A stretch of 59,626 nt of DNA, taken from positions 1 through 59,626 of the forward strand of contig JAFLVI010000004.1 of the NCBI GenBank assembly GCA_022508405.1. The letters are read 5' to 3'. This DNA comes from Clostridiales bacterium. GTDB lineage: Bacteria > Bacillota > Clostridia > Christensenellales > Pumilibacteraceae. Shown here piece by piece: positions 1 to 59,626 of this stretch (its first letter is position 1; every line of letters starts with the position of its first letter). Position numbers and translations under genes: made by a program. The notes under the pieces were generated by a model. That model did no database searches, was not told the DNA's origin, and worked only from the letters and a program-made list of their open reading frames with translations.

Positions 1-1067
1 CGCTCCTCTATTATTTCCATGTGCAGAAGTCCCAAAAATCCGCAACGGAAACCAAAGCCGAGTGCGGATGATGTTTCCGGTTCGTAAAAAAGCGACGCGT
101 CGTTAAGCTTAAGCCGCTCCAAAGCGTCCTTTAAATCCTCGTATTTCGATCCGTCTGCGGGATAAATGCCGCTGTAGACAACAGGCTTGACCTTTTTGTA
201 CCCCGGGCACGGTTCGGCTGTGGGATTATTAGCAAAAGTAATTGTGTCCCCGGGTGCGGTATCCGCAATGGACTTTATGGACGCGCACAAGTATCCTACG
301 TCGCCCGCTGACAATCGGTCGATAGGCACCGGTTTGGGTTGAAATACGCCCACTTCCGTAACGTCGTACACCTTGCCGTTGCTCATCATTGTAATGCGGT
401 CGCCCGCTTTAGCCGAGCCGTCTACAACGCGAATAAGACACACCGCGCCTTTGTAGTTATCGTAATACGAATCGAAAATCAAGGCCTTAAGCGGTTTATC
501 GACATCTCCGCGCGGCGGTGGAACATACTTGGCTATTGCGCGCAAAACGTCATCTATGTTTATGCCCTCTTTTGCGGAAATACAAGGTGCGTCGTCGGCG
601 GGCAGCCCGATAATATCTTCAATCTCTTTTTTTACTTCGTCGGGTTTGGCCGCAGGAAGATCTATTTTGTTTATTACAGGAACAATCTCCAAATTGTTGT
701 CAAGCGCCAAATACACGTTTGCCAGAGTCTGAGCTTCCACGCCCTGTGCGGCGTCCACAACAAGCACGGCGCCTTCGCACGCCGCAAGCGAACGCGACAC
801 CTCGTACGTAAAGTCGACGTGCCCCGGCGTATCGATTAGGTTAAACGTGTACCTTTGTCCATCGTGCTCGTAAAACATTCTTACGGGCGTAAGCTTAATG
901 GTAATACCGCGCTCGCGCTCTATATCCATGCTGTCCAGCATTTGGTCGGAAAGCTCGCGCTTAGTAAGCGTGGCTGTAGCTTCCATAAGTCTATCCGCCA
1001 GCGTGGATTTACCGTGATCGATATGAGCTATTATACAAAAATTGCGAATAAATTTTTGTCTGTCCAT
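1..1067 (-). CDS. lepA: Elongation factor 4 (LepA), N-terminal part; gene runs off the window
   Basis: Translation-associated GTPase that acts on the ribosome (back-translocation or assembly role in the known family). About 355 of the usual ~600 residues are present; the C-terminus lies outside the window. The start MDRQKF is followed by the G1 loop AHIDHGKST (residues ~14-22), the switch region ERERGIT, the G3 motif DTPGHVDF and the G4 motif NKID, in translation-factor order. The LepA-type domain II follows and reaches [13 protein letters not shown] at the edge. The ATG at 1067 has no clear Shine-Dalgarno sequence. The gene is divergent from the GDPD gene, and an extended -10 promoter lies about 90 bases upstream. 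Family assignment is secure. Confidence 0.95.
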
Positions 1068-1156
1068 AATTTGGTTATATAACAATCACAGAATGTTACT
1101 TAAGTTTGTTTGCCGCTTTGAATTTTACGGTTTATAGTGAGTCTGCGATTTGTTTT

Positions 1157-1185
1157 ATTATACCACATATCGGCAAAAACGGCAA
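1157..1185 (-). promoter_or_regulatory. Sigma-A promoter for lepA
   Basis: On the minus strand, TTGCCG (1185-1180) and TATAAT (1162-1157) are separated by 17 bases, with a TGG extended -10 element. This predicts a leader of about 80-90 nt before the lepA ATG. Confidence 0.6.
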
Positions 1186-1254
1186 TTATTTTGACCGAAT
1201 AGCTTTAAAATAAATTAAATTATCTTTTATTTCGGTAAATATACCCCAAAACTA

Positions 1255-1283
1255 TTGTAAAATGGATTTAAAGATGATATAAT
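1255..1283 (+). promoter_or_regulatory. Sigma-A promoter for the GDPD-GtrA pair
   Basis: TTGTAA (1255-1260) and TATAAT (1278-1283) have a 17-base spacer. The predicted start is near 1290, about 20 bases before the GDPD ATG, which is preceded by AAAGG at a spacing of 6. Confidence 0.7.
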
Positions 1284-1309
1284 TGTATTAGATTAGTTAA
1301 AGGTACGGT

Positions 1310-2056
1310 ATGGAAACAAAAACTTCATGGGTACTTGACAAGCCCATTTCCCATCGTGGACTGCACGATACAGACAATATTCCCGAAAACTCGCTGCCGG
1401 CTTTTGAAAATTCGGTAAAGCACGGCTTTGCCATAGAACTGGATGTTAGAATAATAGACGATCAAACCGTGATTGTATTTCATGACGAAAAATTGAGCAG
1501 AATGACCAATCGCGACGGATATGTATCCACGCTTAAAGCCGCAGATCTAAACGAAATAAGGTTACTCAAAACAGACTACACTATCCCCACACTGCAACAA
1601 GTGCTGGAAACTGTTAACGGAAAAGTCCCGCTGTTGATTGAGATTAAAAAGGCAGAACAATCGTTTGCTTTGGAAGATAAAATCATAGAAATGCTTAAGA
1701 CGTATAACGGCGATTTTGCCGTTCAGTCTTTTGACCCTATGAGCATGCACTATTTTTATAAAAATGCTCCGCAAATTATGCGCGGGCAGCTTGCTTCCTA
1801 CTTCCACCACAACGATATTGACGCGCCGCGCCGCGAAAAAAAGCGACTTAAAAAGCTTAAATACAACGACCTTTCCCACCCCAATTTTATTTCGTATAAG
1901 GTTACAAACCTTCCCAATAAGTATGTGACCGCAACGGGACTCCCCGTATTAGCTTGGACTATACGCGGCGAGCTGGAAGCGCAAAAGGCACAAAAATTTT
2001 GTGATAACTATATTTTTGAAGGTTTTATTCCCCGCAGGACCGAAGATACCGAATAA
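1310..2056 (+). CDS. Glycerophosphodiester phosphodiesterase
   Basis: Cytoplasmic GDPD-family enzyme of 248 aa that cleaves glycerophosphodiesters to glycerol-3-phosphate and an alcohol in phospholipid recycling. The catalytic motifs are seen in order: SHRG (residues ~15-18), PENS (~26-29), the metal-binding ELD (~44-46) and FHD (~57-59). A later IEIK strand and a C-terminal AWTI strand complete the TIM barrel. No signal peptide is seen, so it is the UgpQ-like cytoplasmic type. It starts at ATG after AAAGG and has its own promoter. The GtrA gene begins 18 bases after its stop. These two are the only protein genes on the plus strand here. Confidence 0.92.
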   Translation: METKTSWVLDKPISHRGLHDTDNIPENSLPAFENSVKHGFAIELDVRIIDDQTVIVFHDEKLSRMTNRDGYVSTLKAADLNEIRLLKTDYTIPTLQQVLETVNGKVPLLIEIKKAEQSFALEDKIIEMLKTYNGDFAVQSFDPMSMHYFYKNAPQIMRGQLASYFHHNDIDAPRREKKRLKKLKYNDLSHPNFISYKVTNLPNKYVTATGLPVLAWTIRGELEAQKAQKFCDNYIFEGFIPRRTEDTE

Positions 2057-2074
2057 CAAGTACGGTTTGTACAT

Positions 2075-2596
2075 ATGAAAATCGGCTTTTTGGAAAAACT
2101 GAAAAAACAAACCACACTGGAATTTTTAAAATCCGTTGCAGTCGGTTTGGCGTCTAATGCGGTTGACTTTTTGTTAACCGCTGTATTTTTGTACGCATAC
2201 GGACACGATCATTACGACGGATTTTGGGGCGTTTTTTCGGGTGCGACCGTTGGCGGACCTTACTCCCCGCAGTTTTCTGTGTACATAACGGCAACCGTAA
2301 TCGGCTACATATCCGCGATACTTGTAAACTACCTTTTATCATCCATATTTGTATTTAAATACGGCAATGTCGGAAAAAACAAATACGGATTTATTAAGTT
2401 TTTGATTTTTTCGGCAATCGGACTTGGGCTTACATCACTCGGCAGCTGGATCGGATATGATATTATTGGCGGCAACATTTGGATTGTAAAGCTAATAGTA
2501 CAATTTATTGTGTTTATTTATAACTTTATCACTCGCAGGCTGTTTATATTTAACGTTAACTTAATACGTGACGATGAAAACACCATAAATCTGTAA
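2075..2596 (+). CDS. GtrA-family membrane protein
   Basis: Integral membrane protein of 173 aa with four hydrophobic segments, at roughly residues 19-38, 66-92, 104-124 and 133-150. This is the usual GtrA/DPMS topology. Typical motifs are visible: an early FLKSVAVG followed by NAVDFLL, NYLLSSIFVF after the second helix, and YNFITRRLFIF near the end. GtrA proteins are thought to help flip or hold polyprenyl-linked sugars for cell-surface glycosylation, but no glycosyltransferase is nearby. There is an insertion rich in Gly, Asp and Tyr between the first two helices. It is probably co-transcribed with the GDPD gene, the Shine-Dalgarno is weak, and a strong terminator follows. Confidence 0.85.
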   Translation: MKIGFLEKLKKQTTLEFLKSVAVGLASNAVDFLLTAVFLYAYGHDHYDGFWGVFSGATVGGPYSPQFSVYITATVIGYISAILVNYLLSSIFVFKYGNVGKNKYGFIKFLIFSAIGLGLTSLGSWIGYDIIGGNIWIVKLIVQFIVFIYNFITRRLFIFNVNLIRDDENTINL

Positions 2597-2617
2597 ACAA
2601 ATCGTATATTTACACAC

Positions 2618-2649
2618 AAAAAAATCGCGCAACTTGTGCGCGATTTTTT
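2618..2649. terminator. Bidirectional terminator between GtrA and the 252-aa gene
   Basis: A 10-bp inverted repeat (AAATCGCGCA and its complement) with a 5-base loop is flanked by A-runs on one side and T-runs on the other. It can end the plus-strand GDPD-GtrA transcript and the minus-strand HPr-like transcript that converge here. Confidence 0.85.
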
Positions 2650-2668
2650 ATTAACGTTTTAGCAAAGA

Positions 2669-3427
2669 TTATTTTGTCAGTTGCTTAACGTCATATTCCA
2701 GTTTTTTATAAATTTCCGCAACGGTTTGAGTAGACTTAAAAAAGTAAGCGATAGCATACTTAACGCCCAAAAATGCGGAAATAATAGATTGATTATCGTT
2801 GCTTTCTATAGCGCGCGTCAATCCGTTTAAACAAGCCGAAAATTCGGCAAGTTCAATGGCCACCGTTATGGTGCTGTCCGCAACGTCCTCCAACGCAGCG
2901 ATACAGTCCAATGCGTCCGCTTTGACATCGGAACGGAGCTTACCGCTCACCTGCTCGTATGCACCTTCCGCCCCTATATTTAACGGAATTTCGTTAAAAG
3001 ATTCAGGATTAGAAAAAAGATTGCAGCAATACATGCGAAACGGTGTAATAATTTCCAAGCAGAACCGAGCGTACGACTCATTTATCATAGGGCTGTAAAA
3101 ATACGCTTCCAAAAAGTTTCTTAGCTCGATTTTTCCGCTGTCTATATCAAGCAAAATACGGAATACAAGCGCAACAGCCTTTTTTGGGTCGGCGGGCAAA
3201 ACAAAAGATCCGTTATTTACACAAGCACTGAACGTTCTGTTGTAATCAAATCCGTACAACGACGAAGCAAACATAGAATAGAGCTGTTTATTATCCGCAA
3301 TGGATTTTAAAAGCGCGGTGATCTTGCTTTCCGCAAGCACGTATTTGCAATTTTTCAGCGATTCGCAAGCAGACAAAAACTCGCCGAGTCCGTCCGACTT
3401 CATGCTTTCCAAATAGTTACGACGCAT
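2669..3427 (-). CDS. Protein of unknown function, mostly helical
   Basis: I do not recognise this 252-aa protein. It looks soluble and largely alpha-helical, with no signal peptide or long membrane segment and no obvious catalytic motif. Several cysteines are scattered (SACES, YCCNLF, CLEII, DCIA). The start ATG has a good AACGGAG sequence a few bases upstream. It sits 32 bases after the HPr-like gene and appears to share that gene's promoter, and the bidirectional terminator follows it closely. The pairing suggests that the two proteins could work together, but nothing in the sequence shows what they do. Confidence 0.8.
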   Translation of the reverse strand: MRRNYLESMKSDGLGEFLSACESLKNCKYVLAESKITALLKSIADNKQLYSMFASSLYGFDYNRTFSACVNNGSFVLPADPKKAVALVFRILLDIDSGKIELRNFLEAYFYSPMINESYARFCLEIITPFRMYCCNLFSNPESFNEIPLNIGAEGAYEQVSGKLRSDVKADALDCIAALEDVADSTITVAIELAEFSACLNGLTRAIESNDNQSIISAFLGVKYAIAYFFKSTQTVAEIYKKLEYDVKQLTK

Positions 3428-3459
3428 AAATGCTCCGTTATTCTTGTTGTGATTGATTA

Positions 3460-3690
3460 TTATTTTGCTATGTATTTGCCTATATCTTTAAGCAGCTCGT
3501 CGCAGTTGTCGTTGTAGATTTCGCAAACGATGGGCTTGCCGAGATCAAGCGAAAAAATGCCCAAAAGCGATTTTGCGTCAACAACATATCTGCCGCTGTG
3601 CAAATCCACTTCGTAAGGGTAAGCGGATACTGCGTTGACAAACTCTTTTACGCTTTCCATAGTGGGAAAATATACATTGACTGCCTTCAT
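3460..3690 (-). CDS. HPr-like protein lacking the active-site histidine
   Basis: This 76-aa protein has the length and fold signature of HPr, the PTS phosphocarrier. The segment with DAKSLLGIFSLDL at residues ~38-50 matches the regulatory Ser46 region (KSILG) of Firmicutes HPr, so the serine is kept. The N-terminal loop that normally reads GIHARPA instead reads PTMESVKEF, so the phosphorylatable His15 is absent. That makes sugar phosphotransfer unlikely. A regulatory role like that of Bacillus Crh, which also lacks His15, is a reasonable inference. It has a strong AGGAGG ribosome site and a TTGCAA-17-TAGAAT promoter, and leads a two-gene unit with the 252-aa unknown. Confidence 0.8.
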   Translation of the reverse strand: MKAVNVYFPTMESVKEFVNAVSAYPYEVDLHSGRYVVDAKSLLGIFSLDLGKPIVCEIYNDNCDELLKDIGKYIAK

Positions 3691-3722
3691 AAGACCCTCC
3701 TAAGGGATAAATCGTTGTGAAT

Positions 3723-3751
3723 ATTCTATCACAACCTATTTTATTTTGCAA
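3723..3751 (-). promoter_or_regulatory. Sigma-A promoter for the HPr-like gene
   Basis: TTGCAA (3751-3746) and TAGAAT (3728-3723) on the minus strand with a 17-base spacer. The predicted transcript starts about 25 bases before the ATG. Confidence 0.7.
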
Positions 3752-3761
3752 TATTATTTAC

Positions 3762-3781
3762 AAAAATCCTTTTAAAAGGAT
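3762..3781 (-). terminator. Weak terminator-like hairpin after pgi
   Basis: A perfect 16-bp palindrome (ATCCTTTTAAAAGGAT, 3766-3781) is followed on the minus strand by a short T-run, 12 bases past the pgi stop. The stem is AT-rich, so termination may be partial. Confidence 0.5.
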
Positions 3782-3793
3782 ATGTAAAAACCG

Positions 3794-5185
3794 TTATCCG
3801 ATAATATAAGCGTCGTTTTTCACGGCGGAATTGAGCTCTTTAAGTTTTTCCTCGTATCCTTTTCTGCCAATCATGGCAAAGGTTGCTTTTTTGCCTTCTT
3901 CCACCCCGGGTTGGTTGAATGTATCAATATTAAGATACGCACCGGCAAACGCAGTTTGGTACATAAAGTACATAAGCAGCTCGCCCACCGTTTCCGCATT
4001 CACTTCGGGCAACATAATTGTAAAATTCGATCTTTCGGCTTTGGTCAGAGCAAACTCCGTGGACTTGCGTTCCGCGGTGATAAGCTCGTTAAGCGTGTGT
4101 CCTTTAAGGAAATCGCCCACATCGGCGCTGTCCTGCGGAATATCCACAGTAGCTCCGTAACGCTCTACGCCTATAAATGTGACTACCTTGTCGTAAGGGC
4201 CTTCGGTATAAAGCTGAACTTGGCTGTGCTGGTCGGTAACGCCAAGCGATTTTGCGGGCGTTTGTCCGTAGTTGACCGTTTTTCCCGATTTGTCCACCGC
4301 TTTGCCGAGCGATTCCGCCCAAATCTGGCAGTAGAAGTCCGCCATGGTCTTAAGCCCGTCGGCATACGGCATTATTACGGAAATATTTTTGCCGTCTTGC
4401 ATGGACTTTACCTGCAAAAATGCGGTCATAAGCGCGGGGTTTTTATAAATATCCTTGCGCTCGCATGCCTCGCGCATTGAACGCGCGCCGGCAAGCATGG
4501 CTTTTATATCCACGCCCATAACGGCAAACGGGACAAGTCCGACATTGGAAAGCACGGAAAATCTGCCGCCCACGCCGGAAGGAATGCCGAAAATCTTGAA
4601 TCCTTCTTTTTTTGCGACATTGTACAACGACCCTTTTCCGTCTGTAGTTGTTACAAATATATGCTCTTTTGCAGCGGCTTCTCCAAGCGCCTTTTTGAGC
4701 AGATTATATAATATAATAAATTGACTTAGCGTTTCGCTGGTCTCGCCGGACTTGGTTATTACGTTAAAGTACGTGGTTTTAATATCGATTACATCAAGCA
4801 AAGACGCCATGCGTTCCGGATCTACATTGTCCTCTACATACAGCTTGGGCGCTTTGCGCATTTCCTTAGGCAATTCGTTGTGGTGTAAATGCAACAATGC
4901 GTTAAATACGCAAATCGGGCCGAGCGCAGATCCGCCTATGCCTAACACAACAAAACTTGACGCTTTTTCGCGGATGGATTTGCCAAAAGCGCAAAGCTCA
5001 TCTACTACCGAATCGGAAATCATGGGCGTTTCCGTCCATTCCTGCCAGCCCTTTCCGCTGTTGCCGATAACTTCCGAATAAGCCGCGGCGTGCTTATCTT
5101 GCGCCTTGTCGATTTCTGCTTTTTTAATGCCGTGCTTACCTATTGCAGAGTCCATCATGTTGTTGTAATCGAATTTAAGTTTCAT
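3794..5185 (-). CDS. pgi: Glucose-6-phosphate isomerase
   Basis: Cytoplasmic glycolytic enzyme that interconverts glucose-6-phosphate and fructose-6-phosphate. The 463-aa length matches the shorter bacterial PGI type. Visible motifs are LGIGGSALGP (substrate phosphate loop), TKSGETSETLSQF, the PGI signature region SGVGGRFSVLSNVGLVP, and QHSQVQLYTEGP with its conserved histidine. I chose the ATG at 5185 (MKLKFDY) because AAAGGAG lies 8 bases upstream; an in-frame TTG eight codons earlier overlaps the leader. It is monocistronic with its own promoter. Confidence 0.95.
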   Translation of the reverse strand: MKLKFDYNNMMDSAIGKHGIKKAEIDKAQDKHAAAYSEVIGNSGKGWQEWTETPMISDSVVDELCAFGKSIREKASSFVVLGIGGSALGPICVFNALLHLHHNELPKEMRKAPKLYVEDNVDPERMASLLDVIDIKTTYFNVITKSGETSETLSQFIILYNLLKKALGEAAAKEHIFVTTTDGKGSLYNVAKKEGFKIFGIPSGVGGRFSVLSNVGLVPFAVMGVDIKAMLAGARSMREACERKDIYKNPALMTAFLQVKSMQDGKNISVIMPYADGLKTMADFYCQIWAESLGKAVDKSGKTVNYGQTPAKSLGVTDQHSQVQLYTEGPYDKVVTFIGVERYGATVDIPQDSADVGDFLKGHTLNELITAERKSTEFALTKAERSNFTIMLPEVNAETVGELLMYFMYQTAFAGAYLNIDTFNQPGVEEGKKATFAMIGRKGYEEKLKELNSAVKNDAYIIG

Positions 5186-5211
5186 AAATATGTCTCCTTT
5201 TACACACAAAT

Positions 5212-5240
5212 ATTATAACATTTATATATAACAAAATCAA
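5212..5240 (-). promoter_or_regulatory. Sigma-A promoter for pgi
   Basis: TTGATT (5240-5235) and TATAAT (5217-5212) on the minus strand with a 17-base spacer, about 27 bases upstream of the chosen start codon. Confidence 0.75.
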
Positions 5241-5263
5241 GCATTAGCACATAATTTTCAAAA

Positions 5264-5295
5264 CAAAAAAGCGCCGTTAAAATATGGCGCTTTTT
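5264..5295. terminator. Terminator after hpf
   Basis: AAAAAGCGCC and GGCGCTTTTT form a 10-bp inverted repeat around a loop of about 10 bases. On the minus strand it begins a few bases past the hpf stop and ends in a T-run. The symmetry means it could work in both directions. Confidence 0.85.
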
Positions 5296-5298
5296 AAA

Positions 5299-5847
5299 TT
5301 ATACAACCGTTTCGATCAGACCGTAGTTTCCGTCGTTGCGAACGTACAAAACATTGATTGAATTTGTTGACTTGTTAAGGAATACATAAAAATTGTGTCC
5401 GACAAGCTCCAGTTCCTCTATGGCGTCGTCTATTGACATAGGGATAAGCGTGTAGCACTTGGAGCGAACAACCGCCTTTTCCTCCGACACTTCTTCTTCC
5501 GCAACTTCTTCCGGCAACGAAAGGTCTTTTGCACGGAACTTCTTGGATTTGCTTTCCAGCTTTTTGTGGTGACGAATAATCTGCTTTTCCAGCTTGGGCA
5601 GTGCAAGGTCGATGTTGTTGTACATGTTGTTGCTTGTCACTTCGGCACGAAGCACGGTGCTGTCCAGCAATATGGTAAGCTCAAGCGTGTATAAGTCGTC
5701 GGTACTGCGCGTATTACCCTTTTTGAGCGCTATTTTAATGCGTGTATCGTCGGAGAAAAATTTATCAAGCTTTTGTACCTTTTTGTCTATAATCGATTTA
5801 AGCTTGTCGCTTGCTTCGTAGTTTTTGCAAAGATATTCGATTGTCAT
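5299..5847 (-). CDS. hpf: Ribosome hibernation-promoting factor, long form
   Basis: Binds idle 70S ribosomes and drives formation of 100S dimers in stationary phase. The 182-aa protein has both domains of the long form. The N-terminal RaiA/YfiA fold (residues ~1-95) carries the typical DKKVQKLDKFF and LELTI segments. A charged Glu-rich linker follows (~105-125). The C-terminal dimerisation domain (~128-182) includes SIDDAIEELELVGHNFYVF and VLYVRNDGNYGLIE. It has an AGGAGG ribosome site 8 bases before the ATG, its own promoter and a terminator. It lies just downstream of clpC but appears to be a separate unit. Confidence 0.95.
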   Translation of the reverse strand: MTIEYLCKNYEASDKLKSIIDKKVQKLDKFFSDDTRIKIALKKGNTRSTDDLYTLELTILLDSTVLRAEVTSNNMYNNIDLALPKLEKQIIRHHKKLESKSKKFRAKDLSLPEEVAEEEVSEEKAVVRSKCYTLIPMSIDDAIEELELVGHNFYVFLNKSTNSINVLYVRNDGNYGLIETVV

Positions 5848-5872
5848 ATTGTGCCTCCTATTATTTAAATAC

Positions 5873-5901
5873 AGTTTATCATAAAAGTGATGTCTTGTAA
5901 A
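5873..5901 (-). promoter_or_regulatory. Sigma-A promoter for hpf
   Basis: TTTACA (5901-5896) and TAAACT (5878-5873) on the minus strand with a 17-base spacer, in the short clpC-hpf gap. The predicted start is about 20 bases before the ATG. Confidence 0.65.
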
Positions 5902-5916
5902 TGCCTTTTGAAAAAA

Positions 5917-8415
5917 TTATACAATAACGATTTTGTCGTTTACACAATCAATGCGCACAGAGCTGTTATTAGTCACTTTGCCGCATATAATGGCCTCGGC
6001 GATCTCGTCTTCTACATTTTGCTCTATAACGCGCCGCAAAGGTCGTGCGCCGTATTCGGCGTCGTAACCCATTTCTATAAGCCGATTAAGAGCCGCAGGA
6101 GTAATATCAAGCGAAATATTTTTGTCCATAAGCGACTTTTTGACCTTGTTAAGCATGATATCTGCAATTTGCGCAACATCGTCTTTTGTCAGCTTGTCAA
6201 ACACGCACGTCACGTCAATGCGGTTTAAAAACTCAGGCCGGAACATATTTTTAAGCGCATTCATGTACGTTTCGTCGCGCACGGAATTTTCGCTTTTGCC
6301 AACGGCGTTAAAGCCAATTTCGCGCTTAGATGCAGCAGCCGTTGCACCGACGTTGCTGGTCATTATAATTAACGTATTTTTAAACGACACCGTTCGTCCC
6401 TGCGAGTCGGTAAGCCTGCCGTCGTCCAAAATCTGAAGTAGCGCGTTAAACACGTCGGGATGAGCCTTTTCTATCTCGTCAAAAAGCACTACGGAATACG
6501 GGTGCCTGCGCACTCTTTCGGTTAGCTGCCCGCCGTCATCAAACCCAACATATCCAGGGGGTGCGCCGATAAGCTTAGATACCGAATGCGCTTCCATAAA
6601 TTCGCTCATATCCAAACGAATAATCGAATTTTCGTTGTCGAACATCGCTTCCGCCAACGCTTTGGTGAGCTCGGTTTTGCCAACGCCCGTAGGACCTAGG
6701 AATATAAACGAGCCGATAGGTCTGTTGTCGCTTTTAAGTCCGGCGCGAGCGCGGCGAATCGCCTTTGCAACCGCTTCTACGGCGCGGTTTTGCCCTATTA
6801 CGCGCTTATGCAACAATGCTTCCAGATTTTGAAGTCGTGTCGTTTCCGTTTCGGTAAGCTTACTGACGGGGATTTTTGTCCAGCGCGACACTACGTCCGC
6901 AATGTCTTCCTCGGATATTGTTTTAGTGATTTTTTCCTGTTGTGCGGAATTTTGCAACGACCGCTGTTTGATTGTGTTTTCCAGCTCCTCGGCTTTCCGC
7001 TTGCACTTATCCGCCTCCGCATAATCCTGTCTTGCAGCCGCCTCTTGCATTTTCTTTTTGTACTCTGCAAGCTGAGCGTTCATTTCGGTAAAATCGGCGG
7101 GAGCCGAGCTTGCGCCAACCTTAGCGCAGCTCATCGCTTCGTCAATCAAATCTATAGCCTTGTCGGGCAAAAATCTATCCGCAATGTACTTGTCCGAAAG
7201 CCGTGCCGCCGCAACAATCGCCGCGTCCGATAGCTTGACTTTATGGAAGTTTTCGTAATTACTGCGCAAGCCTTTAAGTATCTCTATTGTCTGGTCTACA
7301 GTAGGCGGTTCTACAATAATAGGCTGAAATCTGCGTTCCATCGCCTTGTCCGCTTCTATATATTTGCGGTACTCATCGGTAGTTGTTGCGCCTATTGTCT
7401 GCATTTCGCCGCGCGCAAGATACGGCTTTAGTATATCGGCGGGAGTGACTTCGCCGTCCTTTGAGCCTGCCTGCATAAGCGTGTGCAATTCGTCTATAAA
7501 CACAATAATGTTGCCGCTGTTTATAATCAAGTCTATGGCGGACTTCAGCTTTTCCTCCAACTGTCCGCGATACTTTGTTCCCGCCATAAGCGAGCCGATA
7601 TTCAGCGAAAAGATTATATTGTTTTGGAGTTGGCGCGGAACCTTGCCGTCCACTATGGCTTTTGCCAAACCGTCTATAATGGCACTTTTTCCCACCCCAG
7701 GTTCGCCTATCAACACGGGATTGTTTTTGGTCTTGCGACACAATATTTCGATCAACCGCGCTACTTCTTGCTCGCGTCCTATTACGGGATCCAACTTGTT
7801 TTGCATCGCCTTTGCGGTAACGTCTACGCCTAAATCGGCAAGTTGTGAAGGCAAAGCGTGGGCGTTGTTTTTTATGCCGCCGTTCATGCCATGGCTATTC
7901 GTTCCGGAAAAGTAATCGCTTCCGTAACCGTTGGGCATGCCGAATACGCCTGATACAAACATTTGGTTATCCGGTCTTTGCGGCTGTGCGCCCTGCAAAA
8001 GCTTGAATATAGCCCTGCGGTATGCCGCGCTGTTAACATTGTATAGCCTGTACAGCGCGTCAACGGCAAAGCAGTTGCGGTCTTCTAAAATCGCCAGCAT
8101 TAAGTGATCGGGCGAGATCTGAGATGCACCCAACTGCGCGGCAATACCGTACGCCTCAAACGGAATGGATTCGCTCAGTCGAACTGAATCCTGCGGTTCT
8201 ACATTTCCGCTACCTGAAGTTTCCTCCTCAAACAATACATTCAATCCGTCGGGATTAAACCTATTTGCAAGAAAAATCTTTGACGCACAGCAGTCAACCT
8301 TGAGTATACCGTACAAAAGATGCTCGGTACCCGTCACTTCATTTTTATACAGCCTTGCCGTCTTTCGCGCAATGTCATATGCGGCAAGCGCATTTTCGTC
8401 CATTGAATATTCCAT
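5917..8415 (-). CDS. clpC: AAA+ unfoldase ClpC
   Basis: Hexameric Hsp100 ATPase that unfolds substrates, including McsB-marked arginine-phosphorylated proteins, for ClpP. The 832 aa contain the two-repeat N domain (residues ~1-145), a Gly/Asn/Ser-rich linker (~150-190), the first AAA module with Walker A GEPGVGKSA (~240) and DELHTL, and a middle domain with a UVR-like coiled coil (~455-490). The second AAA module has GPTGVGKTEL (~575), VVLFDEIEKAHPDV and an arginine-rich C-terminal YGARPLRRVIEQ. The ATG follows AAGGAG at a spacing of 8. It is the last gene of the CtsR-controlled operon, 12 bases after mcsB. Confidence 0.97.
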   Translation of the reverse strand: MEYSMDENALAAYDIARKTARLYKNEVTGTEHLLYGILKVDCCASKIFLANRFNPDGLNVLFEEETSGSGNVEPQDSVRLSESIPFEAYGIAAQLGASQISPDHLMLAILEDRNCFAVDALYRLYNVNSAAYRRAIFKLLQGAQPQRPDNQMFVSGVFGMPNGYGSDYFSGTNSHGMNGGIKNNAHALPSQLADLGVDVTAKAMQNKLDPVIGREQEVARLIEILCRKTKNNPVLIGEPGVGKSAIIDGLAKAIVDGKVPRQLQNNIIFSLNIGSLMAGTKYRGQLEEKLKSAIDLIINSGNIIVFIDELHTLMQAGSKDGEVTPADILKPYLARGEMQTIGATTTDEYRKYIEADKAMERRFQPIIVEPPTVDQTIEILKGLRSNYENFHKVKLSDAAIVAAARLSDKYIADRFLPDKAIDLIDEAMSCAKVGASSAPADFTEMNAQLAEYKKKMQEAAARQDYAEADKCKRKAEELENTIKQRSLQNSAQQEKITKTISEEDIADVVSRWTKIPVSKLTETETTRLQNLEALLHKRVIGQNRAVEAVAKAIRRARAGLKSDNRPIGSFIFLGPTGVGKTELTKALAEAMFDNENSIIRLDMSEFMEAHSVSKLIGAPPGYVGFDDGGQLTERVRRHPYSVVLFDEIEKAHPDVFNALLQILDDGRLTDSQGRTVSFKNTLIIMTSNVGATAAASKREIGFNAVGKSENSVRDETYMNALKNMFRPEFLNRIDVTCVFDKLTKDDVAQIADIMLNKVKKSLMDKNISLDITPAALNRLIEMGYDAEYGARPLRRVIEQNVEDEIAEAIICGKVTNNSSVRIDCVNDKIVIV

Positions 8416-8427
8416 TATATCTACTCC

Positions 8428-9435
8428 TTATAATAATTTTTTACAAAATGATGCAAGCGAAGCGCCGATATGCCGCGCACGCAGCACGTCGCGCTCGTCC
8501 GCGCTTAAATTGCAGCCACCCGATTTTTGCATGTTTGCCGGCTGACAATCGGTAATCAGCTTTTGAAATTTGTTTATGTCGGATATTTCTATATAATTAT
8601 AAAAACATCCCAATCTCAGCAACGCAAGGTATTGCATTGCTTCTTCGGTGGAAAGCTTGTATGCATTTAAAGCAACACCCCACGCCCTGCAAATTTGATC
8701 CTTCAATTCGGGCTCGTTATGCTGCAAAAGCCGACGCGCCCTAAGTTCTGCCTCCACAAGATGATTTATGGCGCCCTTTACGGAATCTATTATATCCACT
8801 TCGTTAAGCCCGAGCGAACGCTGATTGCTCACCTGATATAAATACCCTTCCGCCTTGCTGCCCTCGCCGTATACGCCGCGCACAGTCATGTTGAGCCGAC
8901 CCACTTCGTTTATGGAGCTGTCTATCATGTTTTGAATGGTCAGTGCGGGCAAAAACATCATTACCGATGCGCGCATGCCGGTGCCGAGATTGGTCGCGCA
9001 GGAAGTAAGATATCCGAATCTGCCGTCAAACGCGAAATGTAAATTTTTCCCTAGTATATCATCTATGCGATTTACCCTGTCATATGCTTGGTCGAGCGAC
9101 AATCCGGAAAGTATTACCTGCTCGCGTATATGATCCTCCTCGTTGACCATTACGGACACATTTTCGTCCGCGCTTATAAGCACGGCACCAAACGGACAAT
9201 CTTCCAGCAAATCGGGACTTATAAGGTGTTTTTCCTGCAAAATCGTGCCGTCCAATTTGGATATGTCATTCATATCGTAACGGTTGAATTTGTCTACGGG
9301 CAAGAGTGCACTCTGCACATTGTCTATTATTTTTCGCGCAGGGAGTTCGCCTAATTTATGCGGAAAAGGCAATCCCGAAATATTTCTTGCAAGACGCAAT
9401 CTTGTGGAAACGATTATGTTATCGAAAACGTTCAT
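8428..9435 (-). CDS. mcsB: Protein arginine kinase McsB
   Basis: Phosphorylates arginines on misfolded proteins, marking them for ClpC-ClpP. The 335-aa sequence has the phosphagen-kinase fold. STRLRLARNI near residue 10 and the RGVYGEGS and LGLNEVD segments in the C-terminal half form the nucleotide-binding and catalytic surfaces. The family-typical CATNLGTGMRAS motif (residues ~165-176) contains the reactive-site cysteine. Its start overlaps the mcsA stop by four bases (ATGA), so the two are translationally coupled. The short length and the setting with mcsA, ctsR and clpC separate it from true creatine or arginine kinases. Confidence 0.96.
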   Translation of the reverse strand: MNVFDNIIVSTRLRLARNISGLPFPHKLGELPARKIIDNVQSALLPVDKFNRYDMNDISKLDGTILQEKHLISPDLLEDCPFGAVLISADENVSVMVNEEDHIREQVILSGLSLDQAYDRVNRIDDILGKNLHFAFDGRFGYLTSCATNLGTGMRASVMMFLPALTIQNMIDSSINEVGRLNMTVRGVYGEGSKAEGYLYQVSNQRSLGLNEVDIIDSVKGAINHLVEAELRARRLLQHNEPELKDQICRAWGVALNAYKLSTEEAMQYLALLRLGCFYNYIEISDINKFQKLITDCQPANMQKSGGCNLSADERDVLRARHIGASLASFCKKLL

Positions 9436-9947
9436 TGATTGCCCTCCGATTTGTTGTTTAACAGCTTTTTCAGCCTTTCGCTGAGCTCGACTATTTTGCC
9501 GTAATCGCCGCTGTCCACCGCCGCTTGAAGTTCGGTTTTTAGCGTAATCTCATCGGTTCGGTCAAGATACTCGGGCGGAGTTTTGCCCACATGTCTATCA
9601 GACTGTTGAAGTTTTTTAACGGTCTGAACAACAAGCGGTTCAAACACTTTATAACATTTGGGACATCCCACAAAGCCCGTTTTTAAAAACTCGTCGCCGG
9701 TTGTTTTGCAATCGGGACAAACAAGCGTACGCGATGTCGGCGAATTAAACAGGTTGCCAAAGCTGTTTAAAAGCCCCATGGGCGAGCCGTTTATCAGCTT
9801 ATTAAGCATATCAAAGCTTTCGGAGCCTATATCAGGACGAAAGTTATTTGCGCATTCGCTGCACAAAAACATTTTTTCCACATGATTGTTGCGCCTTACA
9901 ACCACCTCGGTGGTAGCGTCGCGCAGACCGCAATTAGTGCACTTCAT
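9432..9947 (-). CDS. mcsA: McsA, activator of the McsB arginine kinase
   Basis: Zinc-binding partner of McsB and modulator of CtsR. The 171 aa contain four CxxC pairs: CTNC at residues 3-6, CSEC at ~28-31, CPDC at ~77-80 and CPKC at ~95-98, as in Firmicutes McsA. A short C-terminal UVR-like helix follows (LQAAVDSGDYGKIVELSERLKKLL, split over residues ~140-163). The ATG lies two bases past the ctsR stop and its own stop overlaps the mcsB start, so the operon is tightly coupled. Confidence 0.95.
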   Translation of the reverse strand: MKCTNCGLRDATTEVVVRRNNHVEKMFLCSECANNFRPDIGSESFDMLNKLINGSPMGLLNSFGNLFNSPTSRTLVCPDCKTTGDEFLKTGFVGCPKCYKVFEPLVVQTVKKLQQSDRHVGKTPPEYLDRTDEITLKTELQAAVDSGDYGKIVELSERLKKLLNNKSEGNQ

Positions 9948-9949
9948 AA

Positions 9950-10417
9950 TTATTCTCCGTCATCGTGAGATTTAAGCGTGCTTAACAACACACATTTTAG
10001 TATGGAACCGCGAAGCTTGTTTTTTGCAACGGTCGGCGCCAAAAGCGCCTTATCGGAAATAGCGGCTTTAATTAACTGCGCCTCGTTTTCCGTAAATATT
10101 CCGTCCACTGTAAGCCGCTCCAATATTTGACATGCTTTGCCGTAATCTATACCGTCCGACAAAGTCTGATCTATATAATTTGCAAGAACGTCATCTATAT
10201 TTTGGCTGACTCGTATCAATGTAATATATCCGCCACCGCCCCGCCGGCTTTCCGTAATATATCCGCGCTCGGGCGTAAACCGTGTGGAAAGCACATAATT
10301 TATCTGACTGGGCGCAACCGCAAAATAAGCCGCCAACTCGTTACGGTTGAAATTAACCGACAATTCATCGCCTAGCGTATCAAGCAAAAACTTTTCTATA
10401 ATATCGCTGACAGTCAT
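9950..10417 (-). CDS. ctsR: CtsR, repressor of class III heat-shock genes
   Basis: Winged-helix repressor that binds tandem heptads in clp promoters and is released by heat or McsB. The 155 aa begin with the SDIIEKFLLD helix, then the DNA-recognition helix with RNELAAYFAVAPSQINYVL (residues ~25-43). The glycine-rich heat-sensing wing SRRGGGGYI is at ~59-67 and a C-terminal dimerisation domain follows. The start has AAGGAGG 5 bases upstream. It is the first gene of the ctsR-mcsA-mcsB-clpC operon, and the promoter just upstream carries a matching operator, so autorepression is strongly implied. Confidence 0.97.
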   Translation of the reverse strand: MTVSDIIEKFLLDTLGDELSVNFNRNELAAYFAVAPSQINYVLSTRFTPERGYITESRRGGGGYITLIRVSQNIDDVLANYIDQTLSDGIDYGKACQILERLTVDGIFTENEAQLIKAAISDKALLAPTVAKNKLRGSILKCVLLSTLKSHDDGE

Positions 10418-10449
10418 ATTGCCTCCTTCCTATGTTTGCAGTTGACTAA

Positions 10450-10473
10450 AGTCAAAAGTCAAAGAAAGTCAAA
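10450..10473. promoter_or_regulatory. CtsR operator: three tandem AGTCAAA heptads
   Basis: Heptads AGTCAAA occur at 10450-10456, 10457-10463 and 10467-10473. The last two, separated by GAA, match the known CtsR consensus RGTCAAA-NAN-RGTCAAA exactly; the first is an extra abutting heptad. The site lies just downstream of the predicted transcription start of ctsR. Confidence 0.93.
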
Positions 10474-10484
10474 CTGTTAACTTA

Positions 10485-10513
10485 AGTATATACCTAACAT
10501 AAGCCTGTGTCAA
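10485..10513 (-). promoter_or_regulatory. Sigma-A promoter of the ctsR operon
   Basis: Consensus TTGACA (10513-10508) and TATACT (10490-10485) on the minus strand with a 17-base spacer. The predicted start near 10478 puts the CtsR heptads at about +5 to +28. The rest of the gap, 10514-10633, is AT-rich with no further signal seen. Confidence 0.88.
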
Positions 10514-10633
10514 GCATTTTTTGCAAAAAAATAATTTTTTTACAAAACAATATGGTGTTATGACCATTATATGAAACAAATTTAATACAATTTAAACGAT
10601 TCTTTTTATACTTTAAACTAAATATTTGTAATC

Positions 10634-10671
10634 AAAAAAAGCGGCGTCTGCGATTATACCGCAAACGCCGC
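10634..10671 (-). terminator. Terminator after the zinc-ribbon membrane gene
   Basis: A long GC-rich stem (GCGGCGT with ACGCCGC, extended inward by TGCG/CGCA across one mismatch) is followed by seven T on the minus strand, 11 bases past the stop of the 210-aa gene. Confidence 0.88.
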
Positions 10672-10682
10672 ATATATAATAT

Positions 10683-11315
10683 TTACATTCCCATTAAAAA
10701 CAATTTTTTAAACATTTCTTCCTGCTCTATTGCGTCACTTGCATATTTAAGCACAACAATGGAAGAAATGAAAACATAAACAAAAATAATAATTCCAAGC
10801 GCCAAAAAAATCTTATCCGCGGCGGAGTGCTTTTTGTTTTCGTTTAATGAGCCGCAAACGAAGTACTTTCCTACCCCTACTGCGCAGAATGCAATGGAAG
10901 TAAGTATTGCAAATATACCGAAAGTTACTCCCAATCCAAAGGTGTTATTGGCGACGGTTGATGTCAAATCCAAAAGAAGCACCGAAACAACGCCGAGTAT
11001 AACATACAGCGGCAAATAATTGTTTTTGAACCAGCCCTTAAAATTGCCCGATGATTTGGGCTTTTGAGTGCCGTTTTGAGTAGGCGCAGGAGTCGGCGCC
11101 GCAGGTTGTTTGGGTTGCTGTTGCGCGGGCTTTTCCGCTGCTGTAGGCTGCATAGGCTGTTGCGGCGCAGATGTTGCTGTTACAGTCGATTCTTGTGTTT
11201 GCTGTACTTCGGGTTCGTCTTCGGGCGCGGCAGATACGGGATATTTCACACCGCACTTCGAACAAAACACCGCAAATTCGGGCAATTCTGCCCCGCACTT
11301 TTTGCAATAAGGCAT
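10683..11315 (-). CDS. Zinc-ribbon membrane protein of unknown function
   Basis: The 210-aa protein starts with a double-CxxC zinc ribbon (CKKC at residues 4-7, CSKC at 18-21). A long Gln/Pro/Ala-rich linker follows (~30-85), then three hydrophobic segments at roughly residues 100-118, 126-150 and 167-190. This zinc-ribbon plus linker plus membrane layout is common in Clostridia proteins with no known job. The start has a GGAGAGG ribosome site. It lies 27 bases downstream of dCMP deaminase and probably shares its promoter. No catalytic motif is visible. Confidence 0.8.
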   Translation of the reverse strand: MPYCKKCGAELPEFAVFCSKCGVKYPVSAAPEDEPEVQQTQESTVTATSAPQQPMQPTAAEKPAQQQPKQPAAPTPAPTQNGTQKPKSSGNFKGWFKNNYLPLYVILGVVSVLLLDLTSTVANNTFGLGVTFGIFAILTSIAFCAVGVGKYFVCGSLNENKKHSAADKIFLALGIIIFVYVFISSIVVLKYASDAIEQEEMFKKLFLMGM

Positions 11316-11342
11316 AGTTTTTTACCTCTCCGTAAAAATATT

Positions 11343-11801
11343 TTATATTGATTGCGGATCGAACTTTTCTATTTCGACCCCCGCTTCCGAAAAAAGCTCC
11401 AAAGAGAACTCATCGGGATAGCCGTATTGATACACAACTCGCTTAATTCCGCTGTTAATAATCATTTTTGTACAGATTGCACACGGTTGATGCGTGCAGT
11501 ACAGTGTTGCTCCGTCTATACAAATACCCATCTTAGCAGCCTGAATAATAGCATTCTGTTCGGCATGCGTGGCGTAGCAAAGCTCATGACGAGTTCCGGA
11601 AGGAATATTGAGTTGACGACGCAAGCATACACCCTTTTCCTTACAGCTTTTTATGCCGGAACTCGCGCCGTTATAGCCGGTAGTCATTATGCGCTTATTC
11701 TTGGCAATAACCGCACCGATTTGCCTATTCTCCTGAAAACAACTTGACCATGTAGCAACCGTGTGCGCTATTTCCATAAAGCGCGCGTCCCATTTATCCA
11801 T
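11343..11801 (-). CDS. dCMP deaminase-family protein
   Basis: Zinc-dependent cytidine-deaminase-fold enzyme of 152 aa that likely converts dCMP to dUMP for thymidylate synthesis. The zinc and catalytic motifs are visible: THAEQNAI (HAE, residues ~79-81) and the paired cysteines of CTHQPCAIC (~102-110). The upstream TTGYNGAS loop and a cysteine-rich stretch (CKEKGVCLRR) also match the dCMP deaminase/ComEB group, which has an extra structural zinc site. The start has AAAGGG about 9 bases upstream and its own promoter. In some relatives this protein is annotated ComEB, but no competence genes are adjacent. Confidence 0.9.
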   Translation of the reverse strand: MDKWDARFMEIAHTVATWSSCFQENRQIGAVIAKNKRIMTTGYNGASSGIKSCKEKGVCLRRQLNIPSGTRHELCYATHAEQNAIIQAAKMGICIDGATLYCTHQPCAICTKMIINSGIKRVVYQYGYPDEFSLELFSEAGVEIEKFDPQSI

Positions 11802-11830
11802 CGTAAATTCCCTTTAGTATAATTTGTCAT

Positions 11831-11859
11831 ATTGTAACACAAAAAAAAGCTATATGCAA
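11831..11859 (-). promoter_or_regulatory. Sigma-A promoter for the dCMP deaminase gene
   Basis: TTGCAT (11859-11854) and TACAAT (11836-11831) on the minus strand with a 17-base spacer, about 30 bases before the ATG. Confidence 0.6.
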
Positions 11860-11891
11860 TATATTTTGACTTTTTGTATGCTATTTTTTCT

Positions 11892-13553
11892 TTAAATTTC
11901 TATTCTTTTATAATACACATCGATTTTTTTGTACAATATATAATCCACTACTGCAAATATCACAAGAACGGAATACATAAGCGCCCAGCACACGGCATAA
12001 ATAACGGAAAACTTAATGTCGTTTAAAAGCAAGACAAACATTATCATCATGATAAAAAATCCGCCGGACATCATAATCATCTGGCCACCAAAAACGTGCA
12101 TATTGTGCTTTATCGCCTGTAAAGGGTCAGTCCATTTAAGTTTTGGCGAAGCCAAATCCCACAGCGCACCGAATATAACAAACACTCCTGTTAACGGAAC
12201 AAGCGAAAACAGCGACAAAAACAAGCCTTTTAAGCTAAAGTCCAATACATTCAAAACGGCTACCGACACCGCCGACGCCGGCACTGCAAGCAAGCTCCAC
12301 GCAATGACTTTTGATTTTAAAATCGTCTTTATATCAACGGGCAAAACTTTTAGCGATGCCATGGCAGTACCTTCTCTGGAAAACGTAGTACACGCACCGT
12401 TGGCGAGTGTAGAAAGCAAAACACACAGCAAGCAATATGACATAATTTGGGTAAAACCGCTGATAAACAGTTGAACATCGCCATTGTCGCCAAAATTGTT
12501 TCTTGCCATCAAACCCAAAACTACAGACATCAATATCGGCAAGATCATAACCACGTAGCACTGGAATGCGATTTGAGTTGTGCGAAGCGAACTTAAATAT
12601 TCGCGTTTTAAAAGCGCGCGCATGCTTGTTGTCGCTTTAAACTCGCCTTTTTTTGCTTTGGAATTGTCGGTTTGGTTGTTTGCTTTTACCGCTTGTGCGT
12701 ACATAAGTTTTGCAAATATCCAAATAATCGCCAACAGCGCCGCCGATATACCGACAAAAATCAATACTCCAACCGCCGTAGACGCACCGAGACTCAATCC
12801 GTACATTGGCATTTGGCACGCGGCTTTAGAGAGCACAGTATACGGATACAACACGTTAAGAACAGTCTTTAACGCGTTGAGCATAAAAACCATTTTTTCA
12901 GGCGTAATCGAACCTGATGAAGTGATATAAACAAAGTATATATATACCGAAAACATCGCCCCGAAAAGTAACAAATAAAAGACGAGCGAAATTACGTTTC
13001 GGTTTTTAAGTTTGCTTGCAATAAGCATGACAGGCACAGAGACAATCGCAGCCACAACCAAAGGAAGCACAGGCACAATAAGCAGCGTTACTATTGTTAT
13101 TACATAAAACCATATCCACATTTTTGCCACAATGCCGAAAGTGACAAGAATGGGCAAAGCCAAAGCCAAAACTATCGCCGCTTCCACCAAATACACATAC
13201 GAAAGTTTTGCGGCAAACACCGTAGAAGGCTTTACAGGCAGCATGGAATAAAAGTCGGTATCTTTGGACAAATACAGTACTGAAACAAGGTGAATAATCC
13301 CAAAAAACAATACTATAATCGCCGCTGTCATCAAAACAAAAAAGTAAAACAACTGCGATATTACGGTTAAGTACAAAAACAACGATCTTAATTTTATTAT
13401 TATACTTATTGCTATTGCCATGATTGCGACATAAACAAAACCCAACAGCAAAGCAAGCGCAACCTTTTTCCCTTTGGACTTGCTCTCGTCAAACCTGAAT
13501 TTGTTTTTGAATAATGCTTTTAGTATAATACCGTAGTTACTCATGCGCTTCAC
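11892..13553 (-). CDS. ABC exporter permease, ABC-2 type
   Basis: Large membrane subunit of 553 aa with about 12 hydrophobic segments spread over the whole length and two longer polar loops. One loop (residues ~290-315) is rich in Asn and Lys. It lacks a nucleotide-binding domain and depends on the ATPase encoded just upstream, which its start overlaps by 17 bases. The family resembles putative ABC-2 exporters of Firmicutes, and the substrate cannot be read from sequence. Two starts are possible, GTG at 13553 or ATG at 13544 (MSNYG), neither with a strong Shine-Dalgarno; coupling to the ATPase gene is likely. Confidence 0.82.
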   Translation of the reverse strand: MKRMSNYGIILKALFKNKFRFDESKSKGKKVALALLLGFVYVAIMAIAISIIIKLRSLFLYLTVISQLFYFFVLMTAAIIVLFFGIIHLVSVLYLSKDTDFYSMLPVKPSTVFAAKLSYVYLVEAAIVLALALPILVTFGIVAKMWIWFYVITIVTLLIVPVLPLVVAAIVSVPVMLIASKLKNRNVISLVFYLLLFGAMFSVYIYFVYITSSGSITPEKMVFMLNALKTVLNVLYPYTVLSKAACQMPMYGLSLGASTAVGVLIFVGISAALLAIIWIFAKLMYAQAVKANNQTDNSKAKKGEFKATTSMRALLKREYLSSLRTTQIAFQCYVVMILPILMSVVLGLMARNNFGDNGDVQLFISGFTQIMSYCLLCVLLSTLANGACTTFSREGTAMASLKVLPVDIKTILKSKVIAWSLLAVPASAVSVAVLNVLDFSLKGLFLSLFSLVPLTGVFVIFGALWDLASPKLKWTDPLQAIKHNMHVFGGQMIMMSGGFFIMMIMFVLLLNDIKFSVIYAVCWALMYSVLVIFAVVDYILYKKIDVYYKRIEI

Positions 13554-14307
13554 CGGCTACCGAAAGAAAAATTTCTTCAAGACTCTCATCGCCCTTTGCG
13601 CGTTTTAGTTGCTCCATATCCCCGCAAAGTACAAGCTTACCCTTTCCGATTATAGCAACACGGTCACAAATTTTTTCCGCAACGTCCAAAACGTGTGTGG
13701 AAAAGAATACCGTTTTACCCTCGGATTTATGCTTTTTCATCAATTCTTTTAGTGCAAACGAAGACTGAGGATCCAGTCCCATCATCGGTTCGTCCAATAT
13801 CCACAGCTCGGGGCTGTGTATAAGAGAACCTATTATGGCAATTTTCTGTTTCATTCCGTGCGAATAGCCGCTGATTCGCTTGTCAAACGCATCCCGCAAA
13901 GAAAACCGTTCAAGCAAATCGGCGGTAATACTCTCTCGTACAGCTTTATCTATGCCGTAAATATCGCCCAAAAAGTTAATATATTCCCTGCCGGTATATT
14001 TATCGAAAATAATTGGGCTATCGGGTACAAAACCGAAATGACGCTTTGCTTCAATAGCGTCGCTTGTTATATCATGACCGCAAATCTTTATACTGCCCGA
14101 TTTAACAGGCAAAATGCCCGTCACCATCTTTATGGTAGTAGTTTTACCCGCACCGTTAGCGCCCAAAAAACCGAATATCTCTCCATGCTCAAGCGAAAAC
14201 GACAGATCGTCCACCGCCTTGACATTGCCGTTGGCATACGACATAGATACATGACTTATATCCAAAATCTTGCTTTTGGGCTCAATTATTACACTGTCGT
14301 TATTCAT
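13537..14307 (-). CDS. ABC exporter ATP-binding protein
   Basis: Energy subunit of 256 aa for the permease next to it. Walker A GANGAGKTTT is at residues ~53-62, the Q-loop FGFVPDSP at ~94-101, the signature-like SGYSHGMKQ at ~147-155 (SHGMK in place of LSGGQ, as in many drug and lipid exporters), Walker B LWILDEPMMGLDP at ~169-181, and the switch histidine in FSTHVLDV. The start MNNDS has CGGAG 10 bases upstream. With its promoter at 14341-14369 it heads a two-gene ABC-2 exporter operon. Substrate unknown. Confidence 0.92.
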   Translation of the reverse strand: MNNDSVIIEPKSKILDISHVSMSYANGNVKAVDDLSFSLEHGEIFGFLGANGAGKTTTIKMVTGILPVKSGSIKICGHDITSDAIEAKRHFGFVPDSPIIFDKYTGREYINFLGDIYGIDKAVRESITADLLERFSLRDAFDKRISGYSHGMKQKIAIIGSLIHSPELWILDEPMMGLDPQSSFALKELMKKHKSEGKTVFFSTHVLDVAEKICDRVAIIGKGKLVLCGDMEQLKRAKGDESLEEIFLSVAGEAHE

Positions 14308-14340
14308 AGTACTTTTCTCCGGATATTTTGTGCTACAGCT

Positions 14341-14369
14341 ATTTTATCATGTTAAAAAGGAGCAAACAA
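14341..14369 (-). promoter_or_regulatory. Sigma-A promoter for the ABC exporter genes
   Basis: TTGTTT (14369-14364) and TAAAAT (14346-14341) on the minus strand with a 17-base spacer and a TGA extended -10. An AT-rich hairpin (14383-14402) between this promoter and the rarA stop may weakly end rarA transcription, but it has no T-run. Confidence 0.6.
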
Positions 14370-14415
14370 TGCGGTTTTCATGCAATTTTTGCAGAAAAAT
14401 TGTAAAAACTGTAGG

Positions 14416-15714
14416 CTATTTACGCTTGTTGCGCCTTATTGCGTCTAAAAACTGTTTGATCTTTTGCTCGTTGGGATTATCTTGCGGTTGGTAAAATTGT
14501 TCGCCTTGCAATCCCTTAGGTAAATACTGCTGCGTGATATACGCCGGCGTATCGTGCGGATAAATGTACTCCGCGTCGCTGTCGTTTGGCGTTTTGTTGT
14601 TTTTTAGATAATCGGGCACAACATCGTCCGCGTGCTCTCTGACCGCCTTTTGCGCAGCGGCTTTAGCAAGATATACCGAATTGGATTTGGGCGCAGTCGT
14701 CACTTTGATTATTGCGTGAGCAAGCGATAAATACCCTTCCGGTACGCCTATATGCTCGTATGCCGTCAGCGCGGACACAACAACGCTAAGCGCGGATGAG
14801 TCCGCTATACCCACGTCTTCGCTGGCGTGTGCCATCATGCGGCGGAACATCAAAAGCGGATCGCACCCCGCTTCTATAAGTCTAAACGCCCAGTATAGAG
14901 CCGCGTCGGGATCGCAACCGCGAAGCGACTTACAAAACGCGGAAAGCATGTCGTAATACATGCTGTCGTCGATAGACAACACGCGCTGTTGAGTGGATTC
15001 CTGAGCAACGGATTTATCTATGATTATTTTTCCGTCATCAGTCGGCGGCGTGGTTATTACACCAAGCTCAAGTGCGTTGTAAGCGTTGCGCAAATCCCCG
15101 TTGGCCGCCCAAGCAAAGTGACGGTACGCTTCGTCACGCACTTCCAGACAATAACTCCCCAGTCCGTTCGGAGATTCCACCGCTCGCTTAAGCCCGAGAA
15201 TAATCTCTTCATCGGTGAGCGGTTTAAGCTGAAACACTCTGCAGCGCGATACTATGGCGCGTGTCATAGATACAAACGGATTTTCCGTAGTGGAACCGAT
15301 AAAAATTATGCTGCCCGTTTCTATTGCGGAAAGGACGCAGTCCGACTGAGCCTTATTCCAGCGGTGGCACTCGTCCAGAAGTAAATATGTGCGTTTGCCG
15401 TAAACACGCAACCTTTCGGCAGCTTCGTCTATTACGCGTTTTGCTTCCCCAACGCCGGACGAAACCGCATTAAGCTTTACGAATTCGCTTTTTGTGGTAG
15501 CGGCGATAATGCCGGCAAGCGTGGTTTTGCCTGTTCCCGGGGGTCCGAAAAAAATACAACTGCCCAGTCTGTCCGCTTGTATTGCACGAAGAAGAAGCGA
15601 CCCGTTATGCAACAGATGCTTTTGCCCTATAAATTCGTCCAGAGACTGCGGACGCATGCGCTCGGCAAGCGGCGCGGCCTTGACCTTGTTATCCGATAAA
15701 TCAAATAAATCCAT
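14416..15714 (-). CDS. rarA: Replication-associated recombination protein RarA (MgsA)
   Basis: AAA+ ATPase of 432 aa related to clamp loaders and RuvB that acts at stalled forks. It begins with DLFDLSD and AERMRPQSLDEFIGQKHLL, the usual RarA opening. Walker A GPPGTGKTT is at residues ~58-66, Walker B LLLDECHRW at ~110-118, sensor 1 IGSTTENPF at ~133-141, and the C-terminal tetramerisation region follows. I chose the ATG at 15714 (MDLFD). An ATG two codons earlier touches the -10 box of the promoter, so it cannot be in the transcript. There is no Shine-Dalgarno, and the mRNA is probably leaderless. Confidence 0.93.
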   Translation of the reverse strand: MDLFDLSDNKVKAAPLAERMRPQSLDEFIGQKHLLHNGSLLLRAIQADRLGSCIFFGPPGTGKTTLAGIIAATTKSEFVKLNAVSSGVGEAKRVIDEAAERLRVYGKRTYLLLDECHRWNKAQSDCVLSAIETGSIIFIGSTTENPFVSMTRAIVSRCRVFQLKPLTDEEIILGLKRAVESPNGLGSYCLEVRDEAYRHFAWAANGDLRNAYNALELGVITTPPTDDGKIIIDKSVAQESTQQRVLSIDDSMYYDMLSAFCKSLRGCDPDAALYWAFRLIEAGCDPLLMFRRMMAHASEDVGIADSSALSVVVSALTAYEHIGVPEGYLSLAHAIIKVTTAPKSNSVYLAKAAAQKAVREHADDVVPDYLKNNKTPNDSDAEYIYPHDTPAYITQQYLPKGLQGEQFYQPQDNPNEQKIKQFLDAIRRNKRK

Positions 15715-15720
15715 GTGCAT

Positions 15721-15749
15721 ATTATACCATGCAAGAAAATCATAATCAA
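15721..15749 (-). promoter_or_regulatory. Sigma-A promoter for rarA, abutting the start codon
   Basis: TTGATT (15749-15744) and TATAAT (15726-15721) on the minus strand, 17-base spacer, TGG extended -10. Only six bases separate the -10 box from the ATG at 15714, so transcription should start at or next to the start codon. Confidence 0.8.
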
Positions 15750-15780
15750 GTATTTTAAAAAATTCTTACATGCTCAAACA

Positions 15781-18700
15781 CTATTCGTTGCCGTCACGGT
15801 AAAATACTATGTCGTCATTCAGGTTGCGTACGTCAACGCTGTCAGCGGGGTAATTTATTCTGTTTATGCGCATTTTCAGGTTACCCACATGTGTTGTATC
15901 GTCTATTAAAATATGCGTATCCTTATTTTTTCCGTAAATGTCAAAAGCAATCTTCGGCGTATTAACCGCTGTGTGCGGATTTAACTTTAAGGTTTTTCCC
16001 CTGAACTTAACGCCGAAAAGTTGTTCCGTAACTGTTACAAAATACACTGCGGCGGCTACAGAATCGGTAAAATAGTCGAATTGATTGTTTTGCAGCCGCG
16101 ATCCGTAGTGTAATCCCCTTTCTATCGGGTTATTGTACCTGATAATATTATACGCTTTTTCGTTAAAATCCAAGTCGAATAAAAGCTTGGCGCACATATA
16201 CGCTTCCCCCGCCGACGCAAACTCAAAAAAATTATTTGCCGCCAAACGCTTTACTTCCATGGAATAATTTACCGTCGCTTCGGTTAAACATTTTTTGTAT
16301 GCCGGATGTAAGTCAATGTTTATATTTAACTTGTTTTGTAAAAAACGAAAAACATATATTAGGTTTTTGTACTGCCATATATTGTGAACAACGTTTTTCC
16401 CCATCGGCAAATGGTTTGTTGCAAGATACTCCGCCGCACGAACAATATGATTATACACTCTGTCTCTTGCCGTCGTTAGCTTTCCGTGAACCCTGCAAGG
16501 TAAATACGGAAGTATTTCGTTTAAAAAGCCGATGTCCTTGACAAACTCGGAATATTCGATTACGCAACGCACGGTCTGCAAGCAAGTAGAATAATCACCG
16601 CCCACACAACCGTCCTGCTTTTGCTCGCTCAAAACGGCGTAAATTCTTTGTTTGACAGACGCCGAATCAACATATTTAACCGCGTCCAAAATAAAACACT
16701 CGTCATATAACGGCACGACCTTGCGTGAAGCAAATGCACAATAAGCGGAATACAACGACTGAATATATGATATATTTAATATGCCGTTATCGGTTTTTGG
16801 CGAAAGTCTTCCCAGACGATTGTAAAAGCTTTTTACGCCGTCGAACAATGCGTCAACGGCGCTTATATCGGGTAACTGTTTCATATACTCTTTGTCGGCT
16901 ATACAAAAAACTATTCTCGTACTTCCGTTTGGCTCAAGCGTTTTTCCGACCGAAGCCGTGGGCGCGGGAGTAACGCCGCCGTTTCTAAATCCACGCACTC
17001 TGTTTATATTGCCGTATACAAAATATCCTTCCTTATATAATGCATACTCCGCCTTTTCGCCGATTGCCGAAATTAATAACTTGCTTGTTTCGATCTCCGC
17101 TAAGACCCCGTCATCTGCGGCGGAAACATTTGCGCCGCCGAATAGTACGGAAAACATAACGTCTAATTTCCGTTTACAATTTGTCTTGTTAAATAGAGTT
17201 ATATCCGTAAATAATGCCTTTCGGTCTTTTGCCGCAAAACATGTTTGCTCGCACAATATGCCGTTATACGCGCAAGTATATTGTGTATAACCGCGCGCAT
17301 GTACGACTTGAGTATTCCCGCAACCCAAAGGTTTTGATGATGGCGACCAAATAATATCATTTTCCCCCACCGCAACAAACGCGCACGGCATACGCGTATA
17401 AGTTCGATTGGGAGTAATAACTTTTCCGTCCATAGATATGCTCTGAATACCGTATTGATCGGCCATAGCGCACAAAGCGCCGCCAATAAACCTGTTGCAC
17501 ATAGGCTTTTGTAATAAATTGTCGTCAACTGTTATCCCTTCCGGAGATATACCGCCAAAAGGCAAAACATACGAATATTCTTTTTTTATCTGTGGGGACA
17601 AAAAAGGCGCGTGATTACTTGCTTTTCGGCATTCGTACTGCGCAAAATCGGTGTTTGGAAAGCTTTTGGATTTACTTAATTTGCAATACTCTGCAGCGCA
17701 TTCGACGGCACGAGAATAAAACATAGAGTCGGCAATATATTCAAACATATTTTCCGCCTGATTGCGCGAAGCGTATACAACCGCAACGCACTTGGTAATC
17801 TTGGAAAAACGCTTTATTTGTAATGTATCGGCGGCTATTAGCGAAGGAATAACGCCGGCGGAGTGCTTTAATATTCCGTTTTCACAAAACTCTGACAGGT
17901 CCCCGCCGTATTTTCCGCCAAAAAGCGATATGGCAAATCCGTTATCACAAACCGCCATTGCCCCGCCCTTTATATCTTCGGTAAAACAAACTTGTTCTTT
18001 GGGACTGCTTCTTACAACAGCCGCGATTAAATCAACCGTTCTGTCAACGTCACTGCGGTTGATAATTGTTACGCGCATTACGACACATACAGTACCTATC
18101 GGAATAAGTGTTTCCACACATAACTCAAGATTGTCCAAACACACGCGATATGTCGCGCGGTGGCGTTCTATCACCCCGTCACATTCGGATAGACTTGTCT
18201 TAATTCCATCAGATTTTATACCGACATAAATGCAATCGCATACGGAGTTATATTTTACTTTTATTTCCCCGCGGTTATCGCAAATTACTTTAAGATTGTC
18301 GCCGTCTATTTCGCTTTCTATATATTGCGGCTCGCAACCGAAATATGCCGTTTCGGTCATAAATAATCTTTTATTGCCGTCGACAGGCTGACTTTTGCGT
18401 TTTGTAAATCTGCGCACAACATTTTCTATCTGCGAAAATAATTTTGAATTAGTTGTAGGGGCATACAACAAAGCCGGTATACGCATAATCCCGTACGTAA
18501 TGACCGCAGCAACAAAAAAAAGCGCAACGTACTTTGGCGAAGCAAAAACGCAAGTAAATACAGCATATACGGCAAGCAGCGCCGGAAAAAGTATGTTAAA
18601 AACCGTTAAGTATCGCTTGCCATGTTCGCCGCTTTTAATCGGAGTAAATATTTCACTACTTACGCTGTCTATTACGGATAGCGACCGCAATACGGAATTA

Positions 18701-19470
18701 ACAGATACAAACATTTGCGAAAGAAGCTTACGGCGGCGGCTGTCCGCACCGTCTTTATCTACGCCGTTGTATTCAAAAAGCCGTGAAACCGCATTACGCT
18801 CGTCATTTATACACCCTTGTTCTATACCGCAAACATAATCGTCCAAGTTTAGATAATCCAAATTGACTATACCGCTTTTGCCGTCCGAAACGCCCTTATC
18901 ATACATTGCAGCGCGCGCAATAGCGGTTTGCGCTTCGCCGCACAAATATCCTATTAAGCACAATTTTAGCATTCCGCAAAGAATTTTGCGCTCCGGCAAT
19001 GTAAATTTTGCGCTTATCTCAAACGCCGATATTGCTTCAAACAACACTTCACGCGTAAGCTCGCACCCACTATTCTTTGTTAACAAATCGCAAAACAGAA
19101 ATACACGCGGATACTTACCCACATGACCGCAGTATGCGGAATATCGCGCCGCTTTTTTTCCGTCCGAAAACGCATGCAACACAGTATCGCTTGCCGCGTT
19201 TAATGCGTATTGCCAGTCGTCTGCAACTCCGCTTGTCACACGATTTTTACACGCGTCCAAAATCTTTTTTAGCTTAATCGATCGGTGACTGATGCCTAGA
19301 CCATGTTCGGTTACGACACACTTTTTTCCGAGTTCGCGAACGCTGAACAAAAGCGATTTTTGCGTGACGCGCTCAATGCCGGAAAAACGCGGCACAGTGG
19401 GTTGCGCGGCAAAACGAACAAGCAAAACGACCGCACAGAATATAGTAAACACAGTAAACGCCGTACGCAT
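15781..19470 (-). CDS. Membrane-anchored GH94/cyclic-glucan-synthase-like protein, probably inactive
   Basis: A 1229-aa protein with an N-terminal membrane anchor (residues 4-22), a helical region, and two more membrane segments (~287-308 and 313-332). It then shows two copies of a beta-supersandwich-like pattern, around residues 370-490 and 690-800. The second contains GYTQYTCAYNGILCEQ and ITLFNKTN, like the GH94 region of cyclic beta-1,2-glucan synthases (NdvB). A helical-barrel-like region fills ~890-1180, and FGVKFRGKTLKLNP near 1160 matches the end of that fold. The GT84 transferase domain is absent, and the usual GDWND catalytic loop is replaced by LPMGKNVVHNIW (~1021-1032). No Shine-Dalgarno is seen before the ATG. 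Function unknown; a binding or structural role is possible. Confidence 0.75.
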   Translation of the reverse strand: MRTAFTVFTIFCAVVLLVRFAAQPTVPRFSGIERVTQKSLLFSVRELGKKCVVTEHGLGISHRSIKLKKILDACKNRVTSGVADDWQYALNAASDTVLHAFSDGKKAARYSAYCGHVGKYPRVFLFCDLLTKNSGCELTREVLFEAISAFEISAKFTLPERKILCGMLKLCLIGYLCGEAQTAIARAAMYDKGVSDGKSGIVNLDYLNLDDYVCGIEQGCINDERNAVSRLFEYNGVDKDGADSRRRKLLSQMFVSVNSVLRSLSVIDSVSSEIFTPIKSGEHGKRYLTVFNILFPALLAVYAVFTCVFASPKYVALFFVAAVITYGIMRIPALLYAPTTNSKLFSQIENVVRRFTKRKSQPVDGNKRLFMTETAYFGCEPQYIESEIDGDNLKVICDNRGEIKVKYNSVCDCIYVGIKSDGIKTSLSECDGVIERHRATYRVCLDNLELCVETLIPIGTVCVVMRVTIINRSDVDRTVDLIAAVVRSSPKEQVCFTEDIKGGAMAVCDNGFAISLFGGKYGGDLSEFCENGILKHSAGVIPSLIAADTLQIKRFSKITKCVAVVYASRNQAENMFEYIADSMFYSRAVECAAEYCKLSKSKSFPNTDFAQYECRKASNHAPFLSPQIKKEYSYVLPFGGISPEGITVDDNLLQKPMCNRFIGGALCAMADQYGIQSISMDGKVITPNRTYTRMPCAFVAVGENDIIWSPSSKPLGCGNTQVVHARGYTQYTCAYNGILCEQTCFAAKDRKALFTDITLFNKTNCKRKLDVMFSVLFGGANVSAADDGVLAEIETSKLLISAIGEKAEYALYKEGYFVYGNINRVRGFRNGGVTPAPTASVGKTLEPNGSTRIVFCIADKEYMKQLPDISAVDALFDGVKSFYNRLGRLSPKTDNGILNISYIQSLYSAYCAFASRKVVPLYDECFILDAVKYVDSASVKQRIYAVLSEQKQDGCVGGDYSTCLQTVRCVIEYSEFVKDIGFLNEILPYLPCRVHGKLTTARDRVYNHIVRAAEYLATNHLPMGKNVVHNIWQYKNLIYVFRFLQNKLNINIDLHPAYKKCLTEATVNYSMEVKRLAANNFFEFASAGEAYMCAKLLFDLDFNEKAYNIIRYNNPIERGLHYGSRLQNNQFDYFTDSVAAAVYFVTVTEQLFGVKFRGKTLKLNPHTAVNTPKIAFDIYGKNKDTHILIDDTTHVGNLKMRINRINYPADSVDVRNLNDDIVFYRDGNE

Positions 19471-19533
19471 AACAAAAATTATTGACTATCGGCGCACATA
19501 TAATACCGCAATACGATTTGGTAAAAACAGCAC

Positions 19534-19562
19534 AAAAAAATCGGCGAATGTTGCTCCGCCGA
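19534..19562 (-). terminator. Terminator after rplS
   Basis: TCGGCG and CGCCGA pair around a 10-base loop and are followed by seven T on the minus strand, about 20 bases past the rplS stop. Confidence 0.87.
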
Positions 19563-19581
19563 CCTATACAACAAAAGTAAA

Positions 19582-19923
19582 TTATTTTTCCTTGATCTTT
19601 GCGGCTTTACCGGAAAGATTGCGAAGATAGTAAAGCTTGGCTCTGCGCACCTTACCGTGCTTGATTACGACTATATCTGTAATGCGCGGAGAATGCAACG
19701 GGAATGTACGTTCGATACCGACACCGAAAGAAACGCGGCGTACGGTAAAAGACTCTCTGACCGAGCCGTTCTTTTTGGCAATTACAATGCCTTCAAAAGC
19801 CTGAATACGTTCGCGATTGCCTTCCTTAACCTTGACGGAAACGCGCACGGTATCGCCCACATTAAACTGCGGAACGTTTGTCTTCATATATTCTTTTTCG
19901 ATTTCGGCTATGATGTTACTCAT
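19582..19923 (-). CDS. rplS: 50S ribosomal protein L19
   Basis: Structural protein of the large subunit at the 30S-50S interface. The 113-aa length is typical. Conserved blocks are visible: [18 protein letters not shown] (residues ~18-35), the [13 protein letters not shown] segment, the basic [26 protein letters not shown] block, and [10 protein letters not shown] near the end. AGGAGG lies 4 bases before the ATG. In many Firmicutes rplS follows trmD; here it stands alone between two unrelated units, with its own promoter, attenuator-like leader and terminator. Confidence 0.97.
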
Positions 19924-19941
19924 GGTACCTCCTATGTCTTT

Positions 19942-19980
19942 AAAAAACTCCGCACAACCAAATTAACGCGTTTGCGAAGT
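19942..19980 (-). promoter_or_regulatory. Attenuator-like hairpin in the rplS leader
   Basis: In the transcript, ACUUCGCA (19980-19973) pairs with UGCGGAGU (19954-19947) over 8 bp with one G-U pair. Three more inner pairs are possible past a bulge. A run of six U follows, ending about 18 bases before the start codon. It looks like an intrinsic terminator inside the leader. L19 leader elements are known in Firmicutes, but I cannot confirm that this is the same motif. Confidence 0.6.
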
Positions 19981-20001
19981 GACATTTAATTTAGCTTATA
20001 A

Positions 20002-20030
20002 ATTATAACATACCTATTTTATTTAATCAA
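20002..20030 (-). promoter_or_regulatory. Sigma-A promoter for rplS
   Basis: TTGATT (20030-20025) and TATAAT (20007-20002) on the minus strand with a 17-base spacer. The predicted leader is about 70-75 nt and contains the hairpin at 19942-19980. Confidence 0.78.
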
Positions 20031-20070
20031 GCAAAATTAACGTATTTTACGGAATTTTTTATAAATTTTA

Positions 20071-21123
20071 TTACTTATTTTTACTCGATTTTGCCATTTC
20101 TTCCGCCGTGCGATTTTTAAGCTGTCCGCATGCTCCGGCAACGTCCGAACCCATTGACCGCCGCACCGATGCGGAAATACCTGCGTCTTTGAGCATTTCG
20201 CAAAAAGCATACGCACGTTTTTTTGCGGGCGGCTTAAGATTGCAATTATCTGTCGGGTTGAGCGGAATCAAGTTTACGTGACAACACAAACCTTTTAATA
20301 AATCCCTAAGCTCGGCTACGTCGGACTTTGTATCGTTAAAGCCGTCTATTAAAATATATTCCAAAATCACTCTGCGACCCGTCTTGTCAAAATAAGACTT
20401 TAGCGCATCGATAAGCTGTTTTACACTGTACTTGTGCGCAATGTTCATAATCGTCTTGCGCTTGTCGTCCGTAGCCGCATGCAAGGAAAGCGACAATGTA
20501 CAGGAAATGCCGTCATCTGCAAGCCGAACAATTTTGTCAGGCAACCCGCAAGTGGAAACCGATATCGAGCGCATACCGATATTCAGTCCGTCAGAGCAGT
20601 TGACAAGCCTTAAAAACTTAATCGTGTTGTCGTAATTTGCAAGCGGCTCCCCACTACCCATCATTACTATTTTGTTAACGCCGCCTTTGTCCTTATTGTC
20701 ACGCGCAATGTACAACACTTGGGCCAAGATTTCACCGGCGGACAAGTTGCGCAAAAGACCGTGCTTGCCCGAAGCACAAAAAACACAGCCCATACCGCAT
20801 CCGACCTGACAGGACACGCACACGCTGTTTCCGTAATCATGCGGCAAATAAACCGATTCAATCAAATCCCCGCCTTCCGTTTGGAACAAATACCGCACAG
20901 CACCGTCCGACGCCGTGATGCGTGTAATCTCTTTAAGCGGCCTGTCGGCGTATTCTTCGGAAAGCTGCGCAATAAAGCTTTTGGGTAAATCGGTGTACTC
21001 GTCAAAACAATCGTATGCCGCAATATGATGCGAAATCTGTTTGGCGCGATATTTAGGTTGACCGTATTTAATGACGAGTGCGGTAAGCTCGTCCATATTC
21101 AAATCGCAAAGCGGAGTTTTCAC
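20071..21123 (-). CDS. rlmN: Dual-specificity 23S rRNA/tRNA methyltransferase RlmN
   Basis: Radical SAM enzyme that makes 2-methyladenosine at 23S rRNA A2503 and in tRNA. The cluster motif CGMGCVFC (CxxxCxxC) is at residues ~109-116, preceded by CVSCQVG. The SAM-binding GSGEPLANYDN and the C-terminal DVAGACGQL with the methyl-carrying cysteine are present. At 350 aa it has the standard size. I place the start at GTG 21123 because AAGAGG precedes it and GTGA overlaps the rsmB stop by four bases; an upstream ATG 14 codons earlier lies inside rsmB. It is the last gene of the yicC-to-rlmN operon. Confidence 0.95.
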   Translation of the reverse strand: MKTPLCDLNMDELTALVIKYGQPKYRAKQISHHIAAYDCFDEYTDLPKSFIAQLSEEYADRPLKEITRITASDGAVRYLFQTEGGDLIESVYLPHDYGNSVCVSCQVGCGMGCVFCASGKHGLLRNLSAGEILAQVLYIARDNKDKGGVNKIVMMGSGEPLANYDNTIKFLRLVNCSDGLNIGMRSISVSTCGLPDKIVRLADDGISCTLSLSLHAATDDKRKTIMNIAHKYSVKQLIDALKSYFDKTGRRVILEYILIDGFNDTKSDVAELRDLLKGLCCHVNLIPLNPTDNCNLKPPAKKRAYAFCEMLKDAGISASVRRSMGSDVAGACGQLKNRTAEEMAKSSKNK

Positions 21124-22382
21124 TTTATACCTCTTAAAAACCGAGCGATATAAAATCCGTCGCAATTATCAGTATCTGGCAACAGCTTGGTGCTGTCAAT
21201 CAGCTTAAAGTTGTTATGCTCTTTTACAAAACGCTCGACTATTTGTTCGTTTTCCGCCTTTAAAATCGAACATGTGGAATAGCACAAAACACCGCTCGGG
21301 CGACAGTATTCCGCCGCAACGTTTAAAATTTTTGTCTGAAGCTGTGCAAGCTCGGCAATATCTTCCGCCTTGCGGTTGAGCAATATATCGGGTTTTGTTT
21401 TTAGCGTGCCGGTACCGCTGCACGGACAGTCGGCAATAACTATGTCAAACTTCCCTACAAAATCGTTGTTAAGAACTGTTGCGTCGTTGAGAGCGACTTC
21501 TATCTTTGCACCCAGCTTTTTTGCATAACCGCGCATCAAGTCGAGCTTGTGCGGATAAATATCGCACGCGGTTATCCTAAAGTCGCCCAGCTCGCTTAAA
21601 TATACCGACTTGCCCCCCGGAGCCGCGCATAGATCCAAAACGTCTCCGCCGCTAATCCCCTTTATATACGCATTAACCGCACGAATGGACGACATGGACT
21701 GAACTGCGTATGTGCCCGCTTCCAGCCTGTCTAGCGCCGCGCGATCCACATAACAGCCGTATTCGGTAAAAGTCCCGTCACTCACGGCATTTTTAAAATC
21801 CGTTTGTGAAATTCTTTTTGCTACGGGGCGTATATGCGTGCTTTGCGGCAATACCGCGCCCAAAATCGACGACGCCTTAATCTCGCCGTAATCTGCAATT
21901 ATCTGTTTGCACAGCCACTCCGGAGTGTTGTATGTATAGCAAAACTTTTCCAGCTCGCTCTTGAAATTAGGAGCATAACCTATCGATTTTTTAAGCACGG
22001 CGTTTATAAATCCGCTGCATACGCCTACAGCCTTAGCCAAATCCACCCCGCGGCTGACTGCGGCGTAGGACGGCATATCTGCATAATTGCAGTAATACAT
22101 TCCGATTTTAAGCACGACCGTGCTGTTTTTGTCCGGACGTTTTTCACACAGCTCGGTAATGAGCTTTTCCAGTCGCACATTGTTGTCCAGTACGCCGTAA
22201 AAAGCGCTGGTGACAAACGGATGCGACCTAGCATTTTTGCATCCTTTTAGTGCGCGAGTAATGGCGGGCGCACAATAAGAGCCTTCAATAAACACCATTC
22301 TCAGCGCGTTATACAGTGCGCGGTCGGCGTTGATAGCGTTGTCGGTTGTATTCTTGTTAGTGTTATTACGGTTGCTTTGCAC
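21120..22382 (-). CDS. rsmB: 16S rRNA m5C967 methyltransferase RsmB (Sun family)
   Basis: SAM-dependent methyltransferase of 420 aa that methylates C967 of 16S rRNA. An N-terminal NusB-like RNA-binding domain (residues ~20-140, with RALYNALRMVFIEGSY) precedes the Rossmann domain. The SAM motif VLDLCAAPGGKS lies at ~250-261, the motif IV DCPCSGTGT with one catalytic cysteine at ~317-325, and YSTCSILKAENE with the second at ~371-382. The start overlaps fmt by 17 bases and the stop overlaps rlmN. Its order after fmt and before rlmN is the classical Firmicutes arrangement. Confidence 0.95.
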   Translation of the reverse strand: MQSNRNNTNKNTTDNAINADRALYNALRMVFIEGSYCAPAITRALKGCKNARSHPFVTSAFYGVLDNNVRLEKLITELCEKRPDKNSTVVLKIGMYYCNYADMPSYAAVSRGVDLAKAVGVCSGFINAVLKKSIGYAPNFKSELEKFCYTYNTPEWLCKQIIADYGEIKASSILGAVLPQSTHIRPVAKRISQTDFKNAVSDGTFTEYGCYVDRAALDRLEAGTYAVQSMSSIRAVNAYIKGISGGDVLDLCAAPGGKSVYLSELGDFRITACDIYPHKLDLMRGYAKKLGAKIEVALNDATVLNNDFVGKFDIVIADCPCSGTGTLKTKPDILLNRKAEDIAELAQLQTKILNVAAEYCRPSGVLCYSTCSILKAENEQIVERFVKEHNNFKLIDSTKLLPDTDNCDGFYIARFLRGIK

Positions 22383-23286
22383 AAACCACTCCGTCTCTGA
22401 ATTTTTTTCCGCGTAAAAAGTCGGCTATGGGCATAGCGCGCTTTGACTGCGCTTGTATGACATCAATACTTACCGCGCCGCTACCGCACACTACGTACAT
22501 TTTATCCTTTGTGCATACAGCCTGCCCGACCATACCTTCCATACCGGCTTGACAGACAGAAGCACGGTAAATCTTGTACTGTTCGCCGTCGATAAAAGTC
22601 TTTGCGCAGGGCTCGGGTGACAATGCACGTATTTTGTTAACAACTGTATTGCAGTCCAAAGAAAAATCTATTATCTGTTCTGCTTTGGAAATTGTTTTGC
22701 AATGCGTTGCAAGCTTATCGTCCTGTTTTATCGGCGTAATGTCGTCAAAGTTGTCAAGCGTATTAACAAGAAGTTCCGCACCTAACACCGCAAGTCTTGC
22801 GGAAAGCTCGCCCGCCGTTTCGTCCACGCCGATTTCCGTAGTGACCGAGCTTAAGATATCGCCGGTATCCAATCCTAACTCCGTACGCATAATGGTAACG
22901 CCCGTAACGCGTTCCCCCGCCGCAATAGCCGACTGAATGGGCGACGCACCGCGGTATTTGGGCAATAGCGAAGCGTGAACATTTATCACACCGTGTTTAA
23001 ATGCGTTTAAAACCGCATTGTCGAGTATCTGTCCGTATGCCGCAGTAACCGCAATTTCGGCGCCGAAATCCTTTAGTCTTTCCGCTTCGGCACGAATTTT
23101 TGCAGGTTGGAACACGGTAAGTCCTGCGTTTAATGCGGTTGTCTTAACAGGCGAAAATTCCGTTTTGCCGTGCTTGAGTGCACGGTCGGGCTGAGTAACC
23201 ACACCCACAACCGTGTGACGCGAATTGAGCAGCGCGTTTAGCGAAGCAACGGCAAAATCGGGTGTGCCCAAAAACAATATCTTCAT
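22366..23286 (-). CDS. fmt: Methionyl-tRNA formyltransferase
   Basis: Formylates initiator Met-tRNA with 10-formyl-THF. The 306-aa protein opens with MKILFLGTPDFAVASLNALL, typical for Fmt. The catalytic block with NVHASLLPKYRGASPIQSAI covers residues ~106-125 and includes the conserved Asn and His. ELGLDTGDIL follows, and a C-terminal OB-like domain runs from about 205. It lies directly after def with no gap and overlaps rsmB, forming the common def-fmt-rsmB cassette for the start and end of N-formylmethionine processing. Confidence 0.96.
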   Translation of the reverse strand: MKILFLGTPDFAVASLNALLNSRHTVVGVVTQPDRALKHGKTEFSPVKTTALNAGLTVFQPAKIRAEAERLKDFGAEIAVTAAYGQILDNAVLNAFKHGVINVHASLLPKYRGASPIQSAIAAGERVTGVTIMRTELGLDTGDILSSVTTEIGVDETAGELSARLAVLGAELLVNTLDNFDDITPIKQDDKLATHCKTISKAEQIIDFSLDCNTVVNKIRALSPEPCAKTFIDGEQYKIYRASVCQAGMEGMVGQAVCTKDKMYVVCGSGAVSIDVIQAQSKRAMPIADFLRGKKFRDGVVCAKQP

Positions 23287-23742
23287 TTACTTCTTTCCCC
23301 GAATGGACTTGTCGGTAAACAAAATACCGTCAAGGTGATCTATCTCGTGGCAAAAGCATGACGCGTCAAAGCCGGTGCCGATAAGTTCTATGGGATTGCC
23401 GTGACGGTCGAATGCATGCACAACCACGCGGCGCGGACGCTCCACCTTTTCCCTGATATTGGGAACGGATAGGCACCCTTCCGGCGCAACGCGTTTTCCT
23501 TTGGCCTGAACGATAGTGGGATTGACCGCTTCGATTATTGTCTTTCCGCCGTCGAACGTAGCCACGAATATGCGCTTTAACACGCCGATTTGCGGCGCGG
23601 CAAGTCCAGCGCCGTCGGCATAAATAAGCGTGTCTATCATGTCGTCAATAAGCATAGACAGCTTGTCGTCAAACTCCGTTACGGGTTTACTCACCTGTCT
23701 GAGCGTGTCGTCGCCTACTTGATAAATTTTTCGTCTTGCCAT
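23287..23742 (-). CDS. def: Peptide deformylase
   Basis: Metalloenzyme that removes the N-formyl group from nascent proteins. All three signature motifs are present in the 151-aa sequence: GAGLAAPQIG (residues ~44-53), EGCLS with the metal-binding cysteine (~90-94), and HEIDHLDG (~131-138). Length and spacing match type 1 bacterial deformylases. It sits 21 bases after priA and adjoins fmt, whose product adds the group that this enzyme takes off. Confidence 0.97.
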   Translation of the reverse strand: MARRKIYQVGDDTLRQVSKPVTEFDDKLSMLIDDMIDTLIYADGAGLAAPQIGVLKRIFVATFDGGKTIIEAVNPTIVQAKGKRVAPEGCLSVPNIREKVERPRRVVVHAFDRHGNPIELIGTGFDASCFCHEIDHLDGILFTDKSIRGKK

Positions 23743-23763
23743 GATTATCTCCTTTTTTGGCTG

Positions 23764-25962
23764 TCAACTTAGGTCGTTTGGATTTACTTCCGTAAAGCAT
23801 GTTACTTGCGGATAGGCGGAAATAACGTTATCCGCAATACTATATACCGCTTTTCGCAAATTATCGTTATCCGGTTTAATGCGCATAAGTACCTGCATTC
23901 TGTATTTGGCCTGTATGCGCTTTTTTGGCGAACGCATTGCATTGAGATAAACAAAACATCCGTCATTCTTTTCCGCAAGCGCCCTTGCTTCGTCTATTGC
24001 AAGCTTTGTGGCGTCCAACGCAATACTTTCCTGCTCGCATGATATAAGTATGCGCAAAATTTCGGTAAAAGGCGGAAAGCCTGTAGCTTCCAAAAGATTG
24101 ATTTCCTTTTCGTAAAAGCCCTCGTAATCGTAAGCGGAAGCATACTTATAAACGTAATGTTTGGGCGTATACGTCTGCAAAATAACACCGCCTTGCTTTT
24201 TTTCGCGCCCCGCTCTTCCCGCAACCTGAGTAATAAGCTGAAACGTGCGCTCCACCGCGCGAAAATCGGAAAAATGTAAACTCATGTCCGCGTCCATAAT
24301 GCCCACCAAAGTGACATTGGGAAAGTCGTGTCCCTTTGCCACCATTTGCGTGCCGACAAGAATATCGGCATTACCGCCCGCAAAGTCGGAAAGCAATTTT
24401 AAGTGCGCGTCCTTTGTTCTGGTTGTGTCGTTGTCCATTCGGATCACTCGCGCCGACGGAAACATTTTTTGCACCTGTTCGACAACACGTTCCGTACCCA
24501 TGTACCCTTGTTTTATGTGCGGACTGTTGCAATTAGGACACAAGTCCGGCATGGAGTATCTCCGCTGACAATAGTGGCACTTTAACAGATTTTCTTCCTT
24601 ATGATATACCAACGATACGTCGCAATCTTCACACTTTGCAACATACCCGCACTTTTTGCACATTACATACGAACTGTACCCGCGGCGATTCAAAAACAAT
24701 ATCGCCTGATTGCCGGAGGCTAAACATTGTTCAAGCGCGGTCACGAGCGACTTGGAGAACATACCCGAATTTCCATAAGTAACTTCACTGCACATATTTA
24801 CGATTTGTATTTCAGGCATTTCTCGCATGTTGACTCTGTGCGGAAGTCTGACAAGATTATACTTGCCGTTTTTTGCGCCGAAATAGCTTTCCACGGACGG
24901 CGTAGCCGAACCCATGACTATCCTTGCGCCGTTGTACGCAGCGCGAAACAAAGCGACATCGCGCGTTATATAGCGCGGATTGGAAGCAGACACGTACGAT
25001 GAATCATGCTCCTCGTCTATTACTATCAAACCTACATTAGTGAGCGGAGCAAAAATCGCCGAGCGCGCTCCCACTGCAACGCGCGCCCCACCTGTAAGAA
25101 GCCTGCGCCACTCGTCAAACCTTTCCCCGTCGCTCAGTCCCGAATGCAGTAACGCCACATCGTCCCCAAACCGAGAGCGGAATATGCGCATAACCTGCGG
25201 AGTAAGCGATATTTCAGGTACAAGCATGATTGCGGTTTTGCCTTGATTGAGCACGCGCTCTATACAGTCTAGATAAACTTCGGTCTTGCCGCTGCCTGTT
25301 ACTCCGAATAAAAGCGACGGCTTTTCACTCGACATTATACTGTTTACCGCAGCCGATTGCTCATCGGTTAGTACTACGTCTTTTTCTTTTTGCACAACGC
25401 CCTTATACGGCGTGCGGAGCGCGTCTTGCACACGCGTTAAAAAAACTCCGCGCGCAATAAGATTGCGCACAGCCGCCGCGGAAAAATTGGCGTTTAGATA
25501 GCTTTGTTCGGCGCTTTCCGCGTCCAAAAGATATTCAAACACTTCCATTTGAGAATGGGCGGATTTTTTTATAAAAAGATTAGGATCGACGTCTATGTAA
25601 TCGGGATTGATATACACAAAGATTTTTTGTAAGGCCTTTATTCTTCCGCCGCGCATTTTGGCGGGCAAAAACAACCTGAATACATCGATTTTTCGTAGGT
25701 GAAACCGTTCGGTCATGTAGTCGCACAGCGACAAAAATTCTTCCGATACTATCGGTCTGTCATCGAGCACGGAAATTATATCTTTGATTTTGTCTTGCGG
25801 TAAATCGGTATTGTCCGTAATATCAATTACGTACCCTTCTGTGGTTTGACGTCCGAACGGCACGGTCACACGCGAGCCGCGCGCTACCCCGTCTATTGCG
25901 CGATAGTCAAAAACTCTGTCAACCTCGCTAACCGAAATGTCTACAATGACCTTTGCTATCAT
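23764..25962 (-). CDS. priA: Primosomal helicase PriA
   Basis: Superfamily 2 helicase that reloads the replisome at stalled forks. The 732-aa protein has the 3'-binding domain first (IVDISVSEVDRVFDY), then helicase motifs: Walker A GVTGSGKTEVYLD, motif II DEEHDSSY and GSATPS. Eight zinc-binding cysteines (CKKCG, CEDC, CHYC, CPNC) lie inside helicase domain 2, followed by GTQMVAKGHDFPNVTLVG and QVAGRAGR. The ATG at 25962 overlaps the coaBC stop by four bases (ATGA); an in-frame upstream ATG would fall inside coaBC. Confidence 0.96.
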   Translation of the reverse strand: MIAKVIVDISVSEVDRVFDYRAIDGVARGSRVTVPFGRQTTEGYVIDITDNTDLPQDKIKDIISVLDDRPIVSEEFLSLCDYMTERFHLRKIDVFRLFLPAKMRGGRIKALQKIFVYINPDYIDVDPNLFIKKSAHSQMEVFEYLLDAESAEQSYLNANFSAAAVRNLIARGVFLTRVQDALRTPYKGVVQKEKDVVLTDEQSAAVNSIMSSEKPSLLFGVTGSGKTEVYLDCIERVLNQGKTAIMLVPEISLTPQVMRIFRSRFGDDVALLHSGLSDGERFDEWRRLLTGGARVAVGARSAIFAPLTNVGLIVIDEEHDSSYVSASNPRYITRDVALFRAAYNGARIVMGSATPSVESYFGAKNGKYNLVRLPHRVNMREMPEIQIVNMCSEVTYGNSGMFSKSLVTALEQCLASGNQAILFLNRRGYSSYVMCKKCGYVAKCEDCDVSLVYHKEENLLKCHYCQRRYSMPDLCPNCNSPHIKQGYMGTERVVEQVQKMFPSARVIRMDNDTTRTKDAHLKLLSDFAGGNADILVGTQMVAKGHDFPNVTLVGIMDADMSLHFSDFRAVERTFQLITQVAGRAGREKKQGGVILQTYTPKHYVYKYASAYDYEGFYEKEINLLEATGFPPFTEILRILISCEQESIALDATKLAIDEARALAEKNDGCFVYLNAMRSPKKRIQAKYRMQVLMRIKPDNDNLRKAVYSIADNVISAYPQVTCFTEVNPNDLS

Positions 25963-27143
25963 AGCGCAATAATTCTGTCCAAAACAATATCCGCAACTTC
26001 GCGCTTTGTCATTAGCGGAAGACACTCTTTACTTTCCGCAGTGATAAGCGTAACGATATTTGTATCAACATCAAAACCGGCTTTTTCTTGCGTGACGTCG
26101 TTAAGCACTGCCAAATCGGCGTTTTTGCTCTTGAGCTTTTTATAGGCGTTGTCTTCTCCGTTCTCTGTTTCCGCAGAGAAAATAACCATCTTGCCTTTTT
26201 TGTGTTCGCCCAGCCATGCCGCCACGTCCACCGCCTTATTCAATTCCAAAACAAGAGACCGAGACTTAATTTTTTGCGACATAGGCGAAATGTCGTAATC
26301 GCACGGCGCCGCCGCAAGAACGGATATATCCGCACTTTTATAATGCTTTTTTACAGCGCTGAGTAATTCCGATGTGGTACCGACGCTTTCGGCAACCCAG
26401 TCGGGCGGTATAGCAAAATCATTTGTATAACCGTGTATATATATCACTTTCGCGCCGCGCTTGCTTGCCGCCGCGGCCAAAGCATATCCCATTTTCCCGC
26501 TCGAGCGGTTTGAAATAAATCTAACGGGGTCTATATTAGTTCGAGTTGCGCCCGAAGTAATAAGCACAGTCTTTCCTTCCAAGTCGCGCTTAACGGCAAA
26601 CACACCGTCCAAAGCGTCATATAATTCGGTAGGTTCTGCCATGCGCCCGCTTCCCACATCGCCACACGCAAGATATCCGCTACTGCCGTAGACAGGAACA
26701 AACCCGCGTGCGGAAAGTTTGTTTATGTTTTCTACCGTGACGGGATTTTCCATCATTGCGGTATTCATTGCTGGCGCAAACAGTATAGGGCATTTACACG
26801 CCAACACCGTGGTGGTCAAAAAATCGTCGGCAATGCCGCACGCCAGCTTTGCAATCACGTTGGCTGTTGCGGGCGCGATAATTACCGCATCGGCGCGCTT
26901 AGCAAGCGACACATGCTCAACCTCAAACGTGAAGTTGCGGTCAAACATATCCACAGTAACTCTATTGTGCGACAAGCTTTCAAACGAAAGCGGCGCGACA
27001 AATTCGGTCGCGCTTTTCGTCATCATAACGTGAACGTCGGCGCCGCTTTGCACAAGCTTTGATACCAAAGCGCAAACCTTGTATGCGGCAATTCCGCCGC
27101 AGACGCCGACAAGTATTGTTTTTGTCCTAATATTATTAGACAA
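25959..27143 (-). CDS. coaBC: Bifunctional phosphopantothenoylcysteine decarboxylase/synthetase
   Basis: Catalyses two steps of coenzyme A synthesis: ligation of cysteine to phosphopantothenate (CoaB) and FMN-dependent decarboxylation (CoaC). The 394 aa contain the CoaC flavoprotein domain first (VGVCGGIAAYKV near residue 12, APATANVIAKLACGIADD near 90, PAMNTAMMENP near 122), then the CoaB half with VLITSGATRTNIDPVRFISN and SSGKMG near 190-215. The start overlaps rpoZ by 8 bases and the stop overlaps priA. This gene order is typical of Firmicutes. Confidence 0.96.
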   Translation of the reverse strand: MSNNIRTKTILVGVCGGIAAYKVCALVSKLVQSGADVHVMMTKSATEFVAPLSFESLSHNRVTVDMFDRNFTFEVEHVSLAKRADAVIIAPATANVIAKLACGIADDFLTTTVLACKCPILFAPAMNTAMMENPVTVENINKLSARGFVPVYGSSGYLACGDVGSGRMAEPTELYDALDGVFAVKRDLEGKTVLITSGATRTNIDPVRFISNRSSGKMGYALAAAASKRGAKVIYIHGYTNDFAIPPDWVAESVGTTSELLSAVKKHYKSADISVLAAAPCDYDISPMSQKIKSRSLVLELNKAVDVAAWLGEHKKGKMVIFSAETENGEDNAYKKLKSKNADLAVLNDVTQEKAGFDVDTNIVTLITAESKECLPLMTKREVADIVLDRIIAL

Positions 27144-27342
27144 TGGTACCTTCTTCCACGCCCTCTATCTTGCCGTCTACAACTTCTTTGGCGGCAAGCG
27201 ATACAGGGTTGATACCCTCTTGCTCCAAATAATCGTGGCGTTTATCCATGAGCGCACGCGCACGCTTGCTTAAAATGCTTACAAGCGCGTACTTGTTGCC
27301 GACTGTTTCTACCATTTTATCGATAGGCGGATCAATTAACAT
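27136..27342 (-). CDS. rpoZ: RNA polymerase omega subunit
   Basis: Small subunit (68 aa) that helps fold the beta' subunit. The N-terminal segment IDPPIDKMVETVGNKYALVSILSKRARAL (split here over residues 3-31) contains the conserved helix with KYALV and the KRAR basic patch. A short C-terminal acidic tail follows. The position between gmk and coaBC is the usual one and strengthens the call. Confidence 0.93.
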   Translation of the reverse strand: MLIDPPIDKMVETVGNKYALVSILSKRARALMDKRHDYLEQEGINPVSLAAKEVVDGKIEGVEEGTIV

Positions 27343-27392
27343 ATTTTTACCTCTTTAAAGATTTATTACCTGTTTATCAAATATTATTGAAA

Positions 27393-27998
27393 TCAATTCT
27401 GTCCGAGCAACGTTTTGATTGCAGTAATGTTATTTTTAACCTTGCGTTTTTCGGCAGTGACAATGTCCAGAACTTCTTGCGTAGCCTGCTCTATATCATC
27501 GTTGAAAACGATATAATCGAACAATTCGTATTTTCCAAGCTCACGCTTTGCCGCACCCAAACGCGTCTTTAAACTGGATTCGGTTTCCGTACCGCGGGCG
27601 CGCAACCGCTGCTCAAGAATTTCAAAGTCGGGCGTCATAACAAAAATGGATATCGCTTCCGGATACTTCTTTTTTATAGACCGCGCGCCGTGAACGTCCA
27701 CTTCAAACAAAACATCGTGGCCGTTTTCCAAATTTTCAAAAACGGGCGCTTTGGGCGTGCCGTAAAAGTTTTTATAGACTTCTGCGGTTTCCAAAAACTC
27801 GCCTGCGGCAATCATCTGTTGATACTGTTCTTCCGTGCGGAAATAATAATCAACGCCTTCAACTTCTCCCATGCGAGGTTGACGCGTAGTGACGGAAACA
27901 GAGCGCTTCATCCCCGTCTTTTGGATTACACGCGAATAGATTGTACCCTTTCCGGCGCCTGACGGACCGGATATAACAAAAAGCAATCCTTTGTTCAT
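27393..27998 (-). CDS. gmk: Guanylate kinase
   Basis: Phosphorylates GMP to GDP in nucleotide metabolism. The 201-aa protein opens with the P-loop ISGPSGAGKGT (residues ~9-19), followed by the GMP-binding SVTTRQPRMGEVEGVDYYF region (~35-53), the EVDVHGARSIK segment (~97-107) and the lid RLRARGTE. The start ATG overlaps the yicC stop by one base (TAATG). The remA/ylzA gene that often lies between yicC and gmk in Firmicutes is absent here. Confidence 0.97.
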   Translation of the reverse strand: MNKGLLFVISGPSGAGKGTIYSRVIQKTGMKRSVSVTTRQPRMGEVEGVDYYFRTEEQYQQMIAAGEFLETAEVYKNFYGTPKAPVFENLENGHDVLFEVDVHGARSIKKKYPEAISIFVMTPDFEILEQRLRARGTETESSLKTRLGAAKRELGKYELFDYIVFNDDIEQATQEVLDIVTAEKRKVKNNITAIKTLLGQN

Positions 27999-28876
27999 TA
28001 TTCAACGTTCCTTATTTGCTCTTTTATTTTTTCCACTTCGTTTTTCATGCCGATAACAAAGCCGGTAAGCGTTATGTCGTTGGACTTGCTGCCCATGGTG
28101 TTGACCTCGCGCACCATCTCCTGCGACAAAAAGTCAAGCCTGCGCCCTTGCGGCGTATCCTTTTCCGCACAAATAGCCTTAAATTGCCCAATATGCGAAG
28201 AAAGCCTTGAAATCTCCTCGTTTATATCCGCCTTATCGGCAAAGAACGCAACCTCGTTGAGCAACTTGCCTTCGTCCGGCTCGTAGCCGTCCAAAAGCTC
28301 TTTTACCCTAGCCAACAAAGAAGTTTTGTAATCGGCAACCACTTGCGGCGCACGAGCTATTGCCTTTTTCAGATATTCTTCCAAATTGCAAATGAGCGAC
28401 ATTAAATCAACGTATACGCCGTCCCCTTCGACCTTCCGCATTTTATTAAGATTGTCAAGAGCTTCCGACACAGCCTGCTTGGTAAGCTCCGCAACAAGCT
28501 CTCGGTCGTCATCGGGCACCGTTACGGAAGCCACGTCCGGAGTGCGAAGTAATGCCGTCACGTTATAGTCGTCTTCCAGCATGAACTCGGCGCGCAACGT
28601 CTTTGCGGCGGCAACGTACTCGGCGGCAAGCGCCTTGTCAACGGTGACCTTTTTTGCGCTGTCCGACAAGTTTACATACGAAAAATACACATCAAAGCTG
28701 CCGCGCGAGGCATACGCCTTAATGCATTTTTGTATGATATCGTCAATATACATCAACGATTTGGGCAGCTTACACGCAATCTCCAAAAATCTGTTATTGA
28801 CCGATTTGATTTCCACGGTGACGGTGCGCTTATCCTTAACGGCAACGCCCTTACCGTAGCCCGTCATGCTCTTCAT
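27998..28876 (-). CDS. yicC: YicC-family endoribonuclease
   Basis: Member of the YicC/YloC family, recently shown in other bacteria to be a hexameric endoribonuclease. The 292-aa protein begins with the family hallmark MKSMTGYGKG. It continues with VEIKSVNNRFLEIACKLP near residues 22-39 and ends with EKDTPQGRRLDFLSQEMVREVNTMGSKS (split over ~238-265) and the C-terminal glutamate-rich IKEQIRNVE. I chose ATG 28876 because AGAGG lies 6 bases upstream. It heads the long yicC-gmk-rpoZ-coaBC-priA-def-fmt-rsmB-rlmN operon. Confidence 0.94.
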   Translation of the reverse strand: MKSMTGYGKGVAVKDKRTVTVEIKSVNNRFLEIACKLPKSLMYIDDIIQKCIKAYASRGSFDVYFSYVNLSDSAKKVTVDKALAAEYVAAAKTLRAEFMLEDDYNVTALLRTPDVASVTVPDDDRELVAELTKQAVSEALDNLNKMRKVEGDGVYVDLMSLICNLEEYLKKAIARAPQVVADYKTSLLARVKELLDGYEPDEGKLLNEVAFFADKADINEEISRLSSHIGQFKAICAEKDTPQGRRLDFLSQEMVREVNTMGSKSNDITLTGFVIGMKNEVEKIKEQIRNVE

Positions 28877-28895
28877 ATCAACCTCTAAACCTGTC

Positions 28896-28926
28896 AAAAA
28901 TGTAAAATAATTCAGTCTACATTTTT
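28896..28926. repeat. Inverted repeat in the yicC leader
   Basis: AAAAATGTA (28896-28904) and TACATTTTT (28918-28926) form a perfect 9-bp inverted repeat with a 13-base loop. It lies between the yicC promoter and the ribosome site, just after the predicted transcription start. It could be an mRNA hairpin or an operator. Confidence 0.55.
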
Positions 28927-28935
28927 GCAATATAT

Positions 28936-30907
<1,972 letters not shown>

Positions 30908-33154
30908 TTAATCCTTGATTACGGTAATAGGCGCAAAATCGGCCGCAAGAAGCATTACGCCGCCGCGCTCGAAGTCTATCTTAAGATACATGCTTTCGCC
31001 CATTTTTTCCATATCGATAATCTTGCCTTTTCCCAATCTTTTATGCATGACCGACACGCCAACAGCAAATTCCGAATTGTTGACCTGTTGTGATTTTGTG
31101 TCCGTAGCTTTGCCGAAATCACTCTTATACGTTGCGGTGAACGAACTACCGCCACCGATATTGTCGCCGTATGACGAATTTACAGGCGAACGCAACTGTT
31201 CATTTCGCGGAGAATACATATGCGACGGAGAAGCGGTAAAAACATCTTCCTTACGCTCCGGCCTAGTAACAAGCCCGCATTCGGATAAAAATCTGGACGG
31301 TATACAGTACCGAGTTTCGCCGTACAAAAATCTGGACTTGGCGTAAGTAAGAAACAGCCTGCGCTTTGCACGCGTGACCGCAACGTACATAAGCCTACGT
31401 TCTTCTTCCATATGTGCGGACTCGTTTTCGTTTTGCCTAAGCGACGGAAAAATTCCGTCTTCTAGCCCGACAACAAACACAACGGGAAATTCCAATCCTT
31501 TTGCGCTGTGCACTGTTGCAACGGTCACGCAGTTATCTTCGTCCATATCGTCCGTGTCACTATACAGCGATACAGTCTGCAAATAGTCAAACAACGTAGC
31601 ATCGGGATTGTTTTTTACAAAATCGCGTACCGAGTTGGCTAATTCGTTAAGGTTTTCCAAACGTGCAACCCCGTCGTCATCGTCCGAAAAAAGTCTGTCC
31701 ACGTTGAGCACGGTATACAGCAAATACTTAAAATATTCGACAATGGGCTTTACCGCCATTTCGTTAAGTTCCAAAAGCAACTTACCAAAGTCGGCAAGCT
31801 TAGTTTTTAGTGCCGTAGGTAACGGATACGCTGTGGCATTTACAATGACTTCAAACGCACTTTTGCCCGTTTTTTGAGCGATGTCGCGTATTTTTTCTAT
31901 GGATGTGTCGCCAATTCCGCGGCGCGGAAAATTGATAATGCGAAAAACAGCTTCATCGTCACGCGGATTTACGGACGCGCGCGCGTAGGCAAGCACGTCT
32001 TTAATTTCCTTGCGGTCGTAAAACTTAAATCCGCCGTAAACCCTGTGTGCAATTCCGTACTGCAAAAACCTTTCTTCAAAATGCCGTGAAAGCGCGTTTG
32101 CGCGCAAAAGTACGGCGCAATCCGAATAGTTATATTCACCGCTATCCACCAAATCCAAAATTGTCTTTATTACATAGTCCGCTTCAAACCCTTCGGTTGC
32201 GGCACAATAGCAAACAACGCGTTCCCCGCCGTCGTTGTACGTCCATAATTTTTTATCAAGCCTGTTACTGTTGACCTTAATAATCTTATTGGCAATATCC
32301 AGAATTTTGGAAGTAGATCTGTAATTTTGTTCGAGCTTGTATACTTTGCAATCAAAATCCTTTTGCAGCTGAAAAATATTTGCGATAGACGCACCGCGCC
32401 ACGTGTAAATACACTGATCTTCGTCGCCGACAGCAAAGATATTGCCGTGTTTGCCCGCCAAAATCATGGCAATGTCATACTGAATTGTATTTGTATCTTG
32501 AAATTCGTCTATATGTATATAGCGAAATTTGTTTTGATAGTAATCGCGCGCTTCTTCGCAAGTCTTTAACAAATAAAGCGTTTTTATTAACAAATCGTCA
32601 TAATCGAGCGCATTATTATCTTTTAGCACGCTTTGGTACTGCGAATATGCATTTGCTATGTCTTGCGCGTCTTGTGAATATTTGTATACTTGTTCGTATT
32701 CTTCGGGTGTAATGCCCTTGCTTTTAGCATTGGAAATTGCGGATATTATACGTTTAAGCATATCCTCGTTGAGTTGGTTCTGCTTGACGATACGCTTTAT
32801 AACCGATTTGGTTTCGTCTTCGCCGTAAATGGTAAAGTTTTTGTCAAAACCGATTCTATCTATAAACCGCCTGAGTATGCGCACACACGCCGCATGAAAA
32901 GTACAAATCCAAATGCCGTCCACGCTTCCAAGCATTTTTTCCAGCCTTGTACGCATTTCGTTTGCCGCTTTATTTGTAAACGTAATGGCAAGAACATTAT
33001 ACGGCGGTACATTCAAATCCTTAATTAAGTGCGCAATACGGTGAGTGAGAAGCCGCGTTTTTCCGCTGCCAGCTCCGGCTGTAACCAACACCGCTCCTTC
33101 CGTATCCAATACGGCGCGCTTTTGTACTTCGTTTAGTTCTTCAAGACTGTACAT
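30908..33154 (-). CDS. pcrA: UvrD/PcrA-type DNA helicase
   Basis: Superfamily 1 3'-5' helicase for repair and plasmid or fork processing. In 748 aa the motifs run in order: LNEVQKRAV (Q motif), VTAGAGSGKT (Walker A, residues ~25-34), ITFTNKAANEM, HIDEFQDTN (motif II), GDEDQCIYTWRGA, QNYRSTSKI, TVHSAKGLEFPVVF and VTRAKRRLFLTYA. The C-terminal domain with GVSVMHKRLGKGKII matches the RNA-polymerase-binding Tudor-like end of PcrA. The start is ATG 33154 after AGAGG; in-frame upstream codons overlap the preceding gene. It forms a small operon with ligA. Confidence 0.95.
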   Translation of the reverse strand: MYSLEELNEVQKRAVLDTEGAVLVTAGAGSGKTRLLTHRIAHLIKDLNVPPYNVLAITFTNKAANEMRTRLEKMLGSVDGIWICTFHAACVRILRRFIDRIGFDKNFTIYGEDETKSVIKRIVKQNQLNEDMLKRIISAISNAKSKGITPEEYEQVYKYSQDAQDIANAYSQYQSVLKDNNALDYDDLLIKTLYLLKTCEEARDYYQNKFRYIHIDEFQDTNTIQYDIAMILAGKHGNIFAVGDEDQCIYTWRGASIANIFQLQKDFDCKVYKLEQNYRSTSKILDIANKIIKVNSNRLDKKLWTYNDGGERVVCYCAATEGFEADYVIKTILDLVDSGEYNYSDCAVLLRANALSRHFEERFLQYGIAHRVYGGFKFYDRKEIKDVLAYARASVNPRDDEAVFRIINFPRRGIGDTSIEKIRDIAQKTGKSAFEVIVNATAYPLPTALKTKLADFGKLLLELNEMAVKPIVEYFKYLLYTVLNVDRLFSDDDDGVARLENLNELANSVRDFVKNNPDATLFDYLQTVSLYSDTDDMDEDNCVTVATVHSAKGLEFPVVFVVGLEDGIFPSLRQNENESAHMEEERRLMYVAVTRAKRRLFLTYAKSRFLYGETRYCIPSRFLSECGLVTRPERKEDVFTASPSHMYSPRNEQLRSPVNSSYGDNIGGGSSFTATYKSDFGKATDTKSQQVNNSEFAVGVSVMHKRLGKGKIIDMEKMGESMYLKIDFERGGVMLLAADFAPITVIKD

Positions 33155-33167
33155 ACTACCTCTTTTG

Positions 33168-33542
33168 TTATGTTCCCGTGCGTTCACGGTAATATCGCTC
33201 TTGTAATTCTCGGAACTTTTCGGACAGTTCCAGCACATAACGCTGTTTGCCTGTGGCGTCAAGTCCGTCGTATACGTCGCGCTCTATAAGCTGACCTATG
33301 GGGTTTAACGCAATCTCGTCACTGTCCAGTATCTCGCAAACCTTGCGGTACATCTTTTCGTCGGCGACGGAAGTGACTGCGGCGACTTCCGCAAGACGGT
33401 TGCGCACCGAATATTCGGCAATAGGATCGTCTGTGCGAACGGGCGAATTTTCCGCTTCTCTTCTCATATCGAAATAACCCATTTTGAGTCGTTGTTTTGC
33501 AAGCCAGCACCGCTTTTTTAGTTCACCTGTTTTTCTTGTCAT
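33168..33542 (-). CDS. Small protein of unknown function ahead of pcrA
   Basis: I do not recognise this 124-aa protein. It is hydrophilic and rich in Arg, Glu and Lys. The N-terminus is basic (MTRKTGELKKRCWLAKQRLK) and a C-terminal helix reads like a coiled coil (VLELSEKFRELQERYYRE). No membrane segment or catalytic motif is seen. I chose ATG 33542 because GGAGGG lies 9 bases upstream; earlier in-frame codons overlap that site. It is 13 bases upstream of pcrA, has an extended -10 promoter, and appears to lead the pcrA-ligA operon. Confidence 0.7.
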   Translation of the reverse strand: MTRKTGELKKRCWLAKQRLKMGYFDMRREAENSPVRTDDPIAEYSVRNRLAEVAAVTSVADEKMYRKVCEILDSDEIALNPIGQLIERDVYDGLDATGKQRYVLELSEKFRELQERYYRERTGT

Positions 33543-33572
33543 GCTTAATCGTCCCTCCATAATGCTTGCCCC

Positions 33573-33578
33573 ATTATA
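33573..33578 (-). promoter_or_regulatory. Extended -10 promoter for the pcrA-ligA unit
   Basis: On the minus strand TGC precedes TATAAT (33578-33573), an extended -10 element; no good -35 box is seen. The predicted start is about 25 bases before the ATG at 33542. Confidence 0.5.
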
Positions 33579-33638
33579 GCACGATGCAAAAGGCATAACA
33601 TATAATCGCTAAATGTTGACTTTATACGACACAATTCG

Positions 33639-34658
33639 TCATAATTTCTCCGCTGCGGAAAGAAGCAACTCCTCCGTTTGGGAAAAACTGAGACACGGGT
33701 CGGTAACCGACACGCCGCGCTTAGGGTCGCTTGCGCTTGTACTCCCGCCCGACAGATAACTTTCTATCATGACACCTTTTACAAAGGCATTGTACGCGCC
33801 GTCCGAATGATGTTCGATTATGTCTGATAAAATCGAGCGCACCATATCGGGATTTTTCCCGCTGTTGGAGTGTCCGGTATCCACTATAACGCCGCAGTTT
33901 AATCCGTGCGAACCGAATATTTCCGAAGCATGCATAATCTCGTTATACCCGCAATTAGGAATATTATTGCCTTTTTTATCAACCGCTCCGCGCAAAAGTC
34001 CGTGTACATGCGCATTGCCGCTTGTTTGTACAATAGACCTGTCGAATATAAATTCGTTGCGCTTGCTTGCGGCAAAAATGCTGTCTGCCAGCTCGCCGAT
34101 ATTGCCGTCAATCGGATTTTTTATGCCTACCGGCACGTCCAACCCACTTGCGATAAACCTGTGCATAGGGTCTTCGGCAGTGCGTGCGCCCACAGTAACA
34201 TACGAGAGTAGATCGTCCGTATAAAGCGCTAAATCGGTGTACAGCACTTCGTCCGCCGTAGGTAAGCCTATTTCAAGAACGTTTATGTGCAGTTTGCGCA
34301 TGGCGACAAGCCCGCCGGACAAATCGGTTTTGCCGCTACTGCCGTTTGGCGAATGCAACAGTCCCATATACCCTTCTCCGCGCGAGCGCGGTTTGGCGGT
34401 GTACACCCGCATTACCGTAAGTATCTTGCTTTTAATCTTGTCTGCAACTTTTTTCAGCTTTTCCGCATATTCACATACCGCGCCGTAGTCGTCCGCAGAA
34501 CACGGTCCCACAATAAATATTTTGCGCGCGTCATCTCCGTCCAGCACGGACTTTATTTGCCGAACTCCGTCACTGCGCGTAAGTGCCGCATCGTGCGACA
34601 CCGGAAGTATTTTTTTTAACTCGTCCGCCGTGATGAGCGGTTTTATCCTTGTAATCAC
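33639..34658 (-). CDS. 3-deoxy-7-phosphoheptulonate (DAHP) synthase, class I-like
   Basis: First enzyme of the shikimate pathway, joining PEP and erythrose-4-phosphate. The 339-aa sequence has IVGPCS (PEP site, residues ~49-54), a KPR motif in AKPRSRGEGYMGLL (~93-106), EIGLPTADE, VGARTAED (~159-166), SGLDVPVGIKNP, HVHGLLRG and DTGHSNSGK. The block after KPR differs from the usual RTTVGWKGL of the AroG type, so it belongs to a divergent subgroup. Start GTG 34658 has GGAG 6 bases upstream. It lies 14 bases after the coiled-coil gene, at the end of a run of genes starting with the ATP synthase. No other aromatic genes are near. Confidence 0.88.
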   Translation of the reverse strand: MITRIKPLITADELKKILPVSHDAALTRSDGVRQIKSVLDGDDARKIFIVGPCSADDYGAVCEYAEKLKKVADKIKSKILTVMRVYTAKPRSRGEGYMGLLHSPNGSSGKTDLSGGLVAMRKLHINVLEIGLPTADEVLYTDLALYTDDLLSYVTVGARTAEDPMHRFIASGLDVPVGIKNPIDGNIGELADSIFAASKRNEFIFDRSIVQTSGNAHVHGLLRGAVDKKGNNIPNCGYNEIMHASEIFGSHGLNCGVIVDTGHSNSGKNPDMVRSILSDIIEHHSDGAYNAFVKGVMIESYLSGGSTSASDPKRGVSVTDPCLSFSQTEELLLSAAEKL

Positions 34659-34672
34659 CTTTTACTCCGTTA

Positions 34673-35131
34673 TCATCTGTTTACGATATCCACCGCACGT
34701 AGTTCTTCCCGATTGGTGCGAACCACAGCCAATGTAGAACACAAAAAGTTTTCCGTTTCCTTAAATAAGTTGTCCAAATGCGACTTTGTGCGCAGAATCA
34801 AGTTGTCGCACTGCACATAGGCATTTTCTATTATCTGCTTGGATGCAATTTGAGCCGAGCGCACTATTTCCGATTCGGACATTATCTTATTGGCTTGCTC
34901 TTCCGCCGCACGAATGGTGTTTTTTGCCACTACGTCGGCATTGCCGAGTATCTCTTTACGCTTGTCCTTAATGTACGACGCGTCCTTGATATAATCGGGA
35001 AGTATTCGTGAAAGATCGTCGCACAATTCCAAACACATGTCCCAATCGGGCTTTTTAAAAAGACCGTGTCCGCCCTCCAACTCACTCCTGAGCTGTTCCA
35101 AAATTTCCAGTGCGTCCTGTTGCTCCTTCAT
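34673..35131 (-). CDS. Coiled-coil protein of unknown function
   Basis: This 152-aa protein is almost entirely predicted helix. The N-terminal half has FKKPDWDMCLELCDDLSRILPDYI, and residues ~60-135 carry long heptad-like stretches (NTIRAAEEQANKIMSES and SAQIASKQIIENAYVQCDNLI) that resemble the stalk helices of DivIVA-like or ATP synthase b-like proteins. No membrane segment is seen, so it is not subunit b. A gene like this next to coaD is common in Clostridia and is often loosely annotated as ATPase. It has an AAGGAG ribosome site and sits between coaD and DAHP synthase. Confidence 0.75.
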   Translation of the reverse strand: MKEQQDALEILEQLRSELEGGHGLFKKPDWDMCLELCDDLSRILPDYIKDASYIKDKRKEILGNADVVAKNTIRAAEEQANKIMSESEIVRSAQIASKQIIENAYVQCDNLILRTKSHLDNLFKETENFLCSTLAVVRTNREELRAVDIVNR

Positions 35132-35141
35132 AACTCTCCTT

Positions 35142-35621
35142 TTAGCGGTCGCGTGGACCGTAAATTTTTGCTATCTTCTGCACAGAACAATTTACAACAA
35201 ATTCGGATATGTCCCCGCCAAGCGCGGCTATCGTGCGAACGACGGTAGACGACACATGCGAGTGCTCCGCGGACGATATAATAATCAACGATTCTATGTC
35301 GCCGAGAGATTTATAAACTCTTGTAAGGTCGCGCTCGTAATCTAAATCGGCAGAGCCTCTTACGCCGCGAATAAGCACACAGTCGCCTTGTCTTTTTGCG
35401 TAGTCGGTCAGTAGTCCGCAAAAGCTTTCGACCTTGACGTTTGCAATGTCTTTGGTGGCAACCTTTGCTATTTCCGTGCGCTCATCAAGCGGCGCGGTGA
35501 CCTTACCCGTATCTTCCGCCACGGCTACTATAACGCAATCGAACAGTTTTGCCGCTCGCTCCACTATATCTCTATGTCCGATTGTAAACGGATCAAACGT
35601 TCCCGCAAATATCGCTTTCAT
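35142..35621 (-). CDS. coaD: Phosphopantetheine adenylyltransferase
   Basis: Penultimate step of CoA synthesis: transfers AMP from ATP to 4'-phosphopantetheine. The 159-aa protein begins MKAIFAGTFDPFTIGH, the nucleotidyltransferase signature with its TxGH-type loop. It has LIRGVRGSADLDYE (residues ~85-98) and the SSTVVR motif near 125. Start ATG 35621 follows CGAGG at a spacing of 5. It overlaps the end of rsmD by 29 bases; this rsmD-coaD pair is widespread in bacteria. Confidence 0.96.
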   Translation of the reverse strand: MKAIFAGTFDPFTIGHRDIVERAAKLFDCVIVAVAEDTGKVTAPLDERTEIAKVATKDIANVKVESFCGLLTDYAKRQGDCVLIRGVRGSADLDYERDLTRVYKSLGDIESLIIISSAEHSHVSSTVVRTIAALGGDISEFVVNCSVQKIAKIYGPRDR

Positions 35622-36150
35622 CTTTACCTCGCACAATGTCGAACGCCGACACTCCAAAAACTCTTCTGTCGATTACGTTGTATTCGGGCACAACCGAAAG
35701 CGGTCTGTCTGTGGCGTGTTCCAAAACCGCAACGCCCGTTTCGCCTAACATGCCGTATTTAACAAGAAGCTTGTACACTTGCTCCGCAAAATCCGTTTTA
35801 TACGGCGGGTCGCAAAACACCAAATCAAACTTTTCATTCCTTAAAATGCGCAACGCTTGTCTGAAATCGGACTGAAACACGCGCGCCGAAATATTAAGCT
35901 TATTCAGATTGGCGTTTACGTTTTTGCAGTCGGCGTCCACAAATACGCAAGACGACGCGCCGCGTGACAAAGCTTCTATACCGAGCGAACCGCTTCCGCA
36001 AAACAGGTCCAAACACACGGCGCCGGCAATCAAATCCTTGGATTGAAGCATGGAAAACAGGCTTCCTTTAACCATATCGGTAGTCGGCCGTACCTCGCCA
36101 CGCGGAGAAATCAGCTTAGCGCCCTTGTGTTGTCCGGAAATAACTCGCAT
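35593..36150 (-). CDS. rsmD: 16S rRNA m2G966 methyltransferase RsmD
   Basis: SAM-dependent methyltransferase for the small subunit rRNA. The 185-aa sequence starts with MRVISGQHKGAKLISP and RPTTDMVKGSLFSML (family N-terminus). It then has the SAM motif LDLFCGSGSLGIEALSRGA (residues ~48-66), the acidic strand VFVDAD and the catalytic DPPY (~116-119). The ATG lies three bases past the stop of the cyclo-ligase gene, and its 3' end overlaps coaD. Confidence 0.95.
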   Translation of the reverse strand: MRVISGQHKGAKLISPRGEVRPTTDMVKGSLFSMLQSKDLIAGAVCLDLFCGSGSLGIEALSRGASSCVFVDADCKNVNANLNKLNISARVFQSDFRQALRILRNEKFDLVFCDPPYKTDFAEQVYKLLVKYGMLGETGVAVLEHATDRPLSVVPEYNVIDRRVFGVSAFDIVRGKDESDICGNV

Positions 36151-36153
36151 ACC

Positions 36154-36702
36154 CTAAAAGTATATCACATTTTTATCCGTAACGCAACAATCAAGCGGTA
36201 TGTCATGCGCTTCGGGCATAAACTTTATTGCTTGTCCGCTGAACGCAAGTCCTATTTTGAATGTACTGTATTCGGCAAAAAATCTGTCATAACAGCCTTT
36301 ACCATAGCCTATGCGGTAACCCAGTTCGTTAAAACCGAGTAACGGCGTTATACAAAAATCTATTTTTGACGGAATATACGAATTGTTGTAGCATTCTCTC
36401 GGAAGATTACCCATTCTGTCTGCTTCGCCGCGCGAAATTATCCTTTTCGGCACTATTATTCCGCTGTGTGTGTACGGCGCGAGCACAGTAACGCCATCCA
36501 TTCCGAGCAGCTTGTCCGTCAAAAAATCTGTACTAACTTCCGATCCTATGGAAATATAAACCATAACGGTGCCGTGCAGCATCGGCAAAATCTTATCGGC
36601 AATCGCATGCGAAAGCTGCGGCTTATTTAAAAGCCCGTTTCTGTACTCCATAAGCCGACTGCGCAAAGCCGCTTTACATGTATATTCTTTCCGCGCGTCC
36701 AT
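36154..36702 (-). CDS. 5-formyltetrahydrofolate cyclo-ligase
   Basis: Converts 5-formyl-THF to 5,10-methenyl-THF with ATP in folate metabolism. The 182 aa contain an N-terminal helix pair (KAALRSRLMEYRNGL), VYISIGSEVSTDFL, and the hallmark nucleotide and substrate loop GYRIGYGKGCYDRFF (residues ~129-143). The conserved end IPLDCCVTDKNVIYF is present. It overlaps alr by 29 bases and is followed directly by rsmD. The family name YgfA/FAU1 also applies. Confidence 0.93.
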   Translation of the reverse strand: MDARKEYTCKAALRSRLMEYRNGLLNKPQLSHAIADKILPMLHGTVMVYISIGSEVSTDFLTDKLLGMDGVTVLAPYTHSGIIVPKRIISRGEADRMGNLPRECYNNSYIPSKIDFCITPLLGFNELGYRIGYGKGCYDRFFAEYSTFKIGLAFSGQAIKFMPEAHDIPLDCCVTDKNVIYF

Positions 36703-37666
36703 TAAATCCCGTTAACACCTCGTAAACGATTGTTCCGTAGCATTTTGCCAAGTATTCGGTATCTTCCTTTTTAGATATAAGATAGGCAAACTCGCCCTTT
36801 CTGCATGCGATACCGGTAACGTCTATCATGCACAAGTCCATGCACGGCATACCCACTAAAGGACACTTTACGCCGCGAACGTTAAAGTACAGTTGTTTAT
36901 CCGTGCGCCTTAATCCATCTGCATATCCGCAACGGACAGTGGCGATAAGCGCGTCGTGGTCAAGCGTATACTCCCCGTAACCCACATGATTGCCGCGCGC
37001 CACATACGATAGCCCCACGATTTTTGCTCGCACCCGCATGCATATGTCCAAGCCGGAATGATAGCCGTACATGGCTATACCGAACCGCGACATGTCGTAC
37101 AAATCAAACCCGTTTAAATCGAGTGAGCAAGAGCAGTACAAGTGCCTTTTTGCTCGCAATACTTCGTCCGCGGTGAGCCTTTCAAACTCCTGCGCTTGCT
37201 CGGGCGCGGCAGACATTGCGTACAAATGCGAGTACACCGACCACGGCACAATGTTGTTTTGCTTGCAATAACACACAATATCATTAAGCTTTTGTTCACC
37301 TGCGCCCAACCTGTTCATTCCGGTATTGACAGCCACCGAAAAACGATTATACCCGCTTTTTAACACTGCGTCCAGTCCGCTTACATCACATACAGTGGGA
37401 ATAATTTGAGGCGAATATACGCGCGTATATGGGTAAATTTCGCCGCCCAGTGTTAGTATTGGCTTTTTTACAAGCGCGGCAAGTTCAAACGCTTCGTCCG
37501 CCGTAGCTACCAAAAAGCAGTCGACAAGCGGCTCGATATACCTAGCTACGGCAATACCGTGCCCGTATGCATTTGACTTTACAACCGCACAAAACTCATT
37601 GCGCACCGAAGCGCGAATACGCCGTATATTTTGCCTGAGCCGCGATAGATCCACAACTGTTTGCAT
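36674..37666 (-). CDS. alr: Alanine racemase
   Basis: PLP enzyme that makes D-alanine for peptidoglycan. The 330-aa protein is a little shorter than the usual ~370. The PLP lysine lies in AVVKSNAYGHG (residues ~27-37). Other conserved blocks are NTGMNRLG, the SRFGIAMYGY-type segment and VRCGYADGLRR, plus a C-terminal beta domain with VPLVG-like and CMDLCMIDVTG. No Shine-Dalgarno or strong promoter is visible in the 49-base gap after atpC, so expression may come by read-through from the ATP synthase operon. Confidence 0.93.
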   Translation of the reverse strand: MQTVVDLSRLRQNIRRIRASVRNEFCAVVKSNAYGHGIAVARYIEPLVDCFLVATADEAFELAALVKKPILTLGGEIYPYTRVYSPQIIPTVCDVSGLDAVLKSGYNRFSVAVNTGMNRLGAGEQKLNDIVCYCKQNNIVPWSVYSHLYAMSAAPEQAQEFERLTADEVLRAKRHLYCSCSLDLNGFDLYDMSRFGIAMYGYHSGLDICMRVRAKIVGLSYVARGNHVGYGEYTLDHDALIATVRCGYADGLRRTDKQLYFNVRGVKCPLVGMPCMDLCMIDVTGIACRKGEFAYLISKKEDTEYLAKCYGTIVYEVLTGFNGRAERIYM

Positions 37667-37715
37667 AGCATATTTTATCTATGCTGTTTTTGCGATTGGC
37701 GTTACCGTAAAACGC

Positions 37716-40323
<2,608 letters not shown>

Positions 40324-40331
<8 letters not shown>

Positions 40332-42174
40332 GGTCGCCCTTCAAAAAATACATTGAAAATTCATTTAACGCATCGTCTATTCGTATTCCGTCGTCCATGG
40401 TAATCTCTCCGCCGTGAGCGAGTCTGGCGGAAATATCCGAATATTCAATATCGAAATACTTTAAAAATTTGTCCTTAAACTCCGATACACGTTGCACGGG
40501 AATGTTTTTTATTAAATCTTTGGTTGTCAAATACAAAAGAAGTATCTGATGTTCTTCCCGCATGGGCATGTGCACGTCTTGTTTGATTATTTCGGTCATG
40601 CGCTTGCCTTTTTCCAGCATGCGCGAAGTAGTTTCATCCAGTTCCGCACCGAACTCAGCAAAAACAGCAAGTTCTCGGTACTGCGCCAAATCAAGCCGCA
40701 GTTTGCCGGACACCTTGCGCATGGCGCGACTTTGTGCGCTTCCGCCCACACGCGACACCGAAAGCCCAACATTTATTGCGGGACGAATACCGGCATTAAA
40801 CAAATCGCTTTCCAAAAAGATTTGTCCGTCGGTAATCGAAATAATGTTGGTGGGAATATACGCGGAAATATCGCCGGCAAGCGTTTCAACTATAGGCAGT
40901 GCGGTAATCGATCCGCCGCCCAGCTCAGGACTCAACTTTGCCGCACGTTCCAATAACCGCGAATGCAAATAGAAAATATCCCCAGGGTATGCTTCTCGAC
41001 CGGGGGGTCGCTTTAACAGCAAGCTCATTGCGCGGTACGCCACGGCATGCTTGGACAGATCGTCGTAAACTATAAGCACATCCTTGCCTGCGTACATAAA
41101 CTCTTCGGCTATGGCGCAGCCCGCATACGGAGCGATGTACTGTAAAGGTGCGCTGTCCCTTGCCGTTGCGCTTACGATAACGGTATAGTCCATTGCGCCG
41201 TGCTCGGTAAGAGTGTTGACAATGTTAGACACGGTGGACGACTTTTGCCCGATTGCAACGTACACGCAAATTACGCCCTTACCCTTTTGGTTGAGTATGG
41301 TATCTACCGCTATAGACGTTTTGCCGGTCTGTCTGTCGCCAATAATAAGCTCGCGCTGACCGCGACCTATTGGTATCATGGCGTCCACCGCCAAAATACC
41401 CGTGTTCATGGGCGTATTAACTTTATCTCTGTCTTTAATGGCAGGCGCATTCGCCTCGATAGCGCGGTATTTATCGGGTACAAACTCGCCCAAACCGTCT
41501 ATAGGCTTGCCCAAAGGATTTACAACACGCCCCAAAAGCTTTTCACCAACGGGCACGGAAACAATCATGCCGGTTGTTTTTACGACCATGCGCGCCGAAA
41601 CCTTATCGTCGTCGTCAAGCACAATCGCGCCCACACTGTCCTCGGATAGGCTTAGCACAATCGCCTGCGTGCCGTTTTCTATTTCCAACATTTCGCCGTA
41701 CTCGGCATTGGATAGACCGGAGCACATGATAACGCCGTCACCGCAAAACTCCACGCTTCCCGCTTGACGGGGCGCAAATGATTTTTTGTACTGTGCGACC
41801 TTGCCGAAGAGCTCGTTATCGGTATGAGTTTTTATATACTCGGCGGAAGCGCCGTCCGTAGGTAATGGCGCACTTTCGCTTGTGGTTGATTTTGCTTTAA
41901 CTTTACCTTTGCGCCGCTTTGGCGTTGCGGCCTCTACATAGCTGTCGCTGTGCCGAAACGCCCCGCTAATATTGTCTATTTGCGAGCGCAACGTTCCGTC
42001 ATAATATTTATCACCGTCCACAACGAGTATTCCGCCGATAAGTTCCTTGTCTATCGTATAAACAAACTCAACATTATCTTTGGGATGCTTTGCGCAAAAA
42101 ACATCTTGTATTTTGCGCTTTTGCTCATCCTTTAGCTCTGTTGCGGACGATACTTGAATGACGATATCACGCAT
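40324..42174 (-). CDS. atpA: ATP synthase alpha subunit with fused N-terminal delta (OSCP) C-terminal domain
   Basis: The 616-aa protein is about 110 residues longer than normal alpha. Residues ~3-73 match the C-terminal domain of the delta subunit: [13 protein letters not shown], then [18 protein letters not shown], then [11 protein letters not shown], the AtpH signature. A Lys/Ser/Pro-rich linker (~76-118) leads into normal alpha, with [14 protein letters not shown] (~141), Walker A GDRQTGKT (~279-286) and [14 protein letters not shown]. There is no ATG, GTG or TTG in frame at residues ~110-130, so alpha cannot easily be made alone. atpH is missing from the operon, and this start shares one base with the atpF stop. 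The delta N-terminal domain is absent. Confidence 0.93.
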
Positions 42175-42692
42175 CAGTCATTCTCCCAGTCGGACAAGAC
42201 TTGCTCGATAAGCGCGTTGTTGTCGTCTTCGGTGATTTCGCGTTCCAAAAGCTTTTGCGCGACCTGAACAGCCAGATTGTTTACGCTGTTACGATACTCG
42301 CCCTTAAGCTGTTCCATCTGCGTGGCAGATTCCTTTTTTGCCGCGTCGACTATGCTTTTGGCTTGTTCCTGCGCTTCGGCAATAATGGCGTCCGCTTTGG
42401 CTTGCGCCGCTTCCGCAGCGGTGGCGGCGTTGCGCGCGTTTTCCAACTTTAACTGTTCCATCTTTTTGTTGTATTCCGCGTCACGAGTTTCGCTTTCCGC
42501 TTTAAGCTTTTCGTTTTCGGCATACACTTCGTCAAGATTTTCGCGCTTTTTCTTGAGCATGTTTTTTACCGGCTTGTACAATAGTCCAATCATAGCCGCA
42601 AGCAGTATCAAAAAATTTACAGCATAAAAAAGCATTGACTTCCAGTCAAGCCCGAAAACTTCCAGTATGTTGGCGCTAACTAACTGCAACAT
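42174..42692 (-). CDS. atpF: F1Fo ATP synthase subunit b
   Basis: Peripheral stalk subunit. The 172-aa protein has one membrane segment at residues ~20-40 ([18 protein letters not shown]), then a long charged coiled coil rich in Ala, Glu and Lys up to ~130. The normal C-terminal end [24 protein letters not shown] follows. Nothing delta-like is attached to it, which matters because atpH is missing and in mycobacteria delta is fused to a b subunit instead. Its stop overlaps the start of atpA by one base. Confidence 0.95.
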
Positions 42693-42699
42693 AGTTATC

Positions 42700-42957
42700 T
42701 CACATTACTATCAGCATGATAGCAATCAAAAGTCCGTAAATAGCCGTGGTCTCGCAAAACGCCAAACCGATAAACAGCGAAGAACGTATCTGTTTGGTCG
42801 CTTCGGGCTGACGCGCCATGCTCTCCACCGCCTTGCTGGTGGATATACCCATGCCGATAGCGGCGCCTACGCACGCCATAGAAGCAAGTCCCGCACCCAA
42901 AGCGGCCATGCCTTCCACTCCCAAAAATGCCATAACGGCAGACAAAAATACTTGCAT
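42700..42957 (-). CDS. atpE: F1Fo ATP synthase subunit c
   Basis: Ring-forming rotor lipoprotein of 85 aa with two membrane helices (residues ~12-36 and ~60-84) joined by the conserved polar loop SMARQPEA. The ion-binding glutamate is in CETTAIYG (~68-75) in helix 2. E-T-T-x-x-Y resembles the sodium-binding set of Ilyobacter-type c rings. The glutamine of helix 1 that completes that site is replaced by methionine (GMG). Coupling ion is therefore uncertain. It lies between atpB and atpF with gaps of 16 and 7 bases. Confidence 0.94.
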
Positions 42958-42973
42958 AATTACCTCCGAACAG

Positions 42974-43639
42974 CTATTCGATAGCTTCGTTAATAAAGTT
43001 CATAGACAGGAACATAAATATATACGCTTGCATCAGCGCGTGGAACAGCGTAAAAAGCGGTTCCAGCAACACAGGCAAAATATTGCGTAGCGCGGTTTGG
43101 TAAACAATATCCATGATTAAATAGCCGGAAAAAACGCTGCCAAAAAGCCTTAGCGCCATGGAAAACGGCACTACGCAGTCGGTCACAAGCGGTATAACGG
43201 CGCCGTAATGAGTAAGCCGCCTTGTACGCTTTTTCATAAATCCGATAATCAGGATAGCGAAAAAAGTGATTAAGCCCAAAATTATATTGCAGTTTAAATC
43301 GGACAACGGCGCGCGCAGTCCGAATAATTCGATAAGTATCCCAAACATTATAAAAGCCGAGCAACCGAAGTATATTGCGCCTACCGCGCCTGCATAACCT
43401 TCCGTCATGTCTTTTGAATTGTTGTCGAAAAGCCCTACCGACCATTCCACCGCCATGCGAAATCCCGACGTGTGCTTTAGATCGTTGTTCCAGCGCGGTA
43501 TAAAAAACACACGAACGACAAGTGCAAACAATATAAGCGCAATCGTAACAACCATTGTTGAAAACATTGTTACGGTAATATCAAAACTGCCTATACTATA
43601 AAGCACCTTTGGCGCGATTGTGGGTAAATCGAATTCCAT
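42974..43639 (-). CDS. atpB: F1Fo ATP synthase subunit a
   Basis: Stator channel subunit with about 5-6 membrane segments. The essential arginine is in [16 protein letters not shown], and [12 protein letters not shown] and [15 protein letters not shown] complete the C-terminal half. I chose ATG 43639 (MEFDLP), giving about 221 aa. A TTG eight codons earlier lies upstream of the predicted transcription start. It heads the operon atpB-E-F-[delta-A]-G-D-C. Only seven bases separate the promoter -10 box from the ATG, so the mRNA is probably leaderless here. No atpI or atpZ precedes it. Confidence 0.93.
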
Positions 43640-43646
43640 CGAGCCT

Positions 43647-43675
43647 AATATATCACTTTGCAATAGTTATTGCAA
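43647..43675 (-). promoter_or_regulatory. Sigma-A promoter of the ATP synthase operon
   Basis: TTGCAA (43675-43670) and TATATT (43652-43647) on the minus strand, 17-base spacer, TGA extended -10. The -10 box ends seven bases before the atpB ATG. Confidence 0.7.
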
Positions 43676-43725
43676 CCGTTTAGTGAAAATTTTGTGAAAT
43701 ATTATGTGGATAGTTCACACAAAAA

Positions 43726-44112
43726 TCAATAGTTTAAATAGCTGTCAAATGCGTTTACAATATGATTGACGGTGTTATCGCTTAGGTAAACTTCTATAAC
43801 GTCAAAGCGCACGGGCACACCAAACAATCTGAATTGCTTTATATATTGCGAAGTGACTTGCGATATTTTTTTTACCTTTTGGTGACCTACCGCCTCGGCG
43901 GGCGTACCGTATTCAAGCGACAAACGCGATTTTACTTCCACGGCAATAAGCGTTTTTTCGTCGGTGACAAATATATCCACTTCACCAACAGATGTGGTGT
44001 AGTTTCTGTCCAACACTCGGTAACCGTGGGTTTCCAAATACTTGACGGCTATATCCTCGCCCTTTGTTCCGCGCTTATTCACTCGTTTCTTGTGCTTTAA
44101 ATCCATTGTCAT
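43726..44112 (-). CDS. YraN/UPF0102-family nuclease-like protein
   Basis: Small protein (128 aa) of the restriction-endonuclease-like fold, function not established. The family core is clear: NKRGTKGEDIAVKYLETHGYRVLDRNY (split over residues 12-38), then GEVDIFV (~43-49) and VEVKSR (~58-63), the putative metal-binding E/D-x-K site. It is the last gene of the ylxM-ffh operon. It overlaps rnhB by four bases (ATGA), a pairing seen across bacteria. Confidence 0.92.
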   Translation of the reverse strand: MTMDLKHKKRVNKRGTKGEDIAVKYLETHGYRVLDRNYTTSVGEVDIFVTDEKTLIAVEVKSRLSLEYGTPAEAVGHQKVKKISQVTSQYIKQFRLFGVPVRFDVIEVYLSDNTVNHIVNAFDSYLNY

Positions 44113-44774
44113 TCCCCCGAGATTATGGGTAAATCATCGAAAAAGTCATCATTAAAAAAGTTTTTTATAAATGTGCGGCGGTGCTCGGGGCAGTATCCGT
44201 GTTCCTTAAGCGCCGCTATATGCTCCGCCGTGCCGTAACCCTTGTTGCCGGCAAAGCCGTACTGCGGGTACTTTTTGTCAAGCTCGCGCATATATCTATC
44301 CCGCGTAACCTTGGCTATAATGGACGCCGCCGCAACGCAATAGCTTTTTGCATCCGCCTTGATAACCGAACTGCACTTTACATCGGTATTAAGATTTTTT
44401 ACGGCGTCTATTACGGCTAAATCCGGCTTGACTTTAAGACCGGATATAGCTCGCGCCATACCTTGTTTGGTCGCCTGTAATATGTTTATGCTGTCTATAA
44501 CGCGTCTGTCAATCATTACAACGCAGTATTCGGCAACGGCAACGATTTGCTCGTAAAGCTCTTCCCGCTTTTTTTCGCTCAGTTTTTTGCTGTCGTCAAT
44601 GCCGACAATTATACTGTCGTACGGCATAATGCACGCGCATACCGATACCGGACCCGCAAGCGGACCGCGACCTGCCTCGTCCACTCCGCAAAGCGTAGAC
44701 ACGTTGTACGCTTTGTCAAATTCCACAAGCCGCAAAACCTTTTGTGCGGCAATTTGTTGCCGAGTTTCGCTCAT
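44109..44774 (-). CDS. rnhB: Ribonuclease HII
   Basis: Removes ribonucleotides from DNA-RNA hybrids. The 221-aa protein has the signature CGVDEAGRGPLAGPV (residues ~29-43) with catalytic Asp and Glu, the DDSKKLSEKKRE segment, the catalytic Asp in LAVIDAV, and KADAKSYCVAAASIIAKVTRDR. Its C-terminal segment with HRRTFIKNFF matches the type II family. The start overlaps the rbgA stop and its stop overlaps yraN. Confidence 0.96.
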   Translation of the reverse strand: MSETRQQIAAQKVLRLVEFDKAYNVSTLCGVDEAGRGPLAGPVSVCACIMPYDSIIVGIDDSKKLSEKKREELYEQIVAVAEYCVVMIDRRVIDSINILQATKQGMARAISGLKVKPDLAVIDAVKNLNTDVKCSSVIKADAKSYCVAAASIIAKVTRDRYMRELDKKYPQYGFAGNKGYGTAEHIAALKEHGYCPEHRRTFIKNFFNDDFFDDLPIISGE

Positions 44775-45601
44775 TTGGCGTACTCCAACGCAACTTTACC
44801 GAGTCGACCTTTTCTGTAGTCGTCGATTATTGCCGCCGCCGCACGTTCCGTATCGGGCTGCCCGCCGCGAATACGAAAGCCGCGAGACACAGCGATTTTT
44901 TCCGGTCCTTCCACGACGTCTACTTCACAACCGTAACGCGCAATCAAAATATTGACGTCTATGCCGTTTAGCCTGTCTATAAGCGCGACGGCAAGCTCGG
45001 AAATGTCCAAAACCTCGTCCTTAATACTGCCGATTATGGCAAGGTTTTCCCCCACACGTCTATCGGTTATTTTGGGATACAATGTCCCCGGGGTGTCCAA
45101 AACGTCAAGCGTGGTATCTACACGCGCCCATGTGGCTGCGCGCGTAACGCCGGCGCGGTCACCGGTAACAAGTCTGGCCTTGCCGCAAAGACTGTTTATT
45201 ATTGTCGACTTGCCTGTGTTTGGCACGCCTATTACGACTGCCTTTATATGTTCGTTCAATCCGCGAGTGCGCTGACGGGAAAGCACTGCGGCGCAAGCGC
45301 GTTTTATAGCAGGCAGTAGCTTTTTTTTGCAAGACGCGCTATTTCCTTCCAAAGCGACGGCAATGCGGTTTTTTTCCGAAAGCTTTGCTATCCAGCCGTT
45401 TACGCAATCGGTCGTGACGGTATCGCATTTGTTCAAAACATAGACTATAGGGATATTTATCATGTTATCGAACGCAGGATTAAAGCACGACAAAACGGCG
45501 CGACTGTCCAAAACGTACACCGCGCAGTCCGCCGTTTTTAAGTTGGCTTCAATCTCCCGAGTAGACTTTGCCATATGTCCCGGGAACCAGTTAATATCCA
45601 T
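44771..45601 (-). CDS. rbgA: Ribosome biogenesis GTPase RbgA (YlqF)
   Basis: GTPase for late 50S assembly. It is a circularly permuted GTPase of 276 aa: G4 NKCD (residues ~57-60) comes before the P-loop GVPNTGKST (~124-132) and G3 DTPG (~166-169). The family N-terminus with NWFPGHMAKS (residues 4-13) is intact. It lies between trmD and rnhB; rplS, which often sits here in Firmicutes, is elsewhere in this window. Confidence 0.95.
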   Translation of the reverse strand: MDINWFPGHMAKSTREIEANLKTADCAVYVLDSRAVLSCFNPAFDNMINIPIVYVLNKCDTVTTDCVNGWIAKLSEKNRIAVALEGNSASCKKKLLPAIKRACAAVLSRQRTRGLNEHIKAVVIGVPNTGKSTIINSLCGKARLVTGDRAGVTRAATWARVDTTLDVLDTPGTLYPKITDRRVGENLAIIGSIKDEVLDISELAVALIDRLNGIDVNILIARYGCEVDVVEGPEKIAVSRGFRIRGGQPDTERAAAAIIDDYRKGRLGKVALEYAK

Positions 45602-45614
45602 ACAGCCTCGCTTA

Positions 45615-46292
45615 TTATTCTTCGCCCGATAATAAATCGGGTCTTAGCCTTTTTGTTAACTCGCGGCTTTTTTGAGCGCGGAAGGAAGCAATCTCCTTGT
45701 GATTGCCGTTTAACAGCACTTCGGGCACTTTAAGCCCCATAAACTCGGGCGGACGCGTGTACTGCGGATATTCCAGCATTCCGTTAGAAAAGCTTTCGTC
45801 CTCGTGTGAATCGAAGCTTCCCAGCACACCGTCCACAAACCGCGAAACGCCGTCTATAACAACCATTGCCGCAAGCTCGCCGCCCGACAGAACATAATCG
45901 CCTATGGATACTTCGCGGTCTATGCACAAATCGAGCACGCGCTGATCAACGCCTTCGTAATGTCCGCACAGCAAAAGTATGTTATTGTTTTTGGCAAGCG
46001 TACGGCACAATCCGTCGGACAACCGCTCGCCCTTGGGCGACATGTATATGCGCAAATATTCGTGATTAGGGTCTACGGCGTTGATACAATCGTAAATCGG
46101 TTGCGCCGCCATAACCATGCCCGCGCCGCCGCCATACGGCGTGTCGTCGCATTTTTGGTGTTTGTCCTTTGAATATGCGCGGATGTCCACAGCCGCAAAG
46201 TCAAGCTTTCCGCTTTTGATTGCCCTGCCGATTATACTCTCGTTAAGGCAGTCAAACATTTGCGGAAAAAGTGTAAGTACCCTAATCTTCAT
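45615..46292 (-). CDS. trmD: tRNA m1G37 methyltransferase
   Basis: Essential knotted methyltransferase that modifies G37 of tRNAs. The 225 aa contain LTLFPQMF near the start, DTPYGGGAGMVM (residues ~50-61), LCGHYEGVDQRV (~112-123) and SIGDYVLSGGELAAMV (~131-146), the trefoil-knot SAM site. It overlaps rimM by 11 bases, in the conserved rpsP-khpA-rimM-trmD order. Confidence 0.97.
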   Translation of the reverse strand: MKIRVLTLFPQMFDCLNESIIGRAIKSGKLDFAAVDIRAYSKDKHQKCDDTPYGGGAGMVMAAQPIYDCINAVDPNHEYLRIYMSPKGERLSDGLCRTLAKNNNILLLCGHYEGVDQRVLDLCIDREVSIGDYVLSGGELAAMVVIDGVSRFVDGVLGSFDSHEDESFSNGMLEYPQYTRPPEFMGLKVPEVLLNGNHKEIASFRAQKSRELTKRLRPDLLSGEE

Positions 46293-46794
46293 CGTAGACA
46301 GCCACTTCCTTTAGCTTTTGCCCGTCAACAGAGAGCACATTGCTTTCTTCGTCATACTCGGCATTTAAAGCCTTAACAAACGCAAACGTCATTTCGCCAC
46401 GCTCGGTTTGAACGGTAAAAACGTCAGCCGAACCAAAAGACTGCACAGACATTATCGTGCCAATGCTTTGACTGCCGTCGGCTGTACGCGCACACAGCGT
46501 AGCGCCAACAAGGTCGTCTATAAAGAATTCGCCGTCGTCAAGAGCAACAGCCGCCGCACGGTCGATTTCTATATACTTGCCGCGAAGCGTTTCCGCGGCG
46601 TTTCGGTCGTCTACACCGCTCAGCCGAAGATACACATCGTTTCCGCTTACGCGCACTGCAGACAGCTTGTACAAACGCCCGTCTATATATGCCGACTTAA
46701 GCACGCAAAAGCGCGACGGGTCGTTGGTCATCGGTCTGACCTTGACTTCGCCGCGCACACCCTGCGGTTTTGTGATTTGCCCTACGGTAATCAA
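46282..46794 (-). CDS. rimM: Ribosome maturation factor RimM
   Basis: Assists 30S subunit assembly. The 170-aa protein has the family N-terminus with TVGQITKPQGVRGEVKV (residues 3-19), the beta-barrel, and the C-terminal PRC-barrel with DDGEFFIDDLVGA (~86-98). It follows khpA by one base and overlaps trmD. Confidence 0.95.
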   Translation of the reverse strand: MITVGQITKPQGVRGEVKVRPMTNDPSRFCVLKSAYIDGRLYKLSAVRVSGNDVYLRLSGVDDRNAAETLRGKYIEIDRAAAVALDDGEFFIDDLVGATLCARTADGSQSIGTIMSVQSFGSADVFTVQTERGEMTFAFVKALNAEYDEESNVLSVDGQKLKEVAVYDED

Positions 46795-46795
46795 G

Positions 46796-47014
46796 TTACT
46801 CGTCTATTTCCACAGTGCAGTTTCTGCCCTGCTTGACGGACGCCGCCTTTACTACCGAACGGATGGATTTGATAATGCGACCCTGTTTGCCGATTATCTT
46901 GCCGATATCGTCTTTTGCCACCTTGACGGTGATTACGTCTCCGTCCTCGGTAACCGACACTTCGTCCTTGTTGTCGACAAGCGCGGTAACAATGTAGTTA
47001 ACAAGTTCGGTCAT
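46796..47014 (-). CDS. khpA: KH-domain RNA-binding protein KhpA
   Basis: Single KH-domain protein (72 aa). The RNA-binding GxxG loop reads IGKQGR within GKIIGKQGRIIKSIRSVVK (residues ~38-56). In Firmicutes KhpA pairs with KhpB and affects cell-wall and division transcripts. Its place between rpsP and rimM is the normal one and supports the name. Confidence 0.95.
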   Translation of the reverse strand: MTELVNYIVTALVDNKDEVSVTEDGDVITVKVAKDDIGKIIGKQGRIIKSIRSVVKAASVKQGRNCTVEIDE

Positions 47015-47020
47015 TGTTCA

Positions 47021-47311
47021 TTACTCCGCTTTTTTCTTCTTTTCGACCTTGGTCTTTTGCGTGGACTTTTTGGTGTCCATTGCGCCGGACTTGACGAGCA
47101 AAGCGCGCACGGTATCGGTGGGCTGAGCGCCGTTCTTTATCCACTGCTTAGCCTTTTCCACGTCCACTTTGAGCCCGTCGTCAAGGTGCGGATCGTAAGT
47201 ACCGATAATGTCGATAAACCTTCCGTCACGCGGCGAACGCGAATCGGCAACGATAATGCGGTAGAACGGGGATTTGTGGTCGCCCATGCGAGTGAGTCTG
47301 ATTTTTACCAT
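47021..47311 (-). CDS. rpsP: 30S ribosomal protein S16
   Basis: Small-subunit protein of 96 aa starting [41 protein letters not shown] (split at residues ~20-41) is also diagnostic. The C-terminal tail is Lys-rich. AAGGAG lies ahead of the ATG. It follows ffh after a 75-base gap that shows an isolated TATAAT but no convincing -35 box. Confidence 0.97.
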
Positions 47312-47386
47312 AGTATATTTTCTCCTTAAAAATGGTTTTTTACTTTATTATTTTTGTGATTATAAAGAACGTGCACGCGCTTAACA

Positions 47387-48730
47387 CTATCTGAAACGGC
47401 GCTTTTGGCGTATAATCTTTTGAGGTTGCATAGGCATTTTTCCGTTTTGCGCCGCCTTCATCATCTCGCGCGTTTGATCGTATTGCTTTAATAGCGCATT
47501 TACTTCTTGTACGGTGGTACCGCTGCCTGCCGCTATACGCTTGCGGCGTGACGCCTTGATGACTTCGGGATGATTGCGCTCATACGGCGTCATGGAAAGA
47601 ATAATTGCCTTGTACTTGCCTATGCGCTCGTCAATCTGTTTGGAATCCACGTTAGTTCTGCTCATACCCGGGATCATGGCTACGACGTCGTTGATATCGC
47701 CCATTTTGGCAAGCGACTTAAATTGCGTTAAAAAGTCCTCCAAGGTGAACTTGTTTTCGCGCATGCGCTTTTCAAGTTTTTTCAGTTCTTCTTCCGAAAC
47801 GGCTTCTTGCGCCTTTTCTATAAGCGACAGCACGTCTCCCATGCCGAGTATGCGCGACGCCATTCTGTCCGGATAGAACGGTTCGATATCACCCGACTTT
47901 TCGCCTGTGCCGCAAAACTTGATGGGCTTGCCTGTAACCGAACGGATGGATAGCGCCGCACCGCCTCTGGTATCGCCATCCAGCTTGGTAAGGATAACGC
48001 CCGTAATGTCCAACTCGTCATTGAACGTTTTGGCGACGTTTACCGCGTCCTGACCGGTCATTGCGTCTACGGTCAAAAGTATTTCCGTGGGGTTTGTCTT
48101 TTGCTTTATGTCCTTTAACTCGCGCATCAACTCCTCGTTGATGTGCAATCTACCTGCGGTATCTATGATTACCGTATCGTACCCGAGTTTTACCGCTTGC
48201 TCTACCGCGTTGGCGGCGATCTTTACGGGATTGCCCGTGCCTTGCTCGAATACGGGAATGTTAACCTTTTTGCCTACAACCTGCAACTGGTTGATAGCGG
48301 CGGGACGGTACACGTCGCATGCCGCAAAAATCGGCTTTTTGCCCTGCTTTGTAAGATACGCGCCCAGTTTGCCGCAAAAAGTGGTTTTACCGGCGCCTTG
48401 AAGCCCGCACATCATGATTACCGTGGGCGGCTTGGACGAAACTTCCAGCTTGGAGTTGGTAGAACCCATAAGTTCCACAAGCTCGTCGTTAACTATTTTG
48501 ACAACCTGCTGCCCGGGGGTAAGAGATTTAAGCACCTGCTCGCCCACAGATTTTTCGGACACGCGCGCCACAAAATCCTTAACGACCGCATAGTTAACGT
48601 CCGCTTCCAAAAGCGCAATGCGTATTTCGCGCATAGCCTGTTTGATTTCGCCTTCGGTTAGCTTTCCGCGCGATGTTATTTTGGCAAAAACATTGCCAAG
48701 TTTGTCAGCTAACGATGAGAATAAACCCAT
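47387..48730 (-). CDS. ffh: Signal recognition particle GTPase Ffh
   Basis: Protein core of SRP that targets nascent membrane proteins to FtsY. The 447 aa show the N domain (LTEGEIKQAMREIRIALLEADVN), the G domain with GLQGAGKTTF (residues ~107-116), DTAGR (~190-194) and TKLDGDTRGGAAL (~246-258). The methionine-containing M domain from ~300 has the MIPGMS hinge and RRKRIAAGSGT for 4.5S RNA binding. It sits 16 bases after ylxM. Confidence 0.97.
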   Translation of the reverse strand: MGLFSSLADKLGNVFAKITSRGKLTEGEIKQAMREIRIALLEADVNYAVVKDFVARVSEKSVGEQVLKSLTPGQQVVKIVNDELVELMGSTNSKLEVSSKPPTVIMMCGLQGAGKTTFCGKLGAYLTKQGKKPIFAACDVYRPAAINQLQVVGKKVNIPVFEQGTGNPVKIAANAVEQAVKLGYDTVIIDTAGRLHINEELMRELKDIKQKTNPTEILLTVDAMTGQDAVNVAKTFNDELDITGVILTKLDGDTRGGAALSIRSVTGKPIKFCGTGEKSGDIEPFYPDRMASRILGMGDVLSLIEKAQEAVSEEELKKLEKRMRENKFTLEDFLTQFKSLAKMGDINDVVAMIPGMSRTNVDSKQIDERIGKYKAIILSMTPYERNHPEVIKASRRKRIAAGSGTTVQEVNALLKQYDQTREMMKAAQNGKMPMQPQKIIRQKRRFR

Positions 48731-48746
48731 AATACTCTACCTTTTC

Positions 48747-49070
48747 TCATAATATATCGGTAACTATTTGTCGCAAATCTTGCTTTGCGCGATCTGCATC
48801 GGTGTCGATATCTATTATTGCCTTGTCTATCTGCCGTTGAAGTCTATCGAATTTTTCCACCATTTTAAGCTTAGCTTCGTACTCCAGCAGTTGCCTTTCC
48901 GCTTGCTTAATGCTGCACAACGCCGCCTGACGCGTAATACCCAAGTTTTCCGCTATCTCGGCAAGCGACAAGTCGTAGTCGTAATAGCTGCGGATGATAT
49001 CCCGCCTATGCTCGGTAAGCAGTGCGCCGTACGCGTCGCACAGTCTTGTAATGTTCAAATCTTTACTCAT
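48747..49070 (-). CDS. ylxM: YlxM, SRP-associated helix-turn-helix protein
   Basis: Accessory protein of the SRP pathway (p13/YlxM family) that in streptococci modulates Ffh. The product of about 107 aa has a sigma-like HTH, YDYDLSLAEIAENLGITRQ (residues ~30-48), followed by an AALCSIKQAERQLLEYE helix. I chose ATG 49070 (MSKDL); a TTG two codons earlier is also possible. No Shine-Dalgarno is present, because the space just upstream is filled by a 28-bp palindrome. It leads the long ylxM-ffh-rpsP-trmD-rnhB operon. Confidence 0.9.
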   Translation of the reverse strand: MSKDLNITRLCDAYGALLTEHRRDIIRSYYDYDLSLAEIAENLGITRQAALCSIKQAERQLLEYEAKLKMVEKFDRLQRQIDKAIIDIDTDADRAKQDLRQIVTDIL

Positions 49071-49077
49071 AGACAAA

Positions 49078-49105
49078 CGGTGTAAAGTAAATTTACTTTA
49101 CACCG
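49078..49105. repeat. Perfect 28-bp palindrome at the ylxM-ffh transcription start
   Basis: Two 14-base arms (CGGTGTAAAGTAAA and its exact complement) meet with no spacer. The repeat begins three bases downstream of the -10 box and ends eight bases before the ylxM ATG, so it covers +1 and most of the leader. It could be a repressor operator or a hairpin at the mRNA 5' end. I do not recognise the motif. Confidence 0.95.
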
Positions 49106-49107
49106 TA

Positions 49108-49136
49108 ATTATACACCGAATTTTTCTTTTTTGCAA
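49108..49136 (-). promoter_or_regulatory. Sigma-A promoter of the ylxM-ffh operon
   Basis: TTGCAA (49136-49131) and TATAAT (49113-49108) on the minus strand with a 17-base spacer and TGT-type extended -10. The predicted start near 49101 falls inside the palindrome. Confidence 0.8.
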
Positions 49137-49158
49137 CTGTTTTTATAAAAAATATCAA

Positions 49159-51216
49159 TTATTTTTTAATTTGCGTTTGGTTGATACAATCATACACAGT
49201 TAAGCCTTTTGCACGTTTTACGTTGCGAACAAGACCCATATTGGGATTGCATAAAATAAACGCCGGTTCTCGGTTGTAAGAAACAAGAATATCGTAAATT
49301 ATATAATAAATGCTCATGTCTCTATTGGCGCGAAGCGCCGCCTTTTTTGTAAAATCAAATGCAAACGGATAGTACGAATTACCGTCCGGCGCTGTGTACT
49401 TACTTACATAAAGCTTTTTTAAGGCATTGTCGGATACACTGTTAATTTTGTGTGCAAGTTCCGCAATGACGGCTATGTCCAAATCGCACGGCTCGGTTGG
49501 CGATGTGCTCTTAAACTCGTTGTCTTCCATTTTATCGTGCGCTGTTTGCATAACGTCGGGGATGTCCGCTCTGTACTTTTCGATTAGTTCTTCGTTGCCT
49601 GTCATTAAAGCATACTTTCCTATCAGGTTGTAAGCTTCTTCCGCATATGCCGGATCGCTTGCGGCGTTTACAAAGCATTCCACACACCGGTCGTCGTGCC
49701 GCCTGCGATAAACATATCCTTTGGCAAAATTTGCGGCAGGCGCGCGGTCGCCGCTTGCAATCATTCTGTCCGCCAAAACAATGGTGCGGTCGTCGTCTAT
49801 TCCCAGTAAAGCCCAGAGTGCGTTTTCGCGTGCCGCACCCGTCAAATCCTTTCCGTTCGCTTCTGCACGGTCAAGATTATCTATTGCTGTCTTTCGCTCT
49901 AAATACAAATGCTCGCGTTGTTCTGCATAATTACTGCCAATCGCTATGTATGTAAAAGCATCGGCGCGCTCGAGTATGCGCTGCTGCTCCACCACGTACA
50001 AGGAATCGGTTTCTATTGCGCTGTCATTGCAATCGGATACATCGCGGCCAAAGCCTTGTATACGCATTTTTGCCGTCGGATGAGTATCTACCTGTGACGG
50101 CAACTCCTTTTGCAGTTCGTCACGCCACAAATGCCCGTATTTTTTGCAATACTCTAAATACGTGTTATAGTCAAGCGTTGCAAAATGTTGCGGCGGCACT
50201 TCGGATTCAAAAAAGTAATATTCCAATTCCGGCACCGGCACTTTGCTGTACTTTGCTATCATTTCCGTCTTTGCTATAGCGTCGGCAAAACTGCCCTTTC
50301 CGTCCAAACGGCGCACCATATCGTCCGCGGCTTGTTCCTTTACGATTGAAGAGAACAAATTATATAAATATATATTATATTCCACGATTTGCGAAATAAA
50401 CGAAAACAACAATATGCGCGCCAACAACGTAACGTTATTGAACGATTCGCTATCCCATCGTGCCTGCAAGCGTGATAGCCGCTTTGCTCTTTTGACATCG
50501 GCGTTTATAATATGCGCAAATTCATGCAGCATAACGGCAAAAAGTTCGTCATTTGTGAACAACGCGGCTTCTTTGTAACCGATGGTAATAAACGCAGTAC
50601 CGCAATATGCGGTAACGGTTACTTCACTTGCCACCAAAAACAGCCTGATATTCCCTTTAAACCCCACTGCGTCCGCCGCACGTTGCACCGTTCTATGCAT
50701 AAGTGGAAAATCGTCGCGGGAAAGTTCTGCTTGCAAGTTGTTTAAATCGTTGGAAATCGGCAAAAACAAAATATCGAATATGGACACAAATAAGTACATA
50801 AATAACAACAATATTATTGTAATCATGTCCGAACTTAAATCCGCTTTTCCGTATGCAAACGCACAAAGACACAGCAATGCAAAAATTAAAGCGAGATAAA
50901 AGTACGACAAAATAACCATGCGCAACGTCTTTTTGCGTACACCTATAATATCGCTTTGCGCTTTTTTTCTTACGTCATCCATATACTCATACAATTCGCG
51001 CACTTTCATCTTTTTGAATTTTTGCGTGAACAATCTATTACATACTACATTGATTATGCACAGTAAGCCTATTGCGCCCATAGAAACCGCAAAGACAATT
51101 TTCCACGCGGCTTTTTTGTCGGCAGTAACAAATCCAATCGCCCAAAATCCAATGGCAATCGCCGCCGCAAGCACAAACAGAAAAATATTATATATTATAA
51201 TCTTGCGTTTACTCAT
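49159..51216 (-). CDS. M48-family membrane metalloprotease
   Basis: Integral membrane zinc protease of 685 aa. Four membrane segments come first (residues ~7-27, 39-60, ~103-123 and 130-150). A protease domain follows with HEFAH (HExxH) at ~232-236 and the third-ligand region SSIVKEQAADD at ~288-298; the Asp/His-rich loop ends DTHPTAKMRIQGF. A long helical C-terminal region (~400-560) reads like TPR repeats. Relatives such as HtpX remove misfolded membrane proteins, and a similar role is inferred. AAGGA is present 8 bases before ATG. It lies between ftsY and ylxM-ffh, after a terminator and with no clear promoter. Confidence 0.88.
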   Translation of the reverse strand: MSKRKIIIYNIFLFVLAAAIAIGFWAIGFVTADKKAAWKIVFAVSMGAIGLLCIINVVCNRLFTQKFKKMKVRELYEYMDDVRKKAQSDIIGVRKKTLRMVILSYFYLALIFALLCLCAFAYGKADLSSDMITIILLLFMYLFVSIFDILFLPISNDLNNLQAELSRDDFPLMHRTVQRAADAVGFKGNIRLFLVASEVTVTAYCGTAFITIGYKEAALFTNDELFAVMLHEFAHIINADVKRAKRLSRLQARWDSESFNNVTLLARILLFSFISQIVEYNIYLYNLFSSIVKEQAADDMVRRLDGKGSFADAIAKTEMIAKYSKVPVPELEYYFFESEVPPQHFATLDYNTYLEYCKKYGHLWRDELQKELPSQVDTHPTAKMRIQGFGRDVSDCNDSAIETDSLYVVEQQRILERADAFTYIAIGSNYAEQREHLYLERKTAIDNLDRAEANGKDLTGAARENALWALLGIDDDRTIVLADRMIASGDRAPAANFAKGYVYRRRHDDRCVECFVNAASDPAYAEEAYNLIGKYALMTGNEELIEKYRADIPDVMQTAHDKMEDNEFKSTSPTEPCDLDIAVIAELAHKINSVSDNALKKLYVSKYTAPDGNSYYPFAFDFTKKAALRANRDMSIYYIIYDILVSYNREPAFILCNPNMGLVRNVKRAKGLTVYDCINQTQIKK

Positions 51217-51238
51217 GTTCAGTTCCTTGTAAATAAAG

Positions 51239-51261
51239 AAAAACCAACCTTTTAGGTCGGT
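51239..51261 (-). terminator. Terminator after ftsY
   Basis: ACCGACC and GGTTGGT pair over 7 bp (one G-U) with a 5-base loop, then a short T-run on the minus strand, starting within four bases of the ftsY stop. Confidence 0.7.
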
Positions 51262-51264
51262 CTT

Positions 51265-52167
51265 TTAATCACCCATTATGCCTGCCACAAAGCTTTCGGA
51301 ATCAAAGTCTTCCAAATCGTCTATGCCTTCGCCGACGCCTACGTACACAACAGGTACGTTAAGCTCGCCCGCAATGGCAAGCACCACGCCGCCCTTAGCC
51401 GTGCCGTCCAGTTTGGTAAGCACTATTCCGTCTATATCTATCGCCTCGTTAAATAAATCCACCTGCGAAATGGCGTTTTGTCCTGTTGTGGCGTCAAGCA
51501 CAATATAGTTGTAAACCGTGGCGTCCGGTAGCTCCCTATCCACAACGCGCGATATCTTTTTAAGCTCCTCCATGAGGTTCTTTTTGTTGTGCAGTCTGCC
51601 GGCCGTGTCCACAAGTAGCACGTCGCCTTTTTTGCTCTTTAAGCTCTGTGCCGCGTCGTACACAACCGCCGCGGGGTCCGCGCCTTCCGCATGCTTTATT
51701 ATGCGCACGCCCGCACGCTCCGCCCACACTGTAAGCTGATCGGCCGCCGCAGCGCGAAAAGTATCCGCCGCCGCTATTGTTACGGATTTACCCATAGACT
51801 TGAATTTTTTTGCAAGCTTGCCTATCGCAGTGGTTTTGCCCACGCCGTTCACGCCGGACAGCATAATAACAAGCGGATAATCGTATTCCGGCTTTTCGTT
51901 TTCTTCCAAAAGTTCGACGAGAATTTTCTTTAATAAATCTCTGACCGTTGCGGTATCGCGGACATGGTTTTTATCGATTTCGTCCTTTAACCTGTCCATT
52001 ATAGTATCGGTCGTTTCCGCGCCGATATCGGAAGTCAAAAGTGTTTCTTCCAACTCATCGTAAAAATCATCGGTAAGAACTCCGCCGGTAAACAGCTTGT
52101 TCAGCTTGTATGCAATGGCTTCCTTTGTACGTTTTAGCCCGTTTTTTATCTTAGAAAACAGTCCCAT
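51265..52167 (-). CDS. ftsY: Signal recognition particle receptor FtsY
   Basis: Membrane-associated GTPase that receives SRP-ribosome complexes. The 300-aa form is compact, with almost no acidic A domain. It has an N domain (FTGGVLTDDFYDELEETLLTSDIG), then GVNGVGKTT (residues ~104-112), DTFRAAAADQL, DTAGRLHNK (~187-195) and TKLDGTAKGG (~250-259). It follows smc by 15 bases, the usual smc-ftsY pair of Firmicutes. Confidence 0.97.
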   Translation of the reverse strand: MGLFSKIKNGLKRTKEAIAYKLNKLFTGGVLTDDFYDELEETLLTSDIGAETTDTIMDRLKDEIDKNHVRDTATVRDLLKKILVELLEENEKPEYDYPLVIMLSGVNGVGKTTAIGKLAKKFKSMGKSVTIAAADTFRAAAADQLTVWAERAGVRIIKHAEGADPAAVVYDAAQSLKSKKGDVLLVDTAGRLHNKKNLMEELKKISRVVDRELPDATVYNYIVLDATTGQNAISQVDLFNEAIDIDGIVLTKLDGTAKGGVVLAIAGELNVPVVYVGVGEGIDDLEDFDSESFVAGIMGD

Positions 52168-52182
52168 AATTCACCTGAAAAG

Positions 52183-55100
52183 CTAATCGTTTTTTGCTTT
52201 GGGTATTGAAACCGCGCCTTTCAGCGCGTCGCCCAATCGCACCGACACGATTGTGGAAACGCCTTCTTCCTCCATGGTTACGCCGTAAAGACAGTCGGCT
52301 TCTTCCATGGTGGGTTTTCTGTGCGTGATTACAATAAACTGTGTGGTAGCCGCAAAACGCTTGATCATTGCGGCAACCCTGCCTACATTGGCCTCGTCGA
52401 GCGCCGCCTCGATCTCGTCCAGCAAACAGAACGGCATGGGACGAAGCTTGATTATGGCGAACATAATCGCTATTGCGGTTAGCGTTTTTTCGCCGCCCGA
52501 CAAAAGCGAAATCGACTGAAGGTTTTTGGACGGCGGTTGCGCAACGATTTCCACACCGCGAAGAAGCGGATCCTCGTTTTCGGTCAACTGCAAATCGGCA
52601 GTGCCGCCGCCGAAAAGCTCGCGGAAGATGACTTTAAAGTTTTCGCGTATTTGCTCGAAGCACGCGTCAAAGTCGCGCATCATGTTTGCAGACATTTCCT
52701 TGATAATGCGCTCTTCGTCGGCAAGGCTCTTAATCATATCGTCGCGCTGCTGGGAAAGCCTGCCCACCTTTTGCGATAACTCTTGCGCTTCCTCTATGGC
52801 ATTTTCGTTGATACTGCCAAGGTTTAATATGCGTCGGCGAAGTTTGGCAATCTCTATCTCGCCGTTTGCCGCGTCGTAGTTTTCTTCCTTAAACTCCAAG
52901 CAGTTTTCGTATGCAAGTCCATAGTTTTCGTATATGGCGGTCTGCATATTTTCCATGTTGACGTCAACCTGAGCAAGCAAAATTTCCTGCTCGTGTTTTC
53001 GCTCCGTCAACTGCGAAATCTGATCGTTATACTCTAAGCGCGCCTTGTCACTTTCCACAGACTTAACATTTAGGTCGGCTTTATGCTGGGACAGTCCGTC
53101 CAGTTTTGCCTGAATTTCTTGTCTGCGCTTGTCGTTGCCGTCCGAACTGCTTACGGAAAGCTCCTTGATCTTTTCGTCGCACTCTTGCATAGCACGGTTG
53201 TTGGTGAGTATTGTCATGTTATTACTTTCCAACCGCGAAGCCGTTGCTACCGCCTCGCTCTTTAACCGAGCAATCTCACTCTGTAACGCTTCTATATCTT
53301 TTTCCAGCGTGACTATTTGCAGATTGTTTGCCGCAACGCAGTCGTGCAACCTATCGCGCTCATTGCGCAACAAATCGAACTCCTTATTTATACGCGAGTT
53401 TTCTTCGCTGTGCGCGTCTAAGCCTATGTCGTCCTGCGTCTGCTCCACCGCGCTGAGGTCGGCATTTGTTTCCTCAAGCCGCATATTCAGTTGCTTGAGC
53501 ATATTCGTATCGGTAGTCTTGCTGACCATCAACGCAGTCAAATCACTGCGCATTGCGTTGCTTTCCGCCGTCTTTGCGGCTTCGGCAAGGTCGTAATCGT
53601 GTATATCTTCCGTTAGCTCTTTTACGCGCTTTATAAGATTTTCGTTGCGCAAGTTAAGTTCGTCGCGTTCGCTTTGCAGTCCGTCAATTTTGGCTTTAAG
53701 CGAATCCGCCTGCGCAATAATTTCCTTAAGCGTGCGCTCATGCGCAAACACGTTGGACGCGTCTGATTTTTTACTTCCGCCGGTTATTGCACCCTGCGGT
53801 GTAACTATATCGCCGTCCAGTGTGACAATACGGAAGCCGTACTTGCTGTCGCGCGCAAGACTTACAGCGGTATCCATATTATCCACTATTACGGTACTGC
53901 CAAGCAGTCCTTTGATTACCGGATCGAAAACCGAATCGTATGTTAACGCATTTGTGGCAACACCGAAACAGCCTTGCCTATCCAGTAAAGGAAGCAATTC
54001 CTTATCTATAACGCGGGGTTTAAAGCTGGTAATAGGAAGGAACGTCGCTCTGCCGTACTTGTTGGCTTTAAGATGCTCGACAAGCAGTTTGGCGTCGTCC
54101 TCATCTTTTGTGACTATGTTGTTTACTGCATTGCCAAGAGCCATATCAACGGCCGCTTCAAAGCCTTCCTTAACGGAAATTACCTGTCCGATTACGCCCA
54201 CTACCGCATTTTTAATGCGATCGATAGTTTGCGCGTCTTCCAATAGCTTGCGCACGGCATGGGTGTACGCGTCCCTTTGCACGTCTTCCAGTACGCGCCG
54301 ACGTGATACAAGCGCCGATAAATCTTGCTTGGCTTGACTGAGTTCCCCGCCCAAAGAAGCAAGGCGCGCAACAACCCCGATATTTTCGTCCGAAGCTTTG
54401 TCCTTTTGCGATATAAGTTCATCTCGTTCCGCACGCAACGAAATAAGCTGCTCGTCCAAGGTTTTTATTCCGTCGGTTACGGCGGCTATCTTGGATTCGT
54501 ATTCGGCAAGCTTTGCTTTGTATTCTTCTATCTGCGCGGAAAGTCCGGTGCGCTCTGCGGAGAGCTCGCCCACACTGCGGTTGACGGCGGCACGGCGCTC
54601 CATAGCCGCAAGCAAGGCATGACGTGCGGCATTTATCTTTTGCTCTTCGGCAATGACCGAATCGGAAACTTTGTTATATTCGGCATTGACCCGCTCGTAT
54701 TCTTCACGCGCAAGCTTTAACGCGTCCGATTTACGGCGCAGTTCGTCTTGCTTTTCGGCAGCTGTGACGGTAAGATTGCCGTAATTGTCGTTCAGCGTTG
54801 TGTTTGTAGCCATTAGCGAACGCGTCTGTGCACTGATATTTTCGATTTGCTGTCTTAAAAGGTTTATCTGTCCGGAAATCTTTTCCTTATTGACAGTAAG
54901 ATTAGTCAATTCGTAATGATACTTGTCGAGCGTGGAATCTATTGTTTGCAGTTCCGCCATTGCGGAGTTGTAATCTTCCGTGGCGGCGGCGTATGCGCGC
55001 TGTTTATCCTTAATCTGAGCGTCTATGTCTGCAATAACGGCGGAAAGCTTGTCCTTTGTTCCAGACGCCGTTTCGTAGCGATTTATGTAAAGATTGATTT

Positions 55101-55782
55101 CGTGCTGCTTTAACTTGTCTTTTATCTCGCGGTACTGGCGCGTCTTTTCCGCCTGTCTGGCAAGCGGCGCAAGGCGCTCGGTATCGTTGCTTAAAATATC
55201 GTTAAGACGAACAAGGTTTTCCCGCGTACGCGCATTTTTGCGCTCCGCTTCGGTCTTTTTGTACTTGTACTTGCTTATGCCGGCGGCTTCTTCGAATACC
55301 GAACGGCGGTCTTCCGGCTTGGCATTGATTATTTCCATAACCCTGCCCTGACCGATAATTGTATAACCTTCTATGGCAAAGCCGGCATCGCGCAACATAT
55401 CGTTAATGTCGCGCAGCCTGCACTGACTGCCGTTTATATAATATTCGCTCTCGCCCGAACGAAAAAGCTTACGCGCCATAACGACTTCTTCAAATTCGCA
55501 CGACGGAAAGAGCGATCTGTTGTGATTGTCAAACGTGAGCGCAACTTCCGCATAGGACAGCGCTTTGCGCTTTTTGGAGCCGTTAAAAATAACGTCCATC
55601 ATTTTTGAACCACGCAAAAGCTTTGCCGACTGCTCGCCCAAAACCCAGCGCACAGCATCGGCAACGTTACTCTTTCCGCAACCGTTTGGCCCGACGATTG
55701 CCGTTATGCCTTCCCCAAACTTGACTTCCAGCCTGTTGGCAAAGGATTTAAACCCGATTAAGGTTAGCTTTTTAAATTTCAA
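52183..55782 (-). CDS. smc: Chromosome segregation protein SMC
   Basis: Condensin ATPase of 1199 aa. Head half 1 has GPNGCGKSNVADAVRWVLGE (residues ~32-51). Long coiled coils run from ~170 to ~500. The hinge (~505-665) contains VGVIGQVISVKEGFEAAVD and GRATFLPI. A second coiled coil follows, then head half 2 with SLLSGGEKTLTAIA (signature) and FCLLDEIEAALDEAN (Walker B). The start is TTG at 55782 (MKFKKL), as no ATG fits the conserved N-terminus. The Shine-Dalgarno (AAAGG) is weak and distant. Confidence 0.96.
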   Translation of the reverse strand: MKFKKLTLIGFKSFANRLEVKFGEGITAIVGPNGCGKSNVADAVRWVLGEQSAKLLRGSKMMDVIFNGSKKRKALSYAEVALTFDNHNRSLFPSCEFEEVVMARKLFRSGESEYYINGSQCRLRDINDMLRDAGFAIEGYTIIGQGRVMEIINAKPEDRRSVFEEAAGISKYKYKKTEAERKNARTRENLVRLNDILSNDTERLAPLARQAEKTRQYREIKDKLKQHEINLYINRYETASGTKDKLSAVIADIDAQIKDKQRAYAAATEDYNSAMAELQTIDSTLDKYHYELTNLTVNKEKISGQINLLRQQIENISAQTRSLMATNTTLNDNYGNLTVTAAEKQDELRRKSDALKLAREEYERVNAEYNKVSDSVIAEEQKINAARHALLAAMERRAAVNRSVGELSAERTGLSAQIEEYKAKLAEYESKIAAVTDGIKTLDEQLISLRAERDELISQKDKASDENIGVVARLASLGGELSQAKQDLSALVSRRRVLEDVQRDAYTHAVRKLLEDAQTIDRIKNAVVGVIGQVISVKEGFEAAVDMALGNAVNNIVTKDEDDAKLLVEHLKANKYGRATFLPITSFKPRVIDKELLPLLDRQGCFGVATNALTYDSVFDPVIKGLLGSTVIVDNMDTAVSLARDSKYGFRIVTLDGDIVTPQGAITGGSKKSDASNVFAHERTLKEIIAQADSLKAKIDGLQSERDELNLRNENLIKRVKELTEDIHDYDLAEAAKTAESNAMRSDLTALMVSKTTDTNMLKQLNMRLEETNADLSAVEQTQDDIGLDAHSEENSRINKEFDLLRNERDRLHDCVAANNLQIVTLEKDIEALQSEIARLKSEAVATASRLESNNMTILTNNRAMQECDEKIKELSVSSSDGNDKRRQEIQAKLDGLSQHKADLNVKSVESDKARLEYNDQISQLTERKHEQEILLAQVDVNMENMQTAIYENYGLAYENCLEFKEENYDAANGEIEIAKLRRRILNLGSINENAIEEAQELSQKVGRLSQQRDDMIKSLADEERIIKEMSANMMRDFDACFEQIRENFKVIFRELFGGGTADLQLTENEDPLLRGVEIVAQPPSKNLQSISLLSGGEKTLTAIAIMFAIIKLRPMPFCLLDEIEAALDEANVGRVAAMIKRFAATTQFIVITHRKPTMEEADCLYGVTMEEEGVSTIVSVRLGDALKGAVSIPKAKND

Positions 55783-55801
55783 GAGTATTACCGGCCTTTA
55801 C

Positions 55802-55813
55802 GTATGTACATAC
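55802..55813. repeat. Palindrome in the smc leader
   Basis: GTATGTACATAC is a perfect 12-bp palindrome between the smc promoter and its TTG start, just after the predicted transcription start. It may be an operator; nothing else supports that. Confidence 0.4.
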
Positions 55814-55820
55814 ATTTAAC

Positions 55821-55849
55821 AGTTTAGCATATATGTCTTGAAAAATCAA
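55821..55849 (-). promoter_or_regulatory. Sigma-A promoter for smc-ftsY
   Basis: TTGATT (55849-55844) and TAAACT (55826-55821) on the minus strand with a 17-base spacer, in the gap after rnc. Confidence 0.62.
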
Positions 55850-55883
55850 TCGAAATAAATGACAACCGCGCGAATTTTGTTTT

Positions 55884-56540
55884 TTATCCGTTATCGGTTT
55901 CCACAAGCGCCTTGTAAACGGTTTCGGCAAGCTTCTTTTCCGCATCGCGTTTTGACCTGCCCCTTTCGCTATATCGCTTGCCTACGGCGTCCATTTCCGC
56001 AACAAACATTCCGTCTTGCTCGTATATATCGTAGTAAAACAAAAATATTCCGTGCTTGTCGCAGTAATTTTTAAGTTCGCTCACGTAATCGCGCTCTGGA
56101 ACAACGTGATTGTAGTAAATATTATCCAGTACAACCTTGCACGCATCCAAACCGCCGTCAAGATATACCGCGCCGAGCAATGCTTCAAAAACATCGGACC
56201 GTGCCTTTACGGAAAATTCGTTTTTGTTTACACCTGCGCCGACGCGCAAATACTGCATAAGTCCGAGATCGTCCACTATACGCGCAAGCGGCGTGCGCGA
56301 AACAAGCGACGCGCGCTTAGCCGACAATCCGCCTTCGCTTGCAGTGCGGTCGGAAAGAAATAACTTTTCTCCCACAAGAAAGTTAAGCACACAATCGCCT
56401 AAAAACTCTATGCGCTCGTTGCCGACAGCTGTATGTTCGTTTACGTATGACGAATGAGTGAACGCCGCCGTCAAGTATTTACAATCGTTAAACTTGTATC
56501 CAATCAGCGATTGAATACAATCGACTTGAATGTTATTCAC
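55884..56540 (-). CDS. rnc: Ribonuclease III
   Basis: Cuts double-stranded RNA, including rRNA precursors. The 218-aa protein has the catalytic signature NERIEFLGDCVLNF (residues ~41-54), the second acidic cluster DVFEALLGAVYLDGG (~115-129), and a dsRNA-binding domain (~150-215) with a SKRDAEKKLAETVYKAL helix. It overlaps plsX by 8 bases. In many Firmicutes fabD, fabG and acpP lie between plsX and rnc; here they are missing. Confidence 0.96.
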   Translation of the reverse strand: MNNIQVDCIQSLIGYKFNDCKYLTAAFTHSSYVNEHTAVGNERIEFLGDCVLNFLVGEKLFLSDRTASEGGLSAKRASLVSRTPLARIVDDLGLMQYLRVGAGVNKNEFSVKARSDVFEALLGAVYLDGGLDACKVVLDNIYYNHVVPERDYVSELKNYCDKHGIFLFYYDIYEQDGMFVAEMDAVGKRYSERGRSKRDAEKKLAETVYKALVETDNG

Positions 56541-57552
56541 CCGCGCTCTCTGCTTCGGACTGCTGTGCCATGCCGTTTTTAATGCTGTCTATAATATTGT
56601 TTTTGTGCATTCTTATTATATTGCGAATGGACGCTTTGGTGGAAACCTCGTTGGACGAACCGTGCGTTTTGACAACTATCTTTTTAACGCCCAAAAACGC
56701 CGCGCCGCCGTAAGCATGGTAATCCATTTTATCTTTAAGCCCGTACACGGCTTTTTTCATAAAGAGAGCGCCGATTTTGGCTTTAGCGGACGAAAGCATA
56801 GCTTCTTTAAGCTTGGACATAACAAGCTTTGCCGTGCCTTCCACAGACTTAATCAGCACATTGCCCGCAAACCCGTCCGAAATTATTATATCGTAATCTC
56901 CCGACAATGCATAACGCGCTTCGACATTGCCGACAAAATTGAGTTCGGTGTTCTGTTTTAACAAAGCAAAGGTCGCTTTGGAGCGCTCATCACCCTTATG
57001 ATCTTCCGCCCCGACGGATAGCAAACCGATTTTGGGGTTGCTAATTCCGAACAGCGCGCTCACATACATATTTGCCATAACGGCGAACTGCGCCAAAAAC
57101 TCAGGCTTGGAATCAACGTTTGCGCCGCAATCCGCAACGCACACAAGCTTGTCGTCGATTGCCGTAGGCATAAAGCACGCAAGCATGGGACGGTGCACGC
57201 CTTTTATACGCCCTACCATAAGAGTTGCTCCCGTTAACACAGCACCGGTGCTGCCGCCGCTAAGTAAACCTATGGCGTCGTCTGAGCCGTTAAGCAAGTT
57301 GATTGCGCGAACAAGCGACGAATCGGGCTTTTGCCTAATTGCGCGCGTAGGCGTGTCGTCATTGGAAATTATGTCGGGCGCATGCTCAATTACGAGATTG
57401 GCAGGCATAACCCCGCCGATAGTAGACCTTATAAAATCCGCATTGCCCACTAAAACGATTGTATAATCGGTATATTCTTTTGCGGCGTCAACAGCGCCCA
57501 AAACCATTTTTGCGGGATTGTCGCACGCGCCTATATCAACAATAATTTTCAT
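56533..57552 (-). CDS. plsX: Phosphate acyltransferase PlsX
   Basis: Makes acyl-phosphate from acyl-ACP, the first committed step of phospholipid synthesis with PlsY. The 339-aa sequence has the N-terminal IIVDIGACDNPAKMVLGAVDA (split, residues 3-23), the conserved GLLSGGSTGAVLTGA block (~94-108), LLSVGAEDHKGDE and ISDGFAGNVLIKSVEG (~224-239). CGGAGG lies 6 bases before the ATG. It follows rpmF but a terminator lies between, and no separate promoter is seen. Confidence 0.96.
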   Translation of the reverse strand: MKIIVDIGACDNPAKMVLGAVDAAKEYTDYTIVLVGNADFIRSTIGGVMPANLVIEHAPDIISNDDTPTRAIRQKPDSSLVRAINLLNGSDDAIGLLSGGSTGAVLTGATLMVGRIKGVHRPMLACFMPTAIDDKLVCVADCGANVDSKPEFLAQFAVMANMYVSALFGISNPKIGLLSVGAEDHKGDERSKATFALLKQNTELNFVGNVEARYALSGDYDIIISDGFAGNVLIKSVEGTAKLVMSKLKEAMLSSAKAKIGALFMKKAVYGLKDKMDYHAYGGAAFLGVKKIVVKTHGSSNEVSTKASIRNIIRMHKNNIIDSIKNGMAQQSEAESAGE

Positions 57553-57580
57553 ATTAACCTCCGAATAAAAAATGCCGACT

Positions 57581-57607
57581 AAAAAAATACCCCGTATATG
57601 CGGGGTA
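57581..57607 (-). terminator. Terminator between rpmF and plsX
   Basis: TACCCCG and CGGGGTA form a 7-bp GC-rich stem with a 6-base loop and are followed by seven T on the minus strand, six bases past the rpmF stop. Because plsX has no visible promoter of its own, it may act as a partial terminator. Confidence 0.88.
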
Positions 57608-57612
57608 AAATT

Positions 57613-57801
57613 TTAGTCGTTACCTTGTTTTTGTTCGATTTTAACTTCGCCGTCATAGCTGCCGCAGAACGGGCACACACGGTGCATTTGAATCTGCTGG
57701 TGGCAGCTTTTGCACTCAACCAAGGTCGGAGCGGATAACTTCCATTGCGATCCGCGCGTATGAGTGCGCTGCTTTGATGTTTTATGTTTGGGGACAGCCA
57801 T
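57613..57801 (-). CDS. rpmF: 50S ribosomal protein L32, zinc type
   Basis: Large-subunit protein of 62 aa. It starts MAVPKHKTSKQRTHTRG, the L32 hallmark, and carries four cysteines in CKSC and CPFC (residues ~31-34 and ~44-47), so it is the zinc-binding paralogue type. AAGGAGGTG precedes the ATG, and its promoter is a perfect consensus. The rpmF-plsX pairing is classical. Confidence 0.97.
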   Translation of the reverse strand: MAVPKHKTSKQRTHTRGSQWKLSAPTLVECKSCHQQIQMHRVCPFCGSYDGEVKIEQKQGND

Positions 57802-57827
57802 AATCCACCTCCTTATGTTACAAAATG

Positions 57828-57856
57828 ATTATACAGCATAATAATAATATTGTCAA
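57828..57856 (-). promoter_or_regulatory. Consensus sigma-A promoter for rpmF
   Basis: TTGACA (57856-57851) and TATAAT (57833-57828) on the minus strand with a 17-base spacer: a perfect match to the consensus, as fits a highly expressed ribosomal gene. Confidence 0.92.
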
Positions 57857-57896
57857 ACATTTTTTAACTAATAATCGATTTTTTATTGAAAAATGC

Positions 57897-57926
57897 TTGA
57901 CAAATATATTTGATAAATGCTATATT
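57897..57926 (+). promoter_or_regulatory. Promoter for tRNA-Gly
   Basis: TTGACA (57897-57902) and TATATT (57921-57926) with an 18-base spacer, ending 13 bases before the mature tRNA. Confidence 0.7.
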
Positions 57927-57939
57927 TACTATACTGCGT

Positions 57940-58015
57940 GCGGAAGTGGCTCAGTTGGTAGAGCATCACCTTGCCAAGGTGAGGGTCGCGGGTTCGAGTC
58001 TCGTCTTCCGCTCCA
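57940..58015 (+). tRNA. tRNA-Gly (anticodon GCC)
   Basis: GCGGAAG at the 5' end pairs with CTTCCGC at the 3' end. The D-arm (GCTCAGTTGGTAGAGC), the anticodon loop TTGCCAA with anticodon GCC, and the T-arm (GGGTTCGAGTC) are all present. CCA is encoded at 58013-58015. It is followed at once by a terminator. Confidence 0.97.
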
Positions 58016-58018
58016 CAA

Positions 58019-58043
58019 GGAACGTTAAAAGCGTTCCTTTTTT
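58019..58043 (+). terminator. Terminator after tRNA-Gly
   Basis: GGAACG and CGTTCC pair around a 7-base loop and are followed by six T, three bases past the tRNA CCA end. Confidence 0.85.
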
Positions 58044-58051
58044 GTTTATAG

Positions 58052-58083
58052 AAAATCGATGACTTAATCAAGCCATCGATTTT
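58052..58083. terminator. Inverted repeat after focA, probable terminator
   Basis: AAAATCGATG and CATCGATTTT form a perfect 10-bp stem with a 12-base loop, between the converging tRNA-Gly and formate channel genes. The outer pairs are A-T and no long T-run follows on the minus strand, so efficiency is uncertain. Confidence 0.55.
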
Positions 58084-58100
58084 GTTTTAGATAAAATAAA

Positions 58101-58862
58101 TTACGCATTTTCTTTTCGCTTAAAATACAATGCCCAAAAAGCAACGGCAAGTAACGCTCCGCCTATTATGTTCCCTATTGTCGGCGCGAGTAGTCCGTTT
58201 AAAAGCGCATAACCGAAGTTAAATCCCCCGCCGTCCACCATGACAGCCGACATTATATAGTACATATTTGCTATACTGTGCTCAAATCCGCATACTACAA
58301 ATGCGAAAACAGGCATGTACACGGCAAGCATTTTACCCGCGGCGCTTTTGCTTGCAAAAGCCATCCAAACGGCAAGACACACAAGCATATTGCAAAGAAT
58401 TCCTTTTAATAGCGCAATGCCGAAGTTCAGTTTACTTTTTGCAGTGACGGTCGCTACAGCCGTAACTCCTATATCACCGCTGTAAGTTTTGCTGTAAACA
58501 ACAAGAACGGCAATAAGCGTTGCGCCGATAAAGTTACCCAGATATGCCAATCCCCAGTTTTTCAAAATGCCCTTTACTTTTATATTCCTATTTAACAGCG
58601 GAGCGACAAGCAAGCAGTTGCCGGTAAAAAGTTCCGCGCCGCAAACAACTACCAGCATGAGCCCCAACGGAAATACCGCGCCCTTAATTATTGCGGCGTT
58701 AGATCCCGAAGAAAGCGCGCCCGCAACGGTGGCAAGCGCACCGGCAAGCGCGATAAACGCTCCCGCAAGCACGGCAAGTATGAGTAACTTGTGCCACGCC
58801 ATAGAAGTCTTTTCATTAGCAATGGATATGTAATTGTTTGCAATCTCAATCGGTTTATTCAT
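58101..58862 (-). CDS. Formate/nitrite transporter (FocA/NirC family)
   Basis: Pentameric membrane channel for small anions such as formate or nitrite. The 253-aa protein has six membrane helices with the typical breaks: ELFTGN in helix 2b (residues ~77-82) and the pore histidine in CGFEHSIANMYYI (~192-204). The N-terminal helix with EIANNYISIANEKT is present. No pyruvate formate-lyase or nitrite reductase is near, so the substrate is open. No Shine-Dalgarno precedes the ATG; only six bases separate it from a strong -10 box, which predicts a leaderless mRNA. Confidence 0.9.
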   Translation of the reverse strand: MNKPIEIANNYISIANEKTSMAWHKLLILAVLAGAFIALAGALATVAGALSSGSNAAIIKGAVFPLGLMLVVVCGAELFTGNCLLVAPLLNRNIKVKGILKNWGLAYLGNFIGATLIAVLVVYSKTYSGDIGVTAVATVTAKSKLNFGIALLKGILCNMLVCLAVWMAFASKSAAGKMLAVYMPVFAFVVCGFEHSIANMYYIMSAVMVDGGGFNFGYALLNGLLAPTIGNIIGGALLAVAFWALYFKRKENA

Positions 58863-58868
58863 AACTGT

Positions 58869-58897
58869 ATTCTATCAATATCGTCATCATATGTCAA
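58869..58897 (-). promoter_or_regulatory. Sigma-A promoter of the formate channel gene, abutting the start codon
   Basis: Consensus TTGACA (58897-58892) and TAGAAT (58874-58869) on the minus strand with a 17-base spacer. The -10 box ends six bases before the ATG at 58862. Confidence 0.85.
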
Positions 58898-58921
58898 CAA
58901 TTTTCGACATTGTGCCTACTT

Positions 58922-59500
58922 TTAAAAATTTCTACGGGAAGCATATTCCCAATCAATCTTTTGCGGCGGATTTTTCAGCTGATCAAAGGCAAACCACATC
59001 ATTTGCGCAATCTTATCACACGATACGCATCCTGTAAGCCCGCCAAAAGCAGGCACTACTATGCTGTTAACCCCGTTATTAAGCGCAGTAATAAGGCAAC
59101 TGCGCGTACAGTGGTAGATTATTCGCTCGTCAGTAATTATGCTTGGCGTGCGCATTGTGGGCGTATGAATAAGCTTTATGCCCTGCACATCGGTATCGAT
59201 AATAATGCTTGTACATACAGGCTGTTCACCGTAAAGATTGTCTATGATGTACTGCCGGACTTTTTGCTGTAACTCATCACCGAACCACGCGCTGATTGCT
59301 GCGTCATACCCTCCGTCCATGATTCCAAAGCTATTAGCCGGAGATACCACACACTCCACCTTGTGCCGCCGCATGAATTCCACAAAATCCATGCAGACTA
59401 CGGAAACATTTTCCAGCCCGAAAAAATACTTGTTCCATGCGGCGTACATTTCCGGATTTCTGTCCAAAAGAAAAATTTTTATCTCTTCGATTTTTTTCAT
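58922..59500 (-). CDS. Macro-domain protein
   Basis: The 192-aa protein has a single macro (ADP-ribose-binding) domain. The ligand loop VVSPANSFGIMDGGYDAAI is at residues ~51-69, and the second loop VPAFGGLTGCVSCDKIA is at ~148-164. A short N-terminal strand (KIFLLDRNPEMYAAW) and a C-terminal helix complete it. Such proteins bind or remove ADP-ribose groups, but the substrate here is unknown. I chose ATG 59500 (MKKIEE) because GAGGTG lies just upstream; an earlier in-frame start would begin in the tRNA terminator. No clear promoter is seen between it and tRNA-Thr. Confidence 0.85.
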   Translation of the reverse strand: MKKIEEIKIFLLDRNPEMYAAWNKYFFGLENVSVVCMDFVEFMRRHKVECVVSPANSFGIMDGGYDAAISAWFGDELQQKVRQYIIDNLYGEQPVCTSIIIDTDVQGIKLIHTPTMRTPSIITDERIIYHCTRSCLITALNNGVNSIVVPAFGGLTGCVSCDKIAQMMWFAFDQLKNPPQKIDWEYASRRNF

Positions 59501-59531
59501 AAACACCTCGACAAGCCGCCATTGCAAAAAC

Positions 59532-59568
59532 AAAAAACGTCGAAAAAGATATTCAATCAATTTCGACG
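59532..59568 (-). terminator. Terminator after tRNA-Thr
   Basis: CGTCGAAA (59545-59538 as complement) and TTTCGACG (59561-59568) form a perfect 8-bp stem with a 15-base loop. Six T follow on the minus strand. It starts four bases past the tRNA CCA. Confidence 0.8.
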
Positions 59569-59571
59569 CTT

Positions 59572-59626
59572 TGGAGCCGAAGATGGGACTTGAACCCGCA
59601 ACCTACTGATTACAAGTCAGTTGCTC
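59572..59626 (-). tRNA. tRNA-Thr (anticodon TGT), 5' part outside the window
   Basis: On the minus strand the sequence runs from the end of the D-arm through the anticodon stem-loop (loop CTTGTAA, anticodon TGT at 59614-59612), the variable loop and the T-arm (GGGTTCAAGTCCC) to the acceptor arm CTTCGGC, T, then encoded CCA at 59574-59572. The first ~20 bases, including the 5' acceptor strand, lie beyond the window. Confidence 0.92.

Follow-up and report, generated by a model that had tools for sequence, protein, structure and literature searches.

A delta C-terminal domain joined to the ATP synthase alpha subunit across a clostridial order, with possible consequences for stalk number

The window, the whole stretch of 59,626 nucleotides that was analysed (contig JAFLVI010000004.1 of a Clostridiales bacterium), carries on its minus strand, from 43663 to 37716, an operon for an F-type ATP synthase in the order atpB-E-F-[deltaCTD-alpha]-G-D-C, where CTD stands for C-terminal domain. 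Genes for subunits a, c, b, alpha, gamma, beta and epsilon are all present, all on the minus strand. The operon begins with atpB (subunit a, TTG start, 42974..43663; PF00119, E 4e-19) and continues with atpE (subunit c, 42700..42957; PF00137, E 5e-20) and atpF (the stalk subunit b, 172 amino acids, 42174..42692; PF00430, E 2e-15), the last being covered full-length, 1-154, by a b profile built for the analysis. Beyond the fusion gene lie atpG (subunit gamma, 39495..40331; PF00231, E 3e-61), atpD (subunit beta, 38081..39511; PF00006, E 1e-73, and PF02874) and atpC (subunit epsilon, TTG start, 37716..38084), which was recognized by its position in the operon and by a seed search across loci; used as the seed, it found one open reading frame per locus in 71 loci. 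Read by eye, subunit c has the ETT..Y stretch of the ion site, with Met at the apparent position of the Gln usual in sodium-type subunits.

The fusion gene (40324..42174, ATG start) encodes 616 amino acids, made up of the delta (OSCP) CTD, a linker and a complete alpha. Residues 4-70 match positions 103-169 of the 172 in PF00213, the OSCP family (E 3.3e-13 for the whole protein and 2.9e-14 for residues 1-108 alone, both above the gathering score), and the same stretch matches delta chains in the PDB, e.g., PS3 6n2y (E 2.5e-8). Judged by these matches together with the AlphaFold2 (AF2) model and dN/dS, the CTD takes up residues 1-72 (41959..42174). There follow a linker rich in Lys, Ser and Pro (about residues 73-110, 41845..41958), delimited by dN/dS and pLDDT, and the alpha N-terminal helix (AF2 helix 111-127, 41794..41844), identified from predicted secondary structure and by alignment with unfused alpha N-termini and retained despite the loss of the delta N-terminal domain. 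The alpha body (residues 139-616 and the stop, 40324..41760) contains the beta-barrel, nucleotide-binding and C-terminal domains, seen by Pfam as PF02874 (139-202), PF00006 (259-474) and PF00306 (481-606), and TIGR00962 (atpA) covers residues 125-610 with 724 bits. PF00213 positions 103-169 and TIGR00962 together place a delta CTD on the N-terminus of alpha in one open reading frame. The start is preceded, 8 nt to its 5' side, by GGGAG (42183..42187), which on reading the sequence resembles a ribosome-binding site. The atpF stop TGA (42174-42176) overlaps the fusion ATG (42172-42174) by one base, and an in-frame TGA (42178-42180) stands two codons upstream of that ATG. This rules out any coding sequence joined to the 5' side of the frame and leaves no space for atpH.

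Beyond the fusion itself, no second OSCP match (PF00213) was found in the whole window genome, which is 82% complete, and a search for a full two-domain delta within the 616-residue frame matched only positions 103-169. A profile made from 15 delta N-terminal domains was run over 20 genomes. It recovered the domain in all six full-delta genomes (E 1e-32 to 5e-37), four of which (G308, G230, G300, G438) had supplied rows to the profile and two (G400, G545) had not. In 13 genomes with only a mini-delta (a stand-alone, CTD-only delta), CTD-alpha or b-CTD-alpha, the window's included, it found no N-terminal domain below E 0.028; among the three of these that are single contigs, G067 and G089 gave no match at all and G157 gave E 0.028. 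The weak matches in G000 (E 0.046), G157 (0.028) and G231 (0.077) were rejected as short and partial, lying in frames of 1553, 259 and 422 amino acids. Weak traces of the domain were seen inside two fusions of full delta to alpha (9e-6 in G545, 0.0044 in G515). The delta N-terminal domain was thus detected neither in the fused frame nor in the window genome at its 82% completeness, and G067 and G089 agree. An earlier, sequence-only reading had described an AtpH C-terminal signature at about residues 3-73 of the 616-residue alpha, in an operon with no room for atpH, with no separate atpH and with the delta N-terminal domain lost; these points are supported, and its coordinates, 41950-42174, are correct (residues 1-75).

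The same fused frame is present in 18 of the 19 congeners examined, the exception (G008) being a genome 78% complete and in 410 contigs. For the window and six congeners (21 pairs; for the linker and N-helix stretches, 16 pairs with finite dS), median dN/dS was 0.085 in the CTD, 0.29 in the linker (residues 73-118), 0.185 in the alpha N-helix stretch and 0.04 in alpha. These values are rough, with synonymous changes close to saturated (median pS 0.60-0.67). Purifying selection acts on the CTD. The linker evolves fast, conservation being lowest, of the stretches compared, over residues 73-118, and median identity over all genus pairs is 0.63 for the CTD vs 0.81 for alpha. An AF2 monomer model from a 45-row alignment has a middling mean pLDDT of 74.8, with block means of 81-93 over residues 1-60; pLDDT drops below 50 at residues 90-101, and residues 111-127 form a helix. 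When the model was searched with Foldseek, chains I, K and J of PDB 9jc1, an engineered fusion discussed below, ranked 1, 2 and 4, with alignments of 601-604 columns. Likewise, 9jc1_I was the best match (E 6e-45) of a profile built from 31 CTD-alpha N-termini.

Could alpha also be made without its CTD? From the CTD to the alpha barrel, the window frame has a single ATG, GTG or TTG codon, the GTG of residue 141, in the first barrel strand and with only GGA upstream; the sequence-only reading had reported none around residues 110-130. The search for a conserved internal start in this interval covered the fused loci up to L141, those of the window's genus and order as distinct from L158-L184 of the class and phylum, and found none in the window's genus. 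The commonest internal codons there are GTG valines at -4 and +2 of the barrel, in some congeners only, mostly behind no more than three Shine-Dalgarno-like bases. Loci L011 and L081 have no internal start codon. At L081 (G054), the joint is 17 residues long and without any start codon, so every alpha there bears a CTD unless cleaved. Fused loci of other genera do include some with an in-frame ATG, GTG or TTG behind AGGA or GAGG (e.g., L067, L085, L088, L111, L117, L118, L123, L125), and in these some bare alpha may be made from internal starts.

A search with PF00213 over 396 genomes of the order gave matches at E up to 1 in 214, over the cut-off in 186. Among the matches listed (150 rows), there are 33 deltas of full length, 39 frames of 71-136 amino acids that stand alone and contain just the CTD, 75 rows (74 genomes) in frames of at least 417 amino acids and 3 frames of 236-249 amino acids with an internal stop. 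Two of the last, from G194 and G221, yield open reading frames of 72 and 80 amino acids (L107, L112); the third is from G256. With profiles built for the analysis, 123 loci from many genera were classed as CTD-alpha (C, 59, including five from the window and its congeners), mini-delta (B, 36), full delta (A, 17), b-CTD-alpha (E, 4), two CTDs on alpha (D, 2), full delta on alpha (F, 2), full delta with doubled CTD (1), N-ATPase-like (1) and unclear (1). The partial locus L129 stood outside the classes, and the unclear L189 was excluded from trees. The close relatives named are metagenome-assembled genomes, and most of the other genomes are drafts of several contigs. Loss of the delta N-terminal domain is common in the order, either as a stand-alone mini-delta or as CTD-alpha fusions.

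Pfam confirms individual loci: the 746 amino acids of L123 contain PF00430, PF00213 and the domains of alpha, each over the cut-off, L118 has two OSCP stretches, L172 and L173 have OSCP 26-171 and 35-172, and the 73-residue frame of L109 is OSCP 104-172. In the C fusions, 17 to 88 residues separate the end of the CTD profile from the barrel. The b-CTD-alpha triple fusions (L115, L121, L123, L125, from G231, G300, G318, G326) start with the membrane helix of b, read by eye. Among the matches listed, five genomes have triple-fusion frames (G231, G300, G318, G326, G368), four of them without another OSCP match. In the operons of L115, L121, L123 and L125, the profile match of the separate b gene ends at 127-139 of 154, the usual C-terminal stretch being missing. 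L185 (4665-5561) encodes a stand-alone delta of 299 amino acids with one N-terminal domain and two tandem CTDs, and one atp operon (L127) has two adjoining c genes, at 2409 and 2733.

Outside the order, among the matches listed, OSCP C-terminal matches lie in frames of at least 500 amino acids in 18 of 157 genomes of the class (G497 below the Pfam cut-off, four of the full-delta-on-alpha kind) and in at least 7 of 159 genomes of the phylum. A profile search of genome contigs brought at least 80 loci, 72 of them non-clostridial by title (mostly Bacteroidota) and used as a contrast: none of the 72 is fused, and the remaining eight comprise seven fused loci and one mini-delta. Some genomes have a full-delta operon and a fused operon together, fetched as the pairs L192+L165, L195+L166, L193+L181, L194+L182 and L140+L121 (G438, G469, G684, G611, G300); by class listing, G545 and G497 have both as well (fused loci L172, L171).

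On a tree of alpha plus beta (122 rows, quick model), the CTD-alpha label takes 20 changes, of which well-supported branches force at least 12. A more careful, order-centred tree of 59 rows requires 12 changes of the fused label, with 10 forced; these are changes and not gains, fusion and fission counting alike and transfer being possible. That all fusions of the order clade go back to one origin was rejected (AU p 1.9e-47, 59 rows), as was a single clade of all mini-deltas (p 6.5e-12). For the window's family, one fused clade is compatible with the data (p 0.20).

None of the 18 classed loci with an intact delta N-terminal domain (17 full delta, 1 doubled CTD) is fused; the fused frames classed comprise 65 without the domain and 2 with a decayed one. 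These counts fit the N-terminal domain as a bar to three copies; by our own reasoning, three intact copies on one F1 would clash, and this may explain the counts. At the N-terminus of alpha, a PEEIS..IK-like helix pattern occurs in 13 of 17 full-delta rows but in 0/36 mini-delta and 0/59 CTD-alpha rows, and elsewhere in D 0/2, F 0/2, doubled-CTD delta 0/1, N-ATPase 0/1 and E 2/4, figures that are descriptive only, as the pattern was picked after viewing the rows, which are themselves related. Judged by eye, a helix-like stretch persists at this place in most B and C rows, though not in L081 and L130. The distribution of the pattern fits a helix freed from binding the delta N-terminal domain.

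A textbook ATP synthase has one stalk and one a subunit, and its ion/ATP ratio is thought to be set by the size of the c-ring. In E. coli the stalk contacts the N-terminal helices of all three alphas, by an interface that differs from one to the next (PMC5214741). According to Ueno et al. (2025, PMC12229609), one alpha meets the C-terminal region of delta and two meet the N-terminal region; the N-terminal domain, they argue, limits stalks to one by lying on the threefold axis. The rule was broken in 2025 by a CTD-alpha fusion built in the laboratory. According to passages of the same paper, the engineered deltaDeltaN-alpha FoF1 of Bacillus PS3 can have as many as three b2 stalks, every one accompanied by an a subunit; by cryo-EM, 0, 1, 2 and 3 stalks were found in 15, 51, 26 and 8% of particles, one stalk being commonest. 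Subunits a and b were raised 2.2x and 1.8x, H+/ATP was 5.8 vs 3.0, and proton pumping was below wild type. The window protein resembles this construct (PDB 9jc1, delta residues 2-104 removed) in having the CTD on the alpha N-terminus and no other delta, and its model matches structurally over the whole length. It differs in that the PS3 protein was made by hand with a "short linker", in an enzyme whose epsilon C-terminal domain was removed and whose stalks were counted, whereas in the window the linker is about 40 residues long and the operon includes its own atpC. Nor is the fusion as such new. The sequence-only reading knew of no described delta-alpha fusion, yet the kind is named in one 2025 passage: the discussion in PMC12229609 notes, besides the PS3 construct, a natural fusion without the delta N-terminal domain in Acidaminococcus fermentans, for which its authors rate a multi-stalk enzyme highly likely, and gives UniProt G4Q3K6 and A0A1I2C5T3 as similar. 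The design is that of the window, in other bacteria, and the passage comes without survey or phylogeny. What is new here is breadth: the spread across the order, the CTD-only mini-delta as a common state, repeated switching, and the D, E and F variants, none of which was found in the literature searched. A table note that resembled an earlier report of delta within alpha concerns b of Azospirillum B510, not delta.

Delta CTDs without the N-terminal domain occur in another natural setting, subunit b of the N-ATPase (TIGR03321), represented by L190 (so called by gene order), where b matches PF00213 positions 104-170 (E 2e-5). L190 differs from the window in bearing the CTD on b, in its beta-first gene order and in its unfused alpha, and an N-ATPase was rejected for the window, which has the canonical order, a 172-residue b without an OSCP match and a TIGR03324 score of 587 bits, below the cut-off of 750.5. 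The mycobacterial b-delta protein keeps the delta N-terminal domain. In it (PDB 7jg5, 8j0s), delta is likewise fused to another subunit, and its C-terminal part matches the window CTD, but it sits on b, not on alpha; this type is excluded for the window, where a separate atpF ends at 42174. The b-CTD-alpha relatives (L115, L121, L123, L125) are like the window in that the CTD is joined to alpha with no N-terminal domain in the fusion, and unlike it in placing a b with N-terminal membrane helix before the CTD and in having a second, separate b gene.

We give a little better than an even chance to the view that the window protein is a natural deltaDeltaN-alpha, whose F1 would offer three equivalent docks. 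At least some of the molecules would most likely bind two or more b2 stalks, with a separate a subunit for each, and so move more ions per ATP. The delta CTD, which holds the b2 stalk, would be carried covalently by every alpha, and all three docks might then be used. By analogy with the PS3 enzyme, extra stalks and a subunits would raise the ion/ATP ratio, and the enzyme could work at a low proton (or sodium) motive force. The strongest case for three docks and multiple stalks is the b-CTD-alpha fusion: with a membrane helix on the b that precedes alpha, the unprocessed complex would have three membrane-anchored b. The sequence-only reading had spoken of three stalk-binding domains per F1, which is supported, and of a covalent link standing in for the lost N-terminal domain, a fair surmise; of the two outcomes it foresaw, one CTD in use with two idle or a different stalk, the second is backed by the built PS3 enzyme (PMC12229609), and it had not considered several stalks.

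It may instead be that one CTD binds b2 while two stay idle or cap the F1 crown, the link merely replacing the N-terminal domain. We find this doubtful, though it deserves serious weight. Single-stalk particles are the commonest class in the engineered enzyme (PMC12229609), and within the genus alpha is better conserved than the CTD. The multi-stalk reading is weakened by the proton pumping of the engineered enzyme, which falls below wild type (PMC12229609), by the long linker of the window, set against the short one of PS3, and by a model of the monomer alone. Against a single stalk, the subunit ratios and H+/ATP of the engineered enzyme point to about two stalks (PMC12229609), the many switches of fusion state would come more easily if three CTDs per F1 already worked in the stand-alone state, and a b-CTD-alpha triple fusion would make little sense with one stalk. 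A mixture of one CTD-alpha with two bare alphas, arising by internal initiation or by proteolysis of the linker, is improbable. The linker is long, variable and partly predicted to be disordered, so cleavage is conceivable, and in other genera a number of fused loci show an internal start codon behind AGGA or GAGG. However, among the loci up to L141, the GTG codons of the window's genus are unconserved and mostly have weak Shine-Dalgarno sequences, the window having one such codon and L011 and L081 none, and several fusions have joints of only 17-43 residues. Finally, since the window comes from a draft assembly, of which it is a single contig, atpH and atpA might have been joined by assembly, binning or frameshift error, a fault that the sequence-only reading itself raised as one that would undo the finding. 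This is scarcely credible, given the same frame in the congeners, in single-contig G067 (L088) and G089 (listed frame) and in records L198-L204, and given purifying selection on the CTD.

To return to several stalks per F1, a wider proposal, to which we would give somewhat less than an even chance, is that multi-stalk ATP synthases are widespread. Throughout the clostridial order, and anew elsewhere in the Clostridia, F1 would have become threefold symmetric on losing the N-terminal domain, with up to three stalks and a subunits per c-ring; CTD-alpha would lock this state in, and b-CTD-alpha would force three membrane-anchored b, an F-type counterpart of the three-stalk V-ATPase. If this is true of these natural enzymes, evolution can also adjust ion/ATP gearing through the number of stalks, as would suit anaerobes that live on small ion gradients. 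The question is made testable by the many natural carriers, found in several lineages, and by a triple fusion with a would-be hard-wired stalk number.

It is a matter of speculation that small primary ion gradients would suit high gearing. Of 13 genomes of the genus, 11 have a match above the cut-off to the sodium-pumping decarboxylase family OAD_beta (PF03977), among them that of the window (as a partial frame), and RnfC is present in 4 of 13, the window genome not being among the four. A second rotary-ATPase-like frame (G000:C63:5165-5773; 442 amino acids, 31% identity to alpha) probably encodes a subunit of the V/A type, which could mean that this genome has two rotary ATPases.

Small orphan proteins that consist mostly of a delta CTD are encoded at L186 (6072-6554, 6677-7099 and 10513-10848, minus strand) and L187 (5314-5706 and 5713-6222, plus strand). 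They are 111-169 amino acids long, with PF00213 E values down to 6.5e-21, and no atp genes were found near them in the stretch fetched. Those of L186 adjoin a MoxR-like AAA ATPase and a von Willebrand-type protein, both named by eye.
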